In this document: positions 1-64,000 of the stretch, piece by piece
Position numbering within the stretch: position 1 is the stretch's first letter
Layout: the number at the start of each line of letters is the position of its first letter
Source: Spirochaetota bacterium
GTDB lineage: Bacteria > Spirochaetota > UBA4802 > JAFGJZ01
Reading direction: 5' to 3'
Assembly (NCBI GenBank): GCA_027858855.1
Contig: JAQIBV010000030.1
Coordinates: 62,001-126,000 of the forward strand
DNA length: 64,000 nucleotides
The notes under the pieces: model-generated
Seen by the model: the letters and a program-made list of their open reading frames with translations, nothing else
Databases searched by the model: none
What the model was told of the DNA's origin: nothing
Made by a program: the position numbers and the translations under genes

Positions 1-962
1 GATGTACGCATCTTTTCTACGGTCTCTTCAACTGGTGCTGTGGCTGCTATGTGGGTTCTGCGTTCACGGTTAAGGGCCTGGGTTATTATCCTTGTTCTCT
101 TTGTCTCCTCTTCTGTGATTGCTAAAGGGAAAAGATGTCGCTCAAGGGCAATTGGCGAATGGATGAAAAGCAGAGCCTGGTTTATAGAAATTGTTGAATC
201 ATTTATTTGTATAGTTCGGATGCGTGTGCATTCTAAATCAATAGCATACCAGATGTCACGCCATGCTGGTGTTTCTGTTAAGAAAGTTTTTTGGGGCAAA
301 AGAAGGGATACCGTTTTTTCTGATTCAAGACTCGTTCGAGTCTCCTGTCGCAGTAAAGAGATTAAAGAGGCTTTCGATTTTTCTTTACCAACGACCTCTT
401 TTCTGAACTTCGAAAAGGTTATGGCTTTGACCTCTGCATAAATTTCAGGCTGTTTTTGTAGCAGTGTACTTAGAATCAGTTCGTAATTTAAACTTTTGGC
501 AAGCCGTGGTTGAACAGTCTTGTCGCTAATAAGCTTTTTTTCTTTATTGGTAAGGGTAGGGAAGAAATGGCTGATTTGCTGTGAAACCGACTCTTCAAAG
601 ATACCTGATGCTTGTGCAATTGCAGCAGGATCATGAAGAAGTTTAAGAGATAATCGTAAAAACTCGGAGGCAAAGATGGAGTCAAAACTGCTGTCAAATG
701 CAGACTTGATTCGGCTTTTATCCATCATAAGTTTAACCGTGCCTGGCTCTTCGTTCATGTCGGTAAAAAATGAGTTGCTTGAGCGAAGGTCGTATTCAAC
801 GGCTTCTGCTATTATCGGATAGAAGCTTTTTGACTCTATTTTGCTCTTCTGTTGGCTCAGATCGGTAACTCTCTTTTGCCACCAGGAAGCTCGTTCATTG
901 GCCTTAAGAGGTGAAATAACTGTAATAAGAGTTATAAAGAGGATCAGGTGTCTGATTTTCAT
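1..962 (-). CDS. exported protein of unknown function, 3' part outside window
   Basis: I read an uninterrupted minus-strand frame from an ATG at 962 to the left edge (about 320 codons, no stop), so the C-terminus lies outside the window. The protein begins with a clear signal peptide of about 21 residues: basic MKIR start, hydrophobic core, SPLKA cleavage-like end, and no lipobox Cys. It should therefore be periplasmic or surface located. The mature part is helical-looking, rich in Glu, Lys and Ser, with no catalytic motif I recognise. It is divergent from the NYN gene, with a 182-base gap holding both promoters. The plus-strand frame at 40-441 is its antisense shadow. Function unknown. Confidence 0.6.
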   Translation of the reverse strand, partial: MKIRHLILFITLITVISPLKANERASWWQKRVTDLSQQKSKIESKSFYPIIAEAVEYDLRSSNSFFTDMNEEPGTVKLMMDKSRIKSAFDSSFDSIFASEFLRLSLKLLHDPAAIAQASGIFEESVSQQISHFFPTLTNKEKKLISDKTVQPRLAKSLNYELILSTLLQKQPEIYAEVKAITFSKFRKEVVGKEKSKASLISLLRQETRTSLESEKTVSLLLPQKTFLTETPAWRDIWYAIDLECTRIRTIQINDSTISINQALLFIHSPIALERHLFPLAITEEETKRTRIITQALNRERRTHIAATAPVEETVEKMRT

Positions 963-1144
963 GGTACGCTCCTGTGTCTGCAACCGGGTCTGGTATAGGG
1001 CTTTTGGATAAGAAGCCTCTATATGAATGTCGGATAGTTCTGTGAATTGGTGAAGAGAATAAGGCATAAGTATAATCTGTTTGACAGATGACGAATAAAT
1101 GAGTCTGATAACGGGATAAATTTAAGAATCAGAGGAGTAATAAC

Positions 1145-1876
1145 GTGCGTGCAGCAATTTTTATTGACGGAGCATACTTTCTAAATTTTTACAAAAAATA
1201 CGATGCGGTTCCCAAATACGAAGATCTTGTTGATTATTTTTTAAAACCGCTTCGAAAAACAGCTCAGCTTGACCTTTTACGCTGTTATTTCTATTATTGT
1301 GCGCCCTGGATGTCTGTCGATCCAAGTGATAGCGAAAAAAGACGTATGGAAGAGCATGATATCTTCATGGAGGAGATAGACAAGCTGGAACGCTGGTCAG
1401 TGCGTTTGGGAAAATTGCGTCGCCGCTGGGATGGTCATAAGGAGCTTTTTGAGCAGAAACGGGTGGATGTCCTTCTGTCTGTGGATATGGTACGCCATTC
1501 AGCTGCTGGACATATACAGCATGCAATTGTCGTTGCCGGTGACAGTGATTTTATTCCAGCCGTCGAGGCCACTAAAGAGTCGGGCGCTACCGTAACACTC
1601 TGGTATGGTGATGAAAATACCGTTCATAAGGATCTGGTCAGTCTTGCTGATTGTGTGAATCAGATGAACATAAAGAAGATCCCGAGGCAGAAGATAAAGG
1701 CTTCTAAAAAAATGGAAAAGCAGCGCGAAATGCTTAAACAAAAACAGCAGGAAGCGCCAGTAGTTCCGGTTGTCGCACCTGTAAGAAAGAATACCGGAAA
1801 TAAACGCAGCTATTCAAAACGACGCAGAAGTCCTAACAGTTCGAACAGTTCTAATATAAACAATTCAAATAGTTAA
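1145..1876 (+). CDS. NYN-domain (LabA/DUF88-like) putative RNase
   Basis: This 243-residue protein starts with GTG behind an AGGAG at 1133-1137. It carries a PIN-like NYN fold: acidic FIDGAYF at residue 6 (Asp8), a central VDVLLSVDM segment near 114, and AGDSDF near 133. These are the conserved Asp clusters expected to bind metal in NYN/LabA nucleases. After about residue 185 the chain becomes basic and low-complexity, ending in an Asn/Ser-rich tail that looks like a disordered RNA- or protein-binding extension. Family members are predicted or shown to cut RNA; the target here is unknown. It converges on the PAP2-like gene, and the two stop codons overlap by 4 bases. Confidence 0.8.
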   Translation: MRAAIFIDGAYFLNFYKKYDAVPKYEDLVDYFLKPLRKTAQLDLLRCYFYYCAPWMSVDPSDSEKRRMEEHDIFMEEIDKLERWSVRLGKLRRRWDGHKELFEQKRVDVLLSVDMVRHSAAGHIQHAIVVAGDSDFIPAVEATKESGATVTLWYGDENTVHKDLVSLADCVNQMNIKKIPRQKIKASKKMEKQREMLKQKQQEAPVVPVVAPVRKNTGNKRSYSKRRRSPNSSNSSNINNSNS

Positions 1877-2748
1877 TCTTTATTTTCTGGAAATTGTTTT
1901 AAGAATTCAATCAGGACTTCGTTGAAAGGTCTGGTTTTACCCTCATTTACAAATTTTCTATAAAGCGTTTTCATGTGCTCGCAAACGGCTTCCCTGTCTG
2001 AAACTCGGGGGAGCCGGTTTACAAATAGAGTCTCGATAAAATCCTCTCCGTAACTTTTTTCGAACCCCGGAAAAAGACTTCGCATAACAAATAGCGCAGC
2101 AGGAATGCAGTTAGTGCTGTGTTGTTTAACGTAAAGCACGCTTTCTGTAATAAGGCGGGCTCTCTCTTCCAGGAATAGTTTCATCTCGATAACCGACTCG
2201 TCATCCTGGCGTGAAACAGCCAGTTGATTGATGCGCGGAATGAGCGCGTATGCCGCCCATGTTACAACCATGACATGCAGGCTGGGCAGGCAGTTTAGAT
2301 GCGGATCGGTTTTGTGAATAAGCGCAAAGGTGAGATCACCTTTAACCGGGGGAGGGCGATCCGTTGTCGATTGAATGACACGGTACACAGATGACGCCGA
2401 GAGGTAGAGCGCTTTAAGTTCAGATAAAGAGTCAGCTATCAGACGCGAGGCCTCTCTTCCGAATGCGCGATACATCCAGGTGAGCGTAAAAACCCAGAGG
2501 TGGATGAAGCGAATGTAGACAGAGACCCACTCCGGTGCGAAGGGAATTGATCTGTCGGTCGGATGGTCGATTCGCACATAGGGTTGCCGTTTTTTTTTCG
2601 GTCGTAATGATGACTGTATATAGAAGAAATCCCGAATAATTACTCCGACAGTTGGAATTGCTGCTCGGCATATTCGCGGAGAACTTATAATCATCAGAAT
2701 CGTATGTAGCGCATTGGTTGAGTGAAATGAGGGCAGTTTTTTTTTCAT
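1873..2748 (-). CDS. PAP2-superfamily-like membrane protein
   Basis: This 291-residue protein has several hydrophobic stretches and two segments typical of PAP2/lipid phosphotransferase relatives. Upstream is an IDHPTDRSIPFAP-WVSVYI stretch (residues 60-79), which precedes the catalytic region in the inositol-phosphoceramide-synthase-like branch. PSLH at 155-158 corresponds to motif C2. The usual motif C3, with its catalytic His and following Asp, is represented by VLYVKQHST at 204-212, where His210 remains but the usual Asp is Asn213. It may be a phospholipid-phosphate phosphatase or head-group transferase, or an inactive relative. It begins ATG with AAAAAACTG after it, 34 bases upstream of which the BMP-family gene ends, so the two are probably cotranscribed. 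Confidence 0.55.
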   Translation of the reverse strand: MKKKLPSFHSTNALHTILMIISSPRICRAAIPTVGVIIRDFFYIQSSLRPKKKRQPYVRIDHPTDRSIPFAPEWVSVYIRFIHLWVFTLTWMYRAFGREASRLIADSLSELKALYLSASSVYRVIQSTTDRPPPVKGDLTFALIHKTDPHLNCLPSLHVMVVTWAAYALIPRINQLAVSRQDDESVIEMKLFLEERARLITESVLYVKQHSTNCIPAALFVMRSLFPGFEKSYGEDFIETLFVNRLPRVSDREAVCEHMKTLYRKFVNEGKTRPFNEVLIEFLKQFPENKD

Positions 2749-2782
2749 CAGGCTGTCTCTTTAGTTCGTTAGTGGCGGTTTA

Positions 2783-4753
2783 TCAATCAGGTGAGCCGGC
2801 GTTAAACTGCTCAGTAAGAGGGTCGTGAATTTCTGTCTTATCCAGAATGGGGATGTCTCCCTCTACGTTTTGCACAAACCAGTTCATTTTGACTATGTGC
2901 GAGCGTGAACCGCTTTCCCCATCAGGAATACGGATAATACCATCCCGGTCAAAAACAGGCCCTTCGAATATTGAAAATTCGTCCTGAATAATCATTTTAC
3001 GCATGAACTCAATAAATTTCTGGTTTTCGCGTGAAACAAGTGTCGTTGAGTAAAAGATGTCAACAAGCCCCGAGTTTATGCCCCACCAGAAGTTTACCGG
3101 GCGTGAATCGGTTTTGCCACCTTCAAAAAACAGTTTCCAGGTATCATTGAGAATATTCGTAATTATTTTTTCGTAAAAGACTCCCCAGTGCCAAATTGGT
3201 ATTGCATAGTGCTTAAACGGTTCGTACTGCCCAGTGGCTTCATCTTTTTTTGTCGAAAACAGACCATAGGCCTTTTTCTTGCTTTTCAGTATTGGAAGAT
3301 CATCCTGGCTGATCAGGTCAACACCCATTTCGGATAACTCCTGGGCTCCCTGAAAAGAGAGTGACTCGTTTTCCCAGCGGTACATCCAGCGGACATAAAC
3401 CTTCGCTCGTGGATTAACCATGGCGGCCCCCATTGCAAAGGCGTTTATGCTGCTGATTACCTCTGGTATCGGATACGAGGCAACGTAACCTATTTTGTCG
3501 CTTTTGGTTAATGAACCTGCAAGGATACCCATTAAAAAACGGACTTCATGAATTCGACCGAAGAAGGAGCGGACATTTTTAGATGAATCCTCACCCGAAC
3601 AGTTGAAAAACTTGATCTTCGGGTACTCAATTGCAGCCTTAAGTGTTGCGTTTTTGAAAGTGGGTGATGTTGTGAAGATGACATCCAGTTTTTTATCAGC
3701 CAGCTTGCAGATATAGTCATAGGCGGTTTCGTCTTGCGGAACATCATCTATGAGTACTGTTTCGACCTTTGAGCCAAGCATGCTGATAATATGCTGCCGT
3801 CCCTGCTCCTGAGAGTTGGTCCATCCGGAGGTCTCGGCTGATTTTGCGTATATGAAGCCGATTTTGAGTTTCTTGTTTGTCATGCGCTTGGCAATTTGAT
3901 TGATGACATTCGAGCAGCCTTGTCTTGCCGGTTCGGTTATCTCGTTAACCTCGTTGCTGTTAAGCGTTTCAAATTCTGGAAATAGCTTTTTTATAAGAAC
4001 TCGATGTTTGCTTTCGGTAATCTCGTCAGGAATGCCATACAGGTCAAGAAACTGTAAAAGGGCATCGGCTGTCGTAATATCTATCCGATCTCCGTCAAGA
4101 TCATGGAAAATTCTGGAGAAGGGCATGTAGATGTTCGAAAAAAAACTCTGATATTTATTAACATTGATAAGTAGTTTTGGTTTGTATTTTGAAAGGTGCT
4201 CAAGAAGTCGGGGAAATCGTCCCGGCCGTGAGAACCAGATTGTGAATATATGGGTAATTTTGTTGAACTCAAGAAATTCGTAATAGATGGTGTTAGTCAT
4301 GTCAGAGGGGTCACGCTTGGGTATGATCCTGCGGACTTCTGCGTTGATTGAATAGGCTTTGTTGAACTTCAGTACTGAAACCCGTTTGTTACCTTCACGG
4401 ACGTAGAACCAGTTTAAATATTCATACACCGAGATGCTATCGCGTATGCCTTCCGCCAGATGCGATTCGAAGAGTGTCATCCATTTTCCGGCAAATTCAG
4501 TATTCAGCTCCTGAATGGGGTAAAAATTCCGTGAAAAAGCTGTAGCCCTTGAATGCGAGGATGTCCCGATTATCTTTTTCAATGGAATTTCGAAGGTGCC
4601 GATATTATTTTCAGAAACAATGTCGGTATGATTTATAAGCCCGTCAAGTGCGGGCAGGTAGCCCGAGCCCCCGTCGGAGACCCGCTTCATGAAATTTGTC
4701 TTCGCTGATTTTACTGCCGAACGGTATATTTCTACTGTTGTTTCGTTATACAT
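2783..4753 (-). CDS. BMP/PnrA-family protein with N-terminal cytosolic domain
   Basis: The C-terminal half (about residues 290-600) is a BMP/PnrA periplasmic-binding fold: a KLKIGFIYAK first strand, ISMLG, LDVIFTTSPTF, and a long GIDG-type ligand region including FFGRIHEVRFLMGILAG. The N-terminal 280 residues form the domain seen in long signal-less BMP proteins, with EYLNWFYVREGNKRVSVLKF and IIPKRDP. I chose ATG 4753 (656 aa) because AGGAG lies 8 bases upstream and the family starts here; an in-frame ATG at 4921 would add 56 unlike residues. With this start there is no signal peptide, so it is probably a cytoplasmic nucleoside or sugar sensor rather than a transporter lipoprotein. That role is inferred. 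Confidence 0.75.
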   Translation of the reverse strand: MYNETTVEIYRSAVKSAKTNFMKRVSDGGSGYLPALDGLINHTDIVSENNIGTFEIPLKKIIGTSSHSRATAFSRNFYPIQELNTEFAGKWMTLFESHLAEGIRDSISVYEYLNWFYVREGNKRVSVLKFNKAYSINAEVRRIIPKRDPSDMTNTIYYEFLEFNKITHIFTIWFSRPGRFPRLLEHLSKYKPKLLINVNKYQSFFSNIYMPFSRIFHDLDGDRIDITTADALLQFLDLYGIPDEITESKHRVLIKKLFPEFETLNSNEVNEITEPARQGCSNVINQIAKRMTNKKLKIGFIYAKSAETSGWTNSQEQGRQHIISMLGSKVETVLIDDVPQDETAYDYICKLADKKLDVIFTTSPTFKNATLKAAIEYPKIKFFNCSGEDSSKNVRSFFGRIHEVRFLMGILAGSLTKSDKIGYVASYPIPEVISSINAFAMGAAMVNPRAKVYVRWMYRWENESLSFQGAQELSEMGVDLISQDDLPILKSKKKAYGLFSTKKDEATGQYEPFKHYAIPIWHWGVFYEKIITNILNDTWKLFFEGGKTDSRPVNFWWGINSGLVDIFYSTTLVSRENQKFIEFMRKMIIQDEFSIFEGPVFDRDGIIRIPDGESGSRSHIVKMNWFVQNVEGDIPILDKTEIHDPLTEQFNAGSPD

Positions 4754-5189
4754 ATTTGGTACTCCTGATAACCGAAAGTAAGAACTGTACGGTCGGTAAC
4801 GGACGATATATCTGTTACCATTTGAATTGCAGGTATTGATCAGGTTGTCAACACTTTTCAAAAAGATTAGGAAGAAGTTGCGTTGGCTCAGTTTGGACCG
4901 ATCAGATAACCGGTTAAACAACCGGTTGTATCGGTCAATATGCTTTTTTTTTAGCAGGTATTATGAAGTTTTTGATTATCTGCTAATATACTATTTTTTT
5001 TTATTTACAAATAACAGTAATGAAACGATTTAGACCCTGTTGCACGTATCTCGCCGGAATGACCTCCTGATTATCCCCGTTAGAATACGTTACTGATTTC
5101 TATAAAATATTTTTTAAAGAGCTTATTGCTTTTGGTCAAATGCTTGAATTATGGAAATAAACATAAATGAAGAAGTGTAAAAGGAAATT

Positions 5190-6992
5190 ATGAAAAAGAT
5201 TAAAAATGTTGCGATTATTGCTCATGTTGACCATGGGAAAACCACCCTCATTGATGCTCTGTTGCGGCAGTCAGGCCTGTACCGAGATAACCAGACAATT
5301 GATGAACGTGTTATGGATTCAAACGATATAGAGAAGGAACGTGGTATTACGATATTTTCGAAAAATGCCTCGATTCCTTATAAAGATATAAAGATAAACA
5401 TAGTCGATACTCCAGGGCACGCCGACTTCGGGGGAGAGGTTCAACGGATTATAAAGATGGTCGATTCTGTTCTTCTGGTTGTGGATGCTTTTGAAGGCCC
5501 CATGCCTCAGACCAGATATGTTCTGAAGAAGGCGCTCTCTGAAGGGCACTGCCCGATAGTTGTTATTAACAAGATAGACCGTCCCGATGCGCAACCTGAA
5601 ACTGTTGTTGATAAGGTTTTTGACCTATTTGTCGAACTGCAGGCTGCCGATAACCAGCTTGACTTCCCGGTTATATTCGCCTCTGCGAAAGATGGTGTTG
5701 CTCACAAGGCCCTGTATGATGAGGGCAATGACATGGTTCCGCTTTTTAATGCCATAGTAGAGCATGTTAAAGAGCCAGAGGGGGATGAGTCATTACCGTT
5801 TCAGTTTCTGGTATCGGCTATTGATTATGATAATTATATCGGACGTTTGTGTACCGGTAAAATAGCTAACGGAGTTTTACGTGCGGGTGATGATGTTTGT
5901 CACATCGGTGCAGATGATGTTCAGAAGCGTTTCAGGGTAACCAAGCTTCTTGCGTATCAGGGATTGCAGCGTGTAGAGGTTGCGGAGGCCTTTGCCGGTG
6001 ATGTAGTTACAATTGCTGGAATTGATGAGATATCGCTTGGCGATACTCTTTGTGATATTGAGAATCCCATTAAGCTCGAGTCTATTTCGATTGATGAGCC
6101 GACTATAGCGATGACCTTTTCAGTAAATGATTCGCCTTTTATGGGGCGCGAGGGCGACTTTGTCAGCTCACGCCACCTGACCGAACGGTTGAACAAAGAG
6201 CTGAAGAACAATGTGAGTATGCGTGTAGAGAAGTCCCATCAGAAGGACTCATACGTGGTGAAAGGGCGTGGAGAACTGCAACTTTCCATATTGATCGAGA
6301 ATATGCGGCGTGAAGGGTATGAGTTCCAGGTTTCGCGGCCACAGGTTATTATGCAGGAAGTTGATGGAAAAAAATGCGAGCCGATTGAGCATGCTGTTAT
6401 CGATGTTGCCGATGAGTTTACAGGTGTTGTGATTGAGAAGATGGGCTTGAGAAAGGCCGAGTTGATGGGAATGAACCAGGGAATTGATGGTTACAGTCGT
6501 CTTGAATTCAAGGTGCCTGCTCGTGGTCTTATCGGTTTTCGAAATGAATTTTTAACAGAAACCAAGGGCACCGGAATTTTAAATCATTCGTTTCACAGCT
6601 ATGAACCATTTAAGGGCGCGCTTGCTTCCAGAAGCCGTGGTGTTCTGGTTGCAATGGAGGCCGGTATTTCGGCAGCCTATGCCATCTTCAACCTTCAAGA
6701 TCGAGGGATCTTTTTTATCGATCCGGGTACGGAGGTTTATGAGGGAATGATAGTTGGAGAGCATAACCGTGATAGTGACTTAGTAGTTAATATCTGTAAA
6801 ACAAAGAAGTTAACAAACATGCGAGCCTCTGGTTCTGACGAGAATGTGCGCATTGCCCCTGCAAGGAAATTTTCGCTAGAGCAGGCGCTCGAATACATTC
6901 AGGATGATGAATTGCTTGAAATAACACCACAAAATGTGCGTCTTCGCAAAAAAATTCTTAACGAAAGTAACCGCCGTAAAGCGGCAAAGTAG
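5190..6992 (+). CDS. typA: translational GTPase TypA/BipA
   Basis: The 600-residue length is normal for TypA/BipA, a ribosome-associated GTPase needed in stress and in 50S assembly. G1 is AHVDHGKTT at 11-19, the switch I/G2 threonine is in RGIT at 51-54, G3 is DTPGH at 73-77 and G4 is NKID near 126. EF-G-like domains III and V and the TypA-specific C-terminal domain follow, including GLIGFRNEFLT and an arginine-rich NVRLRKK end. An AGGA ribosome site sits 7 bases before ATG 5190. The gene stands alone, with a very strong hairpin 22 bases after its stop. Confidence 0.97.
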   Translation: MKKIKNVAIIAHVDHGKTTLIDALLRQSGLYRDNQTIDERVMDSNDIEKERGITIFSKNASIPYKDIKINIVDTPGHADFGGEVQRIIKMVDSVLLVVDAFEGPMPQTRYVLKKALSEGHCPIVVINKIDRPDAQPETVVDKVFDLFVELQAADNQLDFPVIFASAKDGVAHKALYDEGNDMVPLFNAIVEHVKEPEGDESLPFQFLVSAIDYDNYIGRLCTGKIANGVLRAGDDVCHIGADDVQKRFRVTKLLAYQGLQRVEVAEAFAGDVVTIAGIDEISLGDTLCDIENPIKLESISIDEPTIAMTFSVNDSPFMGREGDFVSSRHLTERLNKELKNNVSMRVEKSHQKDSYVVKGRGELQLSILIENMRREGYEFQVSRPQVIMQEVDGKKCEPIEHAVIDVADEFTGVVIEKMGLRKAELMGMNQGIDGYSRLEFKVPARGLIGFRNEFLTETKGTGILNHSFHSYEPFKGALASRSRGVLVAMEAGISAAYAIFNLQDRGIFFIDPGTEVYEGMIVGEHNRDSDLVVNICKTKKLTNMRASGSDENVRIAPARKFSLEQALEYIQDDELLEITPQNVRLRKKILNESNRRKAAK

Positions 6993-7014
6993 CTATAAAC
7001 ATCCATATTAACCA

Positions 7015-7062
7015 TTTTCATACAAAACAGGTAGCGGTAACGCTACCTGTTTTGTATGAAAA
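7015..7062. terminator. 22-bp perfect hairpin after typA
   Basis: Arms 7015-7036 and 7041-7062 are perfectly complementary around a GTAA loop. The core is ACAGGTAGCG/CGCTACCTGT and the outer parts are A/T rich, so either strand gives a hairpin followed by a U-rich tract. It lies just after the typA stop at 6992 and probably ends its transcript. The stem is longer than usual for an intrinsic terminator. Confidence 0.8.
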
Positions 7063-7129
7063 GCCTGAAAACCTCATATACCGATTCTAACTTCAAACTC
7101 AAAAGATACATACATAAACGTTAATTCTA

Positions 7130-7158
7130 TTGACTAATAAATGCGATAACAGAATAAT
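7130..7158 (+). promoter_or_regulatory. sigma-70-like promoter of the xylF operon
   Basis: TTGACT at 7130-7135 and AATAAT at 7153-7158 are separated by 17 bases. The expected start near 7165 falls at the first base of the long hairpin at 7166-7206, so the messenger would begin with that stem. Confidence 0.6.
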
Positions 7159-7165
7159 TATCAGA

Positions 7166-7263
7166 ATGGTTTTCCTTCCCCGCCTCTGGCGGGGAAGGAA
7201 AACCATTGATTTCTGAATACATATGCAGAAATCAATGATTTAGTTTTTCGGGGCAACCCGAAA
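7166..7263 (+). promoter_or_regulatory. structured 5' leader of xylF (three consecutive stems)
   Basis: Three inverted repeats lie end to end between the promoter and the ribosome site. A 19-bp perfect stem with a TCT loop occupies 7166-7206 (GGTTTTCC.../...GGAAAACC). An 11-bp stem pairs ATTGATTTCTG at 7205-7215 with CAGAAATCAAT near 7226-7236. A 7-bp stem TTTCGGG/CCCGAAA with a GCAA tetraloop is at 7246-7263. None has a typical U-run terminator before the gene. They may stabilise the mRNA, bind a regulator or form a cis-acting RNA switch. I do not recognise a known riboswitch class. Confidence 0.55.
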
Positions 7264-7278
7264 GAATTGGGAGTTCTA

Positions 7279-8325
7279 ATGTTGAAAAATATTAAGCCAT
7301 TTATATATCTGCTGGTTCTGTGTGGGATAGTTTTATCTCTTCTTTCATGTAACAGGAAGAGTGATCCCAAAACACTTAAGATTGGTCTTTCTATGGATAC
7401 ACTCAAAGAAGAGAGGTGGCAGAAGGACCGTGATATATTTATGGCCACAGTCAAATCAATGGGTGGTGAAATTATTGTACAGGCAGCTCAGGGTGATGAT
7501 GCAACCCAGATTTCACAGTGTGAGAACCTGATTACACAGGGTGTCGATGTCCTTGTGATCATTCCTCATAACGGCGAAGCCATGGCTCTCGCGGTGAAAA
7601 AGGCGCATGAAGCCGGTATTCCGGTTCTTGCCTATGATAGGCTTATTATGAACTGTGATCTTGATATTTATATCTCATTTGATAATGTAAAAGTGGGCGA
7701 ATTGCAGGCAACTGAAATAGTCAAGCTGGTGCCGGAAGGAAACTATGTCTACATCGGGGGGGCTCCTACTGATAATAATGCGCTCTTGTTCAGGCAGGGC
7801 GCAATGAATATTCTTCAGCCGCTTATTAAAAGGGGTGATATTAATCTTGTATTTGATCAGTTTTCGGATGATTGGTCTGCATCTGTGGCTCAGAAACACA
7901 TGGAAAACGCACTTACAAAGAATGATAACAACATTGATGCTGTTATTGCAGCAAATGATGCCACTGCCGGTGGCGCTGTTCAGGCTCTTTCCGAACAGGG
8001 GCTTGTCGGTAAGGTTCCTATTTCCGGGCAGGATGCCGACATTGCTGGTTGTATGCGGATCGTAGAGGGAACACAGTCAATGACGGTGTACAAATCCATT
8101 TCTGCCATTGCAACAGAGTCTGCAAAGGTTGCCATGATAATGGCAGAAGGCCGGGTAGTTTTAACAAACAACACCGTTAATAATAATAAAATAGATGTTC
8201 CTTCGCTTCTTTTGACCCCTGTTGCTGTAACAAAAGATAATATGAAAGAAATTGTAATTAAGGACGGTTATCATAAGCTTGAAGATGTCTATAAAAATGT
8301 ACCGAAGAACCAGTGGCAGAACTGA
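7279..8325 (+). CDS. xylF: sugar ABC transporter substrate-binding lipoprotein, XylF-like
   Basis: A 348-residue type I periplasmic binding protein of the D-xylose family. The lipoprotein signal ends at LLSC with Cys24. The mature protein follows the XylF pattern: KIGLSMDTL-EERW near residue 34, DVLVIIPHNG, the family mark YDRLI, YISFDNVKVGE, GGAPTDNNA, ANDATAGGA and SGQDADIAG. It should capture xylose or a related monosaccharide and deliver it to XylH. I chose ATG 7279 behind GGGAG at 7269-7273; an upstream in-frame TTG has no ribosome site. The stop TGA overlaps the ATG of a 53-codon frame at 8325. Confidence 0.9.
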   Translation: MLKNIKPFIYLLVLCGIVLSLLSCNRKSDPKTLKIGLSMDTLKEERWQKDRDIFMATVKSMGGEIIVQAAQGDDATQISQCENLITQGVDVLVIIPHNGEAMALAVKKAHEAGIPVLAYDRLIMNCDLDIYISFDNVKVGELQATEIVKLVPEGNYVYIGGAPTDNNALLFRQGAMNILQPLIKRGDINLVFDQFSDDWSASVAQKHMENALTKNDNNIDAVIAANDATAGGAVQALSEQGLVGKVPISGQDADIAGCMRIVEGTQSMTVYKSISAIATESAKVAMIMAEGRVVLTNNTVNNNKIDVPSLLLTPVAVTKDNMKEIVIKDGYHKLEDVYKNVPKNQWQN

Positions 8326-8486
8326 TGCATAAAGATAATGGCGGAGAAGCGTGTATATTGAGAAGTTTTTCCAAAGCAGGGAAGTTTTTTGATATGATAG
8401 GGCAGAATAGACAGACCTATTCGCAAAAAGCGATAAACCTTGCCTGCAGACCGGGTGTAATACGAGGAGGAGATGCCAATGAATAG
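8325..8486 (+). CDS. candidate 53-codon ORF between xylF and xylH
   Basis: An open frame starts at the ATG that overlaps the xylF stop (TGATG) and ends with TAG at 8484-8486, a few bases inside xylH. Both junctions look like translational coupling, and the frame fills the place where xylG is normally found. The product (MHKDNGGEAC... ending GGDANE) resembles nothing I know and has no Walker motif. It may be a small protein, a coupling leader or chance. A 53-codon gap without stops is not rare by chance, so support is weak. Confidence 0.3.
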   Translation: MHKDNGGEACILRSFSKAGKFFDMIGQNRQTYSQKAINLACRPGVIRGGDANE

Positions 8487-9651
8487 TGCAGTTTCCACGG
8501 AGAACAAGCCGTTAAATAGTAAAAAAAACTCTTTCAGCTTTAACATCCGGGACTACACTTTGATTCTCGCTCTTGTTGTCATATGGGCTTTTTTTGCAAT
8601 ATTGACAGATGGTGTGTTTATGACTTCACGTAACCTTTCGAATCTGGTGCGTGCCATGGCCGCAATTTCTGCTTTGGCGCTAGGAACATTTCTGATAATT
8701 GTTTCTGGGCATATTGATCTTTCTTCCGGTTCTGTTTGCGGCTTTACCGGCGCAATAGCCGCGATTCTTAATGTCTGGTTCGAGTGGGATACTACGGTAA
8801 GTATCGGAGCAGCTCTCGGGTTGGGAATTGTGATCGGCTTATCTCAGGGATACCTGATTGCATATCGCAAGGTTCCGGCTTTCATTGTTACTCTTGGTGG
8901 TTTGATGATATATCGTGGTCTTCTTATCGGTGTTACCAAGGGTATTACCGTTGCACCATTAAGTCCAAATTTTACAGCTATAGGACAAAGATATGTGCCC
9001 GTCTTGTGGGGGTGGGGAGGGGCCGCTGTTGTTGTTCTTGTTATATGGATTCTGGAGATGCGTAAACGCAGGAGTCATATGAAATATGGTTTTTCCGCCA
9101 AATCAACGGATAGGACGATTGCAAAATCTCTGCTTTTTACCGCTGTAATCCTCACTTTTGTGGCAGTCATGAATGATTACAGAGGAATACCAATCCCGGT
9201 TTTTATTATTCTAACTATAGTTTTTGCTTTGATTTTTCTTGTTTCGCGCACTCAGTTTGGCCGTTATGTTTTTGCCCTTGGCGGCAATGTAGATGCGGCT
9301 CGCCTTTCGGGTATTAATGTCGAGCTTAATACAATGGTGTTGTTTGTGTTGGGGGGCTTTCTTGCCAGTGTGGGTGGAATAATTCTGACTTCACGTCTGA
9401 ATGCTGCAACAACGAGTGCCGGTGATATGTATGCGTTTGACGCGATTGCCGCCTGTTTTATTGGTGGAACATCTATCAAGGGGGGAGCCGGTACGGTTCT
9501 AGGTGTTCTTGTAGGGGCTCTTGTTCTGGCCTCGCTGGATAATGGAATGAGCCTTCTGAACACAAATGCGTTCTGGCAATATGTTGTAAAGGGCGTTATT
9601 CTTGTAGCAGCCGTCTGGTTTGATATCAGTACAAGAACAAAAAAAGTCTGA
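8479..9651 (+). CDS. xylH: sugar ABC transporter permease, XylH-like
   Basis: A polytopic membrane protein of about 390 residues in the BPD_transp_2 (RbsC/XylH/AraH) family. It has about ten hydrophobic segments, the GHIDLSSGSVCGF motif near residue 75, VTLGGLMIYRG, GGNVDAARLSGI before the last loops, and GGTSIKGGAGTVLGVLVGAL near the end. It would form the homodimeric channel for the sugar bound by XylF. ATG 8479 lies 7 bases after GGAGGAG, whereas ATG 8473 is too close to that site. No ATP-binding subunit gene lies on either side, which is unusual. A G/C hairpin follows at 9715-9736. Confidence 0.9.
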   Translation: MNSAVSTENKPLNSKKNSFSFNIRDYTLILALVVIWAFFAILTDGVFMTSRNLSNLVRAMAAISALALGTFLIIVSGHIDLSSGSVCGFTGAIAAILNVWFEWDTTVSIGAALGLGIVIGLSQGYLIAYRKVPAFIVTLGGLMIYRGLLIGVTKGITVAPLSPNFTAIGQRYVPVLWGWGGAAVVVLVIWILEMRKRRSHMKYGFSAKSTDRTIAKSLLFTAVILTFVAVMNDYRGIPIPVFIILTIVFALIFLVSRTQFGRYVFALGGNVDAARLSGINVELNTMVLFVLGGFLASVGGIILTSRLNAATTSAGDMYAFDAIAACFIGGTSIKGGAGTVLGVLVGALVLASLDNGMSLLNTNAFWQYVVKGVILVAAVWFDISTRTKKV

Positions 9652-9714
9652 TGAAAATTCACAACTAAAACTGAAGACCAACAAATCTGAAGAGCTTCAA
9701 ATCTTAATCTATAT

Positions 9715-9736
9715 GCCCCCAACCCCCAAAGGGGGC
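9715..9736 (+). terminator. xylH terminator, G/C repeat copy 1
   Basis: CCCCC-AAA-GGGGG preceded by GCCCCCAA and followed by CTTTTTATT gives a classic intrinsic terminator 63 bases after xylH. The same composite sequence recurs inverted at 10026-10050, so the two copies bracket the DUF559 relic. Confidence 0.75.
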
Positions 9737-9743
9737 TTTTTAT

Positions 9744-9953
9744 TCATTTTCTTAATAATGCAGTTAGTATTTTATTAATTACCGTACTGTTTTTACTCAT
9801 GACTTCCTCAACTGAAAAACTAAGAGTTGTAATTCCAATATTTTCTAGAAATTTATCCAGATAATTATCATAATCTACCCGTTTTTTATGAATATCTCCA
9901 TCAATTTCAATAGTGAACTTCGAAAAATTACCAAAGAATTTTGAAAAAAATTT
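9744..9953 (-). pseudogene. C-terminal relic of a DUF559 endonuclease-like gene
   Basis: A minus-strand frame with no initiator runs from 9953 to a TGA at 9744-9746 (69 residues). It reads like the last part of a DUF559 (Vsr/PD-(D/E)XK-like) protein: FTIEIDGDIHKK, then YDNYLDKFLENIGITTLSF and VINKIL. This matches the family order IEiDG-H, YD-R---Le--G--vlRF and V---I. The N-terminal two thirds are missing and the usual Arg after YD is Tyr. The break coincides with a dispersed repeat beginning near 9912. It is probably dead, left by an ancestral gene between two inverted G/C hairpins. Confidence 0.6.
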
Positions 9954-9990
9954 CTAAATTTCGGAAGGTATCAACTTTTAAGTGCCTATT
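9911..9990. repeat. dispersed repeat, copy A (beside DUF559 relic)
   Basis: The core GTGAACTTCGAAAAATTACC at 9913-9932 matches copies at 11368 and 15828, with only one or two differences. A more divergent AAGGTAT...AAGTGCCTA block follows at 9966-9988, as in copy B. Here the core lies inside the reading frame of the DUF559 relic. Confidence 0.55.
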
Positions 9991-10025
9991 TTAAAAATAC
10001 TGTTTTGTGCAATAACTATTTAAAG

Positions 10026-10050
10026 TCCCCCTTTGGGGGATTTAGGGGGC
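10026..10050 (-). terminator. terminator of the ABC-AraC gene, G/C repeat copy 2
   Basis: Read on the minus strand this is GCCCCCTAAATCCCCC-AAA-GGGGGA followed by CTTT, 11 bases past the stop of the regulator gene. It is a near copy of 9715-9736 in inverse orientation. Confidence 0.7.
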
Positions 10051-10061
10051 TTAATCCAAAA

Positions 10062-11144
10062 TTAATAAAAGTTCTTCTGTTTAAAGTAAATATTCGATTT
10101 TTGTTTGCGGAAGTTCTGCGGTGATATCTGCTCTTTGCATTTAAACATTCGGGAAAAATATAGAGGGTCGTTAAAACCCAGAGTTCCGGCTATTTCGTCA
10201 ATTTTCAGATTAGTTTTAAGCAGCAGCTCTTTGGCCTTTTCTATTTTTAGTCGGATGAAATACTGTTTGGGAGAGGCACCAGTTTTGTCTTTAAACTCTT
10301 TTCGAAAAACATGGTATTTCATGCCGACCTTTTCTGCAAGAGCATTAAAGTCTATACACTCCTTCTCTAGCGATTGGCGCATGATTTTCTTAGTATTGTA
10401 AATCGGATCATAAATAGAGAGAATATTTAGCTCTTCTGATGACGTTGCCTGGTTTCGTAGCTCGTTTATACTGCGGCTCTTATGATCTGTCACCTCAACG
10501 AATCCCTCTTCTGTTAAAAAAAAGAATTTGTCTCCGATTATCTGAGACTCTTCCAGGTTTTCCGGAATATAGACAATTCCGTCACCATTTCTCTTTTTTT
10601 CGTAGATTATCTGTTCAAGAACTTCGAACTGAAACAGTGTAAGGTATCGAGAAACTTTGTAAAAAATTGATACTTTTGAGTTGAGTAGGATGATGCTGAT
10701 TAGATCAATAATGGTACGTTCGTTCAGGTTGTAATCACAGATAGGGGCACTCAGATCAATATCGATTTCGAACCTTTCTAGCAAGAGGTGAATGTCCCGA
10801 AGAAGAGCCTTGCGTCTTATGAGCCCGTAGCGTGAGTAGTGTTTGCCACCCTTGAGAGCTATGTTGTCAAATCCACTCAGGTTCATGAAGAGCGACTTGT
10901 TCTGCCATGCAATGCCGATTTGATTGCCGATGTGGTTGCTGATTACCCGCTCTCCTCGAAAGAAGACCTCTCCGCTGTCGCGTTTTTCCTGATCGGCCAG
11001 TACGCCTACAAAGAGTCTTGAACGTGAGTCATTATCCGATACAACACAGCAGATTTCGTTAGAGTGCACCACAAGGCTTGACTGATTAAAGCAGAGTGCA
11101 TTGTCAACATACTTTGAAAGATTTTTTATTTTCAACAAGATCAT
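10062..11144 (-). CDS. AraC-family regulator with N-terminal degenerate sugar-ABC ATPase domain
   Basis: About 360 residues in two parts. Residues 1-215 follow the layout of a sugar ABC ATPase half (MglA/XylG type): KIKNLSK start, DSGEVFFRG, GIAWQNKSLFMNLSGFDNIAL matching the Q-loop and ENI region, NLNERTIIDLISIILLNSKV matching the signature helix, and LTLFQFEVLEQII plus YIPENLEE matching the D- and H-loop regions. The Walker A Gly-Lys, Walker B Asp-Glu and H-loop His are all absent, so it should not hydrolyse ATP. Residues 255-355 are an AraC/XylS double helix-turn-helix with IDEIAGTLGFNDPLYFSRMFK. The start at 11144 has AGGA 8 bases upstream. It probably regulates xylFH or the MFS gene. Confidence 0.85.
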   Translation of the reverse strand: MILLKIKNLSKYVDNALCFNQSSLVVHSNEICCVVSDNDSRSRLFVGVLADQEKRDSGEVFFRGERVISNHIGNQIGIAWQNKSLFMNLSGFDNIALKGGKHYSRYGLIRRKALLRDIHLLLERFEIDIDLSAPICDYNLNERTIIDLISIILLNSKVSIFYKVSRYLTLFQFEVLEQIIYEKKRNGDGIVYIPENLEESQIIGDKFFFLTEEGFVEVTDHKSRSINELRNQATSSEELNILSIYDPIYNTKKIMRQSLEKECIDFNALAEKVGMKYHVFRKEFKDKTGASPKQYFIRLKIEKAKELLLKTNLKIDEIAGTLGFNDPLYFSRMFKCKEQISPQNFRKQKSNIYFKQKNFY

Positions 11145-11367
11145 TAAGAAATCCTTGAAATGGAATTTGGTTTTCAAGAACTTTTATCAGGATGCTTCTG
11201 GAAAATCTCATTCCTCATAAAACAGGGTTTTCCAAGCAAGGTCATAGTAAGATAGTAGTTTTGAGAATTCCCAATAAATCAGTGTTCTTGTTTGTGGGCG
11301 TAATACCATATCGTTACAGAGGAATTTATTTTGTCCATACATTTGTTGTTTTGAGAGATTTTAGAAT

Positions 11368-11478
11368 AGGGAACTTCGAAAAATTACCATGTTTGAGAAG
11401 GTAACATCGTTTGAGTGCATATTAATGATAATTTTTCTCGCAAAGCTTGAAAAAGCGTAAAATATTTGCGCTTTTTCA
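11368..11478. repeat. dispersed repeat, copy B
   Basis: It begins with AGGGAACTTCGAAAAATTACC-type core at 11368-11388, passes AAGGTAACATCGTTTGAGTGC and ATTAATGATAATTTTTCTCGCAAAGC, and ends in the hairpin TGAAAAAGCG/CGCTTTTTCA (11449-11458 and 11469-11478). Its reverse complement aligns over most of its length with 30075-30185. The terminal hairpin may also serve as the terminator of the minus-strand MFS gene that ends at 11493. Confidence 0.6.
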
Positions 11479-11492
11479 GATTCGTTTCGTTA

Positions 11493-12674
11493 TCATAGCT
11501 TCTCGGATCTGTAGTAGGCGATTATCAGCAAAACAGCCAGAAACGGCAGTAGATATAGCCCACGTGAAAGGCCCAGATGTTCACTCAGTGTGCCGGCAAG
11601 AAAGGGCAGCAGGGATGCGCCGAAGTTTGTGCTTGCAAAAAGTGTGCCGGTTGCCAGGTCGATCTCGCCGGTATGGCGACGGATGACACTGTTCTGTAAA
11701 ATGGGAAAGAGTCCTGAAAGTGTCAGACCGGTCAGGGGAATAAAAATATAGTGTCCATAAAAGCTTATGGGATAAATAAATGCAGGTACGATTGTTAAAA
11801 GAGTCGCTATCGAAAGAATTGCGAAGAGCTTATCTTGGCGAATATGGTGAGACAGAACAGCAGATATTAACCTTCCACCTGTAAAAAGGGCAAAGAAGAA
11901 AACCATAACCGACGAGACGTGCTCTTTATCCTTGCCAAGAAAGATTTCCAGAAAAGTAGGCGCCCAGTTTATTATGGAAAATTCCAACCCTACATAACAG
12001 ATTGCAGATATTGCGTAAAAGAGCATCAATTTCGAAGCAATTAGCGGAAGTCTGAATTTTGGTTTTCCAGCTGAATTAGTTTCAACTTTTTCTGCTTTGT
12101 TATTATTGTTTGGAAAGGCCGAAAAGATAAATAGAACGACAATTAGCATCGAAAGCGTAGAAAAGGTGAGGTAGACATAGCGCCAGGAACCAGAAAAGTC
12201 GAGTATCCGTTTTGTGGTTAACAGTGCTGTGATTGCACCTGCACCAAAGAAGAAGTGTAACAGATGGATAGAACTTTCGCGAAAACGGTAGGCATGTGTG
12301 TGAAAGAAGGCGGATATACCGATGTGCGAACCTAAAATTGTTATAAGAGTGGCGAATCCCAGAAAAAAACTTACAGAAAGAAAGACCGGATAGCTAGGAG
12401 AGACCGCCAGCGCAACCTGCAGAAGTGTTAGAAGCAGTGTTCCGCAAATTAAAATCAGTTTTCTGTTGAACATCTTGTAAAGATAGCCGCCGAAAAAGGC
12501 ACCGGTCAGTGCAGGGATTAGAGGAACCAAAAACATTATCCCAGAGGTCTGATAGTTTATAGAGAAATCTCGGCTGATCTCTGGCAGCAGATATCCGCGG
12601 ATGGCGATATTGATACCCAGAAAGAATTGTAACAGATAGGCTGTAAAGACAAGAAGCAAGTCGCGTTTTTTCAT
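11493..12674 (-). CDS. MFS transporter, sugar/FucP-like
   Basis: A 393-residue, 12-TM major facilitator. The first helix is LLLVFTAYLLQFFLGINIAIRG, helix 2-3 is MFLVPLIPALTGAFFGGYLYKMFNRK with the typical G-x3-D/N-R/K loop, and a mid-loop of about 30 hydrophilic residues (NNNNKAEKVE) separates the two halves. The pattern resembles sugar:H+ symporters of the FucP/GlcP group, but the substrate cannot be read. It lies next to xylFH and the ABC-AraC regulator, which supports sugar import. The start ATG 12674 is preceded by a GTAGGT site and, 19 bases further up, by a palindrome. Confidence 0.8.
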   Translation of the reverse strand: MKKRDLLLVFTAYLLQFFLGINIAIRGYLLPEISRDFSINYQTSGIMFLVPLIPALTGAFFGGYLYKMFNRKLILICGTLLLTLLQVALAVSPSYPVFLSVSFFLGFATLITILGSHIGISAFFHTHAYRFRESSIHLLHFFFGAGAITALLTTKRILDFSGSWRYVYLTFSTLSMLIVVLFIFSAFPNNNNKAEKVETNSAGKPKFRLPLIASKLMLFYAISAICYVGLEFSIINWAPTFLEIFLGKDKEHVSSVMVFFFALFTGGRLISAVLSHHIRQDKLFAILSIATLLTIVPAFIYPISFYGHYIFIPLTGLTLSGLFPILQNSVIRRHTGEIDLATGTLFASTNFGASLLPFLAGTLSEHLGLSRGLYLLPFLAVLLIIAYYRSEKL

Positions 12675-12692
12675 TGATTACCTACAATAGGG

Positions 12693-12728
12693 CAAGTTTC
12701 TGTGCTGATCATTCAGCATAGAAACTTG
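12693..12728. promoter_or_regulatory. palindrome upstream of MFS gene
   Basis: CAAGTTTCTGTGCTGA and TCAGCATAGAAACTTG form 16-bp arms around TCAT with one G-T mismatch. It sits 19 bases upstream of the MFS start codon, so it is either a leader hairpin or an operator. Confidence 0.5.
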
Positions 12729-12741
12729 ATTAAAATTTTAA

Positions 12742-12761
12742 CTATTAGGTGATCCTAATAG
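12742..12761. promoter_or_regulatory. perfect 8-bp-arm palindrome, likely operator
   Basis: CTATTAGG-TGAT-CCTAATAG, 68 bases upstream of the MFS start. Size and symmetry fit a dimeric regulator site such as a LacI- or GntR-type protein; none is encoded nearby. Confidence 0.4.
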
Positions 12762-13215
12762 GGAGTCGAAAGTGGTATCTGTTAACAGAATCGTATTGTT
12801 CTCTTGAGCAAGTAATTTATTCAGGAAATACTGTCCAGTATAAGTATACCATCAAATCCGATTTTTTAAAATAATAGTGGAGTTTTTAACAGGCACAAAA
12901 GCAGGCCCTATATGTCAGCATAGTTGAAGCTTCTAATAACAAGGAGGCTACATAAATATCAATTACATCCCATCTTCATATTAATTCTAAACCTTGGTAT
13001 TCGTTGCGTATAGTAACGGAGTGATATATGATTGCAAGTGCCAATCGACATGAGTAGTGAAAACGCTACGTCGAAAGCCAGCGGAAAGCGCTATCCATTA
13101 CCGAGGGCACAGAAACCGATAATAGAAGATTCAGCAACAGACGGAAAGATAGAAATACTTTGGAACAACTCGCTGCGCATTTTCTTCTTGCCTTAAAAAT
13201 AATAACGCATACAGT
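12762..13215. other. gene-free stretch
   Basis: About 450 bases between the MFS operator region and the Rpn relic. Only one short frame deserves mention: ATG 13050 to TAA 13194-13196, 48 codons (MSSENATSKA... ending RIFFLP), with no ribosome site. It may be part of the decayed neighbour. Nothing else is recognisable. Confidence 0.5.
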
Positions 13216-13831
13216 TTGTCAATGATACATGGACACGACATTCGCTACAAAAAACTCTTTTCCAATGTGGAGCTGCTTGAGCAGCTTGTTCGGACATTTG
13301 TTGCCGAGCCGTTTGTTGCGGATCTTGATTTCTCTGAAGCTGTCAAGATAGACAAATCGTTTATCAGCGCAATTTATACCCTCGTTCCGGTACTATAAGA
13401 TAGCAGAGAATGAATTTGATCAGACATATCTACTATCGCTCAAGAACGCGGTATCGGCACTGTTTTATGTGGAAAACATGGGAAAAGAAGAAATTGTTAG
13501 CAAGCTTGATGTTATTTTTAAGATAATGGAAAAAGAGAAGCCGGATTTACTGAAGTTGATTACCTTGTTTATACGCAACTATTTTCAAGATGATGAGGAT
13601 TTGACCGATGTAATGAATCGGAAAAACGTAGAAGAAAAGGAGGCAAAAGAGATGCTTTCACAGACAATAGAACGATGGAAAGATGAACTCGTAACTGAGG
13701 GAATAGGTCAGGGCGAACGCCATAAAGCAATAGAGAGTGCCCGCAGCATGCTGAATGATGGCATGCCAGTGCAGCAGATTGCAAAATATACAGGATTATC
13801 CGTTGATGAAATAGAATCGTTGAAGATCTAA
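13216..13831 (+). pseudogene. decayed Rpn-family (PD-(D/E)XK) nuclease/transposase-like gene
   Basis: Two pieces of one family protein lie in different frames. The first (13216-13398) encodes GHDIRYKKLFSN...FVADLDFS and ends at DKSFIS, the usual start of Rpn/YhgA-like proteins. From about 13365 another frame reads FIPSFRYYKIAENEFD and then KNAVSALFYVENM, continuing to a C-terminus typical of the family (QQIAKYTGLSVDEIESLKI) with the stop at 13829-13831. The central 100 or so residues, including the nuclease core, are missing, and there is a frame change at the junction. The last 120 codons could still be translated alone from ATG 13469. Such genes promote recombination when intact. Confidence 0.7.
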
Positions 13832-13878
13832 AAGAAATGCAGACTCAGAAATATCTTCTCGTGCACCTCTCGAACAAA

Positions 13879-13986
13879 TTATTTCCATCCAGGTTCAGCC
13901 TTTATGTCATCAAAAAAATGGTCTGTATGGCGTATGCCTGTAGGAGGATCTTTTAATAACTCCTGATATCTTTTTTCTGATTCATT
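13879..13986 (-). pseudogene. short unidentified gene remnant
   Basis: A minus-strand frame ending in TAA at 13879-13881 reads LNESEKRYQELLKDPP and then HTDHFFDDIKAEPGWK, preceded directly by a stop and without a start codon. It looks like the tail of a small protein, possibly antitoxin-like, but I cannot place it. It lies next to the Rpn relic in a region of decay. Confidence 0.25.
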
Positions 13987-14120
13987 AAGCTAGGCGAGGC
14001 GGTATCTATCTCGTTGATATCCTGATCGTGTACGCTTTGAAACAGGAGTCTTAAACTAGGCTCGTAGCACGGCTCTGTGAGGTACGTGCCTTGTGTGGGT
14101 ATCTCTATTTTCCCGGATCA

Positions 14121-14152
14121 AAAGAAATGCACGGATAACCGTGCATTTCTTT
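14121..14152. terminator. 14-bp hairpin after MCP gene
   Basis: AAAGAAATGCACGG and CCGTGCATTTCTTT pair perfectly around ATAA. It lies 18 bases past the minus-strand MCP stop and has U-rich arms on both strands. Confidence 0.75.
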
Positions 14153-14169
14153 GTTGTGAATTTACTATT

Positions 14170-15696
14170 TTATTCTTCAGTATCGGTAATTTTAAAGTAC
14201 TCGACAGTCTGATTCAGTTTAACTGCATGATCCTTCAGCAGGTCAGAGGTGGAGGCCAGCTCTTCTGAAGAGGCAGCCGTATCTTGAGCAGCCTGGCTTA
14301 GCTGATTCATACCGGTGTTAATCTGGGTCGCTCCTGCGTCCTGCTCTTCAGATGCAACCGTAATGTTTTGAACCAGGTCGGCAGTTTTGATTATTTCGGG
14401 AACAATCGTCTGTAACAGTGAGCCTGCTTCATGAGCAACGGTAACTGATTTTACAGCAAGATCCCGGATTTCAACTGCGGCAAACTGACTCTTCTCGGCC
14501 AGCTTGCGCACCTCACTTGCGACAACAGCAAAACCCTTACCGTGTTCACCGGCACGGGCGGCCTCTATTGCCGCGTTAAGGGCCAATAGATTTGTCTGGT
14601 ATGCGATATCCTCTACAATGTGAATTTTTTCGGCTATCTGATTCATGGCCTCGACAGTCTCTTCAACTGCTTTTTCTCCCTCTTTCGTGCTCTTTGCCGA
14701 TTCGTGGGCTATGCGGTCGGTCTCGCGGGCGTTCTGAGAGTTCTGAGTAATTGCTGACCCGATCTCTTCCATGGTTGAAGAGATCTCTTCCATATTCGCA
14801 GCCTGCTCGTTTGCCGCCTCGCTAAGGCGAATTGCCGTCTGGTTTATCTCTTCTGAAGATCCTGAAAGAATCTGGGTACTGCGTAAAATGCTGCGTATCA
14901 CATTGGATACCTCTTTTTGCATCTTGTCCATTGCGTCAGAGAGGCGGCCTATCTCATCCTTGCCATGATTCTTGATTTTGGAGGTTAAATCACCGTTCGA
15001 GATACGTTCGGCAACCTTTACATTTTCAATAATGGGGCCTGTAATCAGGACTGTAATCAAAATTATGATGATGATAAAAACAGCGGTAATCACCGCTAGA
15101 ATTAGTATAACCTCTTGCATCAATACTTTAAACTGGGCATCTACCTCTTCCACATAGATGCCGGTTCCAACTATCCAGCCCCATTTTTTAAAGGGTTTAA
15201 CATACGAATACTTCGGTACGACATGGTCACCATCCTTGGCCTTCCACCAGTATTCGAAGAATCCACCCTCTTTGTTTTGAGCCAGATCGACAGTTATTTG
15301 AAAAATTTTGTTTCCGTACGGATCCTCATAGTCAGAGAGGTTACGGTCATTAAGATCGTTCGTGGTGGGGTGCATTACTATGCGCGGTTCAAAGTCATTT
15401 ATCCAGACATAGTCAGAGTCGTCATCTCCATAGCGTAAATTTCTTATGATATTTTTTGCGTGTTCCTGAGCTGTCTCCAGGTCGAATTCGCCGTTCTGAT
15501 GCCGCCGTTCAATACTTTCGATAATATTAACTGCGGCGTAGGCGATGTTTTTAACCTTATCCTTCTTTTCATCAAGAATGTTCTGTTTCATGTCGGGCAA
15601 AAAGAAAAAGACAAAATAGGAGATGATTACAGTAATCATCATAAGAAAAGGCAGCAGAATTTTAAACTTGAGTGAGATGTTGTTCCATAGTTTCAT
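14170..15696 (-). CDS. methyl-accepting chemotaxis protein with single Cache domain
   Basis: 508 residues: a TM helix at 10-30, a periplasmic sCache_2-type domain (about 35-190) with [18 protein letters not shown] and [22 protein letters not shown], a second TM helix near 195-220, a HAMP domain with [10 protein letters not shown], and the MCP signalling coiled coil. The hairpin tip is [25 protein letters not shown] in sense, with flanking Ala/Glu-Gln methylation-type heptads. sCache_2 receptors usually sense small organic acids; the ligand is unknown. A GAGGA ribosome site precedes ATG 15696. The cheD genes about 19 kb away are plausible partners for deamidating such receptors. Confidence 0.93.
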
Positions 15697-15823
15697 CTTG
15701 GTATCCTCTGATTTGTTAAGAACTGGTAGTATTTAAATTAAATAAAAGTGAAATTACGTTATCTTCCCAAACGAAAAAAATCCGTTAGTATTGCATTTTT
15801 ATAATGTTATCTTTATAATTCAG

Positions 15824-15935
15824 GCAATAGGGAACATCGAAAAATTACAGGAGAACTTTTGAAAAGTTCAAAATTCCGTAAGATAACCTTCCTGAAAGAG
15901 CCCTGTGCTTAATAATAATCAAATGAGTAATATTT
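15824..15935. repeat. dispersed repeat, copy C
   Basis: CAATAGGGAACATCGAAAAATTAC at 15824-15848 matches the core of copies A and B with one change. A degenerate AAGATAACC...GTGCTTAATAATAATC block follows, in the same order as AAGGTAACA...GTGCATATTAATGATAA of copy B. Confidence 0.5.
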
Positions 15936-16001
15936 TCAAACAAAAAGCCTGATTTTTTTCTGCATTTATTGTTAAAAGCAAAAATAACTTATGATTCGAG
16001 C

Positions 16002-16030
16002 GTTTTTCGTGGTGGGGAAAAACACTTTTT
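16002..16030. terminator. possible hairpin before the DUF4105 gene
   Basis: GTTTTTC at 16002-16008 pairs with GAAAAAC at 16017-16023 and is followed by ACTTTTTATTTT. It looks like a plus-strand terminator, though no plus-strand gene ends just before it. The surrounding 15697-16197 stretch is otherwise gene-free and AT-rich. Confidence 0.35.
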
Positions 16031-16197
16031 ATTTTGAATCATAATAAACTTTCAGGTTTTTCTTTGTTTCATAGAGTTGCTTCTCTGTTTGGGAATTTTT
16101 TAAATTCAGCAACAGTTGTAGGAGAGTTACCAGGAAAATATTCAAATGGCCCTTCGCAAAGTGTTGACAGCAACATAAATTGCTTTAATAAAACAGT

Positions 16198-18105
16198 ATG
16201 ATAACAAAAAAGTTTGTACTGACAGTTCGGATCATTACCCTTACTGTGTTCATTCAATTTTATCCACACCTGCTTCTGTGTGACAACACAGTGAAAAGCG
16301 ACAAGCTGATTGATACGGCTATTGACAAAAGTCTGCATCAGCATCCCTATTGGCGTTCCCTGCTTCATTATAAACCGTTATCTCTCGTTAAAAGAACGTA
16401 CAACGCTGAAGTCGTTAGTGAAATCGATTCTGATGATTTTTTTCTTTCATATAATGGCCGCAACAATCCATATGAAGAGTTGATTACTTCGATACGCATA
16501 TTACTGGTTGAGCGTGACAAAGATGCAATTAACCGTTTTCCGGCAAGAACCCGCTGGCTTTCAGAACAGCTTAACCCTGCCGATTTTGATCTGGACAATT
16601 ATTTTGATGACACGTATAGATCCATGGCCGCTTCGGCCGACCGCTTAGATAGTGTGAAACTGATCTATGCCGGTGAGTATCTGGGAAACCCGGCATCCAT
16701 GTTCGGCCATACCTTTTTGCGGATTGATTTTACAGATGAAACTCCTCTTTTGGGAACAACTGTAGAGTTTTCGGCCGACACCGGGAATGCGGGCTTTTTT
16801 CCTTATGTGATTAAGGGGGTCACCGGCGGTTTTCAAGGATTCTATCGCCTGAATAAATATTACATGAAGGTGCGTGACTACTCGTACGCGGAGTCCAGAT
16901 CTGTCTGGGAGTATGAGCTTAATTTGACACAGAGTGAGTACAGGCGCCTTCTGGATCATATTATTGAAATTAACGAGAGCAGTTCCGACTACTATTTTTT
17001 TACCGCGAACTGTTCCTATGCGATTCTGTATCTTCTAGAGATCGCAAGGCCGGGGCTTTCGTTGATAAAAAAATTGTCTTTTCCGGTGATTCCCCTCGAT
17101 ACCCTGAAGCTGGTTAATAGTTCAGGTCTGATATCGGGGGTGCAGTACAGGCCATCCATCAGAGAGCGACTAGAGAAACGTTCAGAATCTATGAACAGAA
17201 CCGATCTTTCGAGGGCTGCTGCCGTTGCCCGGGAAGAAGAGAGCGGCGAGAGTGTTGTAAATGAATCAGAGCTCTCTGTCGAGCGAAAGGCTGCAATTCT
17301 CGATTTTTCGCGGGAGTATTATCACTATCTTAATTTCCCGAGAGTAACTGCAGAGACCTTTCAAGCCTATCAGCAACTGATTATGTCACATAGCCGCTTA
17401 AGAAACAGGGTCGATCTGGTTTCTGATGATGTGCAGGTAGAGCGGAGTGATCCTCTCGATTCCCACGATAATTCGCTCTTTTCTGTAGGAGCTGGGTTAA
17501 AGGGGACGGAGGAGTATATTTATGGACAGTATCGCTTCGCCTACCATGCTATGAGCGATCCGGTCTCCGGATATAACCCCCGGGCCTCATTTGTAGCAGG
17601 CGAGACAGAGCTTCGTTTATATAATGAAGATGAGGGCTATCATGTCCAGGTGGAAAGGGTGAGTTTATTTGATATCCGCTCTTTTTCACCAATACGTAGC
17701 TTTTCGGCATCGCCCTCATATATATTATCGATAGGCTTAAACCGAACTGCACATTCTAAGGATGAGCTTGTACCTGTTTTGCAGGTTGGTGCCGGTGGAG
17801 CTATCGTTCCGGTTGAACCACTAATGCTCTATTTAGTGCCTGGAATTAAGGCCGATTATAAAGACTCTCCTGATGTTGCTTTCTCTCTGGCTGCAGGGGC
17901 ACACTGGGTTCCCCATGACCGGTTGGTAATCTATGCGGAAAGTTCCGTCATCCGGTTTTTACAAAATAAGCCATACCTTGAAATCGTTACTGAGGCTGGA
18001 GCTACATTCTCTGTAAATAGATCATTTGCTCTAAATATTAGAGGCAACTATTCGTATATTATGAATAAAACCGATATAAAAGCCGGAATTTCACTCTTTT
18101 TTTAA
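16198..18105 (+). CDS. Lnb-like DUF4105 protein with C-terminal outer-membrane barrel
   Basis: 635 residues: an N-terminal signal sequence (about 28 residues, ending LLLC-DN), a DUF4105/Lnb N-terminal periplasmic domain (about 85-330), then about 230 residues of alternating amphipathic strands ending in ISLFF. The domain carries the papain-like Cys-His pair: FGHTFLRIDF (His near 171) and FTANCSYAILYLLE (Cys near 270). Enterococcal Lnb, the best-known member, moves an acyl chain within lipoproteins to make the lyso form. The terminal Phe and strand pattern indicate a beta-barrel, so it should sit in the outer membrane. Whether it modifies lipoproteins here is inference. A terminator follows immediately. 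Confidence 0.8.
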   Translation: MITKKFVLTVRIITLTVFIQFYPHLLLCDNTVKSDKLIDTAIDKSLHQHPYWRSLLHYKPLSLVKRTYNAEVVSEIDSDDFFLSYNGRNNPYEELITSIRILLVERDKDAINRFPARTRWLSEQLNPADFDLDNYFDDTYRSMAASADRLDSVKLIYAGEYLGNPASMFGHTFLRIDFTDETPLLGTTVEFSADTGNAGFFPYVIKGVTGGFQGFYRLNKYYMKVRDYSYAESRSVWEYELNLTQSEYRRLLDHIIEINESSSDYYFFTANCSYAILYLLEIARPGLSLIKKLSFPVIPLDTLKLVNSSGLISGVQYRPSIRERLEKRSESMNRTDLSRAAAVAREEESGESVVNESELSVERKAAILDFSREYYHYLNFPRVTAETFQAYQQLIMSHSRLRNRVDLVSDDVQVERSDPLDSHDNSLFSVGAGLKGTEEYIYGQYRFAYHAMSDPVSGYNPRASFVAGETELRLYNEDEGYHVQVERVSLFDIRSFSPIRSFSASPSYILSIGLNRTAHSKDELVPVLQVGAGGAIVPVEPLMLYLVPGIKADYKDSPDVAFSLAAGAHWVPHDRLVIYAESSVIRFLQNKPYLEIVTEAGATFSVNRSFALNIRGNYSYIMNKTDIKAGISLFF

Positions 18106-18106
18106 T

Positions 18107-18128
18107 AAAAAGCCCGAATGGGCTTTTT
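18107..18128 (+). terminator. intrinsic terminator of the DUF4105 gene
   Basis: AAAAAGCCC-GAAT-GGGCTTTTT directly follows the TAA at 18103-18105; a canonical hairpin with a U-tail. Confidence 0.9.
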
Positions 18129-18133
18129 ATTAG

Positions 18134-18171
18134 TTGATTAATTCTGATAATGTGATATTATTGTAATAATA
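18134..18171 (+). promoter_or_regulatory. promoter and overlapping palindrome of the giant lipoprotein gene
   Basis: TTGATT at 18134-18139 and TATTAT at 18156-18161 are 16 bases apart. The -10 box is the left arm of a perfect palindrome, TATTATT-GT-AATAATA (18156-18171), which could be an operator. A/T-only palindromes also arise by chance. Confidence 0.4.
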
Positions 18172-18217
18172 ATGTTCGGATAGTATGTAAGTTGTGCTGT
18201 TCCTATGGAGGTAGGTC

Positions 18218-21200
18218 ATGAAAATTTTATTTAAAATCTTGTTAGCTTTATTGATTACAGGCAGTCTTTTAGCTGTTGCAGTTTCATGTAGCAGTGGTGG
18301 CGGTAGTGGCGCCAAAGAGGTGGTTGAAGAAGAGTCGCCCAAAGAGCCGCCTTCTGATGATGGAACGCCCAGTGGAGACACTGTTGCTCCAAATGTTGTG
18401 AGCATTGAACCTGTGAACGCTGCTTCGGTACGTTTTACATTTAATGAAAAAATAACAGAAGCATCGGCCGAAAAGGCAGCTAATTACGCGATCTCTTCTG
18501 ATTCCACTTCACATACAATAAAAGTAGTCGATGTGAAAGACAAAAACGTTACGGTTACGGTATCACCACTGCTGCGCAGTGGTATTACATATACCGGCCT
18601 GGCTAAGAATATTGAAGATTTGTCAGGAAACAGCATGAAAGCACAGTCTAAAACTTTTTCAGGTGTTAGTTCTGCTGTTTCGTCACCTGCAGTTTCTGCT
18701 GATCCTGATATGGATCCCGATGGGGATAATGATGGAGATGGAATTTCAAACGGTGACGAGCTTGACCTTGGCACCGATCCTGATAATCCTGATAGTGATG
18801 GTGACGGTGTTGATGATGCACTTGATCCTGAACCTGCCGGCACCGAGGTTTCGCTGACTCTGAGCACTCTTCCTCAAAACCCGACCAATAATGTATCAGC
18901 AACTATTGCTGTTGATGGAGTAAATGCTGTAAAATACCGTTATGCACTCAATAGCGACACCCTCGGCGCTGAACAGAATATATCCGATTCTATCGAGCTG
19001 TCGGCTCTTGCAGATGGTGAGCAGACCCTGAAGGTTATTGGTATGAACCAGCTGGGTGACTGGCAGAGCATTAGTGACGCCGTAACTTTTCAGTGGGTAG
19101 TTGATACGATTGCTCCGGTTGCCGAACTGACAAATACTCCGAATGCAATTACCAATCAGAACTCCATCGATATTGATGTTCGCGGGCAGAGTGGTGATAC
19201 CATCGTTGCCTATAAATATGTTCTGGATGAATTTGAAAGTGATGTTGTTGCCGCAGACAGTGATATTAGTTGGACCGAATTTAATGATGGCGATCACATC
19301 CTTAAGGTTGTGGCCGTGGATCGTGCTGGTAACTGGCAGTCAATGGGCAGTGCTTCTCAAATATCATGGAATATTGACACTACCATGCCTGTTGCTGCGA
19401 TTTCGGGAATAAATGATTCGGTTGCAACTAATGATACTGAGGAGTATGCAGCAATCAGTGATGTTGTATCCTATAAATACCGATTTAACGGCTCTTCCTG
19501 GAGTGCTGAAACAGATTCCACAGTTGCTATTGAGCTTACATCTCTTATTGAAGGCGAACAAAGTCTTGAGGTTATTGGTAAAAATGAGGCCGGCACATGG
19601 CAGCCGGATACTAACCCTACGGTTATTAACTGGACTGTCGATCTGACACCACCGGCAATACGTTTTGTAGTTGAGCCTGAAGAGTACACCAACAGCACAA
19701 AACCGGTGATTACCGTTCAGGCAGGTGAGGGAGTCACAGACCTGGCACGTTACAAATATCGAATCGATGGTGGTGAGTGGAGCTCTCCGGTTCAGGCAGT
19801 AGAGGCTGTAACCTTTTCTGACGATTTGGCTGAAGGACTGCGCACCGTCTCCGTTAAAGGTATCGATGGAACAGGAAACGAGCAGCCAGACACGGCGGCC
19901 ATCTCTACAAGTTTTACTGTAGATATAACTCCGCCGGTAGTGGATTTTGAACCGGTAGCCTCCCTTCCGGGAGCCGTGACAAATTCACAAAATGAAGAGG
20001 TTTATATTTCAAGTGATGATATCGTTTCTTACAGATATAAACTCAACGATGGCAGCTGGAGTGAGCAGCTTGACCCTTCAGTGCCAGTACTGCTTGATTC
20101 ATCTGAACTGACAGAGCGTTCTCACCTTCTTTCGATCGTTGGTAAAGACAGAGCCGGCAACGAGCAGAGTCAGTTAAGTGCAACTACTTATGGCTGGGTT
20201 GTTGATATTACATCACCCGCTTCAGTTGAGGTTACCAATTTACCTTCTCTTAATACCAGTTCGGGTTCTGTAGATGCAGTAGTTTCTGATAATGACGGTG
20301 ATGTAGTCTCTTACTGGTATCGTATCGGATCGGCTGACTGGACACCTGCTACCATCGGCACGCCAATTAGCTATAACTCTCTTGCTGAGGGAGACTACAC
20401 CCTGTATGTGAAGGCGCTGGATGAGGCCGGTAATGTTTCTGATGTTCAGTTTGAGTATCTCTGGACTGTTGACAGAACTGCGCCTACTGCTGTAATAGCG
20501 GCTGGTCCGCAACCTTCGACTCCGACAAATGATACAGGTCTGTATGTTCTTGTTGGTGGAGATGATGTTATTGCATATCAGTACAGTCTTGATGGAGCTG
20601 CCTGGAGTAGTGAACGAGATATCAGCTCGCCGATAACAGCAGCTGACCTTGTAGAGAAAGAGTATATCCTTAAAATTAAGGGAAAAGATATTGCAGGCAA
20701 CTGGCAGGAGGAGATCTCTGCGACACAGCTTCTTTGGAGTGTCGATTTAACACCACCTTCTGCTGCTGTCATAAGCGGGCTTCCTGCTGCGTTTACAAAC
20801 AATGAAAATCATACACTGGGTGTAGGCGGGGATGATGTTTTTGAGTACAGATATCAGGTTAATGGCTCGGCCCTGAGTGATTTTATCCCCGTTTCTGAAG
20901 ATATTGTATTAACTGATCTTTTAGATGATGTGTATCAGATCAGTGTTATCGGATATGATCAGGCCGGAAATCAGCAGGGTGTGGCAACATCAGCCTCCTT
21001 TACTGTAGACACAATTGCACCTGCAGCGGTCGCTGTTACGGATGCGGGTCAATATTCGGGCACGACTGCTCTTGAATTCGGATGGACTATTCCATCGGAA
21101 ATTGAAGACATCAGGATACAGGTTGCTACAGATTCTGAATTTAATCAAATCGTACTGGGTGCCTCTAATGGTGTTCAATTAGAAGCCGCCACATCTTACA

Positions 21201-22507
21201 CTTATGCGGCCAACAGTAGTAGTGGCAGTAGCTACTACGCGCGGATTTCTGTTTCCGATGCTGCTGGAAACTGGAGTAGCTATGGTTCGGCCTCTGATGG
21301 CATAACTCTTGCCGGTTCCATAACAGCTCAACTTGTTGATAACTCAGGAAATAGTGTGTCTGGTGCAACAATTACTCTTCGTGCTGCAGATGGCACGACT
21401 GTTCTTGGTTCCGAGATAAGTGATGGAGGTGGAGAGTTTATTTTTGATAATGTTCCGGTAACACAGGCCTCATATTCAATGCTGGTTGACGCAGCCGGAT
21501 ACAGTAGTGCTGTAAAAAACAACATATCTGTTAATACCGGTGCCGTTTCGAATCAGGGAATAATTAACCTGGTATCTAACACTGCATCATCCGGTGTTAT
21601 TTCGGGATGCGTCATCGATGCAAACGACGGTAAAGAGATCGCAGGGGCACTTATCACTGTAACCGGTTGGGATGGAACAGTCAGGGATAGCAGGGTTTCT
21701 GATGAAAATGGAAATTTTACAACAGATCTGCTTATTCCGGGAACCTATTCGGTTAACGTAACAAACGGTGAGTATTATGATCTTTCGGTTGATAATCGTT
21801 CGATAGACGGAGATCTGGCACTTGGTGATCTGGCGATATGTGAAGAGCTTGCTCCCTATCAGTTGAGGGTAGTGCTTCTATGGGGGCTTAATCCAAAAGA
21901 CCTCGACCTTCATCTTGTAGGTCCGACTGCTGGTACTGATGAGCGGTTTCATATTTATTGGAGTCGGAAGTCATACGATGAAAACAGCAAAAATTATGTA
22001 AGCGGAGCCGATCCTGCCGGTGAAAGATCTACGGCAAGTCTGGTACAGGACGAGACTAACTCTTATGGTCCGGAAGCGATAAATATATTTGACGGTTACG
22101 AGTATGGTATCTTCACCTACACTGTGCATAACTGGAGTGGGACAGACTGGTATGCCAGTAATCTTGTCATACGTGTGTATGACAGCCAGGGACTGTATCA
22201 GGAGATTCCGTTTCCAACCGGAGCACCTAATGAGTGGTACTGGAAGATCTTCCAGATTAAAATAGAGGGTGAAAACCGGGCAGACAGAGAGATCTGGATA
22301 GAAAATGGATTCGCCTCACTGAATTATGGGAACAGTACTTCTATGGACTGGAGCGCGACAGGAGGAGGCCTTGCGGGATTCATTATCCGGGTTGCTACAG
22401 GTAACAGGACTGTTATACTGTTGTTGCTTGGACTCTTTGCCGCTACCTTTGCTGTGCTGGTTCACTATAACCGGTACCGTATTGGTAGGGCAAAATCTGC
22501 TGAATAG
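18218..22507 (+). CDS. large modular surface lipoprotein
   Basis: 1429 residues starting behind GGAGG. The lipoprotein signal ends at AVSC with Cys24, followed by a Ser/Gly linker. Then come a Big_5/SbsA-like Ig domain (about 50-150), an Asp-rich calcium-binding TSP3-like segment at about 163-207 (DGDNDGDGISNGDE), and eight tandem modules of 85-95 residues at about 208-930. Each module has Y-K/R-Y-R/K...W, EG--L-V-G-D-AGN-Q and W-VD-T-P-P. A strand domain and two carboxypeptidase-regulatory-like folds follow (about 1034-1190), then a YfaP-like domain with KDLDLHLVGP (1205-1370), and a C-terminal TM helix at about 1395-1417 with a basic tail. A lipid anchor and a C-terminal helix in one protein is odd. 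It is probably a surface scaffold or adhesin. Confidence 0.85.
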   Translation: MKILFKILLALLITGSLLAVAVSCSSGGGSGAKEVVEEESPKEPPSDDGTPSGDTVAPNVVSIEPVNAASVRFTFNEKITEASAEKAANYAISSDSTSHTIKVVDVKDKNVTVTVSPLLRSGITYTGLAKNIEDLSGNSMKAQSKTFSGVSSAVSSPAVSADPDMDPDGDNDGDGISNGDELDLGTDPDNPDSDGDGVDDALDPEPAGTEVSLTLSTLPQNPTNNVSATIAVDGVNAVKYRYALNSDTLGAEQNISDSIELSALADGEQTLKVIGMNQLGDWQSISDAVTFQWVVDTIAPVAELTNTPNAITNQNSIDIDVRGQSGDTIVAYKYVLDEFESDVVAADSDISWTEFNDGDHILKVVAVDRAGNWQSMGSASQISWNIDTTMPVAAISGINDSVATNDTEEYAAISDVVSYKYRFNGSSWSAETDSTVAIELTSLIEGEQSLEVIGKNEAGTWQPDTNPTVINWTVDLTPPAIRFVVEPEEYTNSTKPVITVQAGEGVTDLARYKYRIDGGEWSSPVQAVEAVTFSDDLAEGLRTVSVKGIDGTGNEQPDTAAISTSFTVDITPPVVDFEPVASLPGAVTNSQNEEVYISSDDIVSYRYKLNDGSWSEQLDPSVPVLLDSSELTERSHLLSIVGKDRAGNEQSQLSATTYGWVVDITSPASVEVTNLPSLNTSSGSVDAVVSDNDGDVVSYWYRIGSADWTPATIGTPISYNSLAEGDYTLYVKALDEAGNVSDVQFEYLWTVDRTAPTAVIAAGPQPSTPTNDTGLYVLVGGDDVIAYQYSLDGAAWSSERDISSPITAADLVEKEYILKIKGKDIAGNWQEEISATQLLWSVDLTPPSAAVISGLPAAFTNNENHTLGVGGDDVFEYRYQVNGSALSDFIPVSEDIVLTDLLDDVYQISVIGYDQAGNQQGVATSASFTVDTIAPAAVAVTDAGQYSGTTALEFGWTIPSEIEDIRIQVATDSEFNQIVLGASNGVQLEAATSYTYAANSSSGSSYYARISVSDAAGNWSSYGSASDGITLAGSITAQLVDNSGNSVSGATITLRAADGTTVLGSEISDGGGEFIFDNVPVTQASYSMLVDAAGYSSAVKNNISVNTGAVSNQGIINLVSNTASSGVISGCVIDANDGKEIAGALITVTGWDGTVRDSRVSDENGNFTTDLLIPGTYSVNVTNGEYYDLSVDNRSIDGDLALGDLAICEELAPYQLRVVLLWGLNPKDLDLHLVGPTAGTDERFHIYWSRKSYDENSKNYVSGADPAGERSTASLVQDETNSYGPEAINIFDGYEYGIFTYTVHNWSGTDWYASNLVIRVYDSQGLYQEIPFPTGAPNEWYWKIFQIKIEGENRADREIWIENGFASLNYGNSTSMDWSATGGGLAGFIIRVATGNRTVILLLLGLFAATFAVLVHYNRYRIGRAKSAE

Positions 22508-22518
22508 ATCCTAAACAA

Positions 22519-22558
22519 CGGCTGAGTACTCAGTGTTTGCACTCAGCCGCTCTCTTTT
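22519..22558 (+). terminator. terminator after the giant lipoprotein gene
   Basis: CGGCTGAGT (22519-22527) pairs perfectly with ACTCAGCCG (22541-22549) and is followed by CTCTCTTTT. Confidence 0.8.
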
Positions 22559-22630
22559 CGTTTAAATAAAGGGCAGATTCATGCCGATACAGGATATGGG
22601 GGCCCTCTCCTTATCCTTTTTTTTGCGAGT

Positions 22631-24628
22631 ATGATAATGTACGATTTTGCCATATGGAAAAACATACTGATCGCGCTTTCACCGGTAATACTCTTTTACG
22701 TAATCTATTCGCGATATTCGGTGTTTTATCCCAATTATTCCAAACAGTTGCAGGCATTTATCGCGGGTATTGTTGCAGCTCTTTTTATTATTGTTATCAA
22801 ACCGTATATATTGATTTTGCTTCCATTCTCGAATCTATGGTTCAGTGCTTTTGTAAAAGCAGCCCTCCTTGAAAAGGGGCTAGTACTCCTGCTTTTAATT
22901 CTTGTGTTTAAATATTATCTGGACTTTACCTTGCTTGAAGCTTCTTTGAGTGGAATTCTTCTGGGTATCGGCTTTTCAACCTGCGAGAACATCTTTTATG
23001 CATTAAGCTACGGAACAAATACGATGATAATACGTATTATCTTTACAGTTCCTTTGCATATGACCACCTGTGGAATTGCCGGTTATTACCTCGGTGAAAG
23101 TATATATGCCGGTTCCCGCTTGTATAAATACTACTATCTTACTCTTGCCCTGATTATTCCCGTCTTTTTTCATGGAGTTTTTGACTATGTTCTTCTTCAT
23201 CAGAATTACTATGTCTATTTTGCGTCACCACTTCTGCTGTTTGTTGTAATAATTCAGGAGATAGTCCTGTCTCGATCCAGAACTGTTCCGGGGCTTGTTG
23301 TTCTTGAGGCTCTGTCGATCAGTTATGAAGAGTGGAATGTGTTAAATCGTCAACCTAAGTATGACCGCTGGATGCAGAAATCGATGGGAAGAAAGCATAC
23401 CCCGCGGGTAAACTTTTTTGTATGGAGTCCGGGAGGTTTTCAGGCTCTGATGATAATTGGATTCATTGTGTTATCGGTTCTCGGATCACAGTTTAAGGCC
23501 GATATCAGTGGCTATTTTTTGTTAACCGGTTGGGAAGAAAATCTGCTGCTGATTATTTTTCCGTTATCTATAGCCGGAACCATTGTCATTGTTAATGCAG
23601 TTAACCCGGAGTTTTTTAAATATAATGAGCTTAAAATTCCGATTATCTCTAATGCTGTTATTGATGTTGATGAAGATGGTATTGGTGATAATCATGTGAC
23701 CTATGACATGTCGGCGGTTAACATATTTCTGAATACCTTTGAGCCCTTAGGGGTAGGCAATCATTACACAATTGAACTGGAGGTTCCGCATCTAAGGAGT
23801 AAAACCGTAAGGGGAGTGGTTGTTTGGGAGAAGCACGTTATTGGGCACAGCCCGGCCGGCTCACTTATTCGTTTTGAAAATACTAATTCCAAATTTGTGT
23901 TTTTTATTCTGTTTCGCTATTACGTATCACGTTTTGTTAAGGGGGTGATCTTCAATTTTCACTTGCCCGGTTTTGAGAGTATAAAACGCTTTTTTATCCA
24001 TCCTGTTTCAACAATGCGTGATGAAAAAATATATAATGCCGGTGAACAGATTTACAGAGAGGGTGAGGAGTCGACTCAGTTCTATTTTTTGAAAAAAGGA
24101 ATAGTCGAGATATTTAAGAGTCATGAAAATGATACATCAATATCGCTAAATATTATTACAGATGGTTCAATTTTCGGAGAGATGTCTGTTTTTGGTGGTA
24201 AGAGAAGAACTCACTCCGCGCGGGCTTTAACCGATTGTCTAATTGCAACATCTGACAGAGAGAATCTGCATATACTGGTTAAAAACAACGCTGAGTTTAC
24301 TCTAAGGCTTTTCGAATCGCTGGCAATCAGAATAACCGAAACAGAAAACTCTCTTTATAATTACATCAAAGATCTTGACGCACAGAAGCGTGAAAATATG
24401 CAGTTGTTTCACTCCCTGTCAATGATAATGATTTCAACTCTGCTTGAGAACAGGGACATTGATCCGGACCTTTTGCAACTATCGCGTTTGAAATCTATAA
24501 TTAAGGCAATTAATGATGAAATAGCAGCAGAACTTGTTAAGATATTAACATGCAGGCATGATCGGCGTAAAGAGGTGATCGAGAGCGGCTTGAGACATAT
24601 ATATTCGCTTATCGAAAAGGGAAATTAG
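22631..24628 (+). CDS. PrsW-like membrane protease domain fused to PilZ-like and cNMP-binding domains
   Basis: 665 residues. The first 220 hold about eight TM helices with PrsW/GluEn marks: LLEKG (Glu81), GFSTCENIFYAL (Glu119-Asn120), VPLHMTTCGIAGYYLG (His143) and FHGVFDYVLL (His181, Asp185). The first motif is E-K-G instead of E-E-x-x-K, so activity is uncertain. Two more helices follow at 270-330. Then comes a PilZ-like barrel (about 340-425: VTYDMSAVNIFL, GVGNHYTIELEVP, VRGVVVWEK) that lacks the RxxxR c-di-GMP motif. A cyclic-nucleotide-binding domain (about 460-570) has SIFGEMSVFGG-KRRTHSARA. PrsW proteins cleave anti-sigma factors in other bacteria. The metallophosphoesterase gene follows 46 bases later. 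The start could also be ATG 22637. Confidence 0.75.
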   Translation: MIMYDFAIWKNILIALSPVILFYVIYSRYSVFYPNYSKQLQAFIAGIVAALFIIVIKPYILILLPFSNLWFSAFVKAALLEKGLVLLLLILVFKYYLDFTLLEASLSGILLGIGFSTCENIFYALSYGTNTMIIRIIFTVPLHMTTCGIAGYYLGESIYAGSRLYKYYYLTLALIIPVFFHGVFDYVLLHQNYYVYFASPLLLFVVIIQEIVLSRSRTVPGLVVLEALSISYEEWNVLNRQPKYDRWMQKSMGRKHTPRVNFFVWSPGGFQALMIIGFIVLSVLGSQFKADISGYFLLTGWEENLLLIIFPLSIAGTIVIVNAVNPEFFKYNELKIPIISNAVIDVDEDGIGDNHVTYDMSAVNIFLNTFEPLGVGNHYTIELEVPHLRSKTVRGVVVWEKHVIGHSPAGSLIRFENTNSKFVFFILFRYYVSRFVKGVIFNFHLPGFESIKRFFIHPVSTMRDEKIYNAGEQIYREGEESTQFYFLKKGIVEIFKSHENDTSISLNIITDGSIFGEMSVFGGKRRTHSARALTDCLIATSDRENLHILVKNNAEFTLRLFESLAIRITETENSLYNYIKDLDAQKRENMQLFHSLSMIMISTLLENRDIDPDLLQLSRLKSIIKAINDEIAAELVKILTCRHDRRKEVIESGLRHIYSLIEKGN

Positions 24629-24674
24629 TTGCGAAGAATATAGTGCCCGATAGTTTGACAACAGGAATGGTGAT

Positions 24675-25283
24675 ATGAAGATACTTCTGCTTGGCGATAA
24701 AGAATCTACTTATATATGGGACTATTTTGATCATGAGCGCTTTAAGGGTGTGGATTTTATTATTTCCAGTGGAGACCTGAAACGTGAATACCTCTCCTTC
24801 GTTGTTACAATGCTCAATGTTCCTCTCTATTTTGTACCGGGTAATCACGATAAGAACTATGTAGAGCTTGAGCCTGAGGGTTGCATTAACATCGACCGAA
24901 CCATTGTTGATCATGATGGTTTCCGGATAATGGGGCTTGGAGGTTCTATCTGGTACAATGATGGCGTTTATCAGTATACTGAACGTCAGATGTATCTGGA
25001 CTATCTGAAACTAAAGCCGAAGATGGTTTTGGGTAAGGGGATTGACATGCTGGTGACACACGCGCCGGCTTTGGGCTTGAATGACGGTAAAGACAGGTGT
25101 CATAAGGGCTTCAAAACCTTTGTGAAAATAATTGATCGGTTTCAGCCACAGTATCATATCCATGGCCATGAGCATCTGAACTACGGACTCCACAAACGTA
25201 TCCTGCAGCGCGATAACACCTTCATTATCAACTCATACGAATATTATCTCTTTGATACAGGCAATCCGTTAAGGATGGTTTGA
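24675..25283 (+). CDS. calcineurin-like metallophosphoesterase
   Basis: 202 residues with a complete metal-ligand set: the first-strand site is LLLGDKE (Asp8, where many relatives have DxH), SGD at 32-34, GNHD at 56-59, THAP near 126 and HGHEH near 158. It resembles small single-domain phosphoesterases of the YfcE/Rv0805-like group, some of which hydrolyse cyclic nucleotides, others phosphodiesters or UDP-sugars. Its position right after a protein with a cNMP-binding domain (46-base gap, same strand, TGGTGAT ribosome site) suggests it might control the ligand of that domain; this is inference. It converges with yjbQ 17 bases away. Confidence 0.85.
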   Translation: MKILLLGDKESTYIWDYFDHERFKGVDFIISSGDLKREYLSFVVTMLNVPLYFVPGNHDKNYVELEPEGCINIDRTIVDHDGFRIMGLGGSIWYNDGVYQYTERQMYLDYLKLKPKMVLGKGIDMLVTHAPALGLNDGKDRCHKGFKTFVKIIDRFQPQYHIHGHEHLNYGLHKRILQRDNTFIINSYEYYLFDTGNPLRMV

Positions 25284-25300
25284 AGCGTTCCATTCATCTG

Positions 25301-25726
25301 CTATATTGCGTCACCAATAATTTTTATCAGAACCCTCTTCCTTCTTCGTCCGTCAAATTCACCATAAAAGATCTGCTCCCAGGGGCCAAAGTCCAGCCCG
25401 CCTTCAGTAATAGCTACAGTTACCGAGCGACCCATTATTTGACGTTTCAGATGCGCATCTCCGTTGTCTTCACCGGTGTTATTGTGTTTGTACAAAGAGA
25501 GCGGTTCGTGAGGAGCCAGCTCTTCAAGCCAGCGGAAGTAATCCTGATGCAGACCGTGCTCATTGTCGTTAATAAATACCGACGCTGTAATGTGCATGGC
25601 GTTAACAAGACATAGTCCTTCGGTAATTTTACTTTCGCGAATAGCCTCTTCGACATCATGTGTAATATTGATCAGTTCGAACCTCTTTTTTGTGTTAAAA
25701 AACAGCTCTTTTCGGAATGTTTTCAT
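25301..25726 (-). CDS. yjbQ: YjbQ/UPF0047 family protein
   Basis: 141 residues, full length for the family. Conserved marks are [18 protein letters not shown] near residue 36, [26 protein letters not shown] (containing the His-Asn/Asp/His cluster) and [19 protein letters not shown] at the end. E. coli YjbQ has weak thiamine-phosphate synthase activity in vitro; the physiological role is not settled. It is the last gene of a minus-strand run, starting 9 bases after the TPR gene stop, so it is probably cotranscribed with it. Confidence 0.9.
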
Positions 25727-25735
25727 AATACACCT

Positions 25736-26719
25736 CTACAGTTTTATATTTTTAAAATAGGGAATGAACAGCTTTTTGTCAATCTCTATCAGTCTGCTTC
25801 TGATGTCAGTGAGATTCTCGAAATTGTAACTCTGTTCCTTATAAAAGTCGAATAGCCATAGATATTTATTAATCAGACGCGGCATTGTGTTGGTTCCCCG
25901 AACCCGGTCTATTGACATGGTCTGGTATGTGCGCTCCAAGTTATAGATATCTTTGGTTATTGCATCAACAGTTTGAAACGTCAAGTGCCGTCTTACATAA
26001 AAGATATCGGTAATGTGGCCGAAAACAGGTATCCACTCTTTTATGTCACCCCATCCTGATTTTTCTTCTATTGCGATCTCTTTTAACTGCATAATCGGCT
26101 CTGCAGAAAGCAGATCCAGTTCAATCTTTGTCGGATCAATAAAAAAGGCCTCGCGAAAAAGCAGAAGCGATTTCGGGATGTCTCGGCACTGAAAATAGGC
26201 TTCACCCAACAGGGCGAGCACTACAGGGTTTGCCGTAACTGTACTGCGCACGTATTCGAGCGTATCGATTGTCAGGTTGTATTCGCCCAGCTTAATAAAG
26301 CAAATAGCAAGGTTGAGTATTGAATCAATATTGTCCGTCGGGTTGTCAGCATTTTGAAAGGCAAGTTTATAGTTTTCGCCGGCTGTATAGTGTATATATT
26401 TCTCAATTGCATGGAAGGGGTGAGTCAAAAGCAGGTTATTCGAGCGTGAGTACTCAAGAAAAACCTGCCACTCCTCCAGTAAAAAATCGGCTGTATCTTT
26501 TCCATCCGGTATGTCTGCTATATCAGAAATACGGTTTAACCAGAAACGGGTAATTCGGTATCCGGATTCGACACCGGGAGATTCGGGTGATTTATTAAGC
26601 AGTTCGTCAAAGATAATTAGAGCTGATTCAAAATCGCCTGTTTCGATTAAAGAACAGGCTTCGTTAAGTCCCGGAAGGAGAGGGTCATCTGAAAAATGTA
26701 GTTGTCCGTTTTCTTCCAT
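25736..26719 (-). CDS. tetratricopeptide-repeat protein of the SbcCD-like operon
   Basis: 327 residues, no signal peptide or TM helix. Helical pairs with TPR spacing appear at 15-50 (ACSLIETGDFESALIIFDELLNKSPES), 130-160 (LNLAICFIKLGEYNLTIDTLEYV) and 165-195 (VLALLGEAYFQCRDIPKSLLLFREAF). The C-terminal 110 residues, with a KEWIPVFGHITDIFYVRRHL stretch, are not TPR-like. It starts only 3 bases after the stop of the SbcC-like ATPase, so it is translationally tied to that gene. It is probably a scaffold or regulator of the complex; this is inference from context. Confidence 0.75.
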   Translation of the reverse strand: MEENGQLHFSDDPLLPGLNEACSLIETGDFESALIIFDELLNKSPESPGVESGYRITRFWLNRISDIADIPDGKDTADFLLEEWQVFLEYSRSNNLLLTHPFHAIEKYIHYTAGENYKLAFQNADNPTDNIDSILNLAICFIKLGEYNLTIDTLEYVRSTVTANPVVLALLGEAYFQCRDIPKSLLLFREAFFIDPTKIELDLLSAEPIMQLKEIAIEEKSGWGDIKEWIPVFGHITDIFYVRRHLTFQTVDAITKDIYNLERTYQTMSIDRVRGTNTMPRLINKYLWLFDFYKEQSYNFENLTDIRSRLIEIDKKLFIPYFKNIKL

Positions 26720-26722
26720 AAT

Positions 26723-28828
26723 TTAACTGATAGTAATCCCGTGGCCAAAAGATTCATAGGTATTCGAGTCATGGGTGATGAGTATAACCTGGCGCTTCTG
26801 AGATATCTTTTTTAATGCCGGCAGTAAAAGATCAATCCTTTTTTTATCCATAAACATTGCAGGTTCATCTGCGAAAAGTGGAATAATCGGCTTTTTTAGA
26901 GTCATGAAGTCATTTAATGAAATTATCAATGATACATTAAAGAAGTGGGCGTGAACGGGTGAAAGAGTAATAGTGCTCTCTTTATGAAGCATGGACTTAA
27001 AATCCTCTTCAGAAAGTACCTCGGCAGATCCACAGAGTGATAAAAAGTGAGCATATGCGGTTCTGCTGTATTCATCAAAAACAAGTCTCTCTTTTTCCTG
27101 AATGACAGTTTCAAAGGTCTCTGTGATAAAAGTGCAACTATTAATCTTTTTTTGATGCTTTTCAAGTTTGTCGCTGATTGTTTCACGGCGGTTTGAAACA
27201 TCACTGTTGTCGGCCTTTTCGTTATTAAACTGATCTAATTCGCTGTTAATCTGTGAAAGCAGATCAGAGAAGTGTGTACTCTTCTCTTTAATGGTATCGA
27301 TCTGTCTTTGGAAGTCGGCAGCTATAGCGTCATATGAGAAGTCTGACAATGAGCTGTATTTTATGCCAGCTGTTTCGCAGTCAGACCTGAACGATCGCTC
27401 TATCTCTTTGATACAATGGGATGCCAGTTTAATTTTTTTTGAATAAAAGTCATTGTAATCTGCTTTTGCTGACTTCTTCATGTCGCTGATTTCCGAACGC
27501 ATCTCTTCAAAACTGCTATATTCCTGAAAAAATTGAAGAATAAGTTCGTAAAGTTCGGTGCTGTTGCTTTCACCGATATTTATATTGGTTTTATTCAAAA
27601 GAGTCTTCAACTGCAAGTCGTGATGAGTCTTTTGTTCATAAAGCTCTTCGGTGCAATACCTTTTCATGCGAAAAAAAAGTGCCAAAAGTCCCCAACATGC
27701 AGACGTGATAGCGGCAATAAAAAAATAGAGGGCAAGTTGAAAACCGGGTATGCCCAGGAAAAAGAGATCTCTTTGAGTATAGAAAATTATGGAAATAATA
27801 AGAGGAACTGCACTGAGGGTGATAGTTGTCTTTTTATATTTTTGTCTGACCTGCTCACCGGTCTCGTTTTTCTTGTTAATTGAGTTTATAATATCCTGAA
27901 TTGTAGTGAAAGTTGTTCTGATTTCGGGTAGGAATTTTTTCTGTTGATCGTCAAGAGCTAAAAAGAGCGGATACTGTCTCCTGATCAGGGCGACCATTTT
28001 ACCTATTGACTCCTCCAATTCCTTTTCTGTTAAATAATCTTTTTCAAGAGCCTCTTTTTCGGCAACCATCTTTGAGTAATCGCATTGTTTTTGTTTCAGC
28101 GTTTTTAGTAGATCCAGTCGTGAGGTAATTGATTCAATTTCATGTTCCAGAGCCTTATGTTCATCAAAGAGTTGCGTGTGTTCTTCTTTTATTTTTGTGA
28201 ATTTAGAGATACGAAGATTTCTGATCTCAATTTCATGGTCAACTTCTTTCAGCTCTCTCTTGATTCTGTTATAGTCATTTATCAGAGGGTTGTCGTCTGT
28301 TTTCATGTATTCAGATAGAAATGCACACTGCTGATAAAAATTACTATTATCAGAAAAAAGCAGGGGAAGAACAGTTTTGTAATCAGGAACTGCAACTTTG
28401 CCTGAAACCGGTGAGGTAATAAAAGATGTGTTTTTAACGGTATCGGCTGTAACCTTACTCAAAAAATGGAATAGATCTGTGTCATAATTAAAAATGGTTT
28501 CCCTGCGTTCTTCATGGCTCTCATCTTTTGAACAGGTAACTGTTTTTGAAGTTGTGAAGTTGTGGAGTTCGATACCACCCTTGTCTCTGATTATCCGGTA
28601 ATCGGTGTTATTATATTTAAATGTTATGTTAAGGTGTATCTGCTGCACCTGATTATTTTTAAAAAAATCAGGTGAAAGCAGGTCAAACACTGTTTCGATA
28701 ATGGCTTCAATTAGAATTGTTTTTCCACTACCACTCTCTCCATAAAGAATGTTTACATCATCTTTAAAGTTAAGAATAAGGTTATTATAAAGCGAACCGT
28801 GGGTTGCTATGCATTGTATAAGCTGCAT
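26723..28828 (-). CDS. membrane-inserted SbcC/YhaN-like ATPase
   Basis: 701 residues with the Rad50/SbcC plan. Walker A is GESGSGKT at 30-37, followed by long coiled coils (about 180-310 and 405-590). Between them are two TM helices (about 340-395) where Rad50 has its zinc hook, the layout seen in YhaN-type proteins. Walker B is PLFADEP near 650 and the H-loop is ITHDS. The ABC signature motif is hard to find: the expected place reads TLSPVHAHFFNVSLII, with no LSGG. It should dimerise on ATP and sit on the membrane. The start ATG 28828 lies inside the SbcD-like gene (22-base overlap), with GAGGGGG upstream. The gene order matches yhaO-yhaN. Confidence 0.85.
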   Translation of the reverse strand: MQLIQCIATHGSLYNNLILNFKDDVNILYGESGSGKTILIEAIIETVFDLLSPDFFKNNQVQQIHLNITFKYNNTDYRIIRDKGGIELHNFTTSKTVTCSKDESHEERRETIFNYDTDLFHFLSKVTADTVKNTSFITSPVSGKVAVPDYKTVLPLLFSDNSNFYQQCAFLSEYMKTDDNPLINDYNRIKRELKEVDHEIEIRNLRISKFTKIKEEHTQLFDEHKALEHEIESITSRLDLLKTLKQKQCDYSKMVAEKEALEKDYLTEKELEESIGKMVALIRRQYPLFLALDDQQKKFLPEIRTTFTTIQDIINSINKKNETGEQVRQKYKKTTITLSAVPLIISIIFYTQRDLFFLGIPGFQLALYFFIAAITSACWGLLALFFRMKRYCTEELYEQKTHHDLQLKTLLNKTNINIGESNSTELYELILQFFQEYSSFEEMRSEISDMKKSAKADYNDFYSKKIKLASHCIKEIERSFRSDCETAGIKYSSLSDFSYDAIAADFQRQIDTIKEKSTHFSDLLSQINSELDQFNNEKADNSDVSNRRETISDKLEKHQKKINSCTFITETFETVIQEKERLVFDEYSRTAYAHFLSLCGSAEVLSEEDFKSMLHKESTITLSPVHAHFFNVSLIISLNDFMTLKKPIIPLFADEPAMFMDKKRIDLLLPALKKISQKRQVILITHDSNTYESFGHGITIS

Positions 28829-29883
28829 ATATCCCCCTCGCTCAGGTCGTCCCTTGTGTTCATTCTGTTTAAAAGCTGGGCGAGAAACTCTTTATCCAGG
28901 TTTTCCATGCTGCCTGAATTTTTTTTATTCTCCATTTTACGGTAAAACATGCCACGGATAGAATTTTCATCTTTAAATTTGTTAATCAGTGATGAAACGG
29001 ATAGGTCGTACCTGTTGATCGTTTCAAGATGGAAAAACTGATCACGTATCTCTTCTATTGAGTGCTCTTTCCAGATATCTGGCCCTGTTAAAATTAAACG
29101 TACTATTTTGTTTTTACCGGAGAATCCTGTGCATTCGTTAAGTAGCTCTGTTTCATTTTTATGTTTCGAACAGTCAATCTGATGTTCCTGGTATTCAAGG
29201 GTATTGACACAAAATCGTGACAACTTGTCAATTTTCTCTTTGTCAATTTCGATTGAAGCAGCATAGCGGGGGCCCAGTTCAGATCGTGTTTTAGGTTCTG
29301 ACGAACCGCATTGTACGCTTTTAATTCTGCCATTATGCCTGTAAATTTTAAACGGATGATTTCCGCCCAGGGCATAAAAATCAAGTTCCGGATTTTTTGA
29401 ATTTTCTGAAGGTAAAAATGGCTTCTGATCGGCTGCAATTGTAAATCGAGCGTTTAAAAGCCCGATATGAATACCCTCGTCCTCAGTTTTTTTTATTACT
29501 TCGATATCCTCAAAGGAGTGAATGTCGCTACCGTATATGATAATCGTTTCATCATTGACTGTATGTTTGACATGTGATCCATCTTGCAGAGTAACAACTC
29601 CGTTGTCTTCAAGTCTTTTGCAATATTCGAGTTCAGTCGGTGATGGAGAGATAAAAACAGCAGTCTTCTCTTTGCTTAAAGAGTCAAAAAGAGTTGTAAC
29701 CGAATCGACCAATTCCTGAGAAATTTCTGCACCTGAAAACAGGTTGCCACCTATTAGCAATATATCGTGATGTACACCGATAGAGCAAATTTTTTCAAGA
29801 GTAAGCAGGCGGTGCCGGTCTGTAACCGGCAGTTCCGGTTCAGATCCCAGTTGCAGGTCAGAAATAAAAACTATTTTTACCAT
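28807..29883 (-). CDS. SbcD/YhaO-like protein with decayed phosphoesterase motifs
   Basis: 358 residues beginning like Mre11/SbcD (VKIVFISDLQLGSEPELP). The catalytic motifs are changed: motif I is D-L-Q instead of D-x-H; motif II is LLIGGNLFSG, with Asn for the metal-bridging Asp; motif III reads ISPSPTELEY instead of GNHD; and the GHxH motif is ALGGNHPFK. Few metal ligands survive, so nuclease activity is unlikely. The C-terminal 100 residues (KIVRLILTGPDIWKE, TINRYDLSVSSL) resemble the DNA-binding and capping parts of SbcD. It precedes and overlaps the SbcC-like ATPase gene, so it probably acts as its non-catalytic partner. Confidence 0.8.
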   Translation of the reverse strand: MVKIVFISDLQLGSEPELPVTDRHRLLTLEKICSIGVHHDILLIGGNLFSGAEISQELVDSVTTLFDSLSKEKTAVFISPSPTELEYCKRLEDNGVVTLQDGSHVKHTVNDETIIIYGSDIHSFEDIEVIKKTEDEGIHIGLLNARFTIAADQKPFLPSENSKNPELDFYALGGNHPFKIYRHNGRIKSVQCGSSEPKTRSELGPRYAASIEIDKEKIDKLSRFCVNTLEYQEHQIDCSKHKNETELLNECTGFSGKNKIVRLILTGPDIWKEHSIEEIRDQFFHLETINRYDLSVSSLINKFKDENSIRGMFYRKMENKKNSGSMENLDKEFLAQLLNRMNTRDDLSEGDICSLYNA

Positions 29884-29935
29884 TCTGTACTATTTACTCC
29901 TAGGACTCTCTATTAATTATTTTTTAACTAGGTTG

Positions 29936-29959
29936 CCTTTGCTGGACGACCAGCAAAGG
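29936..29959. terminator. 10-bp hairpin CCTTTGCTGG/CCAGCAAAGG
   Basis: A perfect inverted repeat around ACGA at the left border of the repeat-rich intergenic stretch. It lies in front of the SbcD-like gene on the minus strand, so it is unlikely to be a terminator for that gene; it may belong to the repeat element. Confidence 0.4.
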
Positions 29960-30190
29960 AACTTTCGAAAAACTCCTATAAACCAAAAAAATCGCTTACA
30001 AAGTTGAAAGATTTGCTTCTTTTCGAGCTTCGCGAGAAAAATAATTAATAAGCTCAAATATTTGCGCTGTCTTCAAAGCGAAATATTAGAGCGTTTTTTC
30101 GAGCTTCGCGAGAAAAATAATCATTAAAACGACGTAACATTTTGAAATAGGGTGATTTTTCGAAATTCATTTCTGTCTGGTCATAGCCGG
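29953..30190. repeat. dispersed repeat, copy D with an inverted partial copy
   Basis: The left edge AAGGAACTTTCGAAAAACTCC (29956-29975) is in the same orientation as copies A-C. The right part (about 30075-30185) is inverted, aligning with the reverse complement of copy B through AAATATT, GCGTTTTTTCGAGCTTCGCGAG, AATAATCATTAA, AACGACGTAACA and GTGATTTTTCGAAATTC. Within it TTTTCGAGCTTCGCGAG occurs twice (about 30017 and 30094). The full gap from 29884 to 30536 has no credible gene. Confidence 0.55.
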
Positions 30191-30536
30191 TGTTCAAAAT
30201 TTTGATACGAATGTACAGTTTCCTCTGTGTTAGTAGTTGCGTCAAGAAAGATATATTCATATTTAATATCGGATATCAAAGGGTAGTTCTTAATTAAAAT
30301 GGAACGCTTAAATTTCGAATAGGAATGCAGGAAAGAGTAATGTATGGAAAACTTCTATTAAATTTTCCGTATATCTAAATTTTTGAAGATAATCATAACT
30401 GATTATCTACATTATGGTCAGTAGGTAAATATTAGGAATTTATTGTTGACTTCAACTCCTGATACTAATGCTATATATAAAGCTCTTTTTTTGAGCCAGA
30501 TATAAATTTGTAAAAAAACCAGGAAAATTATCCATT

Positions 30537-32519
30537 ATGAAGAGATTTACACGGAAAAAGGCACTATTTCTTATTACCGTTCTTGTTGTCCTTATCGGGT
30601 GCTTTAAAAAGTCCGATGGTCTGGGAGGAACAGATGTTCAGAAGATTGTCGACACAATTCTTGAACGCCATGTTACCCAGAATGAGTTTAATGACGAAAT
30701 ATCACGTCGTACTCTCGATAACCTGATTAAGCTTACCGACCCCTATAAACTCTATTTTTACCAGTCAGATATCGATTCTTTCAATAAACATGCTGATAAA
30801 CTCGACGAATATATCGCAAAAAATGATCTTACCTTCATTAAAGAGTTTTTTACTCTCTTTAAAGCCCGTTATACAGAAAGTTCTGAACTATTTAAAAAGC
30901 GCGTAGAGGGTGATTTCGATTTTACAATCGATGAATCGATGGTTGTTGATCGTAGCAAGATCGAATTTGCTTCAACAAAGGAAGAGCTTGAGGAAAGGTG
31001 GCGTAAACGGATAAAGTTTCAGTTGCTCAATTATCTGAATATGGATATGTCTCTTGATGAATCTAAAACCAAGTTGAAGCGCCATTATGAGATAGTTGCA
31101 AAAGAGATAATGAAATACGACAAGGAGAAGATCGTCTCCATTTATCTGAATGCCTTTAGTATGGCGCTTGACCCTCACTCTTCCTATATGACAGCTAAAG
31201 ATTATGAAGATTTTAAAATTTCTATGAATCTGAAGCTTGAAGGCATTGGTGCTGTGCTTCGCTCCGAAGATGGTTTTACCTATGTCGACTCAGTTATTCC
31301 GGGAGGCCCTGTATCCAAGATGGATCCAGAAGATACCGTTCAGCCGAATGATAAAATTATTGCTGTTGCTCAGGGTAATAAAGAGCCGGAGAGCATTATC
31401 GATCTATCTCTTAGAGATGCTGTAGATAAAATACGTGGTAAAAAGGGGACTACAGTCCGTCTTACTGTTATGCGTAAAGTTCCCGGTGAAAAAGTCGAAA
31501 AACGAATTACCGTGTCGGTTGTCCGTGATCGCGTTGTTCTTGAACAGCAGGCTGCTAAACACGCTGTACATACTGTTAAAAAAGATAAAACATCTGTTCG
31601 GGTTGGCTACTTGAATCTGCCTACATTTTATATGGACTGGGAGGAGTATTATAAACGAAATCCTGATGCCAAAATGTCTGCACGTGATGTCTTTAATTCC
31701 ATTCACGCCCTCAACGAAGAGAATATCGATGTCATGGTTTTTGATCTTCGCAATAACCCAGGTGGCGGACTTGAACAGGCCAGGCTGATTGCTGGTTACT
31801 TTATACCTGCGGGGCCGATTCTGCAGGTTAAGAATCATGAGACTGTGCAGGTGCAGTATGATAAGGATCCTGCTGTCTATTACAATGGACCGCTTGTAGT
31901 CCTGGTCAATAACTCTAGCGCTAGTGCCTCTGAGATCTTTGCCGGGGCCATTCGTGATTACAAACGGGGACTTATCGTCGGGCCGACTCGAACTTTTGGC
32001 AAGGGTAGTGTGCAGGAGTTAATTTCACTTCCACAGGGGGGGGCAGTCAAGGTTACGATTCAGCTCTTCTATCAACCGTCGGGAGCCTCAAATAATAAAG
32101 ACGGGATATTCCCTCATATAACTGTTCCTTCGTACAATCAGATGATAACCTTTTATGAGAGTGACCTTGATTATGCACTTGATTGGACACCCATCAAGGC
32201 GGCACCCTATAATGACTTTGGTACCACCTATTTTTCTTCGGGACTGATTAAAGAGTTATCTGCAAAGTCTGCTGCCCGTGTGAAAAAGAGTCCTGATTTT
32301 CAGGAAATGCAGGGTAAAATTGCCGAGTTTCTAAAAGAGGATTCAACTAAAAGTGTCAGTCTGAAACTTGACAGTGGCGCTGATGATGATAAAATTAGTG
32401 CGAGTGAGAAGCCCAAAAAGATAGACCGGGATGCTGTATATGATCTTGAAAATGATCTTTTCCTTCGCGAGGCATTCAACATAGCTGTTGATTATGCTGA
32501 ATCAAAAAAAGAGAAGTAG
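30537..32519 (+). CDS. prc: tail-specific carboxy-terminal protease (S41A, Prc/Tsp)
   Basis: 660 residues, close to the usual Prc length. The N-terminal hydrophobic segment ends in LIGC (Cys22), a lipobox, so it is probably a periplasm-facing lipoprotein. An N-terminal helical domain holds SRRTLDNLIKLTDPYKLYF; the PDZ domain is at about 225-320 (GIGAVLRSEDGFTYVDSVIPGGP). The catalytic region has RNNPGGGLEQA, Ser near 462 in SSASASEIFAGAI, and Lys near 488 in TFGKGSVQE, forming the Ser-Lys dyad. It degrades periplasmic proteins from their C-termini, as in cell-wall hydrolase control. The glycosyltransferase gene follows 25 bases later. Confidence 0.95.
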   Translation: MKRFTRKKALFLITVLVVLIGCFKKSDGLGGTDVQKIVDTILERHVTQNEFNDEISRRTLDNLIKLTDPYKLYFYQSDIDSFNKHADKLDEYIAKNDLTFIKEFFTLFKARYTESSELFKKRVEGDFDFTIDESMVVDRSKIEFASTKEELEERWRKRIKFQLLNYLNMDMSLDESKTKLKRHYEIVAKEIMKYDKEKIVSIYLNAFSMALDPHSSYMTAKDYEDFKISMNLKLEGIGAVLRSEDGFTYVDSVIPGGPVSKMDPEDTVQPNDKIIAVAQGNKEPESIIDLSLRDAVDKIRGKKGTTVRLTVMRKVPGEKVEKRITVSVVRDRVVLEQQAAKHAVHTVKKDKTSVRVGYLNLPTFYMDWEEYYKRNPDAKMSARDVFNSIHALNEENIDVMVFDLRNNPGGGLEQARLIAGYFIPAGPILQVKNHETVQVQYDKDPAVYYNGPLVVLVNNSSASASEIFAGAIRDYKRGLIVGPTRTFGKGSVQELISLPQGGAVKVTIQLFYQPSGASNNKDGIFPHITVPSYNQMITFYESDLDYALDWTPIKAAPYNDFGTTYFSSGLIKELSAKSAARVKKSPDFQEMQGKIAEFLKEDSTKSVSLKLDSGADDDKISASEKPKKIDRDAVYDLENDLFLREAFNIAVDYAESKKEK

Positions 32520-32544
32520 CTGATAAAAATGGGAGAGATTCTAT

Positions 32545-33576
32545 ATGGCTTTAGCTGAAAACAAAAAAAAAGTGCAGAAGAAAACAGTAAAAAAAACCAT
32601 CCGTACGAAAAAGGCAGCAGTTCAGGTCTCTGTAATTCTGCCCGTCTATAACGAGGAAGAGAACATTGCCTTGCAGTACGAGAAGGTCAGTTCCAGCATG
32701 AAGAAGATTGCTTTACCCTATGAGATTATATTTGTGGATGATGGCAGTCAGGACTCTTCCGCTAAAATTCTTTCTGCAATTGCTTTAGCAGATAAATCTG
32801 TGAAACTGATCGTGTTTCGCCGTAATTTCGGACAGACAGCAGCAATGCGTGCTGGTATTGACCATGCGATTGGCGAAATTATTGTCTTTATGGATTCCGA
32901 TCTTCAAAATGAGTCGGATGATATTCAGCTTCTTCTGGATAAGATTGAAGAGGGGTACGATGTTGCTGCAGGATGGCGAAAAAAACGACATGATAAGTTT
33001 TTTTCACGCCGTGTCCCCTCCTTTTTTGCGAATAAGATTATTGCCTGGGTTACTGGAGTCAAGCTCCATGATCTGGGTTGTTCATTAAAGGCTTTCAGGG
33101 CTGATGTCCTTAAGAAGGTGAAATTGTATGGAGAGATGCATCGTTTTATTCCGGTTCATGCTAGTTGGATCGGTGCTTCCATTATTGAAGTCCCTGTACG
33201 ACATCATGCACGTAAGTTTGGAAAATCAAAATATGGTATGATCAGAACCTTTAAAGTGCTTCTTGATCTGATAACCATTAAGTTTCTGGGCTCATTTTCC
33301 ACAAAACCTATCTATCTTTACGGTGGATTGGGTATTGTGATCATGTTTTTTGCTGGTATTTCGGCAATTCTGGTTGTAGTAATGAAGATTCTGTACAGAG
33401 TCAACATGACTGGGAATCCCTTTTTTCTGCTGTTTTTCCTTTTTGTAATCTTGAGTGCCACTCTGGCTTTGATGGGCATTCAAACAGAGATTCTTATACG
33501 TATTTATCATGAATCGACGCATCGTTCGCCCTATTATGTTAAAGAGGTCGTTAATGATTCTGTGAAAAAGGTGTAG
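32545..33576 (+). CDS. polyprenyl-phosphate glycosyltransferase (GT2, DPM1/GtrB-like)
   Basis: 343 residues. A lysine-rich 25-residue extension precedes a GT-A fold: VSVILPVYNEEENI, IIFVDDGSQDSS, RRNFGQTAAMRAGIDHA and the DxD-type FMDSDLQN. Acceptor-side HDLGCSLKAFRADVL and HHARKFGKSKYG motifs follow, then two C-terminal TM helices (about 265-285 and 300-325). This is the GtrB/ArnC/DPM1 arrangement, which transfers a sugar from a nucleotide donor to undecaprenyl phosphate on the cytoplasmic face. The sugar cannot be predicted. It is probably cotranscribed with prc, starting behind GGGAGA. Confidence 0.92.
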   Translation: MALAENKKKVQKKTVKKTIRTKKAAVQVSVILPVYNEEENIALQYEKVSSSMKKIALPYEIIFVDDGSQDSSAKILSAIALADKSVKLIVFRRNFGQTAAMRAGIDHAIGEIIVFMDSDLQNESDDIQLLLDKIEEGYDVAAGWRKKRHDKFFSRRVPSFFANKIIAWVTGVKLHDLGCSLKAFRADVLKKVKLYGEMHRFIPVHASWIGASIIEVPVRHHARKFGKSKYGMIRTFKVLLDLITIKFLGSFSTKPIYLYGGLGIVIMFFAGISAILVVVMKILYRVNMTGNPFFLLFFLFVILSATLALMGIQTEILIRIYHESTHRSPYYVKEVVNDSVKKV

Positions 33577-33613
33577 TGTTGTAAAAAAAGAAAAAAAATC
33601 GATATAACCATAA

Positions 33614-33648
33614 AATATATTGACAATATATTGGGATATTACGATATT
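33614..33648 (+). promoter_or_regulatory. arsR-trxA promoter with overlapping operator-like repeats
   Basis: A perfect -35 TTGACA at 33620-33625 is followed after 17 bases by GATATT at 33643-33648. The -35 is embedded in the inverted repeat AATATAT-TGACA-ATATATT (33614-33632), and ATATT steps repeat down to the -10. The layout fits autorepression by the ArsR protein encoded next. Confidence 0.6.
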
Positions 33649-33662
33649 GTTAAGGTGTAATT

Positions 33663-33941
33663 ATGAAGACTAAATGTGATGTTGATTATGAAAATTATGC
33701 GGAGTTATTGAAAGCCATAGGTCACCCTGTCAGGCTACAGATTGTTGCTGGAATATTATGTGATGAGTGCAATGTTAATGGCATTGTCGAAAAGTTGAAT
33801 ATTCCCCAGTCAACGGTTTCTCAGCATCTTGGGGTTCTCCGCAGCAGAGGAATAATTACTGCTCACAAAGAGGGCGTTAGCACCTGTTACAAGGTGAGTA
33901 ATGATTTTGTTTTGCACATAATAAGATTAATGAAAAGCTGA
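33663..33941 (+). CDS. ArsR-family winged-helix regulator
   Basis: 92 residues with the ArsR fold: LLKAIGHPVRLQIVAGIL, the recognition region IPQSTVSQHLGVLRSRGIITAHKEG, and a TCYKV wing end. Cysteines at C-D-E-C (about 33-36), where ArsR-type sensors keep their metal- or redox-binding Cys, plus Cys5 and a Cys near the wing, suggest it senses metal or thiol oxidation. It is directly followed by a thioredoxin gene 27 bases later, so redox sensing is an attractive reading, but not proven. The start has AAGGTG upstream. Confidence 0.9.
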   Translation: MKTKCDVDYENYAELLKAIGHPVRLQIVAGILCDECNVNGIVEKLNIPQSTVSQHLGVLRSRGIITAHKEGVSTCYKVSNDFVLHIIRLMKS

Positions 33942-33968
33942 AATTTCTTATTTTCGGCAGGAGGTAAC

Positions 33969-34289
33969 ATGAGTTTATTACATCTTAACAGTGATAATTT
34001 TAAAAAAGAGGTCGAGGAGTCGGAACTTCCGGTTTTGGTTGATTTTTATGCCGACTGGTGCGGTCCATGTCGTATGATTGCTCCGGTAATCGAAAAGCTT
34101 GCTGGTAAGTATGAGGGCAAGGTAAAGATTGCCAAGCTTGATGTAGACAGTGCGTCAGATATTGCTCAGAAGTTTGATGTAAGTGGTATTCCAACGGTTA
34201 TTCTGTTCAAGAACGGAAAGGCTGCAGACAGATTCAGCGGTGCTTTGCCGGAAAATGCAATTGATGATTTTATATCGCGAAATAGCTGA
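33969..34289 (+). CDS. trxA: thioredoxin
   Basis: 106 residues, standard length. The active site WCGPCRM follows FYADW, cis-Pro is in SGIPTVILFKNG, and no signal peptide is present, so it is cytoplasmic. A strong AGGAGG precedes ATG 33969. It reduces protein disulfides using thioredoxin reductase, which is not encoded here. Cotranscription with the ArsR gene suggests it is induced by the ArsR signal. Confidence 0.97.
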   Translation: MSLLHLNSDNFKKEVEESELPVLVDFYADWCGPCRMIAPVIEKLAGKYEGKVKIAKLDVDSASDIAQKFDVSGIPTVILFKNGKAADRFSGALPENAIDDFISRNS

Positions 34290-34307
34290 TCAATAACATG
34301 CCGGTTA

Positions 34308-34332
34308 TGGAGACCCGTTCTTTGCGGGTTTC
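34308..34332 (+). terminator. terminator after trxA
   Basis: AGACCCG-TTCTTTG-CGGGTTTCT, 19 bases past the trxA stop, with a short U-rich end. It also lies just past the convergent cheD frame. Confidence 0.6.
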
Positions 34333-34353
34333 TGTATCGGATCTTTTCTTCTC

Positions 34354-34877
34354 TTACCCGGTTTGCTGTATAGCATGGTTAGGGTTAAGAGTTTTTTTCA
34401 GATAAACCATCCCGCTTTTAACGTCCATTATTACTTTTCGTGTGAATTTACCACCCATATCCTCTTCAATGATTGGTATGTCCTCCATTTCCAGAATCAT
34501 TTTTGCCGCACGAATATTGTCAGCAGGAATGGTATGTACCGTTGCTTCGGTCGAAAGAACTGCCCCCCACCGAAAACCTTGGCTCGCAGCTCAGAACGCC
34601 TCGCACCCGAAGTGACCATGTCCGAAATAAGCTGTGATATGGAGTGGAGCGCGTGTTTTCCATCAGTTCTGAGTTCGTTATCGTTAAAACTAAGGAGTTT
34701 CCCTTCGAGCATGAAGTGATTCAATCCTGAAACTGTGGTATGCGGATCGTAAAGACAAACTGCGACACAGGATCCAAGAAGTGTTGCTATCAGCTCATCA
34801 TCCGACGAGACGTAGTACTCTCCCGGATGAATTGTAATAATATTTTTCTGGAATTTGTTTGAATAACTTTTAAGCAT
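34354..34877 (-). pseudogene. cheD: cheD-like receptor deamidase gene, frameshifted at a G6 tract
   Basis: The first frame (34877 to a stop at 34497) gives HPGEYYVSSDDELIATLLGSC (catalytic Cys37) and GLNHFML (His54), up to KVFGGG, then runs into an unrelated 17-residue tail. One base back (-1) the frame continues as AVLSTEATVHTIPADN, ILEMEDIPIIEEDMGGKFTRKVI and MDVKSGMVYLKK to a TAA at 34354-34356, which is the missing C-terminal CheD part. The shift falls at a run of six G (34563-34568 on the plus strand as C). It may be a sequencing error, a phase-variable tract or programmed -1 slippage on GGGGGGC. CheD deamidates chemoreceptor Gln residues. Confidence 0.8.
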
Positions 34878-34910
34878 TGAACTTACCTTCTATATAAAAG
34901 AAGAATCCTG

Positions 34911-35504
34911 TTACTTATTAAAAAGTACATATTGAGTTTTTTCTCGGAGTTCATGGAATGCGCTATTGATGTATTCCTGTTCAAGACGGATAATCTCGGA
35001 ATTTGATTCATTATTGGTCAGTATCTTCCTGAATGTTTTTCCGGTGCGTGGGAAATAGACTATTTTCCGTCTTTGACTCCCGGCAAGATCCAAGGTATGA
35101 ATTGGAATATGCTCTGCTGTAAAAAAGGTGTGTATGAAGGCGATGTTACTCTTCTGCATCGCCTCATTGACGTTCATGTTGTTGTCCAGGGCGGCAGCAC
35201 CGAATACATCGGCGGTTAAGTTTTCACGCCTGCTTCCCAGTTTTACAAACTCACCAAACAGATACTCCAGTTGAGTAATTCCGTATGCAGCGACTTCGTC
35301 ATGGGTAATCCCGCCTGTACCTATCTGGCCCGGTAAAATAAAGTGGCCCAGTCCGCCAATTGCCCGTTGTTTATCGTTAAGTGTGACAACCAGGCAGCTT
35401 CCGGCAACGGTAGAGAAGACAACATCTTCCGATGTCACCAGGTGTTCTCCCGGATAGAGCATAATCAATGGTTTTCCATAATGTGAGTGGTCAGATTTAA
35501 TCAT
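34911..35504 (-). CDS. cheD: CheD-like chemoreceptor glutamine deamidase, second copy
   Basis: 197 residues. It carries the CheD hallmarks PGEHLVTSEDVVFSTVAGSC (Cys37) and IGGLGHFILPG (His54, exactly the same positions as the neighbouring copy), plus TADVFGAAAL and RKIVYFPRTGK. A C-terminal tail of about 35 residues (EIIRLEQEYINSAFHELREK) is longer than usual. The ATP-independent deamidase mechanism needs this Cys-His pair. It starts 33 bases upstream of the next cheD, so the two form a tandem pair likely transcribed together. The divergent sequences suggest an old duplication with different targets. Confidence 0.85.
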   Translation of the reverse strand: MIKSDHSHYGKPLIMLYPGEHLVTSEDVVFSTVAGSCLVVTLNDKQRAIGGLGHFILPGQIGTGGITHDEVAAYGITQLEYLFGEFVKLGSRRENLTADVFGAAALDNNMNVNEAMQKSNIAFIHTFFTAEHIPIHTLDLAGSQRRKIVYFPRTGKTFRKILTNNESNSEIIRLEQEYINSAFHELREKTQYVLFNK

Positions 35505-35709
35505 TTGAGCCTCAAATTCCGAATGAACATAGGAGCACTTCTGAAAAATTCATTGAGCATGCATACCCTGTTGCCCGGATGTGTAATAAAACAGTTTCGT
35601 TTCTCCTGTAATTTTATAATATCAATAAAAAGGGGGGAATTTCAACTTTTTATGTCAGACTTGGAAAATTAATTATCAGAGATTACCCCAAATTTATACT
35701 TTTTGATTG

Positions 35710-38700
35710 TCAAAACAGTACTGTCAGACCCAGCAGATATTCGTATGAGAGTATCTCTTCATAAACTTTTCCGGTTTCACGATTGCGGTATTTCTCCAGA
35801 GCCCACCTTCCGGTGATGCCACCCCGTATGTTTTTATGTACATCAAGCTCCAGCAATGTGGTCAGCATGAAAAGATCATAGGGTTCGGGCGCAACCGTAT
35901 AACTGTAGTCATACCTGTTCAGAGTGATGTCATAACGGGCTGTAAACATAGGATAATCATATAGTTCATAAAAATTGTTGAAAAAGGTGTAGAGCAGGGC
36001 GACATCGGATTTTATTTCACATGAATATGTGTAGGTTGTGTCGTGTTCATCGAGCTTCTCATCAGGAATATTCTCGTAATACTTATCATCCGCCTTAGGA
36101 CGGCCAGGTCCTTCTTCAATATAGGCTTCGTTTTTCCGGTGAATAAAATCAAAGGAAGCATTTAAAGAGATACTTTTGCGGTTGCGTCCGAACAGTAGGC
36201 CGGCTGAAGGAGAATGGATATTTTCAGTTCTATTTTCTGTTATGAAAAGATTTTTTGTAAAGTTGTATCCTGTATAAAACTGAGCCGAGTGGCGTGCGTT
36301 ATCGGCATGGTTTGGTCGGAAGAATGAGAAGTTAAAGAGTTCCATAAGGTCAAATGTAAGATTTATACCATTGGATATCTGAACCATCTGTCGGGAAACA
36401 TGCTGAACTTCCGGCCGTTCACTCATTTGAGATACATGGTTAAAGAGCGAGGCACTTGCAGAGTTAAAACTGTAAAATGAGCTCAGCTCAAACCTGTCCT
36501 GAACCATAAGGCTGTTAGTGTATCCATAACCTGGGTCGTCAGTCGGCCCAAGAGGGCGATTCAGTGTAGAAAAGACATGATCGCGTCCGTTCCCGCAGTT
36601 GCCACGCCCTGCAAAGAAATACCAGGGCGGATACTTGAAAATATTCAATGATGTATCCGAGGCGCTCATCATGGATCGTTTTACTCCATATTCTTCGTCA
36701 AAATAGTCATGCGTCTCGCCTTCGAAGGGTACTCCTGTTTCATTGAGTACAGTTTTCCTTTCGTATATTACGGTTATGTTTCGAAGAGATTCCAAAGATT
36801 CCGAAGAGAAGTTAAAGGGAAATCTGAAATTCTGTACTACCTCGGATTCTCCGCTTTTTGAGCGGGAAAACCGGGAACCCTGCTCGTAAAGATCTCTGTA
36901 GTCGTTAAACTGATTTTCGAAATAGTTGAAATAGAGGTTGTGCTGTGGTTCAAGGGTTTTAAAAACGGTCAGTCCTGTTGTGTGTTCAAGCTCAAAAAAG
37001 CGCTCGAAGAGTTTCATGTTGCTGCCGTCATGAAAAAATGGGGTGTGAAACCCGTAATTAATCGATTCAGAAATCGGAGACGAAGGATCATCACCGTAAC
37101 CGGTAAAGGTGACATATTCTGAACTTCCATGTTTTAAACGGGGTGTCAGATAAAAATAGCCGGTTCGGTATTGCAGTTCATATCCGGTCGTTCTTTTCTG
37201 ATAATCAGTAACCTGTTTTTCTGAAGTTGTGTCACCCTCCTCCAGTGGAGTAGAGCTTTCGTCGCGAGTTGAAAAGAGCAGGTCGGTAAAAAAACGGCTA
37301 TGAAGAGTGCCCGGAAGTATTCCCGTCTCATGTTCTAGCATAAAACCGGGGGCGTATTCGTTGTGTAATACTCTATGAATTGATTCTTCTTCGGAATTGC
37401 CTGTTAACACATTGTCGTAATCTGACAAACGACAGTAAAGCTGTGCCATACGGATCGCTTTGTCGGGTGGATTGTATGAGAGATTGAAGATAGTGCTCTT
37501 TTTTGTCGTTAGTCCACGTTTCTCTTCAGGAAACGAACTGTCATTATTGTCGGTTACTGTCTTTTCATGTATGAAAGATGCGTCAGTAAGAAGATGTGGC
37601 ATTATCTCGATGGAAGAGTAGAGTTCATGGGCGTCTTCACTTATGTTTCGATCTATCCGTCCGGGACTTACAAAGCTCTGCCCGACACCTCTTTTGACAT
37701 ACTTAAGGGTAAAGTCTTTTCCAAGCTCTGTACCGCTTTCGGTACGATAGGCGCTACGTCTTGCCGAAACGGCACCTTCGACCCAGTAGGCCAGGTCGGT
37801 AACAGTCTCAGCACCGCTTAAAAGCAGGTTGTTGAACCAGAATCGGCCACTGTGACCGGTGACTCCTATTTTGAGAAACCGTATGTTGCGCAGATCAACC
37901 GATCCTGCATTTTCAACAGGTTGATTAGGGCCCCTTTCATTAAGTGATAGTTTTACCTCTTCCCAGAAATTTTTGCGGGTCAGTGGAAAGGTGTAAACAC
38001 TAAAGTCATTCTCTGATGAACCTATATGAATAGATACTTCATCACCAATTGTAAAGGAGCGTGTGTTAATCCAGAAAACCAGATCCCGATAGTTCATCAT
38101 ATTAATCGGACGGGCAAGCCTTTTGGTAGCAGTTGCGCTATCACCACCAAGGGCGTCATACCTTATTTCTAAAGAGGCCTCGATAGGTACCCCCTCATCG
38201 TAGGCCGAGTTTCCCTGAAGTTTTTCGTATTGATCCTTGTTGGAAACTGCAAATGAATTGTCATAGTACTCGCTGTCGGTTGCGCTGTTAATCAGGGATA
38301 CGCTGAATCGTTCAGAATCTTCGGTAATTACACCGTTTATACTCTTCTGTTGCCAGCTTGGAGCAACCAGCTTTAAAGATCCAATATAGATAACTCCCCT
38401 CTGTTGTGAATCAGAGTGAACCGAAAGCCTAAGTGCCACGGCCTGCTGAAGGGTGGCTCTTGCGCTTTCGCTAAACGAGCTGCCGCGATCAAGGTAGATA
38501 ACTGCACGCTGCCATTGCCGGTTTGTCATATCGACACGGATCTGCTCATCTGCGGCTGCGCCCTCCTGTACTGCCCTTGCTCGATCACGCCCCGGAAATG
38601 TGATGACATCTTCATTGCTGTTTAAAATTCCGTTTCGGTTTAAATCCTCTGTTGATAATAGACCGTCCCCTTTTGTAGAGGCATTGACCCGAGGGCCCGA

Positions 38701-41283
38701 TCCGACTCTGGTCTGCTCTTCGCCAGTCGGGTTAAAGAGATAACCACGGTCTTCATAAACCCCAGCCTGTATATCCGCGTCCAGTACGCCGTTACGGTTA
38801 AGGTCTTCGGTGTCAAGAATTCCGTCTCTATCGCTGTCTTCATCGATTGTTCCTGCGTCAAGGGTCATATATGCAGTTCCATTTCCTGAAGCTGCCTTAT
38901 AGTAGATCTCTACATACTGAAGAGAAGAAAGATCTGTTGTCGAGCCCGGTCGCAGAGATGTTGCGACTGAAGCACAACTGTCACCAGTAGAGAAATCGAA
39001 GTCCAGTACAAGCGAATAGGTATCCTCTTCATCGATGTGAGATTCTGCAATGTTATAGGGGCCCGGTTTAATTGAGTAATCAACAATGTTGGGAGAATAA
39101 GAGGCACCGCGCAGTTCGTAGTCTCGTGACGGTGAGCGGTAATATTTGTAGTTGAGTCGTCCCCTTTCATTTTGATCAGTGCCCGCGGGTAGGGATGAAA
39201 GCTGCCAGTCTTTCTCTGATAGTGAAACTGGTATAATCTCTTCTGAAGATTCCATGTTGTCTATCATTGCCTTGCCATATGTGTTTGAGTTTAGCCTGCT
39301 GTGTGCGACTTCAAAGTAACCATTTACATCGAAGGGTATAGGCTCTACCGGTCGACCGAGAATACGGGATGCCATACGCGAGAGCTTTGCAGGTCCCATC
39401 CAGGTCGTGGCGTCGGCCTCTAGTACGAGCATCGATTCAGGTTCGCTGCCAACATCCGGTATCATCTGTGCCATAGGTGCGGCGCTGTATAAGAGGGTTG
39501 TTCCCAGAGACAGGTTCCGGTTTACACGGTAGTCGGTACGCACACCTCCTAAAAATGCGTTTCCGGAACCTGCAAAGGGTGAATGGTCGTACGATATTGT
39601 AATTTCGCTGTCAGCTCCGATATAGGGACGGTTAGGATCGGGGAATTCTATTGTTCCTGCTTTCTCATCAATTATGTACAGAGAGCTGTCGATGGTATGG
39701 CCGTTTATTTGGACCAGAACGCTCTCCTTGTTTATATCTGTATGCTTGAGTTGATAGAGCCGGTCACCCGAAAGAAACGCAAAATCAAGAGAGTAGCGCG
39801 AATACCGGTAGATGTCGTTTGGAATTACGGCATCGTATATTCGCGAACTGTTTGAACCGTGCAGGGCGCGCAATGGCTCACGCAGGGCAAAGCTAACTGT
39901 GCCCTTTGCATAATCCACTGTGTAGTGACCGCATTGCTCTATTCTATCGTTAGAAATGACTCCCGAATCATCACTAATAGAGAAATTGAATTTTTCGGCC
40001 GATATCTTTACCGAACCTAATGAGTAGACTGATTTTCGTTCATAGATGTCGTAATTAATTCGACCGTCACCATTTTTATCTCCGTTTCCAGTTCCGTCGC
40101 GGTTGTGATCTTCCTCTATTGAGGGGCCATATTTGATAAAAACAAAGTTTTTACCCGGAACAATATCAGTTCGCACCGCTGGGTCGCGTGATGGTCTGTT
40201 GCTAGTGAGTTTATAGCTGATATAGATTCGTGATGTATCGGAAACTTCAGTTAAGAATTCAATTTCACCTGAGGCATAGTTGATGCTGTAATCCCGCCCG
40301 GAGCTCATTTTCCTGTAAAAACCGCCGTCAATACCAAGTTGTGTAGCGCCCTCGTTATTGGTCTGATCCTGATCGTCGATATAGACCGAGAGTGAACCGG
40401 GTTGAATATTTACTGGGAAGGGGTGGTAGCGCTGAACGTCGGCAGGTGCGGATGTGAAAGTAATCAGGCTGTTGAAAGATTCCCGGGTAATTACCGGCAT
40501 CGAATCAGGATTGTCATAGCGTATGAAGGGTTCTATCTGGTAGTATCTGTTTTTGCTGTATTGAAAATCCCGAAGTGATATGGTTTCAGATGATCTGTCA
40601 CCTCTGAAATTTTCCTCTTCACTTTCTGATTCAAAAACAGTACCGAACATCTTGACCCGAAGGTTGTCTTTTTGAAGAGTTGTATCGAAACCGACTGCTC
40701 TGCGTGACTTGCTCTCATAGATTGCATATTTGGAATTATTAATATTAATCAGAATGTTTCCTAACCGTGCCTCCTGTACTATCTCGTCATCGGTCAGGGC
40801 ACGATATTCAACAAGATAGAAGTTCTCAGTTTCATCAACACTGTCATGATGAATATAGACCCTGATGCGTTCATTTATCTGCCCCTCCATGTGCATCCGC
40901 ATAATTCTCTCCTGATTAAAACCGGAAGAGATGACCCGGGAACGGGGTTCTGATGTATCACTTTGCTTGTATTTGAGTTTGCGGTATTTAACACTGCCAT
41001 ATCCGATACTGTAATTAAGAAAGGCGTCCATATAAAAATTTTCCTCAGGATCATCACTGTTATACTCCTTGAGGTGCCGATCATACCAGATATAACGGCT
41101 CCAATCATCATCTGAGAGCAATAAAATGGGGTGTGTCTTCTGAGGGGTCTGCTCTGTCTCTGCGTCTGATAATTCGGACACAACGGGGGCTGTCGCAGCC
41201 GTCTCCTGGGCTTTAACAGACTCTATTAGCACGGGTGATGTCATAAGCAGAATCAGCAGATTCAGCCGATAATATATTTTCAT
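35710..41283 (-). CDS. SprA-like giant outer-membrane protein
   Basis: 1857 residues with an N-terminal signal peptide (to SVKAQ) and an ending LLGLTVLF typical of outer-membrane barrels. Many amphipathic strands and repeated YxIDY/F-S/A-x-G-x-I/V-x-F-type motifs (INYASGEIEFLT, VDYAKGTVSFAL, IDEKAGTIEFPD) occur in the first 600 residues. AMIDNMESSEEIIPVSLSEKDW and RGRLNYKYY then match the SprA-family pattern IDdfEgs...W. DRDG-LDTEDLNRNGVLD-type calcium repeats lie at nt 38600-38870. SprA is the type IX secretion translocon of Bacteroidota. The match is pattern-based; an outer-membrane adhesin or other barrel is possible. No other T9SS gene is visible here. Confidence 0.55.
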   Translation of the reverse strand: MKIYYRLNLLILLMTSPVLIESVKAQETAATAPVVSELSDAETEQTPQKTHPILLLSDDDWSRYIWYDRHLKEYNSDDPEENFYMDAFLNYSIGYGSVKYRKLKYKQSDTSEPRSRVISSGFNQERIMRMHMEGQINERIRVYIHHDSVDETENFYLVEYRALTDDEIVQEARLGNILININNSKYAIYESKSRRAVGFDTTLQKDNLRVKMFGTVFESESEEENFRGDRSSETISLRDFQYSKNRYYQIEPFIRYDNPDSMPVITRESFNSLITFTSAPADVQRYHPFPVNIQPGSLSVYIDDQDQTNNEGATQLGIDGGFYRKMSSGRDYSINYASGEIEFLTEVSDTSRIYISYKLTSNRPSRDPAVRTDIVPGKNFVFIKYGPSIEEDHNRDGTGNGDKNGDGRINYDIYERKSVYSLGSVKISAEKFNFSISDDSGVISNDRIEQCGHYTVDYAKGTVSFALREPLRALHGSNSSRIYDAVIPNDIYRYSRYSLDFAFLSGDRLYQLKHTDINKESVLVQINGHTIDSSLYIIDEKAGTIEFPDPNRPYIGADSEITISYDHSPFAGSGNAFLGGVRTDYRVNRNLSLGTTLLYSAAPMAQMIPDVGSEPESMLVLEADATTWMGPAKLSRMASRILGRPVEPIPFDVNGYFEVAHSRLNSNTYGKAMIDNMESSEEIIPVSLSEKDWQLSSLPAGTDQNERGRLNYKYYRSPSRDYELRGASYSPNIVDYSIKPGPYNIAESHIDEEDTYSLVLDFDFSTGDSCASVATSLRPGSTTDLSSLQYVEIYYKAASGNGTAYMTLDAGTIDEDSDRDGILDTEDLNRNGVLDADIQAGVYEDRGYLFNPTGEEQTRVGSGPRVNASTKGDGLLSTEDLNRNGILNSNEDVITFPGRDRARAVQEGAAADEQIRVDMTNRQWQRAVIYLDRGSSFSESARATLQQAVALRLSVHSDSQQRGVIYIGSLKLVAPSWQQKSINGVITEDSERFSVSLINSATDSEYYDNSFAVSNKDQYEKLQGNSAYDEGVPIEASLEIRYDALGGDSATATKRLARPINMMNYRDLVFWINTRSFTIGDEVSIHIGSSENDFSVYTFPLTRKNFWEEVKLSLNERGPNQPVENAGSVDLRNIRFLKIGVTGHSGRFWFNNLLLSGAETVTDLAYWVEGAVSARRSAYRTESGTELGKDFTLKYVKRGVGQSFVSPGRIDRNISEDAHELYSSIEIMPHLLTDASFIHEKTVTDNNDSSFPEEKRGLTTKKSTIFNLSYNPPDKAIRMAQLYCRLSDYDNVLTGNSEEESIHRVLHNEYAPGFMLEHETGILPGTLHSRFFTDLLFSTRDESSTPLEEGDTTSEKQVTDYQKRTTGYELQYRTGYFYLTPRLKHGSSEYVTFTGYGDDPSSPISESINYGFHTPFFHDGSNMKLFERFFELEHTTGLTVFKTLEPQHNLYFNYFENQFNDYRDLYEQGSRFSRSKSGESEVVQNFRFPFNFSSESLESLRNITVIYERKTVLNETGVPFEGETHDYFDEEYGVKRSMMSASDTSLNIFKYPPWYFFAGRGNCGNGRDHVFSTLNRPLGPTDDPGYGYTNSLMVQDRFELSSFYSFNSASASLFNHVSQMSERPEVQHVSRQMVQISNGINLTFDLMELFNFSFFRPNHADNARHSAQFYTGYNFTKNLFITENRTENIHSPSAGLLFGRNRKSISLNASFDFIHRKNEAYIEEGPGRPKADDKYYENIPDEKLDEHDTTYTYSCEIKSDVALLYTFFNNFYELYDYPMFTARYDITLNRYDYSYTVAPEPYDLFMLTTLLELDVHKNIRGGITGRWALEKYRNRETGKVYEEILSYEYLLGLTVLF

Positions 41284-41475
41284 TCGAGTACAGATTCCGT
41301 TAGCAGATATTGGGCCGCATTTATGTAAAAGATGCAGCCTGGAAAAAGCTTCCCATATGGTTATTATCGTACTATTTGGTTAGGCTCTTCAGGAAATAGT
41401 TTGCCGGTTTTGGGCTATTTTATCTGTTTGGGAATCGGGTTGTATGAATATCTGAGGAGTTTTGTAGAGCGTAAT

Positions 41476-41886
41476 TCAGCTGAGTGTTTCTATTTTAAGA
41501 ATGCGGTCGGGGGAATTTATGAAGCCCCTTTTGATGAGTGCAAGGCTGTGAGAGCCGGCCTCAATGCCTTGTTTAATATGTTCGATTGTTGCGTCAATAT
41601 TGATGCCGGAGCAGCTGAAGAGGTCAATAGAGGCGAAGTTGTGTTCTGGCCAGGTATGGATGGAAAAATGGGATTCTGCAATGACAATTACTCCGCTGAC
41701 GCCCTGAGGAGAGAAGGTGTGGAAAAATGGGCGTATGATTGTTGCACCGGAAATGGTTACAGCTTCGGTCATTATTGACTCTAAAAGTTCCCGGTTATTC
41801 AGAGTATTAGCATTGCAGTCATAAAATTCTGCAAGATAGTGTGAGCTTAAGGGTTTTTCTGATTCAGAACCTGATTTTATATCCAT
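41476..41886 (-). CDS. speD: S-adenosylmethionine decarboxylase proenzyme
   Basis: 136 residues, the short bacterial class. The self-cleavage site is IAESHFSIHTWPEH, with Glu71-Ser72 giving the pyruvoyl group; His77 and the Cys92 in FSCSG match the processing and catalytic residues. It makes decarboxylated SAM for spermidine synthesis. No speE neighbour is present. It reads toward the SprA-like gene with a 192-base gap, and is divergent from the PfkB kinase gene. No ribosome site is obvious before ATG 41886. Confidence 0.93.
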   Translation of the reverse strand: MDIKSGSESEKPLSSHYLAEFYDCNANTLNNRELLESIMTEAVTISGATIIRPFFHTFSPQGVSGVIVIAESHFSIHTWPEHNFASIDLFSCSGINIDATIEHIKQGIEAGSHSLALIKRGFINSPDRILKIETLS

Positions 41887-42050
41887 CTGCGACTCTACCT
41901 TGATTCAAAAGTTTATATTAACGGGACAAAAGCATAATAGTTAGGGTAGAGCTATTCCGGTTAGTGTCAAACAGTTTTGCTGAAAATATCTTGCCTGTCT
42001 GTTCTGATACTGGATACTGGTGAATTAATTATCTGTTTTATGGAGGTCTG

Positions 42051-42971
42051 ATGATACTGGGACTTGGTGGAGTGGTAATTGACAGGAGTCTGATTGTTCC
42101 TGATATTCCCGGGTGGGATACAGTTTTACATGCACATCATTACAGCACTCACCAAGGGGGGATGGTAGCGACTGCTCTAGCTGCCTGTGCCCGTTTGGGT
42201 GTACAATCAGAATTTATCGGTGCGATCGGTGATGATGATGCCGGTGGATTCATTGTAAAAAAGTTTATCGAAAATCATGTATCATGTGCCCGTATTGTCG
42301 TAAAGGAGGGAGAGCCCTCTCCCTGCTCAATCTGCCTTGTGAATGAAAAGAGCGGAGCCCGTACTATAATTCACTATCGAGGACTTCAGGATCAGAATTC
42401 CCTCAATATTGACATCAACCTTGCCGAGAAAAAATTTCTGCATCTGGATGGGTACTGGCCTGAAACAGCGGTTACAACGGCAAAAAAAGCGAAAGAGGAG
42501 GGAATTGTGGTTACCCTCGACCCCAGTTCGACCCTTATTGGATCGCCCTATTGTGATTCGCTGCTTGATCTGGTGGATTACGTTGTTCCGGGTTACAATT
42601 TTGCCAGCGGACTTACCGGAAAGAGCGATGTGCGTGAGATGTGCACCTCGATATATCGTCCCACGATGAAGGCTGTTGTTGTCACATGGGGTAATAAGGG
42701 TGTCTTCACATATGATGGAGAACTGTTTGTTAACTATCCCGGTTTCGATGTAGATGTTGTTGATACAACTGGGGCGGGTGATGTTTTTCATGGAGCACTG
42801 CTTGTTGGGCTGTCCCGTGGCTATACCCTGGAGCAGAACTGTCGTCTGGGTAATGCCGCAGCTGCATTAAAGTGTCGTTCCGTAGGAGGACAGGGGGGCA
42901 TACCGACTCAGGCCGAGGTTTCGGAGTTTTTAAATGATCATGGATACTCATTTTTTACCGTTATGGAGTGA
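42051..42971 (+). CDS. PfkB-family carbohydrate kinase
   Basis: 306 residues of the ribokinase fold. The N-terminal sugar-binding signature is QGGMVATALAACARLG near residue 36, FIGAIGDDDAGGFI follows, and the C-terminal signature VVDTTGAGDVFHGALL (catalytic Asp near 244) is intact. The substrate could be ribose, fructose, adenosine or another small sugar. GGAGG precedes the ATG at 42051. No sugar transporter is adjacent, so no substrate can be inferred from neighbours. Confidence 0.92.
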   Translation: MILGLGGVVIDRSLIVPDIPGWDTVLHAHHYSTHQGGMVATALAACARLGVQSEFIGAIGDDDAGGFIVKKFIENHVSCARIVVKEGEPSPCSICLVNEKSGARTIIHYRGLQDQNSLNIDINLAEKKFLHLDGYWPETAVTTAKKAKEEGIVVTLDPSSTLIGSPYCDSLLDLVDYVVPGYNFASGLTGKSDVREMCTSIYRPTMKAVVVTWGNKGVFTYDGELFVNYPGFDVDVVDTTGAGDVFHGALLVGLSRGYTLEQNCRLGNAAAALKCRSVGGQGGIPTQAEVSEFLNDHGYSFFTVME

Positions 42972-43092
42972 CCCTGTAAAGATCGGTGCAGGATTTTCCG
43001 ATTAGATAATGTAGGTGTCAGGAGTGGTTTTTACGGGCAATTGCAGGTTATTTGATCTATGCAGATTCTTCATATAGAGTGGTAATTCGGGT

Positions 43093-43362
43093 ATGAATAT
43101 TTCAACAGGTGTTTCGGCTGTTCAGTTGTCACCGGCTATGGACAGCCGAAAGGTGTATATTAAATCACCTTATAACAAAAATGCCCTTCGTTCTGTGCAA
43201 AAGGTAGATCGGCGTCGTCAGCCTCTTCTTCCAGAAGGCCCTGTGGGTAAAAGTGTGCGGGAGCGTATGGGCAGTTATAGACGCATGCACAATCTTTATA
43301 CTATTCGCGGGGTTCATACCGCCTCTGCTGCGCGTGGGCGGAATCTTGATATCTATGCCTGA
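43093..43362 (+). CDS. hypothetical small basic protein
   Basis: 89 codons, no TM or signal peptide. The product has a Lys/Arg-rich middle and end (KVDRRRQPLL, RERMGSYRRMHN). The ribosome site is weak and no family is recognised. It converges on the amidase gene 10 bases away. It may be a real small gene, since codon choice looks like its neighbours, but I cannot be sure. Confidence 0.4.
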   Translation: MNISTGVSAVQLSPAMDSRKVYIKSPYNKNALRSVQKVDRRRQPLLPEGPVGKSVRERMGSYRRMHNLYTIRGVHTASAARGRNLDIYA

Positions 43363-43371
43363 TCTATTCAA

Positions 43372-44517
43372 CTACTTGTTATATTCCGTAATAAAATCTT
43401 TTATACCATCACCAACACTCTTTGCTACCCGATCCTGAAACTTACCCTTAATCAGCAATCCTCGTTCCTTTTTGTTCGTGATATACCCAGCTTCCACCAG
43501 TACTGCCGGCATCAGAGCGCCGCGTAAAACAAAAAAATCCGCTTTTTTAACACCGCGCGATTTTGTCTCTTTTAAGTTTTTTTTCATGCGGTTCTGGATC
43601 TTACCGGCAAGAAGTGCACTCTCTTTCTGAATCTGCGTCGTCAGCATCAGCGCTTCTATATATTCTACATCCTGGTAGGGTTTGTGTTTGTTAGACTCTA
43701 GTACAACAACATTATTTTCCAGGGCAGCGGTTGCGCGAGACTCCTCATTCGTTGCGTTTTGAGAGAGATAGTAGTTTTCAAAACCGTTACTGCGTGAAGA
43801 GATTGATGCATTTACGTGCATGCTTATAAAAAGGCCGTTTGTTCCCTTTTTTAATTTACGGTTTGCAATCTCGGTTCGTTTACCCAGTTCAATAAAGATG
43901 TCTTTTTCACGTGTCATGATGACTTCCACACCTCTGAGGTTTTTTTCCAGATATTTTTTAACCTTTTTTGATATGGTAAGGGTCAGGTCTTTTTCTCTTA
44001 CCTTGTGTCCGATGGCACCGGGGTCTTTGCCACCGTGTCCAGGGTCAATAATTATGAAGGCTATCTTCTCTTTTGCCGGAGAAACGGGAACAAGGTTGGC
44101 TACCGGATCATCGGCAGGAGTGCTCTTTTTATTCAGGCTGTAGTGGTTTCGGCTAAGCTTAAGGTTAAATTCCGGAAAGAAGGCGGCACTCATCTCTTTA
44201 AAGAAGAGTGATGGAATAAAGACCTCGCCGTTTTTTCGCATTACAGGGTATGAGCTCATGTATATGCGACCGTCGATAACATAGGCTGCATAACCACTCT
44301 GAAAAACGGCAAAGTGGTGCTTATGGTACAGCTTTCCTCTCTGTGAAATTACATCAAAAGTTTGATTTATTCCTGTTTTAGTTGCTATATCATAGAGTGA
44401 GATATATTTTTTCCCGTCAATGGAGTACTCTCTTACTGAAAAGTTGAGAGAGGTTCCAAAAAGGGTCAATGAAACTGTCAGAAGCAGCAGGGGTATGATT
44501 ATTGTCCTTAATCTCAT
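43372..44517 (-). CDS. amiC: exported N-acetylmuramoyl-L-alanine amidase (Amidase_3)
   Basis: 381 residues with a signal peptide (about 22). An N-terminal domain resembling the copper-amine-oxidase-like repeat of stalk proteins precedes the catalytic domain at about 150-375. The catalytic domain has IIIDPGHGGKDPGAIG (zinc His), EKDLTLTISKKV (Glu), ISMHVNAS (His) and AVLVEAGYITNKKE (catalytic Glu). It cleaves the MurNAc-Ala bond of periplasmic peptidoglycan and helps daughter-cell separation. There is an atypical short stretch at its end (DGIKDFITEYNK). Confidence 0.92.
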   Translation of the reverse strand: MRLRTIIIPLLLLTVSLTLFGTSLNFSVREYSIDGKKYISLYDIATKTGINQTFDVISQRGKLYHKHHFAVFQSGYAAYVIDGRIYMSSYPVMRKNGEVFIPSLFFKEMSAAFFPEFNLKLSRNHYSLNKKSTPADDPVANLVPVSPAKEKIAFIIIDPGHGGKDPGAIGHKVREKDLTLTISKKVKKYLEKNLRGVEVIMTREKDIFIELGKRTEIANRKLKKGTNGLFISMHVNASISSRSNGFENYYLSQNATNEESRATAALENNVVVLESNKHKPYQDVEYIEALMLTTQIQKESALLAGKIQNRMKKNLKETKSRGVKKADFFVLRGALMPAVLVEAGYITNKKERGLLIKGKFQDRVAKSVGDGIKDFITEYNK

Positions 44518-44633
44518 GGTTTATTGAGTACGGTAATCGATAGAATAGTCAAGTTTTTCTTGCTGCTCGTATTTAAAAAGCAAATTAGTGCATAAGTTAG
44601 TCAGGTTTGTCTATTTGCGGTTCGGGAGGAGGT

Positions 44634-45905
44634 ATGGAGCATTTTTCTACAATTATAATTGGTTCTGGACCGGCAGGTCTTGGGGCGGCCTTTCATCTGC
44701 TTGAAAAGGGGGGTGTCTCTGTTCTGCTGCTTGAGAAGAGTTCAATTTCATCCGGAGGGCTTCGGAATGATTGTAAACAGAATTATACCTATCCGGTAGG
44801 GTTTCCCGAGCAGTTGTGGAGTCATAGCGAAGCTGAGGAGTCTCTTCGTGAGGTGCGACGCTATCTTGAGCCGTCCATTGTGAAAAAGGGTGACATTGAA
44901 ATCTACCGAAAGAGGGCTTTCGCTATGGGGGTAGAGCTTCTGGATATAGAGCAGTCACATGTGGGCACGGACAAGGCGCCGGCGCTGATTAATTCGCTTA
45001 TAAAAAGGCTGGTGGATGGTGGTGTGGATGTGCGTTTGAAAACGGAGGTTCACTCCATTAATTACGAGCATCGTATGGTTGTTCTTGATGGAGGAGATCA
45101 GATCTCTTTCGATAATGTGATAGTTGCACCGGGGCGTTCGGGGTTTCGCTGGCTGCAACAAGTGATGGATGAAAACGGAGTAAGCTTCACCGATAACAGT
45201 GTTGATATAGGTATTCGTGTTGAGTGCACCGCCAATAACTTTTCTATTGTGAAGGATTACTATGATCCAAAGTTTCTTTTCCCATATAAGGTTCGCAGCT
45301 TCTGCACAAATTCGGGTGCGGCCCATGTTGTCCGCGAAAAGTATGAGTACTACTACTCTGTAAACGGACATTCTCTCTCGTCGAAACGGTCACCGAATAA
45401 TCTTGTAAATTTCGCATTACTAAAAACCATAGAGCTTACAGACCCAGTTGCAAGCGGTCAGCATTTTGCACAAATACTGGGGCAAATGGCTATGCAGTTA
45501 TCAGGGGGCGTTCCGATGATGCAGAGGGTTGGCGACTTGAGGCTTGGCAAACGCTCAACGCGACAAACCTTCAACAATGATCTTTACAATTTCGAACCGA
45601 CTCTTGCTGGTTCGACTCCCGGTGATCTGTCGCTTGCTATTCCCGCTAAAATTTTGCGCCATATCTGGAACTCTCTTAAGATGCTTGATACGATAATTCC
45701 CGGAGTGCTTCACCCCTCAACTATACTCTATTATCCAGAGATCAAGACCTATGCCAATAAGCCCGCATTTATTAATCGCTGGTTTGAGGTTCTACCCAGT
45801 TTTTTTATGGTCGGAGATGGTGCCGGAACAAGCCGAGGAATAACCGCGGCCTGGTGTTCAGGTATTCGTGCAGCACAAAGAGTGATTGAAACTTTCGGCA
45901 ATTGA
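44634..45905 (+). CDS. FAD-dependent dehydrogenase (COG2509-like)
   Basis: About 423 residues. The N-terminal Rossmann signature is IIGSGPAGLGAAFHLLEKG, then SGGLRNDCKQNYTYPVGFP. The central ALINSLIKRLVDGGVDVRL and FDNVIVAPGRSGFRWLQQVM, followed by DIGIRVE, are typical of COG2509, with a C-terminal VGDGAGTSRGITAAWCSGIRAA FAD-binding end. The reaction is uncharacterised. I chose ATG 44634 next to GGGAGGAGG; a frame beginning with TTG at 44607 lacks a ribosome site. It converges on the PHP-glycosyltransferase gene. Confidence 0.85.
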   Translation: MEHFSTIIIGSGPAGLGAAFHLLEKGGVSVLLLEKSSISSGGLRNDCKQNYTYPVGFPEQLWSHSEAEESLREVRRYLEPSIVKKGDIEIYRKRAFAMGVELLDIEQSHVGTDKAPALINSLIKRLVDGGVDVRLKTEVHSINYEHRMVVLDGGDQISFDNVIVAPGRSGFRWLQQVMDENGVSFTDNSVDIGIRVECTANNFSIVKDYYDPKFLFPYKVRSFCTNSGAAHVVREKYEYYYSVNGHSLSSKRSPNNLVNFALLKTIELTDPVASGQHFAQILGQMAMQLSGGVPMMQRVGDLRLGKRSTRQTFNNDLYNFEPTLAGSTPGDLSLAIPAKILRHIWNSLKMLDTIIPGVLHPSTILYYPEIKTYANKPAFINRWFEVLPSFFMVGDGAGTSRGITAAWCSGIRAAQRVIETFGN

Positions 45906-45928
45906 AGCTGAACCAGTGTGTTCTACTG

Positions 45929-48604
45929 CTACTGGCTGACCGGAAGGTCGATATTGGCAAGCAGTTTGTCGAAAATATCTATTGAGTTATAATCCAGGGC
46001 ACGTTTTTGTGCAGCTATGCTGAACTTCTTCCACAGAGCGGGTGAGTTCAGAAAGGAGGCTGCAAAGTCTGCCATCTGGTTTTTATTTGTTGCCAGAAAA
46101 CCGCATGAGTCATGATTGATAATATCTTTCGGCCCTTTGGTGCTGTATGAAATAACCGGTGTGCCGCAGCTTAGTGCCTCAAGCACAACACAGCCGAATG
46201 TGTCGAAAATTGAAGGTAGTATCATAAGGTCCGCAGAGGAGTAGATCTCGGGTAGTTTGTCGTGATCAACCCATCCTAAAAAGAGTGCATCGGGTATCAG
46301 TTTCTGTAGCTTTTTTTCTTCAGGGCCGGTTCCGGCCAGCACAAGCTTTACGCCGGGTACCGTTTTACTGATTCGTTTGTAGATGGCTGGTAGTTCTGTT
46401 GCCCCTTTTTCGTGGCTTATTCTTCCGGTAAATAGAAGCACCGGGGTATCTTCTGAAACATTAAATAGCTTCTTCTTTGAACTTTTCTTTGGTTTATAGC
46501 CACTGTCAACCCAGTGCGCAGTCTGGTGTACGTTTTCTTGAGGAATACCCATCGCCTTAGATGTAAGCCATTTCTGCTGATCGCTGTTTAAAACAAATAT
46601 TTCATCATACTCTTTGTAGAAGGCTCGCAAAATTCGTCGCATACGACTTTGAGCCGAAGAGCTAAGGTTCAGTACTTTTTGTCCGAAGGTAGTCCAGTCT
46701 GTATGAACATAAAAATAGGCGGGTATGGAGTAGGCTTTTTTCAGGAAAAGACTGGCCACTCCCATGAACCCTTCGGTCGAGCACATCAGTCTGTCGTATT
46801 CGTTCTCTTTCACAATTTGATGAATCTGTAAAAGGTTGGGTATGCGTAATGGTTGATGCTGGTAAAATGGCAGAACGAATTCGGCTTTTGGAGGTACAAC
46901 AATAAGGTTCTTTCCCGATTTCAGAGTTGAACTGCATGTGAGTATGTCAATGGGAAGATCCCGTCGGCGTATCTCTTCAAGAATGGATTTTAGCACAATG
47001 GCTACTCCATTTTTGTCTTCAAAGGTGTCGGTAAGCCATAACATTCTTTTTGGATGCCTGCATTCGCCCGTAGCCTCTGCAAAGGCGTTCAGAAGAGGGC
47101 GGGTGTTATAAAGAACACGGGCGCTAGCGAAGGTTGCCGCAGTAATTACTGCAGAGGCAAGCATCGGAAATGAAAGACCGTCCAGAAATTTACCAAGTTT
47201 GAATGGTTGCTGAGACTTTTTTTTCTGCTGTAGTTTATAGCGAATCATGCCTCGAATGGTACTTCCCTCTTCAAAAAGCAATCTTAGCTGTGATGGTATA
47301 TCCATATCGACGATTGTCTGGCTGAGGTCTTCATCCCTAATTTGGGGCATGTTCTTGAGTTTTACCTGTACCCGGCTGATCAGAAGATCGGTCAGTAGGT
47401 TGTAAATGTTTTCAACACTTGATTTATAGAGTAGTGGTTGGTCGGCATGTGGTTTGTTCTTTATACCGGCAATGGTGGATGCCTCGTCAAAAATAGAGCT
47501 GTAGTCTTTGGGAATAATGAGCTTTGCAAGAGATCTTGGTTTTTTACCCAGAAAGCATTTGTGGAATGTCTTTATAAAACTGGTTGTCAGCTTATGCCTT
47601 TGCAGTTCAAGAAAGCCGTTTGTCATAATCATTGCGATCAGCTTGTCTTTGGTGTCACCTTTATGGAAAAGGATTCTCATTAAACCTGGATCCTCCAGAT
47701 TGATGCCAATCTGGCAGAAGTAGTCGATGAAGGCCATCGTCATTTTTTCGCTGTCGTGTGTATTTCCGTAAAGAGCGGTTCGCCCCCCTCTTATTGCTTC
47801 AAGAGCCAAATCCGCCCGGCTTCTGTTTTTTAAACGCTCATTAAGCTCGGGAACATGGAGCAGTGTTCCCGTCTGTCCCGCAAAAAGCCCCATGTGAGAA
47901 TCTGAACCACCCATGCGATATTTAGTATAGGGGTCAGCAAGAAAAGATGTGGGCGACAGCTTGTGTTTCTTTGCGAACAGGTCTATTTTTTCCGGTGTCA
48001 GAGAGTCGAGCCAGTGATGGACAAGTATGTTTTGCCAAGTATCTCTTTGGCCGTTTATTATTTCAAAACGTTGAAAAACAACAGCCAGTTTCTCGAAAAG
48101 ATCCATGGATGGTAGTGATTTTTTTCTGTAATGAAATAGAGGGTGAGCCCAGGTAGTTGGGATATCGTGACTGACCGCATATTCCTGAAATTTATAGAGA
48201 TTGGAGCGGTATTTTTCGAGTGTAACTTCCTGTTCGGGAGTAAAACCGTAGGCCAGAACGTGTATTTTGCTACCGAAATCGGGGACGGTTACCGTAAATT
48301 CGGCACCGGTTAAGATATCGTAGCCTGCATCTCGCAATTCGTAACAACTGCGAGCATTATTGTGATTCGTTACTGTAAAAGCTGTTGCTCCGTTGGATTT
48401 TAGTATTTCCTGCAGGGTTTCGGGTTTTAGCCAGGTTTCAGGTATATCCAGTATGCGACCTAAGAGTTCATCGGGTTGATTGCTGTTTTTATCATGGCAA
48501 TGAAGATCAATTTTTAATATCTCATTTTCCGGGTATCTTCCGGCTTCTTCTTTAAAAAAATTATTTAATTCGTTTTTTAAGTCTTCGTGAAAATTGCTGC
48601 TCAT
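45929..48604 (-). CDS. PHP-domain / GT4 glycosyltransferase fusion
   Basis: About 891 residues. Residues 30-290 form a PHP phosphoesterase fold with metal ligands IDLHCH, TNHNNAR, GAEFTV, WAHPL and GGSDSH all present. A roughly 200-residue helical linker follows, with one hydrophobic stretch (GLSFPMLASAVITAA). Residues about 540-880 are a GT-B family 4 glycosyltransferase with FTGRISHEKG, AGTGPEEK and SIFDTFGCVVLEALSCGTPVIS (the E-x7-E motif). The start at 48604 has GGAGG; an in-frame GTG at 48628 is earlier but without a site. The fusion suggests a dual enzyme making and trimming a phospho- or glycolipid; this is inference. Confidence 0.85.
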   Translation of the reverse strand: MSSNFHEDLKNELNNFFKEEAGRYPENEILKIDLHCHDKNSNQPDELLGRILDIPETWLKPETLQEILKSNGATAFTVTNHNNARSCYELRDAGYDILTGAEFTVTVPDFGSKIHVLAYGFTPEQEVTLEKYRSNLYKFQEYAVSHDIPTTWAHPLFHYRKKSLPSMDLFEKLAVVFQRFEIINGQRDTWQNILVHHWLDSLTPEKIDLFAKKHKLSPTSFLADPYTKYRMGGSDSHMGLFAGQTGTLLHVPELNERLKNRSRADLALEAIRGGRTALYGNTHDSEKMTMAFIDYFCQIGINLEDPGLMRILFHKGDTKDKLIAMIMTNGFLELQRHKLTTSFIKTFHKCFLGKKPRSLAKLIIPKDYSSIFDEASTIAGIKNKPHADQPLLYKSSVENIYNLLTDLLISRVQVKLKNMPQIRDEDLSQTIVDMDIPSQLRLLFEEGSTIRGMIRYKLQQKKKSQQPFKLGKFLDGLSFPMLASAVITAATFASARVLYNTRPLLNAFAEATGECRHPKRMLWLTDTFEDKNGVAIVLKSILEEIRRRDLPIDILTCSSTLKSGKNLIVVPPKAEFVLPFYQHQPLRIPNLLQIHQIVKENEYDRLMCSTEGFMGVASLFLKKAYSIPAYFYVHTDWTTFGQKVLNLSSSAQSRMRRILRAFYKEYDEIFVLNSDQQKWLTSKAMGIPQENVHQTAHWVDSGYKPKKSSKKKLFNVSEDTPVLLFTGRISHEKGATELPAIYKRISKTVPGVKLVLAGTGPEEKKLQKLIPDALFLGWVDHDKLPEIYSSADLMILPSIFDTFGCVVLEALSCGTPVISYSTKGPKDIINHDSCGFLATNKNQMADFAASFLNSPALWKKFSIAAQKRALDYNSIDIFDKLLANIDLPVSQ

Positions 48605-48628
48605 TGATCCTCCGGTTAAACTGGTCAC

Positions 48629-49016
48629 TTATTTCTGTTAGGAATTTTTAAAACCGCAGAGTAAGTATACAGAACGGTGCCATAAGGCCAGTCTGCATAC
48701 AGAATCTTAAAAATGAATACATTGCTTAAATATAGTAAATATAACAAAAATGTAAAGAGAATATTAAGTTTTTACATGAGACTTGTCAAATGAATATAAA
48801 CATTAATACAAGTCTCGAGATTAAGTCAAGATTTTTGAAGTTTTCTATTGTCAGAAAGGCTCACGAAAATATGATGTACCTATTTAAGAGTTGTGAACAC
48901 TCTGCAAATATTTTTCAGGTTTTGGGTATAATCGGCATGTTGGACATTTTGCAAAAGATTTGATTTATTAATAATCCGGCAATTTTTGTCAGATGTTGGA
49001 AATATAGGGAGGACTA
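48629..49016. other. gene-free AT-rich stretch with hairpin
   Basis: No coding frame of note. It holds the inverted repeat GAGACTTGT (48778-48786) / ACAAGTCTC (48808-48816) with a 21-base loop, and a TATAAT at 48927-48932 about 85 bases before the SET gene, which may be its -10. No matching -35 is evident. Confidence 0.5.
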
Positions 49017-49313
49017 ATGAAGAAAACTTTAAGGGTAGCTTCGAGTGATATCCATGGCAAAGGGCTTTTTTCTACAGTAAAAATTGAAGAGGGAACAGTA
49101 ATTGGTGTCTGTGAAACGACCCCCAGCCAGGGGCGAACCAATTATACCCTTCATATTGATGATGAGGCGGTAGAAATTCTGTGCTGTTTGAAATATATTA
49201 ACCATAACTCAGATCCGAATGTAGCCTATTACGACGACCTTTCGGTTGTGGCACTGCGAGATATTGAACCCGGTGAAGAACTCACCCACGATTATGGTGA
49301 TGACTGGGCCTAG
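49017..49313 (+). CDS. minimal SET-domain protein (putative lysine methyltransferase)
   Basis: 98 residues, little more than a bare SET core. HGKGLFSTVKIEEGTVIG at residues 13-30 is the N-SET strand, INHNSDPNVAYY at 61-72 matches the NHxxxPN cofactor motif, and ELTHDYG at 88-94 matches ELxxDY. A tandem of the two motifs forms the SAM-binding pseudoknot. The N-terminal basic segment is short and no pre-SET zinc domain is visible. Related standalone bacterial SET proteins are common but poorly characterised. GGAGG precedes ATG 49017. Confidence 0.85.
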   Translation: MKKTLRVASSDIHGKGLFSTVKIEEGTVIGVCETTPSQGRTNYTLHIDDEAVEILCCLKYINHNSDPNVAYYDDLSVVALRDIEPGEELTHDYGDDWA

Positions 49314-49404
49314 AAAAAATGGAACCAATACTGCTACTTAAGGGTCAAACAGTAAATCAAAAAGGATACCTGCATTACAGGCAGAAGTATCGAAGGGAGT
49401 TGTT

Positions 49405-49809
49405 ATGAATAAATTTAAAATAGCAGTAGTATTTGCGTCTCTGTTTATTGCCATAGGGGGGCTGTCTGCAACAGGTTTTGAGGATTGCCCGGCGGATGGA
49501 TCGGGTCGCATGGGACGCGGTGGTTTCGGACATGGTGGTTTCGGGCGGATGATTCATCTTCGCGAAGAGTTGAATCTGAGCGAGGCACAGTACACCGAGC
49601 TGAAAGCAATTGAAGAGAAGTATGCTGAAGAGCGTTATAAAAACCGGGGCGACAGAACGAAGATGAGAGAGCTTTTTGATGCACAGCGTGATGAAGTTTA
49701 TGACCTTCTTGATGCAAAACAGCGGGCAAGGTTTGAAGAGTTACTTTCCGAAAATCGATCTCGAGGTCGTGGTTCAAGGTCGAAGCGAAGATTCTTTGAT
49801 TCAGAGTAG
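49405..49809 (+). CDS. Spy/CpxP-like periplasmic protein
   Basis: 134 residues with a signal peptide (about 22, ending LSATG), a Gly/Arg-rich linker (GRMGRGGFGHGGFGRM) and a helical domain. Two LTxxQ-type repeats are visible: LNLSEAQYTELKAIEEKY and the LLDAKQRARFEELL segment. This is the pattern of Spy/CpxP/ZraP envelope chaperones. The C-terminal Arg/Ser tail (RGRGSRSKRR) is basic. It may hold metal or unfolded proteins in the periplasm. GAAGGGAG precedes the ATG. Confidence 0.75.
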   Translation: MNKFKIAVVFASLFIAIGGLSATGFEDCPADGSGRMGRGGFGHGGFGRMIHLREELNLSEAQYTELKAIEEKYAEERYKNRGDRTKMRELFDAQRDEVYDLLDAKQRARFEELLSENRSRGRGSRSKRRFFDSE

Positions 49810-49817
49810 CAATAAAT

Positions 49818-49862
49818 ACAGGGCGGGTAAAAAATAGTAGTTGAATTTCCTGCCTGCCCTGT
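49818..49862 (+). terminator. possible hairpin after the Spy-like gene
   Basis: ACAGGGC (49818-49824) and GCCCTGT (49856-49862) are paired around a 31-base loop, with no U-run. Only a weak terminator candidate. Confidence 0.3.
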
Positions 49863-49906
49863 AAACTCAAGTCAGGTCTCGATTTTTTTTTACGAATGGG
49901 TGCGGG

Positions 49907-51067
49907 GTGAGAGTAATTAAGAAAAACAGGTTCAGATGCCTTTTTCTGTTATTGAATTTACTCATATTTTTGATGAGTATAACTGCTATATTTGCTGTGG
50001 ATAAAGCTGCTTCTGCAAGCCCTGTTACACGTCACGCCGCTGGGTTCGATGAACTGTATAAAAACCATGACTATAAAGCGCTTCTTTCTACGTCTAATGG
50101 AACGTACTATTCATACATCGTTCTCCTTTTTAATGAAAACCCTCATTTTATAAACATCCTTATGGATCTCACCATTACTACTGAGTCAAATGTCTCATTT
50201 GAGAAGCTTTATCTTCTATATTTAAATCGTAATAAAGAGCTTCCCTTTTATTCCCTTGCTAAACAGCTTCACCGGCTTTACAGGAATCCAGGCAGTTTTG
50301 ATGATGCCACACTTAGAGAAATGGAAAAAAAGCTCGAGAGCTACGACATTGTCTTGCGGTTTGTAAATATTGCCCAGGGACTTACACTCGACTACTGTAT
50401 CTATGGCCGAAAAGAGGTGGTGAAAGAGTTCCATCCATTTCTTGAAAACGATCAGCAGATCTATAATATTATCCCTACTATCTATTATGATGAATTTTTC
50501 AGCAGTAACTCTACATTTTATCGTGATCTGATATACATAGATGGAAATGAAGTTAAAAATGATTATAACATAGCCCTTCTTGTTAAAAAGAGTGCTGCAT
50601 TGAAGGGGTTCTACTACATTGGTTCCGAGGTTACTCCTGATATTCAGTTCTGTCTAATGAATGCTGCTCTCGACTCCGGGGATCTAGAGAAACGGATTGA
50701 GCGTGTCTTTATCGTTCATGAGTTGACACATAAAATAGTAAATAATAATTATAAATATTACAACTCTATCATTGAAGAGGAGCTTGCCATTGCAAGCACA
50801 ATGTTTGTAGACCCCTATCTCGGGTTGTCGGCTCTTTACAGTTATCTTAACTATTATCGATACAGCCCACATCGCATTGCCGCATTAAAGTTTATAAAAT
50901 TTAGTTCACGCAGCCTTGGTCGCCCGACTATGGCCTATAATCCGTCAGAGCTTAAAGATGTGTCTCCTGATGCGTTAAAACTTCTGGCTCAGAACTATTT
51001 TGCTGAACGTATGGAGCTTGTTAAAAAAAAGGTAATAAATCCTAAACGGCAGCCCTCTTTACCCTGA
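49907..51067 (+). CDS. putative exported zinc metallopeptidase, family not recognised
   Basis: 386 residues starting with GTG (no strong ribosome site). The N-terminal hydrophobic segment (LLLNLLIFLMSITAIFA) is a signal peptide or anchor. The main domain has VHELTHKIV near residue 270, an HExxH zinc motif with a third ligand possibly in the IIEEELAIAS helix about 20 residues later (gluzincin-like). No other marks are clear. It may be a peptidase of the periplasm or surface. It stands alone. Confidence 0.55.
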   Translation: MRVIKKNRFRCLFLLLNLLIFLMSITAIFAVDKAASASPVTRHAAGFDELYKNHDYKALLSTSNGTYYSYIVLLFNENPHFINILMDLTITTESNVSFEKLYLLYLNRNKELPFYSLAKQLHRLYRNPGSFDDATLREMEKKLESYDIVLRFVNIAQGLTLDYCIYGRKEVVKEFHPFLENDQQIYNIIPTIYYDEFFSSNSTFYRDLIYIDGNEVKNDYNIALLVKKSAALKGFYYIGSEVTPDIQFCLMNAALDSGDLEKRIERVFIVHELTHKIVNNNYKYYNSIIEEELAIASTMFVDPYLGLSALYSYLNYYRYSPHRIAALKFIKFSSRSLGRPTMAYNPSELKDVSPDALKLLAQNYFAERMELVKKKVINPKRQPSLP

Positions 51068-51212
51068 TACTCTCTTATTTTGTTCGAGTATTTCCAGGGT
51101 TAGTTTTAATCCCTTAGTATATCTCCTTTGAATGAACGCGAGGTTGTTTTAGCTGGTTTGCTTTTATGCTGGAGCCGGTTGCAATTTCTTGCGAGTTTTT
51201 GCAGGAAGATGG

Positions 51213-51263
51213 TTGACAATATATTTATTATTTTCTATATTAACTACTATGGTAGTTAATATA
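51213..51263 (+). promoter_or_regulatory. trmB promoter overlapping a 28-bp palindrome and the start codon
   Basis: TTGACA at 51213-51218, a 17-base spacer and TATATT at 51236-51241 give a near-consensus promoter. The perfect inverted repeat TATATTAACTAC-TATG-GTAGTTAATATA (51236-51263) covers the -10 box, the predicted start near 51248 and the ATG at 51249. This suggests autoregulation and a leaderless mRNA. Confidence 0.75.
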
Positions 51264-52058
51264 GTTAAACAGATGCAAAAGCTTGGTTTCACTGAATATG
51301 AGTCGCGCAGTTATGCAGCGCTTCTTGAAGAAAATCCGGTTACTGCCTATGAACTCAGTAAGCGGTCGGGAATCCCTTCGTCCAAAATTTACGAGGTGTT
51401 GGGGCGTCTGCTCGAAAAGGAGATGGCCTTCGAGCTTCAAGAGGTCAAAGGAAAGCGGTATATTCCCGTTCAACCTGAACGCTTCATGAAAAATTATTCC
51501 AATCGAGTTAAGAAGACGCTGGGGGGGCTTGAACGTGATTTTTCACGATTAAATGGGCCGCCAAATGTGTCCTATATTATTAACTGTGACTCCTTCGAAG
51601 ATCTGATTCGCAGGTCAGAGCAGTTGATTGCATCCGCCCAGTCAAGTTTTCTCGTTTCTGGTTGGACTGATGAAATATCTCATTTTTCAGAATTGCTCAG
51701 TTCGCGCGCAGGTGAGGGTGTTAAGCTTGCTGTTGTCCATTTTGGTAAAATTGACTTACCCGGAGTCTGCTGTTATGAACATCCGGTTGAGGATATCCTT
51801 TATCGAGAAAAGGGTGGGCGTGGGCTAGTTATGGTTGTCGATTCGCTTGAGGCGATTACTGCGACAATTTTTGAGGATGGCAGCATAGAGGCGGCGTGGA
51901 GCCGTAATAGCGGATTTGTTTCGATGGCGGATGATTATATACGTCACGACATCTATATATTAAAAGTTGTGCGACATTTTGGCAAAAAAATGGGTAAAAC
52001 ATTCGGCAGCCGGTACGCGATGCTACGTAATGTTTTCAGTGATGAGGTGATATCATGA
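51249..52058 (+). CDS. TrmB-family transcriptional regulator
   Basis: About 269 residues. The N-terminal winged helix is MQKLGFTEYESRSYAALLEENPVTAYELSKRSGIPSSKIYEVLGRLLEKEMAF, followed by a TrmB C-terminal sensor domain with SSFLVSGWTDEIS and a DSLEAITATIF segment. TrmB proteins bind sugars or other small ligands in archaea and bacteria. I chose ATG 51249, where the family starts; an earlier TTG at 51189 lies upstream of the promoter -10. No ribosome site precedes it, as expected for a leaderless gene. Its stop overlaps the aminotransferase start (ATGA). Confidence 0.85.
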   Translation: MVVNIVKQMQKLGFTEYESRSYAALLEENPVTAYELSKRSGIPSSKIYEVLGRLLEKEMAFELQEVKGKRYIPVQPERFMKNYSNRVKKTLGGLERDFSRLNGPPNVSYIINCDSFEDLIRRSEQLIASAQSSFLVSGWTDEISHFSELLSSRAGEGVKLAVVHFGKIDLPGVCCYEHPVEDILYREKGGRGLVMVVDSLEAITATIFEDGSIEAAWSRNSGFVSMADDYIRHDIYILKVVRHFGKKMGKTFGSRYAMLRNVFSDEVIS

Positions 52059-52924
52059 AGATCTATATTGACGGTGAATTCTTTGGTAGAGATGATGCTA
52101 AAATTTCGGTTTTCGACCATGGTCTGCTTTATGGAGATGGTATTTTTGAGGGTATACGCATCTATAACGGCAAGGCCTTTCTTCTTGATGAGCATATTGA
52201 CAGGCTCTTCAGATCCGCACGAGCGATAATGCTTGAAATTGGTATGAGTAAAAAAGATTTGTGTGAGGCGATAGGCGAGACCATGAGCCTGAATGGTAGG
52301 GTCGGGTCAGGAGTTACCGGCTACATCCGTCTTGTTGTTACCCGTGGTAAAGGGAAACTGGGTATTGATCCTGCTTCATGTCTGCGCTCATCGGTTATAA
52401 TTATTACGGAAGATCTTCAGCTTTATCCGGAAAAGACCTACAACGAGGGTATGTCTTTGATTACGGCCTCGGTGCGGCGAAACCGGGTCGATTCGCTTGA
52501 TCCACGAATTAAGTCTTTGAATTATCTGAATAATATTATGGCGAAGATGGAGGCGCAAAACAGTGGCTCGCCCGAGGCTGTAGTGCTTAATGAGCGGGGC
52601 TTTGTAGCTGAGTGTACTGCCGATAATATCTTCATTGTTACAGCTGGTTCTGTTGTAACACCTCCCGAGCAGGATGGCGCTTTAGCTGGAATAACCCGTG
52701 AGTGTGTCTCTAAGACAATATGTGCTGCTCTTGGAATAGAAGTTAAGGAGCGGTCCATGACGCTATATGATATATATACAGCCGATGAGTGCTTTTTGAC
52801 CGGAAGCGGTGCAGAGATTGTCCCCGTAGTTTCGGTTGACAGGCGGGTTATTGGTGACGGTGTGCCCGGGCCTGTGACTGATAGTATCCGCAAGGAGTTC
52901 TCTCGGTATACCGATAGCTTTTAG
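52055..52924 (+). CDS. ilvE: branched-chain amino acid aminotransferase (PLP fold type IV)
   Basis: 289 residues. FDHGLLYGDGIFEGIR at 20-35 is the N-terminal IlvE mark, Lys153 in PRIKSLNYLNNIMAKMEA is the PLP lysine, and a class IV Glu region with GFVAECTADNIFIV follows. It catalyses amino transfer between branched-chain amino acids and 2-oxoglutarate, though D-alanine aminotransferase is a close relative. It is translationally coupled to trmB, suggesting the regulator controls it. The hairpin at 52926-52957 ends the transcript. Confidence 0.9.
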   Translation: MKIYIDGEFFGRDDAKISVFDHGLLYGDGIFEGIRIYNGKAFLLDEHIDRLFRSARAIMLEIGMSKKDLCEAIGETMSLNGRVGSGVTGYIRLVVTRGKGKLGIDPASCLRSSVIIITEDLQLYPEKTYNEGMSLITASVRRNRVDSLDPRIKSLNYLNNIMAKMEAQNSGSPEAVVLNERGFVAECTADNIFIVTAGSVVTPPEQDGALAGITRECVSKTICAALGIEVKERSMTLYDIYTADECFLTGSGAEIVPVVSVDRRVIGDGVPGPVTDSIRKEFSRYTDSF

Positions 52925-52925
52925 A

Positions 52926-52957
52926 ACCGATTATTGGCTCTGTTATCGGTCTGTTTT
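52926..52957 (+). terminator. terminator after ilvE
   Basis: ACCGAT (52926-52931) and ATCGGT (52945-52950) pair and are followed by CTGTTTTT. A second repeat, GCTCTGCC/GGCAGAGC (52975-52982 and 53020-53027), lies just beyond. Confidence 0.65.
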
Positions 52958-53034
52958 TGCGTAATATACCAGTTGCTCTGCCAGTTCACTCAGCTGATGA
53001 GGTTGGAAAAGGCTAAGTCGGCAGAGCTTTATGA

Positions 53035-53427
53035 TTAAAAGGGCATCTTTTCTGCGTTAAGGAATAAGAATAACAGCAGTGCAGCTCCTGCAAAGAAAGC
53101 TACGTATATTTTCTGCCACTTGTAGTATCGTTGTAGCTGCTCATCTGTGAAAAATTCACCAGGATCTTTTTTCAGGTAATACTTTCCTCTTCTTGATAAA
53201 ATACGGCGTATTTTATTCTCATCTTTTATCTCCTGAATCAGTGAAAAGTAGCGAAAGTTCAGATAACCTCCTCCCAGCGATACAAAGGCTATCCAGAAAA
53301 AAAGATATTTATAGTCAGGAATTGTGTTCGACAAGCCTGGTTCAACATAAAGGATAATATAAGATACAGTCAGAAGCAGTGGAACGGAAAGAATAGTGAA
53401 CAGACGGTAGAATTTGATTCGTTTCAT
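53035..53427 (-). CDS. small hypothetical membrane protein
   Basis: 130 residues with three TM helices (about 9-28, 41-58 and 107-125), separated by a highly charged cytoplasmic loop (LIQEIKDENKIRRILSRRGKYYLKKDPGE). No family is recognised. The start ATG 53427 has an AGGAGATTATC ribosome site. It converges on ilvE and is divergent from the SpoIIE gene, about 400 bases away. Confidence 0.6.
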   Translation of the reverse strand: MKRIKFYRLFTILSVPLLLTVSYIILYVEPGLSNTIPDYKYLFFWIAFVSLGGGYLNFRYFSLIQEIKDENKIRRILSRRGKYYLKKDPGEFFTDEQLQRYYKWQKIYVAFFAGAALLLFLFLNAEKMPF

Positions 53428-53825
53428 TGATAATCTCCTTATATGTTATCATGATGATAGCCTATGTTAATAAAGTACTGCTGTAAATCAACACTTTGTT
53501 ATGATAACTTCTGGGAACCGTTAAATCCGACTTTTTATAACAGCAAAAAGCTACCTTGCCGGCTGATCCTTGTTATTGATTTAGTTATCACAGGTAACCA
53601 AATAATAAAAAATGCTGGAAAATTAAAGGCGGATGTTGTAGTCGTAGTATAAACACGGGAAATAAGACCTTGAAATTTCTATAATGCAATGTTCACAGAC
53701 CTGTTGCAAAATAATCAGATACATTTCTTGATTATCCTGACCGGGGGCCTGCCACTGTTTTATGATGGAATTGAGGTTTTTCCGCTGCATTTGATTCGGC
53801 CGTTTGCCAAAAAGAGGATAGTGAT

Positions 53826-55769
53826 ATGGTTTTGTATGGTATTAAGCTTTTTGTTCTGTTTACAGGGGCGATGTTGATTTTTGTCGAAGAACTCCGTCGG
53901 CCGAACATAATTAATAAAAAATTACTCATTTTTGCGCTTCTTTTATTCATCAAGGATGCAGTCTCGTATGTGATGCTAAACTATTATGGTGAATCAATAT
54001 TAAGCTCCAATTTCTTTTTCTATTATATTGCGTTTTGGATTCCGACTGGTTTTTTCTATTACACTGTTCTGGAATATTTTACCGATAAAAAACGTAACTT
54101 TCGTATTACAGGTATTCTGTTCGGTGTAATGGTTATCGCATCCGCGATGATCTATCAGTTCCAACCATATCTTGGAGGTTATTTCAGGTTTTCCCTGATC
54201 GCAATCAGAATGATCTATACTGCGGCGGTAATCTGGATTATTGTCTGCATCAATATGGCCTATGTCGGTGTTCGCAGTAATTTTTTCATGCGTCACGTTC
54301 CACCGTTAAATGTAATTCTGACATTTCTTATTGTTAATTTCCTCACTTATAATCTTCCCGATTCCATTTTTCATGGTGTTGTTGAGACAATGACTTATGG
54401 ATCTATCACATTTTTCTTTTTTATGAAGAATCAGGATGGATATCAGGAGATGTTTAAAATAATTGACGACTCTAAAAAAGAGTTAACGAGTATTATGAAC
54501 CTGATGAACAAGTCGGGAGTCGGCTCTGGAGCCTCTTATGACTTTGATGAAATTACCAATTCAATCCTATCATATATCGCAGATATGGTTAATGCCCGTT
54601 CAGCTATCCTGCTGGTGGTATCGGCCGATAAGAAGTATCTTGTACCCAAGGCCTTTTTCGGTGTTTTCCCGGCCATTGATGGAACAGGTAACTATGCTTC
54701 TATAAAAAAACAGTATCTTGAAACATATAACCGCCAGGTGCGTATTAAAATCGGCGAGATGTATCTTGGCCGTGCAGCTCAAATAGGTGAACCGGTTTTT
54801 TATCAGGATGCCAAACAGGATGAAGAACTTCGCGAACAGAGCACAATAGTAGATATCACTTCTATGATGGTGTTGCCCCTTGTATTTCAAGAAGAGGTGA
54901 TGGGGTTGATGGCCTTTTGTAACAAGGAGGATGGAACTCTTTTTGAAAACAGTGAATATAATCTGGCAAAGGCACTTTCAAGTCACGTAGCAATTATTAT
55001 AAATAACTTTAAGTTCTATAACCAACTAGTAAAACGACAGCGTGATGAACGTGAACTCGAGATCGCAGGGTCAATTCAGAAGAATCTTATGCCTCGTGTA
55101 ATTCCGGAATATGATACAGTAGATATTTTCACCTATAGTCGACCTGCGAAAGGTGTTGGTGGTGATTATTATAATATTATACAGGTCGATCAGAACCGGA
55201 TCGATGTCGTTATTGCCGATGTGGCAGGTAAGGGTGTTCCAGCTTCACTGGTAATGGTTATGATCAGTACGGTTCTTAAAAATATTATCAAATCTAATTA
55301 TGGACCGAAAAGAATTATCAGTTTTCTGAATAAATTTCTGTGTAAAGAGAGCACCTTAGAGCGTTACGCGACATTGTCATACCTCTCTCTGGATGTTGTT
55401 CGTGATATAGCACTTTACACAAATTCAGGGCACAGCCCGCTATTATTGTACAAGGCTTTGCACAATAAGTTTGAGCAGGTCGACACCCCGGGAATTCCCC
55501 TGGGTATTGATGCTGATCAGCAATACTATCAGAAGCAGACAGAGCTCGATTCGGGTGATATTATGATGATGTTTACCGATGGAGTAACCGAGGCGATGAA
55601 CGATGTGAGCGAGATGTTCGGATTAGAAAGGTTACGCTCATCAATACTCGAGAATAAAAACGGAACTGCAGAAGAGATTGGTAATGCTCTTCTTGAACAG
55701 ATAGAGATTTTTGCGGCTGGTAATGAGCAGCATGATGACCTGACATTGATTATTGTTAAGAAGCGATAG
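53826..55769 (+). CDS. membrane GAF-SpoIIE/RsbU-type protein phosphatase
   Basis: 647 residues. About seven TM helices occupy 1-215, resembling a 7TM receptor. A GAF domain follows at about 245-400 (DMVNARSAILLVV, TSMMVLPLVFQEEVMGLMAF). A short linker coil then leads to a SpoIIE/PP2C catalytic domain at about 430-645 with VGGDYYN, DVAGKGVPASLVM, FTDGVTEAM and NEQHDDLTLI, the conserved acidic metal sites. Such phosphatases dephosphorylate anti-anti-sigma factors to relay envelope or ligand signals. No anti-sigma or anti-anti-sigma gene lies nearby. The gap 53428-53825 holds only short frames that I do not believe. Confidence 0.92.
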   Translation: MVLYGIKLFVLFTGAMLIFVEELRRPNIINKKLLIFALLLFIKDAVSYVMLNYYGESILSSNFFFYYIAFWIPTGFFYYTVLEYFTDKKRNFRITGILFGVMVIASAMIYQFQPYLGGYFRFSLIAIRMIYTAAVIWIIVCINMAYVGVRSNFFMRHVPPLNVILTFLIVNFLTYNLPDSIFHGVVETMTYGSITFFFFMKNQDGYQEMFKIIDDSKKELTSIMNLMNKSGVGSGASYDFDEITNSILSYIADMVNARSAILLVVSADKKYLVPKAFFGVFPAIDGTGNYASIKKQYLETYNRQVRIKIGEMYLGRAAQIGEPVFYQDAKQDEELREQSTIVDITSMMVLPLVFQEEVMGLMAFCNKEDGTLFENSEYNLAKALSSHVAIIINNFKFYNQLVKRQRDERELEIAGSIQKNLMPRVIPEYDTVDIFTYSRPAKGVGGDYYNIIQVDQNRIDVVIADVAGKGVPASLVMVMISTVLKNIIKSNYGPKRIISFLNKFLCKESTLERYATLSYLSLDVVRDIALYTNSGHSPLLLYKALHNKFEQVDTPGIPLGIDADQQYYQKQTELDSGDIMMMFTDGVTEAMNDVSEMFGLERLRSSILENKNGTAEEIGNALLEQIEIFAAGNEQHDDLTLIIVKKR

Positions 55770-55830
55770 TATTTTCAGTCGCTTCTTAATTGATTCAGGT
55801 GAATGTGTGAAGGGCAAAGCGGTGGTTGCT

Positions 55831-56511
55831 TTATATCCGTGGGAACAGCTTTTCGTGAGTCTCTTCAAAGAAAAGTCTGTTTTGCGGTTCAAGAGCTTCA
55901 GAAAGTGTCTGAATATAAGTTTCCAGATCTGAAAAGTTGACAGATGATTGAATGTTAAGTCTTTGAGCAACCTGCCCAAGTGTGGTTGCTATACCCTTGA
56001 AACTGGAATAGCTGTTAATGTAACGAAGAGATAAAAATCTCTCTATTGTCTGTTTGAACAAATGGTTGTCATAATTTGTGCAGTGCTTAAATATCTCATC
56101 GGCTATTTTGCTGTTAAAACCGGCGTAGCCTGAATAGAACTGATCTATGATGGCCGGGTTTGCACTGATAAGGGTATGATCCAAAATGATTTCGACTACA
56201 ATGTGGTTTAAGCTGTGAGGCAGATGTCTGTTAAAGGTCTGCGTGTACAGTTCAGATGCAATTTTCATTGTTTTATTGAACCAGGGTGATGAATGAAATA
56301 TTTTATCAGCCGTGTAGTGTGCCATCATACCGCATGCAAGGCCTGTACATTCATCAGAGAATTTGTTCTTAAGCATAAGATTGTTAATCAACGGCTGACT
56401 TAACGGCTGTGGATTCTTATACAGTGAAACTATATCGGGCAGGCTTACACCAACGGAGTAAGAGTTGTTGTTTGGTTTGGCCTGAATTGCAAAATGTGAT
56501 AAAAAGTTCAT
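55831..56511 (-). CDS. AcpH-like putative phosphodiesterase or related hydrolase
   Basis: 226 residues starting MNFLSHFAIQ, as in ACP phosphodiesterase (AcpH/YajB-like) relatives. SVGVSLPDIVSLY, GMMAHYTADKIFHSSPWFN and ALNHIVVEIILDHTLIS-like segments, with His and Asp at regular spacing (MAHYTADK..., ILDH...), match the metal-binding pattern. True AcpH proteins often begin NFLAHL with GNLLGDFVKG; those are altered here, so it may be a distant relative. It lies between two SpoIIE genes on the opposite strand. Confidence 0.45.
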   Translation of the reverse strand: MNFLSHFAIQAKPNNNSYSVGVSLPDIVSLYKNPQPLSQPLINNLMLKNKFSDECTGLACGMMAHYTADKIFHSSPWFNKTMKIASELYTQTFNRHLPHSLNHIVVEIILDHTLISANPAIIDQFYSGYAGFNSKIADEIFKHCTNYDNHLFKQTIERFLSLRYINSYSSFKGIATTLGQVAQRLNIQSSVNFSDLETYIQTLSEALEPQNRLFFEETHEKLFPRI

Positions 56512-56665
56512 GGTTTCCTTCGCTTAATGTAATTACTTATCCACTACACATACAGTGGAAATTGTGCATAGTTATTTTTTCTGCATATGGATTTAGATAA
56601 TCGGAAACCTCCTGTAATAAATGAGGGTGGTTGCCGTGTATACTTTCTGAACAGTGGAGTGTCGG

Positions 56666-58051
56666 GTGGATTCATCGTTTATTGCATTTCTTAACAAGAA
56701 TAACAGTAGAGTGATGGGCAATATTGCCTATCTATTTGCTTTTTTAGGCATGCTCTTTTTAGTACAGCATACTATCCATTCCTGGACGGTATTGTCGGAA
56801 GTTCACTATCTGTTATATATCGTACTCCATAGTTTACTGATTGCTGTTTCGGTGCTCTATATTATCATTTCCAGGTTTGTCCTGGTCAGGTCACAGTCAC
56901 CGACGTTTGACCGATATTTGAATCTTGTATTTTTATTTATCTATTTATCAATCATTGTTGGTCTGAATGTATTAGATCTACAATATTCTTTTGAGCTTAT
57001 ACCCTTTATGTTGGGGTTAATGTTTCTTGTTGTTCTGTACCGGGAACATCGGTTTATTCAGATTATCATAGTGCTGATGCCGGTAGTTGTACTTCTGATT
57101 ATTATACGCATAATTATCTCAGACAGAAACAGCCTTAATATGCTTACCTTTTACATTCTCGTTTATGGGGTTGTTGCTCTTTTTGTTTCGTTAATTCTGT
57201 ATCGTTCATTTTTTGAGCGCTTCACTATAATGCATCAGTTGAATGATCGGAGTTGTATGCTTGACGACCTAAACAGCAAGCTGCACGCCTATAAGGTGTC
57301 GATGGAGCGTGACCTTGGATTGGCTGAAAAGATTCAGCGGGTCTATCTTGAAAATCGGTCCGAGTCTTTGGATACCTGGGATATTGCTACACGATATGTG
57401 CCCAAAAATGGTGTCTCTGGCGATTTTTATGATTTTTATAATGCCGATAACACCCTGCATGGAGTTTCGTTGTTTGATGTTACCGGTCATGGTGTGGCCT
57501 CGTCGCTTGTTACAATGCTTGCAAAACGAATTTTATCGCGTCTAATTAGTGCAAACCCCGATGCCCCTCTTGGAGAGGTGGCCAAACTTTTTAATCAGGA
57601 GCTTATCGCAGAGATTGGGAATTCACATATATACCTTGCCGGTGTTATTTTGAAAATAAATGAGAATAGCTTTGAATATATAAACGCAGGTCATACTGAT
57701 ATAGTGATTAAACATGCCGATGGCTCAATTGAAAACGTGCTGAAATCCACAGAAGACAGGAATCCGTTTTTCTGTCTGCAGGAGTATAAAAGTCGTTACC
57801 GTGCGAAAAATTTCCCACTTCGGGATGGAGACACTCTAATTATGGCGACTGATGGTATATACGAGTTGATTCCGGCAAAAAAGGGCCAGCAGCTCAGTTT
57901 TGAGAGTATCGGTCGCTTCATTTCTACTATTCCACCTGAAACAGGTGCTGATGATCTGGCAGATCAAATCATGAATTTTGTTGCTCTAACCAGTGCCAGA
58001 ACTGACTTTGATGACGACATGACGCTGCTTGTTTTGAGGTATAAGTCATAA
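56666..58051 (+). CDS. membrane SpoIIE/RsbU-type protein phosphatase, second copy
   Basis: About 461 residues. Six TM helices fill the first 190 residues. A short coiled coil (about 200-225) leads to the SpoIIE phosphatase domain at about 235-461, with VSGDFYD, DVTGHGVASSLVTML, MATDGIYELI and FDDDMTLLVL. There is no GAF domain, unlike the copy at 53826. GTG 56666 fits the GGAG at 56656-56659, but an in-frame GTG at 56654 or ATG 56714 is possible. It probably responds to a different envelope signal and shares or has a separate target. Confidence 0.9.
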   Translation: MDSSFIAFLNKNNSRVMGNIAYLFAFLGMLFLVQHTIHSWTVLSEVHYLLYIVLHSLLIAVSVLYIIISRFVLVRSQSPTFDRYLNLVFLFIYLSIIVGLNVLDLQYSFELIPFMLGLMFLVVLYREHRFIQIIIVLMPVVVLLIIIRIIISDRNSLNMLTFYILVYGVVALFVSLILYRSFFERFTIMHQLNDRSCMLDDLNSKLHAYKVSMERDLGLAEKIQRVYLENRSESLDTWDIATRYVPKNGVSGDFYDFYNADNTLHGVSLFDVTGHGVASSLVTMLAKRILSRLISANPDAPLGEVAKLFNQELIAEIGNSHIYLAGVILKINENSFEYINAGHTDIVIKHADGSIENVLKSTEDRNPFFCLQEYKSRYRAKNFPLRDGDTLIMATDGIYELIPAKKGQQLSFESIGRFISTIPPETGADDLADQIMNFVALTSARTDFDDDMTLLVLRYKS

Positions 58052-58123
58052 TTAAAATTTCAATATAAGTTTTCTGGTGATGTTGGTGGCTTAACTTTTT
58101 TAAAACAGATAAGGAGAGAAGGA

Positions 58124-58939
58124 ATGAAAACAGAGGGTGCGGTTGCATTTATTACAGGTGCCGGAAGTGGCCTTGGAAAAGACATTGCAAAGGGGGTTGC
58201 AAAGGCGGGAGCCATTATTATTGCAGTGGATATCAACAAAAATGCTGTTGAGCAAACTGTAGCGGATATTAGAGAGGATGGTGGAACGGCAGAGTCTTGT
58301 GTGCTTGATATTGCCAACAGAAAGGCTGTCTATAAAAAGGCTGCGTCGCTTATAAAGAAATACGGCCATGTGGATATTCTTGTAAACAATGCCGGAATCG
58401 TAGTTGGTAAAGATTTTCTGGAATCTACCGATGAGGAGAACATTGCTACTATGGAGGTTAATACTATCTCGAATTTCTGGACTGTAAAGGCGTTTTTACC
58501 GGGTATGATCGAACGAAAAAGTGGCCACCTGGTTACCATTGCGTCGGCTGCAGCGTTTATTGGGGTCCCACGTCTTGCCGACTACTGTGCCAGTAAGTTT
58601 GCAGCTTTCGGTTTTCACGAGGCAATCCGCAAAGAGATCCGTAAGAAAAAGCTTCGTGATGTAAAGACGACAATTATCTGCCCCTACTATATAAACACCG
58701 GAATGTTCTCAGGTGTGAAAAAAAGCCCTTTAAGTTTTCTGCTTCCTTTACTTGATCAGAAAAAAACAACAGACAAAATCGTTAAGGCAATTACCAAACA
58801 GAAGCGACGCCTCTACATGCCTCCGATAGTCTATACTCTACCAATGTTGCGAGTTTTTCCTGATTGCATCTATGATTTCATTGCCGACCTTTTTGGTGTC
58901 AACTCTTCTATGGATGAGTTTAAGGGGCATAAAAAATGA
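58124..58939 (+). CDS. short-chain dehydrogenase/reductase
   Basis: 271 residues with the classical SDR marks: TGAGSGLGKDIAKG (cofactor site), DILVNNAG, Ser in ITIASAAAF-like VTIASAAAFIG and the YCASKFA Tyr-x3-Lys pair. Asp in VDINK at the end of the second strand suggests NAD preference. The C-terminal helices resemble the HSD17B11/RDH10-like membrane-associated group, with hydrophobic LLPLLDQKK and LPMLRVFPDCI stretches. The substrate may be a lipid alcohol or ketone. Its stop overlaps the LOG gene start (ATGA), so they form an operon. Confidence 0.9.
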   Translation: MKTEGAVAFITGAGSGLGKDIAKGVAKAGAIIIAVDINKNAVEQTVADIREDGGTAESCVLDIANRKAVYKKAASLIKKYGHVDILVNNAGIVVGKDFLESTDEENIATMEVNTISNFWTVKAFLPGMIERKSGHLVTIASAAAFIGVPRLADYCASKFAAFGFHEAIRKEIRKKKLRDVKTTIICPYYINTGMFSGVKKSPLSFLLPLLDQKKTTDKIVKAITKQKRRLYMPPIVYTLPMLRVFPDCIYDFIADLFGVNSSMDEFKGHKK

Positions 58940-59511
58940 GTCTTTATTCAGTAAATACACTTTGTGTTTTTTGTGGATCATCCGATGGGGATACTCCCAG
59001 GTATCGGGATGACGCAGTCGAGTTGGGGCGGTATTGTGCTGCTGAAGGTGTAACCGTAGTTTATGGAGGTGGTTCTGTTGGTTTGATGGGTCGTCTTTCG
59101 GACAGCGTAGCTCTTAATGGCGGGAGGGTGATCGGGGTAATTCCGGAGCTTTTGCATCAGGCTGTACAGCACAACCGTGAAGTTGAAACAATAATCGTGG
59201 ATACCATGCATACCCGCAAAGCTCGCATGTATGAACAGTCCGATGCCTTTGTTGCTCTTCCCGGCGGCATTGGCACAATAGAGGAGCTCTTTGAAGTATA
59301 TACCTGGCAGCAGATAGGTTATCACCAGAAACCCGTGGCGCTGCTGAATAGTGACGGTTACTTTGATCATCTGATCAGTTTTCTCGACTCGATGGTAAGT
59401 CGTAAGTTTTTAAAACCAGTGCATCGAGCAAATCTGATTGTAGCCAACTCTGTTCCACTGCTGTTTAAAAAACTAGCCGACTTTGACCCCGGTCCTGCCA
59501 GCAAGTTTTAG
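58936..59511 (+). CDS. LOG-family nucleoside 5'-monophosphate phosphoribohydrolase
   Basis: 191 residues. VCVFCGSS-type start (TLCVFCGSSDGD), VYGGGSVGLMG near residue 42, and the nucleotide-binding PGGIGTIEELFEVYTWQQIGYH near 110 match the LOG/TIGR00730 family. These enzymes release ribose 5-phosphate from nucleotide monophosphates; some also make cytokinins. The Arg-Lys and PGGxGTxxE site is intact. It is translationally coupled to the SDR gene. Confidence 0.92.
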   Translation: MSLYSVNTLCVFCGSSDGDTPRYRDDAVELGRYCAAEGVTVVYGGGSVGLMGRLSDSVALNGGRVIGVIPELLHQAVQHNREVETIIVDTMHTRKARMYEQSDAFVALPGGIGTIEELFEVYTWQQIGYHQKPVALLNSDGYFDHLISFLDSMVSRKFLKPVHRANLIVANSVPLLFKKLADFDPGPASKF

Positions 59512-59704
59512 TTGTGTGAATTTTACACGGCAACCCTGTTTTTATGACCGAGTTATCCATAATGAAAATGAATTGTATAATGTTCGGCAATACATTATCA
59601 ATAACCCGATAAAATGGGAAATCAATAATTATCATTGGGGCAATAACGAATAAATTGCTGAAGACAATAACAGGTATGGCGCTGTATAAAAATTAATACC
59701 GCTT

Positions 59705-60868
59705 TTATGGCGACAGTGGGCTTATGCCACGCAAGAAGGTAACGGTCTCTTTGAGCGCAGCTATAGTTCGTTCGACATCCTCCATGCTGTTTTCTCTTCC
59801 GAAGCTGAAGCGTATAGAGCCGTGGGCTGTTTCGGGATTGTCGTGAAGAGCCATTATAACGTGCGATGGATCAAGAGATCCGGTCGAACAGGCACTTCCG
59901 GTCGATACTGCTATATCATTCATATCCAGCCTCAAGAGAATCGATTCACCCTCTATGTATTTAAATGAAATGTTTGAAGTGCAGGGTTTGCGCGGAGCAT
60001 TACCTCCGTTTATAACGATATCATTTATCTCTTCGGTAACTTTAGTTTCAAAAAAATCACGCAGTGATTTGACATGTGCTATTTCAGTATCAATCTCATC
60101 TTTCATGACTCTGCAGGCTGCGGCCCAGGCTATGATGCCAAGGCTGTTCTCTGTGCCGGCACGCAATCCTGCTTCCTGATGTCCACCGTGAATCAGCGGG
60201 ATGATGGAAAAGTTTTTAAAGCGACTCTTTTTTAGATACAGCGCGCCTATACCCTTTAGGGCATACATTTTGTGAGCGCTGAAAGAGGCCGCATCAACTG
60301 GCATTTTGTTTAATGAGAAAGGGATTTTCCCGGGAGACTGAACCATGTCTGAATGAAAAAAAACTCCTCTTTGTGAGCATAATTCACCCGCCTCTTCAAT
60401 AGGCTGAATCGTTCCAATTTCATTGTTCGCATGCATTATTGAAACGAGTACTGTCTCCTTCCTTAAAGCCTTCTGTAACGAGGCGATCTCTATGATTCCA
60501 TCATTTGTAACTGGAAGGAACGTTACATCGATTCCTCTTTTCTGCAGATACTGTGCAGTGTTGAACACTGATGGATGCTCGATTCCAGTGGTGATTATAT
60601 GGGGAGTAAACCCAAAGTCTTGTGACGAAACAGATTTCAGCATTGTATTGTTCGATTCGCTGGCACAGGAGGTGAACGTCAGCTGTTCTGGAGTGGCTCC
60701 CAGAAAACCGGCAATCTCTTCACGAGCATCGTCAAGCTTCTGTTTGGCTACGCGCCCCTGCTGATGCATAGATCCAGGATTTCCGTAATAGTCAAGAGAC
60801 TGCGTGATAGCCTCTTTGACAGCGGGATGAAGTGGGGTTGTGGCATTGTTATCCAGGTAGTGGCTCAT
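59705..60868 (-). CDS. nifS: cysteine desulfurase, NifS/IscS-like
   Basis: 387 residues, class V aminotransferase fold. The PLP Lys200 is in SFSAHKMYALKGIG, the active-site Cys327 is in VSTGSACSTGSLDPSHV, and NNATTPLHP opens the protein. It gives persulfide sulfur to the scaffold encoded just upstream. It starts 3 bases after the nifU stop and is cotranscribed. Confidence 0.95.
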   Translation of the reverse strand: MSHYLDNNATTPLHPAVKEAITQSLDYYGNPGSMHQQGRVAKQKLDDAREEIAGFLGATPEQLTFTSCASESNNTMLKSVSSQDFGFTPHIITTGIEHPSVFNTAQYLQKRGIDVTFLPVTNDGIIEIASLQKALRKETVLVSIMHANNEIGTIQPIEEAGELCSQRGVFFHSDMVQSPGKIPFSLNKMPVDAASFSAHKMYALKGIGALYLKKSRFKNFSIIPLIHGGHQEAGLRAGTENSLGIIAWAAACRVMKDEIDTEIAHVKSLRDFFETKVTEEINDIVINGGNAPRKPCTSNISFKYIEGESILLRLDMNDIAVSTGSACSTGSLDPSHVIMALHDNPETAHGSIRFSFGRENSMEDVERTIAALKETVTFLRGISPLSP

Positions 60869-60871
60869 ATG

Positions 60872-61507
60872 CTATTCTCCAGGATTATAGATATCGTCTG
60901 AGTAGTATTGATCGATATATTTTTTCATAGTATTTTTTACGTCCTCTTCGCACTGTCCGCAGACTGTGGAGGCGCCGGTTGCCTCTTTCATCTTCTCGAA
61001 ATCGGTTACTCCTTCCAAGACTTCCATGCGTATATCCTCTTCTGTTACGTTCTTGCAGGTACACACAACAGGGGAGCTCTTTTCCTGAAAAGGGTTTGTT
61101 ATGCCGTTCTTTTCATAGTAGTCGTCTATGGCTGCACGAAGTGCTTTATCGCCCAGTACCGAGCAGTGAATCTTGTTAGATGGCAGCCCGCCAAGCTCCT
61201 TTATGATCTCTTCCGGAGTTATTTTGTAGGCCTCATCAAGTGACATGCCCCCCTCTTTCAGCACCAGTTCTGACAGGGCTGATGTGGAAGCAATAGCCGA
61301 TGCACATCCGAAGGTCTTCCACTTGAAATCAGAGATACGGTTCTTTGCAACCTGAATGAGAACCATCATCATGTCTCCACATGCGGGGGATCCGACCATA
61401 CCTTTTCCGTCTGCTTTATAATCCTCTTCAGGCCCTTGAAGTATATTGAGAGGGTTCATGAAGTGTTTCTTTACATTTTCGCTATATGCCCATTGGTTCT
61501 TATCCAT
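60872..61507 (-). CDS. nifU: NifU-like Fe-S scaffold with BFD-type [2Fe-2S] domain
   Basis: 211 residues. The IscU-like half has SPACGDMM (Cys43-like), TFGCASAIASTSALSEL and IHCSVLGDKAL with the three conserved Cys, but Asp in the usual GDM position is followed by Met. The C-terminal half has CTCKNVTEEDIRM and STVCGQCEEDV, the four Cys of a bacterioferritin-associated-ferredoxin-like domain. The C-terminal thioredoxin-like NifU domain is absent. It would assemble and hand on clusters. An AGGAG site sits 12 bases before ATG 61507. Confidence 0.92.
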   Translation of the reverse strand: MDKNQWAYSENVKKHFMNPLNILQGPEEDYKADGKGMVGSPACGDMMMVLIQVAKNRISDFKWKTFGCASAIASTSALSELVLKEGGMSLDEAYKITPEEIIKELGGLPSNKIHCSVLGDKALRAAIDDYYEKNGITNPFQEKSSPVVCTCKNVTEEDIRMEVLEGVTDFEKMKEATGASTVCGQCEEDVKNTMKKYIDQYYSDDIYNPGE

Positions 61508-61682
61508 TATGGTTACTCCTATAATTTAAGCTACTTGAATCGTCTTGAAATTCGTCTTTACTTTCCCACCTTAGGGGGAAGTTTATAGTTGCCAAATCCA
61601 TGGTTTTGAAGAAGTTGGGTTTAGTCAAGTCTGATCTGTATAAGATCAGTTCAAAGTGTACGCTTTTACTGTCCGGTAACAA

Positions 61683-62093
61683 TTACTCATCACAGCAACC
61701 TTCAATATCATTCAGTTTTATCCGTGAAAGTGAATCGCGGAAAATATTGTTCAGCTTAGTCCAGACATTGTGTGATGAACAATCCGAGATGCGTGAACAC
61801 TCCTTAGGTTTGTCCACACAGGCGACAATCTTTATATCACCCTCCAGAATCTCTATTATAGAAAGTAGTGTTACATTTTTAAGGTCGCATCCGGGAGAGA
61901 AACCACCATTTTTACCCTTGATGCTATTTAGTATTCCGTTTGTTCGCAAATCGTGAAAAATATTCTCAAGATATCTCTCGGAAATATCCTGACGGGTCGC
62001 AATTTCTTTAATTGAAATGGGAGATCCTTTGTAGTGGCATAAGAGGTCAAGAAGGGATCGAATAGCATATCTGCTTCGGGTTGATAATTTCAT
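61683..62093 (-). CDS. Rrf2/IscR-like iron-sulfur regulator
   Basis: 136 residues with an Rrf2 winged helix: LSTRSRYAIRSLLDL, ISIKEIATRQDISERYLENIFHDLR and GGFSPGCDLKNVTL. The cluster-ligand Cys lie in ACVDKPKECSRISDC (three Cys, spacing 7 and 6), so it should bind [2Fe-2S] and control the nifU-nifS operon downstream. I chose ATG 62093 with GGGTG upstream; earlier in-frame codons lack support. A TTGGAA-16-TATAAT promoter precedes it. Confidence 0.88.
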   Translation of the reverse strand: MKLSTRSRYAIRSLLDLLCHYKGSPISIKEIATRQDISERYLENIFHDLRTNGILNSIKGKNGGFSPGCDLKNVTLLSIIEILEGDIKIVACVDKPKECSRISDCSSHNVWTKLNNIFRDSLSRIKLNDIEGCCDE

Positions 62094-62136
62094 AATTGCA
62101 CCCTGTTTATTTTTAAAAACACATTGTTTTAGTAAT

Positions 62137-62164
62137 ATTATACTGTCAAATTGAAAATTTCCAA
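62137..62164 (-). promoter_or_regulatory. promoter of the rrf2-nifU-nifS operon
   Basis: On the minus strand TTGGAA (62159-62164) and TATAAT (62137-62142) are 16 bases apart, about 45 bases before the rrf2 start. The AT-rich -10 area with TTGACA beside it may hold an Rrf2 site. Confidence 0.55.
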
Positions 62165-62300
62165 CCTCTTCGAGTAAAAACCGTAAAGCATGGTTCTCTT
62201 TTGAAGTTGACAGAAACCATCTTTTTTTTAGGTTGAATCTGTGCATGGTTCAGGTTCGTAAAAGCTATCAAGATGGAACGCACGATAAGGTTGAAGATAG

Positions 62301-63683
62301 ATGAAGAGTATTAAACAGGTTCTTGTTTTTGAAAAAACTTTTGAGGACAAAATATATAAATTACATCAGCGTATTGTTGAGGCTGGCTATGAATGTTACA
62401 TGGTTGGTGGTTCCATACGTGATCTGATTCTCGGGCATACAGCCTATGATTTTGACTTTGCGACTAATGCGCGTCCTGAGCAGATCTCACGCCTGTTCCG
62501 TCATGTGGCACCTACCGGTATAAAACATGGAACGGTAACAGTCTTTATTGAGAAAGTTCCCTTCGAGGTCACAACATATCGTTGTGATGGAAAGTATGTT
62601 GATGGCCGTCGACCTGACACCGTTACCTTCTCTAAAACATTGAAAGAGGACATTATCAGGCGTGATTTTACGATTAATGGACTTGCCTATGATATTGGAA
62701 AGCAGGAACTTCTGGATTATGTTGGCGGTATTGCAGATCTTGAGCGCTCTTTGATTACGACAATTGGAGACCCGAACGAGCGACTATCCGAAGATGGACT
62801 TCGCTCGTACCGTGCGTGCCGGTTCGCTGCAAAACTGATGTTCACTATTGACAAGAAGACATTGGCTGGAATTCGTGAAACCCTCCATATTGCTGAAAAG
62901 GTATCTGTTGAGCGTGTACGAGATGAGCTTCTGAAGATGATGGCTTCTGAGAAACCCTCGGTTGGAATAGAGTATATGCGGGAGACGGGTCTTTTAAAAA
63001 TTGCAATTCCAGAGCTTGATGCCTGTTATGAAGTTGAGCAGAACCGTTTTCATAAATACGATATCTATTATCATTGTGTCTACTCGTGTGATGCCGCTTC
63101 TGCTGATGATGTGCTGATCCGTTTTGCAGCATTGTTACACGATATTGGAAAGGTACCATGCCGCGCCAGAGGTGCAGATGGAGATTACACTTTTTATAAT
63201 CATGAGATCGTCGGCGCCCGTATGACACGGGCGCTTATGAGACGCTTAAAGTTTTCCAATGATGATATTGACCGTGTTATTAATCTTGTAAGTAATCATA
63301 TGTTCTATTACACAAAGGAGTGGACGGACGGAGCTGTTCGGCGATTTATACGCAAGGTCGGGCTAGAAAATCTGGATGATCTTATTAAACTGCGCATGGC
63401 CGATCGTGTCGGAAACGGCTCCCGTCATGGACAGGCTCAACCCATCTTCCGTTTGCAGGAGCATATTGAGCGCATTGTAGAGCAGGAGAACGCCTTTTCG
63501 GTTCGTGACCTGCGAATCAATGGAACTGATCTGATAAACGAATGCGGTTGCAGCCAGGGGCCGCAAATAGGCGAGGTTCTTCATCATCTGCTTGATCTTG
63601 TTCTGGAAGATCCGCAACTGAATGAATACGAGGCCTTGAAGGCTCATGTTGTTGAGTATCTTGAATCTAAAAAAACGGATTAA
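62301..63683 (+). CDS. cca: CCA tRNA nucleotidyltransferase with HD domain
   Basis: 460 residues. The class II nucleotidyltransferase head has YMVGGSIRDLILG (Gly-Gly-Ser), the DxD in YDFDFATNARPEQI, and the RRDFTINGLAYD flexible/neck marks. The ERxxxE-like SVERVRDELLKM sequence follows. The C-terminal HD hydrolase region has LLHDIGKV (His-Asp) near residue 277 and a MFYYTKEWTDGAVRRFI tail. It adds or repairs the 3' CCA of tRNA; the HD part may act as phosphatase or phosphodiesterase. It converges with the FAD oxidase fragment. Confidence 0.95.
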   Translation: MKSIKQVLVFEKTFEDKIYKLHQRIVEAGYECYMVGGSIRDLILGHTAYDFDFATNARPEQISRLFRHVAPTGIKHGTVTVFIEKVPFEVTTYRCDGKYVDGRRPDTVTFSKTLKEDIIRRDFTINGLAYDIGKQELLDYVGGIADLERSLITTIGDPNERLSEDGLRSYRACRFAAKLMFTIDKKTLAGIRETLHIAEKVSVERVRDELLKMMASEKPSVGIEYMRETGLLKIAIPELDACYEVEQNRFHKYDIYYHCVYSCDAASADDVLIRFAALLHDIGKVPCRARGADGDYTFYNHEIVGARMTRALMRRLKFSNDDIDRVINLVSNHMFYYTKEWTDGAVRRFIRKVGLENLDDLIKLRMADRVGNGSRHGQAQPIFRLQEHIERIVEQENAFSVRDLRINGTDLINECGCSQGPQIGEVLHHLLDLVLEDPQLNEYEALKAHVVEYLESKKTD

Positions 63684-63700
63684 AAACAGATTGTTATATC

Positions 63701-64000
63701 TTAGAATATCTTTCCTGGGTTCAGTATTCCAGCAGGATCATAGATTCTCTTAATTTTTTTCATAAGTTGATAGGCTTCGCTTCCGATAGCCTCTTCGAGA
63801 TACTCTTTTCGGATGAATCCGATTCCATGTTCACCGGTTATAGTTCCTCCGAAGGAGATGGCTTTTTTATATAAAAGCGGTCTGATTATCATCTGCTTCT
63901 CTTCCCACTGGTCGTCTGTTAGAGCTCCTCTAAGAATATCTATGTGAATATTGCCATCACCAGCATGACCAAAAAGTATAGACGCAGTGTTCAGATCCTT
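63701..64000 (-). CDS. FAD-linked oxidase (GlcD-like), C-terminal part, 5' end outside window
   Basis: The minus-strand frame is open from the right edge to a TAA at 63701-63703 (99 codons). It contains GHAGDGNIHIDIL and GGTITGEHGIGFIRKEYL, then IKRIYDPAGILNPGKIF, the standard C-terminus of FAD-binding D-lactate/glycolate oxidase subunits (GlcD). The FAD-binding N-terminal domain lies beyond the window. It probably oxidises a 2-hydroxy acid; the substrate is unknown. Confidence 0.9.
   Translation of the reverse strand, partial: KDLNTASILFGHAGDGNIHIDILRGALTDDQWEEKQMIIRPLLYKKAISFGGTITGEHGIGFIRKEYLEEAIGSEAYQLMKKIKRIYDPAGILNPGKIF

Follow-up and report, generated by a model that had tools for sequence, protein, structure and literature searches.

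The gene at 10062..11144 (−) of the window, a stretch of 64,000 nucleotides, encodes a regulator in which an AraC-type DNA-binding domain is joined to a domain derived from the N-terminal half of a CUT2 sugar ABC ATPase. All of the catalytic motifs of this domain, the pseudo-NBD, have been lost, and the architecture stands beside CUT2 importers at two independent loci. We propose, with a probability of roughly 40%, that the protein is an AraC-type one-component regulator of CUT2 sugar uptake, and that its nucleotide-independent pseudo-NBD senses the importer complex, presumably by docking on it. The window is part of a MAG of the Spirochaetes (G000), whose nearest named relative is Zod_Metabat.857.

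Results

Architecture and ancestry of the regulator

The ATG of the regulator gene, at 11144, is preceded by AAGGA at 11156–11152, seven bases 5′ of it. The features of the gene are as follows.

10062..11144 (−), regulator gene, 360 residues, pseudo-NBD plus AraC DNA-binding domain (open reading frame and translation)
10443..11144 (−), residues 1–234, pseudo-NBD from the N-half of a CUT2 ATPase (NCBIfam, N-half profile, alignment, model, PDB matches)
11013..11039 (−), residues 36–44, lost Walker A, SDNDSRSRL for GENGAGKST (alignment)
10656..10673 (−), residues 158–163, lost Walker B, DE to YK (alignment; Y162 and K/R163 common to three relatives)
10560..10571 (−), residues 192–195, lost H-loop, YIPE for YISH (alignment; YIPE invariant in three relatives)
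10374..10442 (−), residues 235–257, conserved linker LNILSIYDPIYNTKKIM (identity to the G164 copy)
10101..10373 (−), residues 258–348, AraC double helix-turn-helix (HTH_18, 1.7e-19)

The Pfam model HTH_18 matches the C-terminal double helix-turn-helix across all 80 model positions with E = 1.7e-19. The attachment of an AraC-type domain, as claimed in the original prediction, is thus correct, and by the sequence of this domain the protein is a member of the AraC/XylS family. The linker that precedes it shares 13 of 23 residues with the regulator of G164, a genome from another class of the phylum, compared with 69 of 215 in the N domain.

Residues 1–222 resemble the N-terminal half of the CUT2 sugar ABC ATPases. 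The NCBIfam models of these ATPases match from model position 1 to about 222: YtfR positions 3–221 fall on regulator residues 1–221 with E = 3.9e-18, and the values for RbsA, PRK13549 (xylose), and XylG are 2.3e-16, 5.1e-15, and 3.2e-13. Against a profile of 8 CUT2 N-halves the N-terminal part scores 65.6 bits, while the best of 500 shuffled copies reaches 3.8 bits and the C-half profile gives just 1.9 bits. These scores place the origin of the domain in the N-half of a CUT2 ATPase and rule out descent from the C-half. The same C-half score shows that a second NBD half is absent from the chain, where the AraC domain is found instead. The description of the N-terminal part as following the whole course of an RbsA/XylG-type ATPase half therefore stands. 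Pfam ABC_tran does not match the regulator at E ≤ 1, and the first 260 residues have no Pfam match, so routine annotation would miss the ABC-like domain. In a tree, the three known regulators (those of G000, the same-genus genome G001, and G164) form a single long-branched clade (100/99), and the CUT2 subfamily from which they arose is not distinguishable in that tree.

Structure prediction, which had been suggested as a check, also returned an ABC fold for the N-terminal part. The AlphaFold model has a mean pLDDT of 90 with the elements of a full ABC fold in order; however, the 32-row alignment behind it includes ABC and AraC homologues, which guide the model, so it expresses compatibility with the ABC fold more than independent proof. 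The best PDB matches of the model are ABC ATPases, 4rvc (1.7e-14) and LptB (5.2e-14). A model built on just the three regulator sequences was of poor quality (pLDDT 52) and was set aside.

Lost catalytic motifs and selection

The regulators were aligned with 17 CUT2 N-halves for reading of the motifs. The Walker A lysine, the Walker B acids, and the H-loop histidine are replaced in all three relatives, in agreement with what had been read from the single sequence. The replacements D162Y, E163K/R, E172Q, and H195E are common to the three, including the distant G164 copy. The shared Y162, K/R163, Q172, and E195 look like a surface that has been rebuilt and is functional, not like the outcome of random decay. 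The Q-loop glutamine is retained in the regulators of this genus and lost in the G164 copy, in which the initial strands of the ABC domain are also missing. As the catalytic motifs and the second half are both absent, the protein is, on its sequence, not a CUT2 ATPase. With Walker A, Walker B, and the H-loop all lost, the pseudo-NBD is unlikely to sense nucleotide directly, one of the possibilities originally raised.

The regulators of G000 and G001 are 83% identical. Between them, synonymous sites are saturated, while nonsynonymous differences per site (pN) amount to 0.107 for the N domain and 0.110 for the C domain; the corresponding values are 0.14 for xylF and 0.20 for xylH. The low pN at saturated synonymous sites shows that the dead domain is kept by selection, and by this measure purifying selection on the pseudo-NBD is as strong as on the DNA-binding domain.

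Distribution

The architecture was found in 3 of about 400 Spirochaetota genomes, G000, G001, and G164. Two largely overlapping draws of about 393 Spirochaetota genomes, together with the classes of G000 and G164, gave no further full-length copies, and a seed-based genome scan recovered the same-genus G001 copy alone. There were no relatives in viral contigs, and in plasmids there was no place covering 80% of the query. G003, a 96% complete genome of the same family, has neither a match to the regulator nor a close orphan ATPase or a lone permease.

The G164 copy has 37% identity and begins 6 bases past a gene for a CE2-type esterase. It lies within a rhamnose operon, and the genes after it on that strand encode a complete CUT2 ATPase in which the motifs are intact, along with two permeases, a rhamnose-binding protein of the RhaS type, and an α-L-rhamnosidase of family GH106. 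The architecture is thus rare within Spirochaetota, and both of its independent loci belong to CUT2 sugar uptake, xylFH in the genus of the window and a rhamnose importer in G164. The search for the two-domain architecture that had been recommended thus favors, within Spirochaetota, the association with transporters.

Neighborhood of the regulator gene

The genes around the regulator in the window are the following.

7267..8325 (+), xylF, xylose-binding lipoprotein (TIGR02634, 420.5 bits, cut-off 389.6)
8473..9651 (+), xylH-like CUT2 permease with the coupling-loop-like motif GGNVDAARLSGI (BPD_transp_2, 2.5e-30; motif)
11493..12674 (−), MFS transporter gene, same-strand upstream neighbor of the regulator (MFS_1, 5e-26; order kept in G001)

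The permease scores 360 bits with the GguB model, under that model's cut-off of 450. Gene order in G001 is the same as in G000: MFS, regulator, xylH, xylF, typA. The original prediction placed the regulator beside a xylF–xylH pair lacking its ATPase gene. This is right in that no ATPase gene adjoins xylFH in either G000 or G001, but the regulator is convergent with xylFH and outside their transcription unit, and an orphan CUT2 ATPase is encoded elsewhere in both genomes. This ATPase of 499 residues (in G000 at about 28454–29953 of G000:C18) has Walker A, Walker B, and the H-loop, and is encoded after a gene for a DeoR-type regulator. The gene that comes next in G001 lies on the opposite strand, leaving the ATPase without a permease of its own; the G000 contig ends about 350 bases past the gene, so this argument rests on the G001 context. 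With the orphan counted, ATPases and permease sets number 4 and 4 in G000 and 5 and 5 in G001. It is likely that XylFH is energized in trans by the orphan ATPase. Given the convergent orientation and the balanced count, the fusion probably does not replace a missing subunit. The proposed tie to the missing xylG is not supported: the orphan ATPase can serve XylFH in G000 and G001, and the operon that holds the G164 relative encodes an ATPase that is complete and intact.

Several other features were seen. In G000 and G001 alike, the DeoR-type regulator and orphan ATPase genes and a chvE-gguA-gguB operon are divergently oriented (L080:9670–11954 (+) and L091:5777–8061 (+), 70% identity). On G000:C63 (L113:4234–8870), the genes of a different kind of sugar importer, with a binding protein and two permeases, are closely followed by a xylose isomerase gene (TIGR02630, 725 bits); xylose catabolism is thus encoded away from xylFH. 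At window positions 2783–4921 (−) is a gene for a protein of 712 residues with a Bmp/PnrA substrate-binding domain (residues 352–646) after about 350 residues without a Pfam match.

Noncoding sequences

Footprinting detected no conserved site in the sequences 5′ of xylF, of the MFS gene, or of the regulator gene, and there are no Rfam elements in window positions 6900–13600. A shared motif of 17–19 bp was considered as a binding site and rejected, since it is part of a dispersed, genus-specific repeat. The repeat, TGGTAATTTTTCGAAGTTC, is partly palindromic and occurs once on each side of the regulator gene, at 9915–9933 (−) and 11371–11389 (−). With up to 2 mismatches allowed, its 17-base core has 75 copies in G000 and 118 in G001, for which the reversed-pattern control gave 0 and 1, and just 1 in same-family G003. 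It looks like a genus-specific MITE-like element. Two features of the region 5′ of xylF (6993–7266), a strong hairpin, GGTTTTCCTTCCCCGCC...GGCGGGGAAGGAAAACC, and a second palindrome, are absent in G001.

Discussion

What does the pseudo-NBD sense? The regulator probably acts on the adjacent CUT2 sugar-uptake genes. Since its relatives adjoin sugar importers, it may sense the importer itself rather than free sugar, although we hold this with less confidence than the action on adjacent genes. In ABC importers, NBDs read the conformation of the permease via its coupling loop, and we count the coupling-loop-like motif retained by XylH in favor of importer sensing. Contact could be made by docking of the pseudo-NBD on the cytoplasmic coupling loops of the permease, which is possible, or by pairing with a real ATPase. 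The quantity of regulator bound would differ between idling and transporting importers; uptake activity would thereby set the share free for DNA, and the change would reach the helix-turn-helix through the conserved linker. A fuller version, in which a transcription factor evolved from the motor subunit of an importer senses transport by occupying the motor's own docking site or pairing at it, and is directly titrated by idle importers, is speculative, and we think it less likely than not. The absence of the first strands and of the Q-loop glutamine from the G164 copy weakens the case for a strict copy of the ATPase–permease contact, and the negative footprinting result also counts against importer sensing. 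The link to importers rests on the two independent loci, and in the genus of the window the regulator may control the MFS gene instead. A precedent for an activator controlled by an importer is found in E. coli, where MalFGK2 holds MalT while idle (PMC10427625).

The main rival to importer sensing is that the pseudo-NBD is an ordinary small-molecule sensor and dimerization domain, binding a cytoplasmic sugar or metabolite, whose transporter ancestry is mere history and which makes no contact with a transporter. We regard this as a serious possibility, though one that we would not bet on. A ligand-binding N-terminal sensor is the usual mode of AraC-family regulators such as AraC and RhaS, and a former catalytic face rebuilt with conserved residues would fit a new pocket or dimer interface as well. 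It leaves unexplained why a CUT2-derived domain should be found with CUT2 importers at both loci, although any sugar regulator would sit there.

Two other explanations are much less probable. In one, XylF, XylH, and the regulator would together constitute a receptor and not a transporter, with XylF bringing xylose, XylH changing shape, and the regulator, docked by its pseudo-NBD, acting as the sole cytoplasmic partner. That xylFH have no adjoining ATPase gene in G000 or G001 would suit this arrangement, but the orphan ATPase with its three motifs balances the ATPase and permease sets in both, the G164 importer is complete with its own ATPase, and the regulator is not co-transcribed with xylFH; we consider it improbable. 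In the other, the N-terminal part is left over from a gene fusion and is decaying without any function today, and only the AraC part matters. The loss of every nucleotide motif, and of the first strands in G164, is what such decay might leave. However, the pN of 0.107 against saturated synonymous change comes close to refuting it, and family-specific residues are retained across two classes, so we give it hardly any weight. Importer sensing remains our preferred reading. If it is true, it would show how a part of a transporter can become a sensor, and a single protein would link import activity to transcription. Pfam reports just an AraC regulator here, and similar pseudo-ATPase sensors may hide among AraC proteins with 'unknown' N-termini.

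The original prediction knew of no described system of this form, and our limited search of open-access text likewise found no described AraC–ABC fusion. The main text of a survey of 106 companion domains of AraC/XylS proteins has no mention of ABC (PMC5882156). A pseudo-NBD sensor appears to be undescribed in the open-access text searched.

The regulator shares with AraC/XylS regulators such as AraC, RhaS, and RhaR the C-terminal double helix-turn-helix, the single chain, and the adjacent sugar uptake genes, but the sensor of AraC and RhaS is a cupin-like arm, whereas here it is an ABC-type pseudo-NBD. E. coli XylR also places an AraC-type DNA-binding domain in a xylose locus. Its sensor is a LacI-type domain that binds xylose. 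The XylR structure (PDB 4fe4) matches regulator residues 264–352 only, within the helix-turn-helix part, and Pfam finds no Peripla_BP match to indicate a periplasmic-binding-protein-like sensor; by these sequence criteria the regulator is not of the E. coli XylR type. With the CUT2 ATPases RbsA, XylG, YtfR, and AraG, the N domain is homologous to the N-terminal NBD half over its whole length, but the regulator lacks the catalytic motifs and the second NBD half and has a DNA-binding domain. The comparison with MalK and MalT made in the original prediction applies to the possible logic alone, in that the state of an importer, MalK/MalFGK2, controls an activator (PMC10427625). MalT is a STAND ATPase bound by live MalK, without kinship to the ABC part described here, whereas in the present case it is the regulator itself that carries the ATPase-shaped domain.
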